DNA of 17,920 nt from NCBI GenBank assembly GCA_947259315.1, contig CAMYLR010000024.1:125234-143153 (forward strand). Direction: 5' to 3'. The stretch comes from an uncultured Gemmatimonadales bacterium (GTDB lineage: Bacteria > Gemmatimonadota > Gemmatimonadetes > JACCXV01 > JAHWKZ01). A program made the translations under genes and the position numbers. Under the pieces are notes generated by a model. The model was given only the letters and a program-made list of their open reading frames with translations. It was not told where the DNA came from and made no database searches. This document shows positions 1 through 17,920 of the stretch, one piece after another. Positions within the stretch are counted from its first letter, which is position 1. Every line of letters begins with the position of its first letter.

Positions 1-497
1 GCGATCGCTCGCTTGTAACTCTTCTTTCCACGTCGCTGTCGATGTGCGAGCGCCAGGTTGTAGCGGGCGGGGTGGAAGTCGGGCTGGATGTCGAGCGCCT
101 TCTCGAACGCCTTGATCGCCATCGAGATATGATCACGGTTGAACAGCTTCTTGAGGCTTTCCAGGATCACCAGCCACTGCTCGTCCTTTGTCAGCTCGTA
201 GAGGCCGGCGCCGTTGAGCGCGTGGACCGCCCGCGGGTCGATCTCCAGCGCCGCATCGAAGGCCCGCTTGGCAGCGTCGAGGTGTAGGTCGTCATCCGGC
301 CCTGTGGCCTCGTCTAGCTGCCGATACCCCTCCTCGATCCGTTGTTGAACCCCTTCCGGATAAGTGGCCGCATGCGGCACGGTGACGATCGGATCGAAGT
401 GTTGGTCGATGGATTGAGAGTTGGCGAGTGGCGGTAGGAAAATCAACCCGAGGCCCATGGTGAGAATCGGGCCAAAAAGGCGTGCTTTTTGGAGCAT
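1..497 (-). CDS. Exported TPR-repeat protein (5' part, truncated by window edge)
   Basis: An open minus-strand frame runs from an ATG at 497 to the window edge with no stop, about 165 residues. The start is supported by an AGGAGG ribosome site a few bases upstream (about 503-508). Residues 1-28 look like a signal peptide: KAR near the N-terminus, a hydrophobic core (GLGLIFLPPLA), then a cleavage-like site before SQSIDQH. Two helical repeats follow. One is around residues 74-107 (AAKRAFDAALEIDPRAVHALNGAG). The second, near 125-155, reads AIKAFEKALDIQPDFHPARY and fits the tetratricopeptide consensus well. TPRs are protein-protein interaction scaffolds, so a periplasmic or cell-surface assembly role is likely, but the partner is unknown. 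It is transcribed away from the yggS operon. The true length and C-terminal domains cannot be seen. Confidence that it is a real gene is high; its function is open. Confidence 0.85.
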   Translation of the reverse strand, partial: MLQKARLFGPILTMGLGLIFLPPLANSQSIDQHFDPIVTVPHAATYPEGVQQRIEEGYRQLDEATGPDDDLHLDAAKRAFDAALEIDPRAVHALNGAGLYELTKDEQWLVILESLKKLFNRDHISMAIKAFEKALDIQPDFHPARYNLALAHRQRRGKKSYKRAI

Positions 498-521
498 CGC
501 TGTCCTCCTGAAACCAGCCTC

Positions 522-551
522 AGTATATGTCTGTCCAAAGTAAACCGGCAA
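522..551 (-). promoter_or_regulatory. Candidate sigma70-type promoter of the TPR gene
   Basis: Read on the minus strand, TTGCCG (546-551) and TATACT (522-527) are separated by 18 bases. They would start transcription near 515, just ahead of the AGGAGG site and ATG at 497. This is a consensus match by eye only; nothing in the window tests it. Confidence 0.4.
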
Positions 552-592
552 ACCACGGAGGCGGTTTAGGCGTGTTCGCGGACCCATTCTGC

Positions 593-621
593 TTGCTTGC
601 CACGTCCGCCACCAATAAATT
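593..621 (+). promoter_or_regulatory. Candidate promoter of the yggS-ileS-lspA operon
   Basis: TTGCTT (593-598) and TAAATT (616-621) are separated by 17 bases in the divergent gap between the TPR gene and yggS. Transcription would begin about 6-7 bases before the ATG at 634. With no ribosome site visible before that ATG, the first gene could be leaderless. Low certainty. Confidence 0.3.
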
Positions 622-633
622 CCTCTGTCTTCG

Positions 634-1371
634 ATGCATGCCGCTCAGCCGACCCGCTCGCGGCCGGCAGAGGGTCCGGCCGATCGCCTCGCGACCGTTC
701 GTGGAGCCATCAGCGAGGCTTGCGAAAGGGCAGGCAGGGATCCGTGCAACGTGCGGATCGTCGCCATCACTAAGGGGCATTCGGCGGCGGTTTTGGGAAC
801 GGCCGTGGGCCTCGGGCTTACGGACATCGGAGAGAACCGGGTCCACGAAGCGATCGTCAAGTTCGACGAGGCCAAGGACGCGCTCTCGGCGGCCGGGATC
901 GAGCGGCACATGGTGGGCCATCTCCAGCGCAACAAGGTTCGCGACGCGGTCGCGTTGTTCGATTGGATCCAATCTGTCGATTCGATTCGCTTGGCGCGGA
1001 CGATTTCGACTCGAGCCGAAGGCCAGAGCGTGAACGCCCTGGTTCAGGTAAATGTCGCTGGAGAGACTCAGAAGTACGGCTTTGCACCGGGGGTGGCGGT
1101 CGAGGCCGCGCTCGAGATCGCCGAGCTCGATGGTATTCGACTCCGGGGATTGATGACGATGGCGCCGTGGACCGAAGACACGGCAGTGATTCGCAAGTTG
1201 TTTCAGGATCTGCGGCGGTTGTTCGAGGCTTTGCAGAGCCAATCGACCGGTGAGATACCGGATACGCTTTCGATGGGCATGACGAACGACTACGAGATAG
1301 CGGTCGAGGAGGGCTCGACCATGGTGCGGCTCGGCACGGTTCTCTTTGGACCCCGTCCCACCGACGCTTGA
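634..1371 (+). CDS. yggS: YggS/PROSC family pyridoxal-phosphate homeostasis protein
   Basis: The 245-residue product is a cytoplasmic alanine-racemase-fold protein that binds PLP and buffers vitamin B6 and amino-acid pools in its family. Family landmarks are in order: the PLP lysine in IVAITKGHS (K47), the GENRVHE loop, HMVGHLQRNK, SVDS, the QVNVAGETQKYGF strand, LRGLMTMAPW, and the C-terminal phosphate loop MGMTNDYEIAVEEGSTMVRLGTVLFGPR. Length is slightly above the usual 225-235 because of about 15 extra N-terminal residues (MHAAQPTRSRPAEGP). No Shine-Dalgarno precedes the ATG and no later in-frame ATG fits before the conserved region, so the start is uncertain by a few codons or leaderless. 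It opens a seven-gene run; punA follows after 26 bases. In many bacteria yggS sits near cell-division or proC genes, which are absent here. Confidence 0.93.
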   Translation: MHAAQPTRSRPAEGPADRLATVRGAISEACERAGRDPCNVRIVAITKGHSAAVLGTAVGLGLTDIGENRVHEAIVKFDEAKDALSAAGIERHMVGHLQRNKVRDAVALFDWIQSVDSIRLARTISTRAEGQSVNALVQVNVAGETQKYGFAPGVAVEAALEIAELDGIRLRGLMTMAPWTEDTAVIRKLFQDLRRLFEALQSQSTGEIPDTLSMGMTNDYEIAVEEGSTMVRLGTVLFGPRPTDA

Positions 1372-1397
1372 ATCGATAATCCGAACGAGGCGGAGTT

Positions 1398-2270
1398 GTG
1401 ACCGATCATCAAACGGAAGCCAGCGTGCAGTTGGCGCGCATCGACGAGGCGACCGACTACATCCGGACCCATTCGGACCAGCGGCCATTACTGGGGATTG
1501 TGCTCGGCACCGGATTGGGCGCTCTCGTCGGCGACATCGAGATCGATGCTTCGCTCGATTACGAACACCTCCCTCATTTCCCGACCTCGACCGTCGAGAG
1601 CCATAGCGGGCGGCTGATCCTGGGTTCGCTCGAAGGTCGATCGGTGGTCGCGATGCAGGGGCGGTTTCATTACTACGAAGGCTACACGATGCAGCAGATC
1701 ACGTTTCCGATCCGGGTCATGCAACGACTCGGCATCGAGACGCTGATCGTCTCCAATGCGTGCGGAGGAATGAACCCGAGTTACCGGCGCGGGGATCTGA
1801 TGCGGATCGACGATCATATCAACCTGTTGGGTGACAACCCTCTGTGCGGGCCGAACCTGGACGAGTTTGGCCCCCGGTTCCCGGACATGAGCGAACCCTA
1901 CGATCGGCAGTTGGGCGCGCTCGCGGATCGGGTGGCGCTCGAGGCTGGCATCGATCTGCATGTCGGCGTCTACGTTTCCGTCGCCGGGCCAAACCTCGAG
2001 ACGCGCGCCGAGTACCGGTTTCTGCGCGCCATCGGCGCCGATGTTGTTGGCATGAGCACGGTACCGGAGGTAATCGCGGCGCGACACGGGGATACTCGCG
2101 TGTTGGGGATATCGATCGTTACCGACGAGTGTTTTCCCGACACGCTCGAGCCGGTCGACGTGGAGACGATCATCCGCGTCGCGGGTGAGGCCGAGCCCAA
2201 GCTCACCGAGCTGATCCGTCGCACCGTGAGCGAGCTGGATAAGGCCGATGCACCGGTGAAAGCGAGCTGA
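1398..2270 (+). CDS. punA: Purine nucleoside phosphorylase (trimeric PNP/MTAP family)
   Basis: The 290-residue product should catalyse reversible phosphorolysis of purine nucleosides to base and ribose-1-phosphate (purine salvage). The family 2 signature is complete: GTGLG (residues 37-41, phosphate loop), [35 protein letters not shown], the base/sugar segment [36 protein letters not shown], and [12 protein letters not shown]. In the last motif, D243 sits where human PNP has Asn243 (SLITNKV), a position that contacts the base. Methylthioadenosine phosphorylases carry Asp in the matching place, so 6-aminopurine substrates are possible; that is inference from motif comparison. Translation starts at GTG 1398 with a GGCGGAG-type site just upstream. 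ileS begins 9 bases after the stop. Confidence 0.93.
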
Positions 2271-2279
2271 CGGAGTCCG

Positions 2280-5075
2280 ATGGCGAAGGAAACACAGCAG
2301 AAGGACTACAAGGAGACGCTCAACCTGCCCCGGACCCCGTTCCCGATGCGCGCCAAGCTGCCCGCACGGGAGCCGGAGATCCTGGCTGGCTGGAAGGAGA
2401 AGCGTCTATATGAGCGATTGCGAGCCGATCGACAGGGCCGGACTCGTTATGTCCTCCACGACGGGCCGCCGTACGCCAACAACCACATCCACCTCGGAAC
2501 GGCGGTCGACAAGATCCAGAAGGACATGATTGTCCGCAGCCGCTCGATGATGGGGTTTGACGCGCCGTACGTCCCGGGATGGGACTGTCACGGGATGCCG
2601 ATCGAGATCTACGTTCAGCGTGAGTTTCGCGAGCGTGGCGAAGAGCCCGGGCTCGCCGAGCTGAGACGCCGTTGCCGCGAGTTCGCCGGTGAGTGGGTCG
2701 CGATCCAGCGCGGAGAGTTCGAGCGGTTGGGTGGCTGGGGGGCGTGGGACGACCCGTACCTCACGATGTCGAAGGATTACGAAGCCGACATCGTCGAGAC
2801 GTTCGCCGATCTCGTCGAGAAAGGATTCATCTACCGCGGCCTGCGGCCGATCCACTGGTGCGTCTCGTGCCAGACGGCGCTGGCCGAAGCCGAAATCGAA
2901 TACGACGACAAGGATTCGCCATCGATCACCGTCGTGATGGGGGTGCTCGAGGATCCAAACCAGGTGTTTGCGGGCGCGGAACCGGCCGGTGTGCTGATCT
3001 GGACGACGACGCCGTGGACGATCCCCGCCAACCGTGCGGTCGTTGTACACCCCGAGCTCGAGTACGCGATCGTCGAAACCGATCGTGGGCATCTGCTCTA
3101 CGCGCATGGACGGCACGAGGCACTGGCGGGTCTGTTCGAGCATGCCGAGGTCGTGCGGACCTTGCCCGGCTCGGAGCTCGAGGGGTTGGTGTTCTCGCAC
3201 CCGCTGGAAGAGCGGCCGAGCCCCTTGTTCGTGGCCGATCATGTGACGCTGGAGGAGGGAACCGGCGTCGTTCACACCGCGCCCGGACACGGCGCTGAGG
3301 ATTTCGCCGTCGGTCGCGAATACGATCTCGAGATCTACAACCCCGTCCAGCGCGACGGCGTATTCGTCGACACCACACCGCGCTACGCGGGGCGCCACAT
3401 CTGGGAAACCAACGAGCAGATCGTCGACGACCTCGATCGCGCCGGTCGGCTCATCGCCCGCGAGGACGTAACTCACTCGTATCCCCACTGCTGGAGATGT
3501 CAGAACCCGGTCATCTTCCGTGCAACCGTGCAGTGGTTTCTGGCGATCGAACACGATCAGCTGCGTCAGCGAGCGCTCGGGGCGATCGATGACGTGGAGT
3601 GGATTCCATCGTCGACGATCAATCGGATCCGGACGATGGTCGAGCAGCGCCCCGACTGGTGTCTATCGAGGCAGCGTGCATGGGGTATCGGGATCCCGGC
3701 GGTGTATTGCGAGGCGTGCGATGAGCCGCTCTTCGATGTGGCGTTCGTGCGCCACGTGGCCGAGCTCGTTCGCCGAGAAGGCGCGGACTTCTGGTTTGTC
3801 GCGCCGATCGAGGCGATCGTGCCGGAAGGTACGAGCTGCCAACATTGCGGGCCCGACGCCACGAGCTTCCGGCGTGAGGTCGAGATCCTCGACGTGTGGT
3901 TCGACTCGGGATCGTCCCAGCGCGCGGTGCTGGAGCGTCGCGAAGACCTCGCGTGGCCGGCCGACATGTACAAAGAGGGCCCCGACCAACACCGCGGCTG
4001 GTTCAACTCGTCGCTGATGTTGGCGGTCGCGACGCGTGACGCAGCGCCCTACCGGACGGTGCTGACCCACGGCTGGATGGTCGATGCCCAGGGTCGCGCG
4101 ATGCACAAGTCGCGCGGCAACGTGATCGCACCCGACCAGATCACCGAGAAGCGCGGCGCGGACATCCTGCGGCTCTGGACTGCGGCCAACGACTTCACCC
4201 GCGACGGTCGTTTCTCCTGGGAGGCGATCGATCAGGTATCGGAGGCGTATCGGCGGATTCGGAACACTTTCCGGTTCTTGCTCGGCAATCTGGCGGATTT
4301 CGATCCCGAAAAAGACGCGGTTCCGTTGGCGGAGCTGCTCGATTTCGATCGCTGGGCGATCGGCGATCTCGAGCGGCTTGCGACCGAGGTGCGAGAGGCG
4401 TACGAGCGGTTCGAGTTCCACGCCGTCTATCAGCTCCTGGTCAACTACTGTACCGTCAATCTTTCGGCGATCTATCTCGACGGCATCAAGGTGCGGCTCT
4501 ACATCCAGCCGGCTGGTGGGACCGAGCGCAGGAGCGCCCAGACGGCGCTGCACACCATCCTGGACACGTTGGTTCGACTGGCGGCCCCGGTTTTGCCTTT
4601 CACCACCGACGAGGTATGGACCACGAGCGACGCGAATCAGAGTGACAGCGTTCACCTCGAGGAGTTCCGCCCCGCCCAGCCGGAGCGTATCGATGCGGCG
4701 CTCGAGGCCGACTGGAGGACGATTCTGCGTGCCCGCCAGGCGGTAACCCGGGAGCTGGAAGGACTGCGTGAGGGCAAGGTCATCGGGTCGTCCCTTGGGG
4801 CCCAAGTCGAAGTTTCGGCAGAAGATCCAGCCGAACAGGGGATCCTCGAGCACCACGCGACTGCGCTCGAAGAGGCATTCATCGTGTCGGCCGTCCAAGT
4901 CCGGCCCCCAGAGGTGATGTCGGGTGTGGAGCCAGTCGAGGAGGGGTTCCGGGTGGTGGTCGAGCCGTCGCCGGACGAGAAGTGCGACCGGTGCTGGCGA
5001 TATCGAGAAGATGTCGGGCATTCCCCGGAGCACCCGGGGCTTTGCGCTGAGTGCACGGCCATTCTATCGTCATAG
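2280..5075 (+). CDS. ileS: Isoleucyl-tRNA synthetase
   Basis: The 931-residue class Ia synthetase charges tRNA-Ile and has the full-length bacterial layout. The N-terminal Rossmann domain holds DGPPYAN followed by HLGT (71-74), the HIGH motif. The CP1 editing domain shows [13 protein letters not shown] and [11 protein letters not shown]. The second signature is AMHKS (607-611), in which the first Lys of KMSKS is Ala but the catalytic second Lys is kept; this variant occurs in many bacterial IleRS. WFDSGSS lies before it. The anticodon-binding helical region follows, and a C-terminal zinc finger uses C902, C905, C922 and C925, typical of the bacterial eukaryote-unlike, mupirocin-sensitive type. 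The ATG at 2280 has GGAG at 2272-2275. The dksA-like gene follows after 11 bases. Confidence 0.97.
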
Positions 5076-5081
5076 AGGAGG
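5076..5081 (+). promoter_or_regulatory. Ribosome binding site fixing the TTG start of the dksA-like gene
   Basis: AGGAGG immediately follows the ileS stop and lies 5 bases before a TTG at 5087. The only other in-frame start, ATG 5051, lies inside ileS without such a site. This favours TTG 5087 as the true start. Confidence 0.7.
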
Positions 5082-5086
5082 ATGAT

Positions 5087-5470
5087 TTGGATAAAGAGAA
5101 ATTGAATCACATCGAACAGCGGCTTCTGGAGGAGCGCGAACAAGTCCTCAAGGAGCTCGGTTTCTTCGACGAGAACTATCACGAGACGACCCGGACCGCG
5201 TCGGGAGACTTGAGCGCATACTCATTTCATATGGCCGACCAGGGGACCGACGCGATGGAGCGCGAGAAAGCGTTCCTTTTCGCGTCCAAGGAGGGTCGGC
5301 AACTGTACCGCATAGACGACGCCTTGCGTCGTTTGTACCGCGAACCTGCGGGTTTCGACCGTTGCATCTTGTGTGGCGATACGATTCAGTGGGAACGGTT
5401 GGAGGCCCTGCCCTACGCCACGCAGTGCATCGAGTGCCAGGAACGCGAAGAGAACGGCGGCAACACCTGA
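5087..5470 (+). CDS. DksA/TraR-type C4 zinc-finger regulator
   Basis: Starting at TTG 5087 the product is 127 residues. An N-terminal helical region (about residues 1-70, KLNHIEQRLLEEREQVLKEL, then EREKAFLFASKEGRQLYRIDDALRRL) forms the coiled coil expected of DksA relatives. The tip contains acidic residues (ADQGTDAME). The C-terminal C4 zinc finger uses C93, C96, C114 and C117, with the family phrase RLEALPYATQCIEC. Proteins of this family enter the RNA polymerase secondary channel and modulate initiation, often with ppGpp. A paralogue directly between ileS and lspA is a recurrent arrangement in several diderm phyla, though its specific role there is not well defined. An ATG start at 5051 would add 12 residues overlapping ileS but lacks a ribosome site. 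Its end overlaps the lspA coding region. Confidence 0.88.
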   Translation: MDKEKLNHIEQRLLEEREQVLKELGFFDENYHETTRTASGDLSAYSFHMADQGTDAMEREKAFLFASKEGRQLYRIDDALRRLYREPAGFDRCILCGDTIQWERLEALPYATQCIECQEREENGGNT

Positions 5471-5937
5471 GCTGGACGCACCTGCTCGTCCCGCCTTTTG
5501 TTCTTCTCGTCGACCAACTGACCAAAGCCTGGGTCCGAGCTGAGCTGACGCTGAATCATCCGGTCCGCGTGGTCGGCGACAACGTGCGATTGCTCTATAT
5601 CCAGAACGAAGGGGCTGCCTTTGGCCTGTCGGTCGGAGAGTACTCTTCGGTGGTTTTCTTGGTGCTCGCCAGCCTGGCGTCGCTGTTGGTCCTCTATCTG
5701 CTGCTCACCTCGCCCAAGGGCGATCGCATGCAGCGACTGGCGCTGGGTCTGATCCTGGGTGGAGCGTTGGGGAACATCGTCGATCGGGTACGCTTCGAAC
5801 GCGTCGTGGATTTCATCCAGGTCGGTGTGTCGGGACATTATTGGCCGATCTTCAATGTGGCCGACAGCGCGGTCACCGTCGGTGCAGCGCTACTGGCCTT
5901 TACGTACTTGCGACGGGGCGATGCAAGGACCGGGTAG
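5434..5937 (+). CDS. lspA: Lipoprotein signal peptidase II
   Basis: The product is an inner-membrane aspartyl peptidase that removes signal peptides from diacylglyceryl-modified prolipoproteins. Four membrane helices are evident: LLVPPFVLLVDQLTKAWV, SVVFLVLASLASLLVLYLLL, LALGLILGGALGNIVDRV and a final SAVTVGAALLAFTYL. The catalytic pair are D126 in RVVDFI and D144 in FNVADSA; the NEGAAFG loop is also present. The start is uncertain. GTG 5434 gives 167 residues with a basic N-terminus (RRERR) and overlaps the dksA-like gene by 37 bases. A CTG at 5467 would make a 4-base CTGA stop/start overlap and a 156-residue protein. Earlier frame extensions to 5362 lie inside the zinc-finger gene. Substrates in this window include the lipoprotein at 17139. 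Confidence 0.92.
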   Translation: MPGTRRERRQHLSWTHLLVPPFVLLVDQLTKAWVRAELTLNHPVRVVGDNVRLLYIQNEGAAFGLSVGEYSSVVFLVLASLASLLVLYLLLTSPKGDRMQRLALGLILGGALGNIVDRVRFERVVDFIQVGVSGHYWPIFNVADSAVTVGAALLAFTYLRRGDARTG

Positions 5938-5961
5938 GGCCGCGCTATCCTCTCTACCGAT

Positions 5962-6951
5962 TTGTCGACACAGAACGAATCAGCCGGACGCCGGCACGAG
6001 GTAACGCTCAACGCGGCGTCACCGCGGATCGATCGCGCCCTCGCGGAGGTGTTGCCGCTTTCCCGGACCCGGATCCAGGCGCTCATCGATGGTGGGCGGG
6101 TGGCGGTCGACGGGGTGGTGGTTCGGCGCGCGAGCCAGGAGGTTGTGGCCGGCTCGGTGGTGACCGTCGATGAGCCGCCCAAGCGGGAACCGTCGCTCGC
6201 GCCCGAATCGATCCCACTCGGTTGGGTTTACGAGGACGACGATTGCATCGTAGTCGATAAGCCGGCTGGTTTGGTCGTCCACCCCGCTCCCGGACACCCA
6301 ACCGGCACGCTCGTCAACGCGCTCCTCTATCACCGGCCGGAAGTGGCCGGTGTTGGGGGCGAGCGGAAGGCTGGTCTCGTCCACCGGCTCGATAAGGACA
6401 CCTCGGGTTGCTTGCTCGTCGCCAAGAACGACCGCGCCCATCACTACCTGGCCGACCAGTTCGCCGCCCGCACCGTGACGAAACGGTATTGGGCGTTTAT
6501 CTGGGGTCACTTGAGCAACGCGGAGGGCGTCTTCGATGCCCCGATCGGGCGTGCGCAGCAAGATCGTCAGCGGATGTCGACCCGCGCACGTAAGGGCCGC
6601 TCCGCGCGCACCGCGTGGCGCGTGATCGAGCGGTACCTGGTTGGTGACTGCGTCGAGCTGACGCTTGAGACCGGCCGCACGCATCAAGTCCGCGTTCACC
6701 TGTCGGACGCCGGCCACCCGGTCCTGGGCGATACGCGCTACGGGGGCGGCCCAGCGCGCGCACGAGGGTTCCACGGCGCCCAGCAGGCGGTGGCCCGTCA
6801 GGTGGCGGCGATGGCTCGCCGTCAGGCGCTCCACGCCCATCGGTTGGCGTTTGACCGGCTCTCGGACGGTTCCCGGGTTGAGGCCGAAGCGCCGCTGCCG
6901 GCTGACCTGATCGAGCTTCGAGCGCTGCTCCGGCAGCATCCGATCGCGTGA
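5962..6951 (+). CDS. rluD: RluA/RluD-family 23S rRNA pseudouridine synthase
   Basis: The 329-residue product (TTG start at 5962) has an N-terminal S4 RNA-binding domain, about residues 20-65 (RIDRALAEVLPLSRTRIQALIDGGRVAVDG). The RluA catalytic domain follows: VDKPAGLVVHPAPGH, the active-site motif HRLDKDTSG with nucleophile D144, KRYWAFIWG, and LETGRTHQVRVHL. S4 plus this catalytic domain is the RluD/RluC arrangement, which isomerises uridines in helix 69 or nearby of 23S rRNA. The RluD assignment rests on context (commonly next to lspA) and domain order, so RluC-like specificity is not excluded. The TTG start lacks a clear ribosome site; it lies 24 bases after lspA. The stop overlaps the next gene's GTG by 4 bases, implying coupled translation. 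Confidence 0.9.
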   Translation: MSTQNESAGRRHEVTLNAASPRIDRALAEVLPLSRTRIQALIDGGRVAVDGVVVRRASQEVVAGSVVTVDEPPKREPSLAPESIPLGWVYEDDDCIVVDKPAGLVVHPAPGHPTGTLVNALLYHRPEVAGVGGERKAGLVHRLDKDTSGCLLVAKNDRAHHYLADQFAARTVTKRYWAFIWGHLSNAEGVFDAPIGRAQQDRQRMSTRARKGRSARTAWRVIERYLVGDCVELTLETGRTHQVRVHLSDAGHPVLGDTRYGGGPARARGFHGAQQAVARQVAAMARRQALHAHRLAFDRLSDGSRVEAEAPLPADLIELRALLRQHPIA

Positions 6952-7961
6952 GCGCCCGGCTTCGGCTGCTGCTGGTGCTCCTCTTGGGGTTGGCCGGTGC
7001 AAGCCTGCCGCCTCCGGCGCATGGCCAACTCGTGACCCGCGAGGTTACCGGACCCGCCGCCCGACCGATCGTTTTCCATTACGCGGCTCGTGATTCGACC
7101 GTGGCCACGGCACTCGCCGAGCTCGCCGTCACGTATGTGCCGCGGCCGCTCATCGCGGATGGGCTGCCACCCGATACGCTGCACGTCATCGTCGCCCCGA
7201 CCGAAGGCGCGTTCGTCGAGTTGACCGGTGGGCGGGCACCGGATTGGGGGCTGGCCGTCGCGTTCCCGAAGTTGCGCCGGGTCATCGTCCGTTCACCCCG
7301 CTTGACCGGTGGCGATGGCGCCGATCCGGCGACGATCCTGCGCCACGAGCTCGGACATCTGTACCTCGACCTGGCGGTTGGCGGGAGCGAGCGGGTGCCG
7401 CGTTGGTTCAACGAAGGGTTCTCGGCGTTTTACGCCGACGAGTGGCGATGGGTCGATCCAGCTCGGCTGGCTTGGGGTCGGCTGATCGGTTCGCTGGTGC
7501 CCTTGGCCGAGCTCGATGCGACGTTCCCCGAGCTGCCCGCGCCGCGGCTGTCCTACATCCAGAGCATGGCTGCGGTGCGAAGCTTGCGCCGCCGCGGGGG
7601 CGATGACTCGGTGCGCCTTTTGTTGGATCGCATTCGCGACGGAGCGACGTTCGACTCTGCACTGCGCGCAACGTACGGTCTGACGCTGGGGCAGTTCTAC
7701 GCTGACTGGAACTCGGAGCTCGGTCGCGAGTTTGGCTGGGGCGTGGCGCTAACGGACGAACGGGCGCTCTGGATCGCGGCCGCGTTGCTCGTGCTGGGCG
7801 GGTATCTGGTTCGCCGCCGTGCTCTCAGGCGCGAGATCGCGCGCCGCCGTCATGCCGAGGACGTCGCGCTCGGTCCGCCGGACGATCACTCGCTGGGGGT
7901 TGAACGTTGGGAACGGTACTGGGAAGACGACGATGAGGAATGGAAAGGCGACCCCGACTAG
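6948..7961 (+). CDS. Membrane-anchored HExxH metallopeptidase, peptidase MA-like
   Basis: The 337-residue product begins at GTG 6948 within a GTGA overlap with rluD. It has a signal peptide (MSARLRLLLVLLLGLAGASLPPPAHGQ), then an extracytoplasmic domain with zinc motif HELGH (133-137). A second Glu follows in WFNEGFSAFYADE (E156), the gluzincin pattern seen in peptidase MA / M1-like minimal peptidases. A YIQSMAAVRSL segment and a helical tail follow. Near residues 270-288 there is one membrane helix (LWIAAALLVLGGYLV), then a basic stretch and a very acidic C-terminus (WERYWEDDDEEWKGD), probably cytoplasmic. The domain thus faces the periplasm or outside. The substrate is unknown. It closes the ileS-lspA operon; co-translation with rluD suggests constitutive expression. 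Confidence 0.85.
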   Translation: MSARLRLLLVLLLGLAGASLPPPAHGQLVTREVTGPAARPIVFHYAARDSTVATALAELAVTYVPRPLIADGLPPDTLHVIVAPTEGAFVELTGGRAPDWGLAVAFPKLRRVIVRSPRLTGGDGADPATILRHELGHLYLDLAVGGSERVPRWFNEGFSAFYADEWRWVDPARLAWGRLIGSLVPLAELDATFPELPAPRLSYIQSMAAVRSLRRRGGDDSVRLLLDRIRDGATFDSALRATYGLTLGQFYADWNSELGREFGWGVALTDERALWIAAALLVLGGYLVRRRALRREIARRRHAEDVALGPPDDHSLGVERWERYWEDDDEEWKGDPD

Positions 7962-8014
7962 ACGCTATTGGCGACGGCGTTACGGCGCTGGTTACTTTTT
8001 ATATCTGACCATCG

Positions 8015-8105
8015 GGAGGGGTGGCCGAGCGGTTTAAGGCACTGGTCTTGAAAACCAGCATGGGGTAACCCCCCATCGTGGGTTCGAATCCCACCCCCTC
8101 CGCCA
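8015..8105 (+). tRNA. tRNA-Ser (anticodon UGA)
   Basis: The 91-base gene has a 7-bp acceptor stem (GGAGGGG with CCCCTCC), discriminator G and an encoded CCA at 8103-8105. The anticodon stem is CTGGT/ACCAG with loop CTTGAAA, so the anticodon TGA is at 8049-8051. A long variable arm (GGGG...CCCC type) is typical of serine tRNAs, and the T arm reads GTGGGTTCGAATCCCAC. It lies 53 bases after the peptidase gene. Its last base directly abuts the stop codon of the convergent channel gene at 8106. Confidence 0.97.
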
Positions 8106-9140
8106 CTACGCGCAAGCCGTCTGCAGCTCTGCGATATCGAGATCCTCACCCAGCACCACCAGCGTGTCGCCGGCGGTGATTTGTTTGGCTGGGTCGGGGT
8201 TGAACACCGTGTCGCCGTCAACGCTCTTGATCGCCACGACGATGACGCCAAAGCGACTACGGATACCGGCCTCGGCGATCGATAAGTCCTGGAGGGTCGA
8301 GTCCTCTGACACCTCGATATCGGCGAGACTGAGCTGCAGTGCTTCGTGCTGGGTCACGATCTCCATGAACTCGAGCGCCGTAGGGTTGACAGCCGCCTGG
8401 AGCACGCGCAGGCCCGCGATCCGGGTCGGCGATATCACCTCATCCGCACCGCCGCGTTTGATCCGCATCTCGCCCGCTTGGTCATAGGCGCGCGCGATGA
8501 TCTTGATCTCGGGGTTGGCGTCGCGGGCGGCCATCGTGAGGTACAAGTTGTCGGCATCCGACGACAGCAGCGCCAGCAGCGTGTTGGCGCGTTCCAAACC
8601 GACGTGCTCGAGCACGTGTTCGTCGGTCGCGTCCCCGAGGACGTACAGAAAACCCTTTTCGCGCAGCGCGGGCTCGAGGTCAGCTTCGCTCTCGACGATG
8701 CAGAAGGGGACGCCCTCGCGGGCCAACCCCTCGGCGACCGGCCTGCCGACCTTGCCGAACCCGCACACGATGAAGTGGTTCTTCAATGTCGCGATGTCGC
8801 GTTTCATGCTTCTCCTTCCGAGTACGTCGAGCAGCTCGCCTTCGAACACGGTCTGCCCGACGCGCGTGAGCGTATAGAGTAGCGTCGTCAAACCTGCCAT
8901 GATCAGGAAGATCGTGAATAGCCGGAGGAGCGGGGAAAGCGGGTAGATCTCGTGAAAACCGACCGTCGAGATTGTGATGATGGTCATGTAGAACCCATCG
9001 AGGAGCGACCACTCGTCAAGCGACGAGTAGACGAGCGTCCCCAGCACCACCCAGAAGAGCATTAGCGCCGCCCCAGCGACGGCGCCGGAAAACACAGGAT
9101 CCCAGCCCAAGGCGCGAGGTTTGTAGGCGATCCAAGGCAT
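8106..9140 (-). CDS. Two-helix potassium channel with TrkA-N/TrkA-C (RCK) domains
   Basis: The 344-residue product starts at ATG 9140. Two membrane helices (about 18-37 and 70-90) flank a pore loop with selectivity filter TVGF (59-62, TISTVGFHEIYP). An RCK/TrkA-N Rossmann domain follows: HFIVCGFGKVG (127-132 glycines), acidic E150 at the end of the second strand as in NAD/ligand binders, then VLGDATDEHVLEHVGLERA. A TrkA-C domain fills about 265-340. The layout matches MthK-type ligand-gated K+ channels, which form tetramers with a cytoplasmic gating ring. An open frame continues upstream to 9611, but this extension has no homology-like features and lies opposite the 9372 gene. No clear ribosome site precedes the ATG. 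Its stop touches the tRNA-Ser(UGA) CCA. Confidence 0.92.
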   Translation of the reverse strand: MPWIAYKPRALGWDPVFSGAVAGAALMLFWVVLGTLVYSSLDEWSLLDGFYMTIITISTVGFHEIYPLSPLLRLFTIFLIMAGLTTLLYTLTRVGQTVFEGELLDVLGRRSMKRDIATLKNHFIVCGFGKVGRPVAEGLAREGVPFCIVESEADLEPALREKGFLYVLGDATDEHVLEHVGLERANTLLALLSSDADNLYLTMAARDANPEIKIIARAYDQAGEMRIKRGGADEVISPTRIAGLRVLQAAVNPTALEFMEIVTQHEALQLSLADIEVSEDSTLQDLSIAEAGIRSRFGVIVVAIKSVDGDTVFNPDPAKQITAGDTLVVLGEDLDIAELQTACA

Positions 9141-9284
9141 TGCGTTCAGTCTACCGATCCGGTCGGAGCGGTCGCAAACCGACGCCGCGGTGTGTCGAAA
9201 TCTCGACGATCCAAGCACCACAAATGGCCCGGACGCGGTATTCTCGGGGGCTGCTGCGGGACGCACATTTCTTGCTGAGCTGCT

Positions 9285-9314
9285 TTGACAATCCCCCGAT
9301 TCGAACGGTACCTT
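9285..9314 (+). promoter_or_regulatory. Candidate promoter of the four-helix-bundle gene
   Basis: A perfect TTGACA (9285-9290) is followed 18 bases later by TACCTT (9309-9314). It lies 58 bases before the GTG at 9372 and would place the inverted repeat at 9334-9368 in the transcript leader. The -10 match is poor. Confidence 0.35.
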
Positions 9315-9333
9315 TGAAACCACGTCGAGGCGC

Positions 9334-9368
9334 TTCCTCCCGAGCGATCGGCTGCAGCGCGGGAGGAA
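9334..9368 (+). promoter_or_regulatory. Inverted repeat that sequesters the ribosome binding site
   Basis: A perfect 9-base inverted repeat, TTCCTCCCG (9334-9342) and CGGGAGGAA (9360-9368), encloses a 17-base loop. The 3' arm is the Shine-Dalgarno sequence (GGGAGGA) of the gene starting at GTG 9372. In RNA it forms a mostly G-C stem that hides the ribosome site, so translation may be conditional. Unlike a terminator it has no following U run. Confidence 0.55.
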
Positions 9369-9371
9369 TCT

Positions 9372-9764
9372 GTGGACCGAGACGATCAACAAGAAACCCG
9401 GCCAACCCTTCCCTTCGAGGGGTTGCACGTCTACCAGCGGGCCCAAGACGCATGGGGTAGGGCGCTCACCGCCGGTGGTGCGGATCCGCTTTGGGTTCGG
9501 CTGGAGAAGGAAACTCGAAACGCGGCGCTCGGGATCGCGCGAGCGACCGCGCGTTCGCGCTCTAACGGGAGCTTTGGCACCGAGTTGGAGCAGGCGCGGG
9601 GAGCGCTGCACGCTGCCGCGGCGATCGTCGATCAGTTGACGCGTCGCGGTGATCCGATCGACGACGACCTGCGAGGGTTGTTGATCGACAGCAGCCGGAT
9701 GCTAGGCGCGCTGGTGCGCAGCGTGTCTCAGCCGCGGGAGGCGGCCGAAGAAGTAGCCGTTTGA
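9372..9764 (+). CDS. Divergent four-helix-bundle protein (23S rRNA IVP/S23-like)
   Basis: The 130-residue product begins at GTG 9372 behind a strong GGGAGGA. It is all-helical in character and carries the order of the four-helix-bundle / 23S intervening-sequence protein family. That order is LPFEGLHVYQRAQDAW (cf. FEDLxVWQxA), then RLEKETRNAALGIARATARS (cf. the second helix with IAEG), then FGTELEQARGALHAAAAIVDQL (cf. FLxxAxGSLxE), and a final helix LRGLLIDSSRMLGALVRSV. The usual Asn-Ile-Ala-Glu-Gly core is not intact, so it is a distant member. Homologues include rRNA-insert proteins and diversity-generating-retroelement accessory proteins; no such element is present here. tRNA-Ser(GCU) begins 10 bases after the stop and may be co-transcribed. 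Family assignment moderate, function unknown. Confidence 0.65.
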   Translation: MDRDDQQETRPTLPFEGLHVYQRAQDAWGRALTAGGADPLWVRLEKETRNAALGIARATARSRSNGSFGTELEQARGALHAAAAIVDQLTRRGDPIDDDLRGLLIDSSRMLGALVRSVSQPREAAEEVAV

Positions 9765-9774
9765 GAATCCGCGC

Positions 9775-9867
9775 GGAGAGGTGGCCGAGTGGTTGAAGGC
9801 GGCACCCTGCTAAGGTGTTATACGGGTAGTCCCCGTATCGAGGGTTCGAATCCCTCCCTCTCCGCCA
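9775..9867 (+). tRNA. tRNA-Ser (anticodon GCU)
   Basis: The 93-base gene has acceptor stem GGAGAGG/CCTCTCC, discriminator G and encoded CCA (9865-9867). The anticodon stem GCACC/GGTGT (one G-U pair) and loop CTGCTAA place anticodon GCT at 9809-9811. The long variable arm TACGGG/CCCGTA and the T arm GAGGGTTCGAATCCCTC are typical of serine tRNAs. It sits 10 bases after the four-helix-bundle gene and 27 bases before the convergent small membrane protein gene. Confidence 0.97.
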
Positions 9868-9894
9868 TCTGAAGAGCGAACGCCCGCGCGGGGG

Positions 9895-10239
9895 TCAGGA
9901 GCAGAGTTCCTCGATCTCGGCGCGGGCGTCGTGTATGGTGCAGCAGTTCTCCCACGCTCGCTGCCGCTCGACGTACGAGAGCTGGCCGCGGCGGTACCGT
10001 TCATAATGCTCGGGAAAATGCTCGGCCATGATGGGGAAGATCTCGGTCGTCGGATAGCGTTCGAGGAGCGGATAGGATAGGTCTGGTGGATCGAGCTTGT
10101 CGGGGGTCGGGCAGCTCACCCCCAACTCGCTCCACCGCGGCTCGTGGCGACGGCTGACGTGCCATAACATGACGATCAGGATCGCCGTGCTGGCGAGCCC
10201 GTGGAGCGCCAGAATCGCGATCAGAAAAAGCTCGAGCAC
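9895..10239 (-). CDS. Small single-span membrane protein of unknown function
   Basis: The 114-residue product starts at GTG 10239. It opens with one strong membrane helix (LFLIAILALHGLASTAILIVMLWHV, about residues 4-28) followed by RRHEPRW, so the soluble part is probably cytoplasmic by the positive-inside rule. The soluble region is rich in Tyr, Pro and charged residues (YPLLERYPTTEIFPIMAEHFPEHYERYRRG) and ends with Cys-Cys and a terminal Cys (ENCCTIHDARAEIEELCS), which could bind a metal or form disulfides. I do not recognise a family. No other credible gene overlaps it, which supports its being real. There is no clear ribosome site. It is divergent from gltX and convergent with tRNA-Ser(GCU). 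Confidence 0.6.
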   Translation of the reverse strand: MLELFLIAILALHGLASTAILIVMLWHVSRRHEPRWSELGVSCPTPDKLDPPDLSYPLLERYPTTEIFPIMAEHFPEHYERYRRGQLSYVERQRAWENCCTIHDARAEIEELCS

Positions 10240-10280
10240 AAACGCAATATCGTGTCACCATCGCAGGAGGGTCAAACGCA

Positions 10281-10307
10281 GTGACAACGCTGGACATAGA
10301 CCGATGA
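10281..10307 (+). CDS. Candidate 8-codon leader peptide ahead of gltX
   Basis: A GTG at 10281 has a strong ribosome site (AGGAGGG, 10265-10271) at 9-base spacing and encodes VTTLDIDR followed by TGA at 10305-10307. That TGA overlaps the gltX start codon as ATGA (10304-10307). gltX itself has no good Shine-Dalgarno. The arrangement suggests that ribosomes load on the mini-ORF and re-initiate at gltX. It could also be chance; no synthetase-specific codon run (Glu) is present. Confidence 0.4.
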   Translation: MTTLDIDR

Positions 10308-11764
10308 GCGCGCCGGTCAGGGTACGCTTCGCGCCCAGTCCGACCGGCTTTCTCCACGTCGGTGGGGCCCGCACAGCGTTGTTCAACTGGCTCTGGGCAC
10401 GTCACAGCGGTGGTGAGCTCGTACTCCGTATCGAGGATACCGATCTGGAACGCTCGACGGAGGAGATGACGACCGCCATCCTCGACGGTCTCGAGTGGAT
10501 GGGGATCGATTGGGATGAGGGGCCGCACTTTCAATCGGAGAGCCGGGATAACCACCGGGCCGCGGCGCTCGATCTGCTCGAGGCCGACGCCGCCTATGCG
10601 TGTTTCTGCACGGTCGAGGAGCTGGCCGCCGAGCGCAAGGCCGCGATCTCCCGGAAGGAGTCGTACGTGTACAGCGGGAAGTGCCGGGCGATTCCTCCCG
10701 CGCGTGCGAACGAGCGTCGCGACAAAGGCGAGCCACACACGATTCGGTTTCGCGTTCCCTCCGGGCAAACGTCGTGGGTCGATGCGGTCCACGGTCCAAC
10801 GCGGTTCGACAATCGGACGATCGGCGACTTCATCGTGCTGCGCTCCGATGGCGCCCCGGTCTACAACCTGGCGGTGACCGTCGACGATCGCGACATGCAG
10901 ATCACCGATGTGATTCGCGGCGACGATCACATATCGAACACGCCCAAGCAAATACTCCTCTATCAGGCATTGAGGGCGACGGTACCGCGATTCGCGCACG
11001 TACCGCTGATCTTGGGCCCCGACAAGCGCAAGCTGTCCAAGCGCCATGGCGCGCTCGGCGTGTCCGCCTACCAGGAGCAGGGGTACCTGCCGCAAGCGTT
11101 CACCAACTTCTTGGCGTTGCTCGGTTGGTCGCCTGGTGACGATCGCGAGGTGATGTCGCAGGCCGAGCTGATCGAGGCGTTCTCGCTCGAGCGTATCACC
11201 GGCAAGAGCGCGGTGTTCGACGTCCAGAAACTCGAGTGGTTGAACGGCCAGCACCTGTCGATGATGTCGGGGCTGGCGGTCGCCGACCTCGTTCGGCCGC
11301 GGTTTATCACCGCCGGGATCGCCACCGAGATCGAGCTGGCCGAGCGTGCGATCTGGTTTGGCGAGCTGATGGCGATGGTCAAGACCCGATCGCGGACGCT
11401 CGACGATCTCGTCGTTCAGGCCCGTCCGTTCTTCGGTGGCGCGATCGAGTACCAGCCCGATGCGGTGGCGAAGTTCTGGAAGGACCGCAAAATGGCCCGC
11501 GAGCTGCTGGGGGTGGCGGCCAGCTACGTCGACGGCGAAACCGCGTTCGACGATTTGGAAGGGATGGAGGCCCGGCTGCGGGCGCTCTGCGAAGAGCGCA
11601 GCGTCAGCGCCGGGAAGCTTATGCAGGCACTGCGGGTGGCGCTGACCGGCACCCGCGTGAGCCCCGGGATCTTCGAGACGATGGCCGCGATGGGGAAGTC
11701 ACTGGTCGTCGAGCGCATCGAGGCCGCTCTCGGTTACCTGGGGCGTGAGATCGAGGCCGCGTAG
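10304..11764 (+). CDS. gltX: Glutamyl-tRNA synthetase
   Basis: From ATG 10304 the product is 486 residues, the usual bacterial GluRS length. The class Ib signatures are RFAPSPTGFLHVGGARTALFNWL (HIGH as HVGG, 18-21) and KLSKR (243-247). RIEDTD, the zinc-type insert CFCTVEEL...YSGKC, and the GDDHISNTPKQILLYQAL block are also present. The C-terminal anticodon-binding helical domain fills the remainder. It attaches Glu to tRNA-Glu; whether it also misacylates tRNA-Gln cannot be judged here, as no glnS or gat genes are in view. The open frame continues upstream to 10097, but that part lies opposite the small membrane protein gene and has no family match. Start codon overlaps a putative leader ORF stop. 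rlmN follows after 5 bases. Confidence 0.96.
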   Translation: MSAPVRVRFAPSPTGFLHVGGARTALFNWLWARHSGGELVLRIEDTDLERSTEEMTTAILDGLEWMGIDWDEGPHFQSESRDNHRAAALDLLEADAAYACFCTVEELAAERKAAISRKESYVYSGKCRAIPPARANERRDKGEPHTIRFRVPSGQTSWVDAVHGPTRFDNRTIGDFIVLRSDGAPVYNLAVTVDDRDMQITDVIRGDDHISNTPKQILLYQALRATVPRFAHVPLILGPDKRKLSKRHGALGVSAYQEQGYLPQAFTNFLALLGWSPGDDREVMSQAELIEAFSLERITGKSAVFDVQKLEWLNGQHLSMMSGLAVADLVRPRFITAGIATEIELAERAIWFGELMAMVKTRSRTLDDLVVQARPFFGGAIEYQPDAVAKFWKDRKMARELLGVAASYVDGETAFDDLEGMEARLRALCEERSVSAGKLMQALRVALTGTRVSPGIFETMAAMGKSLVVERIEAALGYLGREIEAA

Positions 11765-11769
11765 TCGCT

Positions 11770-12891
11770 ATGGCCGACCGGCGGTTGGAACGTCTGATCG
11801 AACTCGATCCCCGAGTCGAGCTGCTGAGCTTGGGGCCGGCGGAGCTCAAGTCGTCGCTCGAGAGCTGGCTCACGAAGTGCGGGGAGCCGCGCTACCGAGT
11901 GGCTCAGATCCTCGAGGCCGTTTACCGCCATGGCGCCACCGGTTGGGCGTCGATGACGACGTTGCCGACCGATCTGCGAGCCCAACTCGACACCCACTAC
12001 CGGTTTCCATCGATCGCGCCACACGAGGAACGCGAATCGGCTGACGGAACGCGCAAGTTTCTGTGGAAGCTGGTCGACGACGAGCTGGTCGAGTCGGTGC
12101 TCATTCCGACGCGACGCCGCGACACGGTCTGCATCTCGAGCCAAGTCGGCTGTCCGCTGGCGTGCGCGTTTTGCGCCACCGGAGTTTTTGGTTACCGGCG
12201 CAACCTGACGGCCGGCGAGATCGTCGATCAGGCGCGCCGTCTCCACGTCTTGCGGGGCCGCAGTGACGTCGGCATGAACGTCGTCTTCATGGGGATGGGC
12301 GAGCCGCTGCTCAACTGGAAACAGGTCGCAACCGCACTCGACATACTGATCGATTCGCGCGGGCTCGACCTCGGCGCCCGGCGCATCACCGTATCGACGG
12401 TCGGCGTGCCGGAGGAGATCGTCGCGCTCGGTGAGCGGTTTCCACAGGTGCGGCTGGCGGTGTCGCTCCACGCCGCGCGGGACGAGGTCCGAGACGAGAT
12501 CGTGCCGCTCAACCGGCGTCACCCGCTCTGCGAGTTGACCGCCGCCTGCCGGGTGTGGGCGAGAACGACCGGCAAGCGTCTGACGTTCGAGTACGTCCAC
12601 CTGCCGGGTGTCAACGACGGGGAGGTGGACGCATTGGCGTTGGCCGAGCTCCTCAAGCGCGTCCCGGCCAAGGTCAATCTGATGCGTTACAACCCGGTCG
12701 AAGGGTTGGGCTTCCGCCGTCCGACCGAAGCCGAGACGATGGCGTTTCGTGAAGCCGTTGCGGAGCTCACTCGCTCGTCGGTCACGATCCGTGCGAGCCG
12801 CGGCCTCGACATCGAGGGCGCGTGCGGTCAGCTGCGGCTGGCCCGCGAGGCCGGCGCGGTTCCGGCCGGCATGAGCGGTAACGCGTCGTGA
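11770..12891 (+). CDS. rlmN: RlmN-type radical SAM rRNA/tRNA adenine-C2 methyltransferase
   Basis: The 373-residue product methylates C2 of A2503 in 23S rRNA and A37 in some tRNAs in its family. The radical SAM cluster motif CPLACAFC supplies C128, C132 and C135. C121 just before it (DTVCISSQVGC) and C352 (GACGQL) match the resolving and methyl-carrying cysteines of RlmN/Cfr. GMGEPLLN, SLHAARDEVRDEIVPLNRRHPL and FEYVHLPGVND are typical of RlmN. An N-terminal helical accessory domain occupies about residues 1-100. Cfr-type resistance enzymes are shorter and differ in the N-terminal region, so the housekeeping enzyme is favoured. It follows gltX by 5 bases and overlaps the amidotransferase gene by 4 (GTGA). 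Confidence 0.95.
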   Translation: MADRRLERLIELDPRVELLSLGPAELKSSLESWLTKCGEPRYRVAQILEAVYRHGATGWASMTTLPTDLRAQLDTHYRFPSIAPHEERESADGTRKFLWKLVDDELVESVLIPTRRRDTVCISSQVGCPLACAFCATGVFGYRRNLTAGEIVDQARRLHVLRGRSDVGMNVVFMGMGEPLLNWKQVATALDILIDSRGLDLGARRITVSTVGVPEEIVALGERFPQVRLAVSLHAARDEVRDEIVPLNRRHPLCELTAACRVWARTTGKRLTFEYVHLPGVNDGEVDALALAELLKRVPAKVNLMRYNPVEGLGFRRPTEAETMAFREAVAELTRSSVTIRASRGLDIEGACGQLRLAREAGAVPAGMSGNAS

Positions 12892-13601
12892 GCGTGGCCA
12901 ACGGATCGATCGGGATATTGAAGCCCGGTTCGACCTACGCCGGCATGATCGAGCGGTTCGGCGATTACGACGTTTGGTTTCGGCGCGTGCTCGAGCCGAT
13001 CGGGGTCGACTGTCGAGTTTTTGCGTTATCCGATGCGCCACCCCCCAATCCAGATGCGGTCGACGGATGGGTCGTCACCGGTGCGCGGAGCTCGGTCGTG
13101 GACGACGACCCGCGAGTCGAGGACCTACTGGCTTGGATCCGGACAGTCGTCGAGCACCAGAAACCGCTGCTCGGCGTCTGCTACGGCCACCAGGCGATCG
13201 TCGCCGCGTTGGGCGGCCGCGTCGAGGTTCACCCCGGAGGTTGGGAGCTCGGCACGGTGGAGGTCGAGCTAACCGACGAGGGTCGGGAAGATCCCTTGTT
13301 TGCGGGCTACCCGGACCGGTTTCAGGTCCAGGCTACGCATGAGGATTACGTCGTCGAGCTGCCACCTGGTGGAGTGTCGCTGGCCTCGAACGGGCACACG
13401 ATGGTCCAGGCGCTAGCGGTCGGCGAGAGTTGTCGCGGGGTTCAGTTTCATCCTGAGGTCACGACCGACATCTCGCGCGATTTCGTCGCCCGGCGCGTAC
13501 ACCTGGTGAACCCCACGCCGGTGGTTACCGACGCCCCGCTCTCGACGCGCGTGCTCACCAACTTCGTCGACCACTTCGTCCGGACGCGGGTGCGCTCCTA
13601 G
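12888..13601 (+). CDS. Class I glutamine amidotransferase domain protein
   Basis: The 237-residue stand-alone GATase1 has nucleophile C98 in GVCYGHQAIVAALGG and H188/E190 in FHPEV, completing the Cys-His-Glu triad. The oxyanion region is WVVTGARSSVVDD. It resembles the GMP-synthase-like amidotransferase group whose members hydrolyse gamma-glutamyl bonds (for example in polyamine or small-molecule catabolism) or supply ammonia to an unlinked partner. No synthase partner lies next to it, so the substrate is undetermined. The GTG start at 12888 shares GTGA with the rlmN stop, so it is probably translated with rlmN and gltX. Its TAG overlaps the convergent SDR gene by 4 bases. Confidence 0.88.
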   Translation: MSVANGSIGILKPGSTYAGMIERFGDYDVWFRRVLEPIGVDCRVFALSDAPPPNPDAVDGWVVTGARSSVVDDDPRVEDLLAWIRTVVEHQKPLLGVCYGHQAIVAALGGRVEVHPGGWELGTVEVELTDEGREDPLFAGYPDRFQVQATHEDYVVELPPGGVSLASNGHTMVQALAVGESCRGVQFHPEVTTDISRDFVARRVHLVNPTPVVTDAPLSTRVLTNFVDHFVRTRVRS

Positions 13602-14626
13602 CCCTCGAGACACCGATCCTCGGCCCCATACTCCTCGCTCGGGTCAGCGTGACGATCTTGGTCGCGTTGCCACTCGACGGTGCGGCGTAACGCCTCGTCG
13701 CGATCGATTTGCTCCGTGTAGCCGAGCTCATCCCGTAAGCGTGTCGTGTCGGCGACCAGGTCCTGGCTCCAGTCGTACGGCAGTTGGCGCTCGGCTGGCC
13801 ATTGCGAGCGCTCAATCGGTACGACTCGACCGCTCCAGCCCGCCGCTCGACCGACCGCGGTGACCCACTCCGCTTCGGAAAGCGCGTCGGACTCGCCCAC
13901 GTTGTACACCCGGCCGGCGGCTCGATCGTCACCGCACACCAGTGCCACTGCTTGGGCGACGTTGGTGACGTAGCCGCGGGTCCAGCGCCAGTCGGCATGG
14001 CCCGCCTCGAGCGGGATCGCATCGCGCTCGTCGCTCATACGGTGGACGTATGGCGCGAGCCGCTGTTGACGGTCGCCGGGGCCGTACACCATCGGTAGCC
14101 GAAGCACGGTCGTGGCGAGCCGTTCGTCGCTCATCGCTGCGCGCTCGACCAAGATCTTGTCGTAGTCGGTGATCCACGAGTTGCCGCCGGTGACGCGATC
14201 TCGATACGGGTAGAGGTGGTCTCGGAGCGCAGCCTCCTCGGTGTAGGGAACCGCCTCCAGCGTTCCGTTGCCGACGCCGAGAAATCGCTCGTAAGCTCGG
14301 TAGACGTCCTGACTCGAGATCACGACCAGCCGCTCGGCGACACCACCGAAGACGTCGACGCACGTTACAGCGTCCGACTCGGTGTAGGCGATCACATCGA
14401 TGACGACACGAGGCTCTGCGGCGCGGAGCTGGTCGGCGTGTTGGCTGAGATGGCGGCGGTCGCCGAGCACCCGATCGACGGTCGCCGGCAGGTCACCAAG
14501 CGTATGACCGCGATGAAATACCGTCACCGGATGACCGGCCTGCGCCACCGCGAGCGCGATCTCGCGGCCGATAAAGCCCGTCCCGCCCAATACTAGGACT
14601 CGGTCCTTACGATCTCTTCCGGACAT
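13598..14626 (-). CDS. Atypical NAD(P)-binding extended SDR / epimerase-family protein
   Basis: The 342-residue product has an N-terminal Rossmann fold with RVLVLGGTGFIG (glycines 14-20), VTVFHRG after the second strand, DVIAYT, and VVISSQDVYRAY (Ser 104-105). The segment that normally carries YxxxK reads WITDYDKILVE: K157 is there but the residue four before it is T153, with Y155 only two away. This suggests a non-catalytic or altered-mechanism SDR, as in nucleotide-sugar-epimerase-like proteins related to CSP41 RNA-binding or isoflavone-reductase-like groups. RLPMVYGPGDRQQRLAPY and YVTNVAQAVAL are typical of extended SDRs. The role is unknown. It is divergent from the MFS gene (44-base gap) and tail-to-tail with the amidotransferase. 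Confidence 0.85.
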   Translation of the reverse strand: MSGRDRKDRVLVLGGTGFIGREIALAVAQAGHPVTVFHRGHTLGDLPATVDRVLGDRRHLSQHADQLRAAEPRVVIDVIAYTESDAVTCVDVFGGVAERLVVISSQDVYRAYERFLGVGNGTLEAVPYTEEAALRDHLYPYRDRVTGGNSWITDYDKILVERAAMSDERLATTVLRLPMVYGPGDRQQRLAPYVHRMSDERDAIPLEAGHADWRWTRGYVTNVAQAVALVCGDDRAAGRVYNVGESDALSEAEWVTAVGRAAGWSGRVVPIERSQWPAERQLPYDWSQDLVADTTRLRDELGYTEQIDRDEALRRTVEWQRDQDRHADPSEEYGAEDRCLEG

Positions 14627-14670
14627 CGGGGCAGGCTAGCGCGCGCATCGAGCGGACACCACTTTGAGCG

Positions 14671-15924
14671 GTGTCAGAAACCGATCAGAACGCGTCGTCG
14701 GGGGTGATCACCGATCCGCCCGGTCGCTGGTCAGCGCTCGCCATCCTGGCGGCGGCTCTCGTGCTGGGCAAGACGACGTGGTTCTCGGCATCGGCGGTTC
14801 TGCCGCAGCTGGCCGAGCAGTGGGCGCTGTCGCCCAGCGCAGGGGCCTGGCTCACGATCGCCGTCCAGCTCGGGTTTGTCGTCGGTGCCCTGACGTCGGC
14901 GCTGCTGACACTGCCCGATGTCGTGCCACCGCGGCGGTTGTTTTTGATCGGCGCCACCGGAGCGGCTGCGGCCAACGCGCTCTTGCTGACCGCCGACGGC
15001 GCGGCCGAGGCGATCCCGCTCCGTTTCGCGACTGGCTTCTTTCTAGCCGGCGTTTACCCACCCGCCCTCAAGTCGATGGCCACCTGGTTCCGACGCGGGA
15101 GAGGGGTCGCATTGGGCGTTCTCGTGGGCGCGCTCACGATCGGCTCGGCGACGCCGCATCTCGTCAAGGGGTTGGGCGGTCTCGATTGGCAGTTGGTCAT
15201 CGTGGCGACGTCCGTTCTGACCGCAGCCGGTGGCTTGCTCGCCGAGCTGGCGGGTCGCGAAGGACCGTTCCCGTTCCCGCGCGCAGTGTTTGATCCGCAT
15301 CAAGTCCGGCGCGTCATGGTCGACCGCGGCGTCCGGCTGGCCAGCTTCGGTTACTTCGGGCACATGTGGGAGCTCTACGCCATGTGGGCGTGGTTTGCGG
15401 CTTTTTACACCGCGGTCCTCGCGTCGCACGGTTGGGCGACGGTGGACGCCGAGCGGACGGCGGCGTTTGCGACGTTCGGTGTGATCGGGATCGGCGCTGT
15501 CGGGTGCTGGTTGGGTGGTGTCTTGGGCGACCAATGGGGACGAACGCGAACGACCGCCGTCGCGATGACGATCTCGGGCGGTTGCGCGTTGACGATCGGC
15601 GGGTTGATTTCGCTCGGGCCGGGGATCGTTCTTGCGGTTGGTCTCTTGTGGGGGTTCACGGTGGTCGCGGACTCGGCCCAGTTCTCGACGATGGTGACCG
15701 AGATCACCGATCAGCGGTACGTCGGCACCGCGCTGACCGTGCAGTTGGCCACAGGGTTCGTGCTGTCTGGCGCTACGATCTGGCTGGTGCCGCTGGTGCG
15801 CGACGTCGCCGGCTGGTGGCTGGCGTTCGCGATGTTGGCGCCTGGCCCCGCGCTGGGCGTCGTGGCGATGCTCGCGCTAAAGCGCGCGCCCGAAGCCGCC
15901 CAGATCGCGCACGGCCGGGGGTAA
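14671..15924 (+). CDS. Major facilitator superfamily transporter
   Basis: The 417-residue product is an inner-membrane secondary transporter with about 12 hydrophobic helices in two halves. The first half contains the loop with RRLFLIGATGAAAANALLL and the RFATGFFLAGVYPPALKSMATWFRRGRG helix typical of anion or organic-acid MFS subfamilies. A longer hydrophilic segment (AGREGPFPFPRAVFDPHQVRRVMVDRG) separates the halves. The second half includes GCWLGGVLGDQWGRTRT, a clear MFS motif A. The substrate cannot be read from sequence. The GTG at 14671 gives a 19-residue polar N-terminus before the first helix; GTG 14704 is an alternative, and neither has a strong ribosome site. The neighbouring divergent SDR may share regulation. 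Confidence 0.88.
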   Translation: MSETDQNASSGVITDPPGRWSALAILAAALVLGKTTWFSASAVLPQLAEQWALSPSAGAWLTIAVQLGFVVGALTSALLTLPDVVPPRRLFLIGATGAAAANALLLTADGAAEAIPLRFATGFFLAGVYPPALKSMATWFRRGRGVALGVLVGALTIGSATPHLVKGLGGLDWQLVIVATSVLTAAGGLLAELAGREGPFPFPRAVFDPHQVRRVMVDRGVRLASFGYFGHMWELYAMWAWFAAFYTAVLASHGWATVDAERTAAFATFGVIGIGAVGCWLGGVLGDQWGRTRTTAVAMTISGGCALTIGGLISLGPGIVLAVGLLWGFTVVADSAQFSTMVTEITDQRYVGTALTVQLATGFVLSGATIWLVPLVRDVAGWWLAFAMLAPGPALGVVAMLALKRAPEAAQIAHGRG

Positions 15925-15932
15925 AACGCCGG

Positions 15933-15961
15933 TTGTCTGGCCGCCCCCGCCGCGGTATCGT
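15933..15961 (+). promoter_or_regulatory. Candidate promoter of tRNA-Val
   Basis: TTGTCT (15933-15938) and TATCGT (15956-15961) are separated by 17 bases and would start transcription near 15968, about 14 bases before the mature tRNA 5' end. Each hexamer matches consensus at four of six positions. Confidence 0.4.
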
Positions 15962-15981
15962 TTCTATCCTACCGACTGCGT

Positions 15982-16058
15982 GGGCGGCTAGCTCAGTTGG
16001 TTAGAGTGCCTGCTTGACATGCAGGAGGTCACTGGTTCGAATCCAGTGCCGCCCACCA
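15982..16058 (+). tRNA. tRNA-Val (anticodon GAC)
   Basis: The 77-base gene has acceptor stem GGGCGGC/GCCGCCC, discriminator A and encoded CCA (16056-16058). The D arm is TAGCTCAGTTGGTTAGAG. The anticodon stem CCTGC/GCAGG with loop TTGACAT gives anticodon GAC at 16016-16018. The T arm is CACTGGTTCGAATCCAGTG. Its 3' portion is repeated exactly at 16798-16829. Confidence 0.97.
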
Positions 16059-16060
16059 TG
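16029..16060 (+). repeat. Direct repeat, left copy (tRNA-Val 3' end)
   Basis: This is a perfect 32-base repeat of 16798-16829. It covers the whole T arm, the 3' acceptor strand, CCA and two bases beyond. Identity stops at both edges (G versus C before, A versus T after). It is the usual kind of attachment core used by tyrosine integrases at tRNA genes. Confidence 0.95.
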
Positions 16061-16067
16061 ACGATTT

Positions 16068-16751
16068 CTACAGCAGCTCCAAGAAAAAGGCGGTGCCCAT
16101 GAGCACCAAGATCACGGCGCTCACCCGGGGCAGATAGGGGAGCAACTCTTGGATCCGATTTTCGAAACGGGTTAACGTCAGAATCGAAAGCAGCGTCAGC
16201 GCGAGGATACTTCCAGCAACAGCGAGCGCATAGATCCCCATCACCGTCCAGCAGCTTAAGCGACCGGCGCACAACGCGATAATCGCAAACTCTTCCTCGT
16301 GGGCGAACCCGAGGGCAAACGCAAAGACGGTGATCGCCCAAAGGCCACCTCGGTGCTGGAGCTCCGAATCGCCAGCGCCGCTCTTCCGGCGATGACCAGG
16401 ATGGTCAACAGAGCCGGTGTGCCTATGGCCGTGACCGTGAGCAGGCTGGAACCACTGGTACGCTCCCATAGCGATGAGAACGAGCCCGGCGGCTTGCATG
16501 GCGTAAGGGAGCTCGGTCACGCTGAGCCAACGATTCACCAGAACGAAGCCCGCTACGACGGCGAAAGAACTGACCAGATGAGCGCCGCCGATGATCAGGC
16601 CCGCAAGAACCCCATGCGCCCAACGCCGATGACGGTTGAGGGCATAAACGGCGGCCACCGGCCAGCCATGTCCGGGTTCTAGACCGTGCAATAGGCCGAT
16701 CGACACCGCCGTCGCATACACTGACCCCGTGGCACCGAAAAGAGGAATCAT
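16068..16751 (-). CDS. NicO/RcnA-like nickel-cobalt transporter
   Basis: The 227-residue membrane protein has about six helices. The first contains GLLHGLEPGHGW (H22, E25, H28), the signature region of the RcnA/NicO family (GLHGLEPGHS in RcnA; HX4DH in NiCoT permeases). A long polar loop around residues 105-125 is histidine-rich (HGHGHRHTGSVDHPGH), as expected for Ni/Co binding. FALGFAHEEEFAI forms a second conserved patch, and the last helix ends SAVILVLMGTAFFLELL. Direction of transport (uptake or efflux) is uncertain; the LEPGH motif leans to the efflux-type subgroup. The start is ATG 16751 with no strong ribosome site. By eye the gene is less GC-rich than its neighbours. It lies between two copies of the tRNA-Val 3' end and converges on that tRNA, its stop 9 bases away. 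Confidence 0.82.
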   Translation of the reverse strand: MIPLFGATGSVYATAVSIGLLHGLEPGHGWPVAAVYALNRHRRWAHGVLAGLIIGGAHLVSSFAVVAGFVLVNRWLSVTELPYAMQAAGLVLIAMGAYQWFQPAHGHGHRHTGSVDHPGHRRKSGAGDSELQHRGGLWAITVFAFALGFAHEEEFAIIALCAGRLSCWTVMGIYALAVAGSILALTLLSILTLTRFENRIQELLPYLPRVSAVILVLMGTAFFLELL

Positions 16752-16797
16752 CGTCTAACGAGTCTATCGCACCCGACCGGTCGAGACACTCGCGTAC

Positions 16798-16829
16798 TCA
16801 CTGGTTCGAATCCAGTGCCGCCCACCATG
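16798..16829 (+). repeat. Direct repeat, right copy (tRNA-Val 3' fragment)
   Basis: The second copy of the 32-base tRNA-Val 3' end lies 46 bases upstream of the NicO-like start codon on its far side. There is no D arm or anticodon arm before it, so it is not a functional tRNA gene. Confidence 0.95.
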
Positions 16830-17003
16830 TACAACCGCGTGTCGTTCGCTTCCTGCTGATAGATGTTCCTCTGTAGGATCTAAAACTTTTAGTTGTACCC
16901 TGTTTGTTTCAGACCAGTTACACCGTGCGTAAGGCTTTCACCCACGGTACGACGGGTTCTTCCCCACAGACACCCTTGTTTTAGTCGGGATACGGTTGAA
17001 GTA
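16830..17003. other. AT-richer non-coding spacer after the right repeat
   Basis: No credible gene is present. The stretch is visibly poorer in G+C than the rest (for example AAAACTTTT near 16882-16890). It contains two short inverted repeats: GTACAAC (16829-16835, starting at the last base of the tRNA repeat) with GTTGTAC (16892-16898), and ACCGTG (16922-16927) with CACGGT (16943-16948). It may be remnant DNA of an element or simply the leader/promoter region of the lipoprotein gene. Confidence 0.5.
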
Positions 17004-17070
17004 ACAACCCCGACAAGGGCAAACCCGGCCAAAGCCGGGGACACTCGGCTCGGTGGTCAGCCGGGTCTTT
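17004..17070 (+). promoter_or_regulatory. Candidate GEMM-I-like (cyclic dinucleotide) riboswitch
   Basis: The leader contains CGACAAGGGCAAACC (17011-17025), a close match to the conserved 5' core of GEMM-I RNAs. A hairpin with a 4-base CAAA loop follows, then GGGGAC (compare GGGACGC). A second hairpin (CUCGGCU/AGCCGGG) follows, ending in AGCCGGGUC (17059-17067), like the GEMM 3' core AGCCGGGUU. CCCG (17009-17012) can pair with CGGG (17062-17065) to close the fold. Deviations are a CAAA rather than GNRA loop, GACAC instead of GACGCAAAGCC, and a short second arm. It lies 72 bases before a lipoprotein gene, and exported-protein genes are common GEMM targets. A small hairpin (CGGGC ACA GCCCG, 17095-17107) could be part of the expression switch. 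Confidence 0.42.
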
Positions 17071-17138
17071 CCAGGCCATCCCGGACTCTCGTTGCGGGCA
17101 CAGCCCGTTACTGCAGTTCATCGAACTCTGGAGGTCCC

Positions 17139-17920
17139 ATGAGACGCGTGCCGCGGTTACTCGCTCTCCCACTGTTTCTTGCGCTGGTCACCTGTCAACA
17201 GAGCCCCTTGGGAACCGACCAGAGTCCTTTTGGCTCTGGGCCGTTAATCGGGGCGGTTGCCTCGGGCAAGATCGCGTTCTCAACGGACCGCGACGGGAAC
17301 AATGAGATCTATGTAATGGACGCCGACGGATTGAATCCGACCCGCCTCACCAACAATCCCGCAAGCGACCTCGGGCCGGCCTGGTCGCCCGACGGCACCA
17401 AGATCGCGTTTTGGACCACCCGCGACGGCAACGCCGAGGTCTACGTCATGGACGCCGACGGCTCGAACCAGACCAGACTCACCACTGATCCGGCAACAGA
17501 CCGTGACCCCACCTGGTCGCCCGACGGCACCAAGATCGCGTTCACCGCGTTCCGCGTTCCGGATGGGGAGATCTACGTCATGGACGCCGACGGGTCGAAC
17601 CAGACGAATCTCACCAATCATCCGTCACTGGAACGTGACGCCAGCTGGTCGCCCGACGGCTCAAAGATCGCGTTCACCTCGGCTCGAGACGGGGGGGGGA
17701 ACATCGAGGTCTACGCCATGGACGCCGACGGGTCGAGCCAGACCAGACTCACCACTGATCCGGCAACAGACATTAACCCCACCTGGTCGCCCGACGGCAC
17801 CAAGATCGCGTTCACCGCGTTCCGCGACGGCAACGCCGAGGTCTACGTCATGGACGCCGACGGGTCGAACCAGACCAGACTCACCACTGATCCGGCAACA
17901 GACCGTCCCTACAGCTGGTC
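17139..17920 (+). CDS. Beta-propeller (TolB/PD40-like) repeat lipoprotein, 5' part
   Basis: The frame opens at ATG 17139 (GGAGG at 17130-17134) and runs past the window edge, at least 260 residues. The N-terminus [19 protein letters not shown] is a lipoprotein signal with C19 as the lipidation site (LVTC lipobox, slightly unusual Thr at -1), followed by QQ, compatible with outer-membrane sorting. From residue 44, TolB/PD40-type blades repeat: [28 protein letters not shown]...WSPDG. Starts are 17268, 17400, 17532, 17664 and 17802 (fifth cut). Blades 1-3 are 132 bases; blade 4 is 138 because of a nine-G run (17691-17699) that adds two Gly. Blades 2 and 5 are 83/84 identical over 84 bases, showing recent duplication or conversion. 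Such propellers usually bind proteins or glycans at the cell surface. The ligand is unknown. Confidence 0.88.

Follow-up and report, generated by a model that had tools for sequence, protein, structure and literature searches.

Additive islands anchored at tRNA genes and the accretion of CIMEs are already known. In 'Ca. Methylopumilus', the additive flexible genomic islands at tRNA-Lys range from 330 bp to 42 kb and carry 1 to 63 genes, many of them of unknown function (PMC10872708). Dehalococcoides ssrA islands lie, many in tandem, downstream of one RNA gene, with 20-bp copies of its 3′ end as bounds; an integration module is present in 16 of 31 such islands and about half are without one (PMC3146451). 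CIMEs are att-bounded, lack integration and transfer genes and form tandem stacks at one target (PMC5704250), while tycheposons are tRNA-anchored, cargo-carrying elements of 4-200 kb that encode a tyrosine recombinase (PMC10872708).

The locus described here follows a tRNA-Val(GAC) gene in a draft MAG of the Gemmatimonadota (G000; 2.40 Mb in 33 contigs, 95.8% complete). The whole stretch of DNA analysed, hereafter the window, comprises 17,920 nucleotides (G000:C24:125234-143153) and is continued by locus L009 (G000:C24:140500-151163), whose positions become window positions by adding 15266. Like the Methylopumilus islands, among which one-gene sizes occur, the locus is additive and contains tRNA-tail repeats (PMC10872708), and like the Dehalococcoides islands it consists of tandem units bounded by copies of the 3′ end of an RNA gene. 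It is unusual in that its units are small, that a dedicated integrase is lacking throughout the sampled order and that it has riboswitch-led units with paired ends.

Two copies of the tRNA-Val 3′ end flank a NicO/RcnA-like gene

The features of the window (left of the first unit to the window's end) are as follows.

15982-16058, plus strand: intact tRNA-Val(GAC) gene, the putative insertion target
16029-16060, plus strand: 32-nt core, first copy, running from the T-arm through CCA and a further TG; it forms the left junction of the NicO unit
16068-16751, minus strand: gene for a NicO/RcnA-like membrane protein of 227 aa, sole gene of what would be the youngest unit
16798-16829, plus strand: 32-nt core, second copy (remnant s2), putatively a tRNA 3′ end that was displaced; it is the junction between the NicO unit on its left and unit 2 on its right
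16830-17042, plus strand: leader of unit 2 (its left end A), matching the left end of unit 3 in 165/213 columns
17009-17066, plus strand: riboswitch-like element of unit 2, a degenerate c-di-GMP-I-GGC type scoring 27.2 bits (cut-off 59)
17140-17920, plus strand: 5′ part of the unit 2 cargo gene, which encodes PD40 beta-propeller repeats and a lipoprotein-like signal and continues past the window

A sequence-only reading of the window had reported two perfect copies of the tRNA-Val(GAC) 3′ end around 737 bases, and this holds: TCACTGGTTCGAATCCAGTGCCGCCCACCATG, a 32-mer, is present with 100% identity both at 16029-16060 and at 16798-16829, 769 bases from start to start. The repeat is far above chance, its local score being 32 where about 2,100 shuffled windows reached 10 at most. 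The same reading saw the mark of an insertion in the intact tRNA with a 3′ fragment on its far side. Both the intact tRNA and the direct repeat of its 3′ end, as expected of a tRNA-targeted integrative element, are present, and the relative G001, of the same genus, supports this view: its 83% DNA identity with G000 runs up to the tRNA 3′ end and stops there, the G001 contig extending for 58 more bases only.

The NicO-like ORF is the only convincing one between the two copies; it is intact, is conserved in relatives and has its stop codon 9 bases off the tRNA end. The NicO/RcnA label is reasonable but weakly backed by profile searches, as the match to NCBIfam PRK10019 (E 4e-4, 19.5 bits) falls short of the cut-off of 195 for family membership and the Pfam search returned no match even at E<=1. 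The protein contains the motif HGLEPGHG and a His-rich loop, and HGxEPGHGWPVA and HEEEF are invariant across the aligned homologues. Its predicted structure is multi-helix (mean pLDDT 78.5), with no significant match among solved structures or folds, the best being CcdA (E 0.09). Since the evidence consists of motifs, a model and only a weak RcnA match, metal transport is deduced from family resemblance, and the protein probably moves a divalent metal (Ni/Co). The gene had also been described as less GC-rich than its neighbours, which is true but slight (GC 60.7% and GC3 69%, against 61-68% and 62-83% in nine neighbours).

Presence of the gene is sporadic: among the 61 genomes searched, only G000 and G002, a member of the same family, carry it. 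The G002 homologue is located elsewhere (L059:8972-9586 on G002:C96), with no tRNA tail seen nearby, and the two genes are 58-61% identical, compared with 71% for the MFS gene adjoining the tRNA. In a tree, the G000 and G002 sequences cluster with each other (support 100/85), next to haloarchaeal sequences and with long branches, and this grouping with a same-family homologue gives no sign of a recent long-distance import.

A stack of small units beyond the window

The NicO unit had been considered a single, unusual cassette. A lone NicO cassette is ruled out, because the window cuts the feature and the contig continues with four more remnants. A search of the genome with the window stretch gave three further matches downstream on contig C24, and a closer scan raised the number of additional remnants to four. 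The NicO unit is the most tRNA-proximal of at least five closed, stacked units of one or two genes each, and a similar insert is found at tRNA-Val(TAC). The remnants and cargo are, from the tRNA outward:

L009:1532-1563: remnant s2, 32 nt, 100% (window 16798-16829)
Unit 2: PD40 gene listed above, closing with TSP3 repeats near L009:3473
L009:3712-3763: remnant s3, 52 nt, 100%
Unit 3: gene for a 423-aa predicted secreted protein
L009:5590-5642: remnant s4, 53 nt, 98%, one mismatch in the upstream part
Unit 4: genes for two proteins, 283 and 314 aa
L009:7687-7718: remnant s5, two changes
Unit 5: gene for a K+ channel with TrkA domains, minus strand
L009:9506-9519: remnant s6, 14 nt, one mismatch
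Unit 6: truncated by the contig end

The layout therefore reads tRNA - NicO - s2 - unit 2 - s3 - unit 3 - s4 - unit 4 - s5 - unit 5 - s6 - unit 6, with intervals of 739, 2148, 1826, 2044 and 1787 bases. All five remnants (32, 52, 53, 31-32 and 14 nt) share the orientation of the tRNA, and their match to it never rises with distance (32, 32, 32, 25.5 and 11.5). Tandem units with copies of the target end between them, which characterize an additive island or accretion stack, are thus seen with five remnants in G000 and with two in G004. Within unit 2, the PD40 gene contains a run of 71 N (L009:2655-2725), which corresponds to an assembly gap in an array of repeats of about 132 bp.

Shared ends and c-di-GMP riboswitch leaders

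The leaders that open units 2, 3, 4 and 6 contain a c-di-GMP-I riboswitch or a degenerate version of it. Scored as c-di-GMP-I-GGC riboswitches, those of units 3 and 6 reach 63.9 and 68.5 bits and exceed the Rfam gathering threshold of 59, and the leader of unit 4 is related yet diverged. Because riboswitch leaders precede predicted secreted proteins in these four units, their cargo is probably under c-di-GMP control. An open-access literature search on c-di-GMP riboswitches in tRNA-anchored islands found nothing relevant.

Units 2 and 3 have their A and R ends paired around unrelated cargo, with 165/213 (77%) of the columns identical in A and 145/179 (81%) in R. The junctions at the sites combine different ends (N/A, R/A and R/B), which amounts to modular joining. 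Between flanks that are 81% identical, 52/53 bases of the tRNA part are identical (P ~2e-4 at the flank rate). These mixed sites, and the conservation of the tRNA bases between much less similar flanks, argue for insertion and against block duplication.

The ends were also sought elsewhere. Across 394 genomes of the class (393 besides G000), the right end R gave only trivial matches outside G000, and the leader was rejected as a general mobile end, given that among the class-wide matches listed only the riboswitch core or the tRNA matched. Nor did the GTGCTAGT direct repeats within the right end hold up as a signature of integrase arm sites: in viruses they matched mostly low-complexity coding repeats, and no integrase or tRNA was found near any of these viral matches.

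The left end of contig C11 (L028:1-1280) holds a cut HAF-repeat/DUF3466 gene, followed by an R-type terminator with the GTGCTAGTAAGTGTGC motif and then by a tRNA-tail-like end, GTGCCACCCACCA; it is possibly the far side of the G000 stack. Bactofilin and DPP-IV genes, used as markers for the chromosomal far side, did not locate it in G000. The 10-mer TAGCTATTCC stands 5′ of the tail at this contig end and 3′ of remnants s5 and s6. Further c-di-GMP-I-GGC riboswitches occur at L025:346-457, L026:3828-3940, L026:4684-4797, L027:139-230 and L027:673-747; as they lie on short contigs or near contig ends, several assembly breaks fall close to riboswitch-led genes.

The same tRNA gene in relatives

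G002 and G004 belong to the same family as G000 and are both members of genus g2. From tRNA-Val(GAC) to the orthologous bactofilin gene, the distance is about 0.9 kb in G002, while G004 has 16.1 kb of other genes and two remnants at the same tRNA. The search for an empty site in relatives, proposed along with the sequence-only reading, hence revealed a site that is differently filled in G002 and G004, but not an empty one: the 0.9 kb of G002 is absent from G004, so that the G002 site is near-empty. For the NicO unit itself, neither an exact empty site nor an excision product was found, the G001 contig ending 58 bp past the tRNA.

The G004 remnants lie at about +2.6 kb (25/25) and about +5.1 kb (45 nt, 93%, with a gap), the nearer being better kept than the farther one. 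The nearer remnant carries the G004 tRNA allele GAGTCCTGTG and not the G000 allele GAATCCAGTG, which the G000 remnants resemble. Remnants that match the tRNA allele of their own genome are expected if they are displaced local tRNA ends.

tRNA-Val(TAC) and other tRNA genes

A second insert follows tRNA-Val(TAC) (L010:3977-4053; the locus, L010:3977-5268, is G000:C11:61976-63267). The tRNA is followed by 128 bases and then by a 29-nt remnant of the Val(GAC) type, which lies inside the insert; a single methyltransferase gene (L010:4358-5029, minus strand) comes next, and a remnant of the tRNA's own 3′ end (L010 ~5233-5253, 21/21 nt exact) is found 1.18 kb downstream, just before a MOSC gene. In G002 and G004, no remnant was detected within the 1.2-2.0 kb examined downstream of tRNA-Val(TAC), and the flanks of this gene in the two genomes are 95.6% identical over about 1.05 kb. 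In G004, a sequence resembling the riboswitch core (L214:4189-4282 on C41; 77% DNA match, below the Rfam gathering score) lies about 1.66 kb downstream of tRNA-Val(TAC).

Among 13 tRNA genes of G000 examined with at least 2 kb of downstream sequence, only the two Val genes have clear remnants of their own. A marginal match to its own 3′ end (12.5 against a shuffled maximum of 10) was seen about 7.2 kb downstream of tRNA-Arg(CCG) (L201, on G000:C5). Remnants from two species fall into two length groups, one of 45-53 nt starting at the anticodon arm and one of 21-32 nt starting at the T-arm or T-loop. Integrases prefer particular tRNA sublocations, and the two groups may reflect two recombinase specificities.

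Search for the recombinase

No recombinase or recognised integrase fragment was found in the NicO interval or in the units of the stack, which sets the locus apart from tRNA-targeted elements that carry their integrase gene. The NicO unit is thus integrase-free as the sequence-only reading had it, and the genome is so too except for a pair of Xer-like tyrosine recombinases. These are the two PF00589 proteins of G000, one XerC-like and encoded in a trmFO-hslVU operon, the other XerD-like and encoded on C6; none of the six genomes of the order has more than two such proteins, the other five having one or two each. A serine recombinase was dismissed as the inserting enzyme, the five family genomes having no resolvase, serine recombinase or PF00239 protein.

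Phages and plasmids were also rejected as the origin of the site: no viral contig searched contains the exact 29-mer, and the blastn matches listed for phages and plasmids cover the tRNA part of the query only. The viral contigs, phages and plasmids searched yielded neither a helper integrase nor a matching attP, and none of those searched was found to carry the exact site or the right end. Because G000 is a draft MAG, an integrase could be missing from it or sit in an assembly gap.

Origin of the stack

The stack probably arose by successive site-specific insertions of small, integrase-less elements at the tRNA-Val 3′ end, the NicO unit being the newest visible layer. Each element would recombine site-specifically, the 3′ part of the tRNA being exchanged with an identical stretch carried by the element. 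Since the incoming element would bring a new 3′ end, the tRNA would be kept intact, and the old 3′ end would be displaced outward as a remnant. Repeated at one tRNA, such insertions would build a stack in which older remnants are farther away and more decayed; decay with distance and the match to the genome's own allele are as repeated insertion predicts, with the newest unit nearest the tRNA. The recombinase would most likely have come from a helper that has since vanished, either a phage or an integrative element with a tRNA-Val-specific integrase; less likely, the units' own integrases would have been deleted. The compact, paired-end units favour the helper as the likelier of the two. That the enzyme was a tyrosine integrase, and that it worked in trans, is our inference, as would be any mobility of the units today.

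It is somewhat unlikely, yet conceivable, that the units are what is left of larger integrative elements (ICEs, prophages or islands) that lost their integrase, in the way CIMEs form by deletion and accrete. CIME accretion is documented (PMC5704250), the older remnants are visibly decayed, and about half of the Dehalococcoides ssrA islands also do without an integration module. Against such decay, both ends (A and R) survive in units 2 and 3, whose genes are intact and whose layout is compact, the NicO stop codon lies only 9 bases from the tRNA, and no integrase fragment was recognised in the units. The searches made found no parent ICE or IME and no integrase remnant. A local tandem duplication of the tRNA 3′ part with leader and riboswitch, followed by divergence or replacement of the genes, would account for the site and leader being repeated in units 2, 3, 4 and 6 and for the similar right ends of units 2 and 3. 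It is nevertheless very improbable, as the sites combine different ends, the cargo is unrelated between units, the tRNA parts are much better kept than their flanks, the same anatomy recurs with other cargo at a second tRNA, and the interval varies from 0.9 to 16.1 kb within one genus.

Single-gene units, paired ends with varied cargo, modular junctions and the use of two tRNA-Val genes also recall a living integron-like system, in which a recombinase acting in trans, either the host Xer pair or another resident enzyme, would shuffle single-gene cassettes at tRNA-Val 3′ ends; the Xer-like proteins are indeed the sole tyrosine recombinases present. We regard this as improbable. Older sites decay and are evidently unmaintained, the right end R was not found in the 393 other genomes of the class, and there is no IntI. 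Moreover, Xer enzymes act at dif sites, which the tRNA-Val remnant sites presumably do not resemble. The broader proposition, that minimal integrase-free cassettes with paired ends, several with a c-di-GMP riboswitch, use the tRNA-Val 3′ end of Gemmatimonadota as a common recombination site and depend on the Xer pair or an unseen helper for movement in trans, in an integron-like manner, is to be doubted to the same degree.

Comparison with known elements

The stack differs from each of the described systems. Unlike the Methylopumilus islands, all G000 units comprise one or two genes, several share a riboswitch leader and paired ends, integrases are limited to the Xer-like pair and the remnants decay with distance. 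The Dehalococcoides module consists of serine recombinases located in the same arrays, whereas a dedicated integrase was not found in any genome of the G000 family. Known CIMEs are decayed ICEs or IMEs, while the G000 units are compact, with paired ends and one or two genes, and no parent element was found for them. In contrast to tycheposons, the units measure 0.7-2.1 kb and are recombinase-free. The integron and tycheposon classes both fail because their recombinases are absent; with regard to integrons and CALINs, the only tyrosine recombinases are the Xer-like pair and the sites are decaying tRNA 3′ ends.

To our knowledge, little mobile DNA has been described in Gemmatimonadota. The tRNA-Val stack can be read as a chronological record of genes gained in small steps at a single tRNA, for which no dedicated integrase is seen. 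Should the units truly move in trans, tRNA genes would serve as capture sites for single, ready-regulated genes without an integron. Otherwise, the locus would clearly exemplify serial insertion followed by decay, with tRNA-tail repeats marking layers overlooked by gene callers. Antisense ORFs run through the tRNA tails at window 15988-16341 and L009:5499-5786 (both minus strand), and the spurious peptides derived from them (GGTGFEPVTSC... and GGRHWIRTSDLLRVKQALNR) offer a hint for finding tRNA remnants in protein databases.
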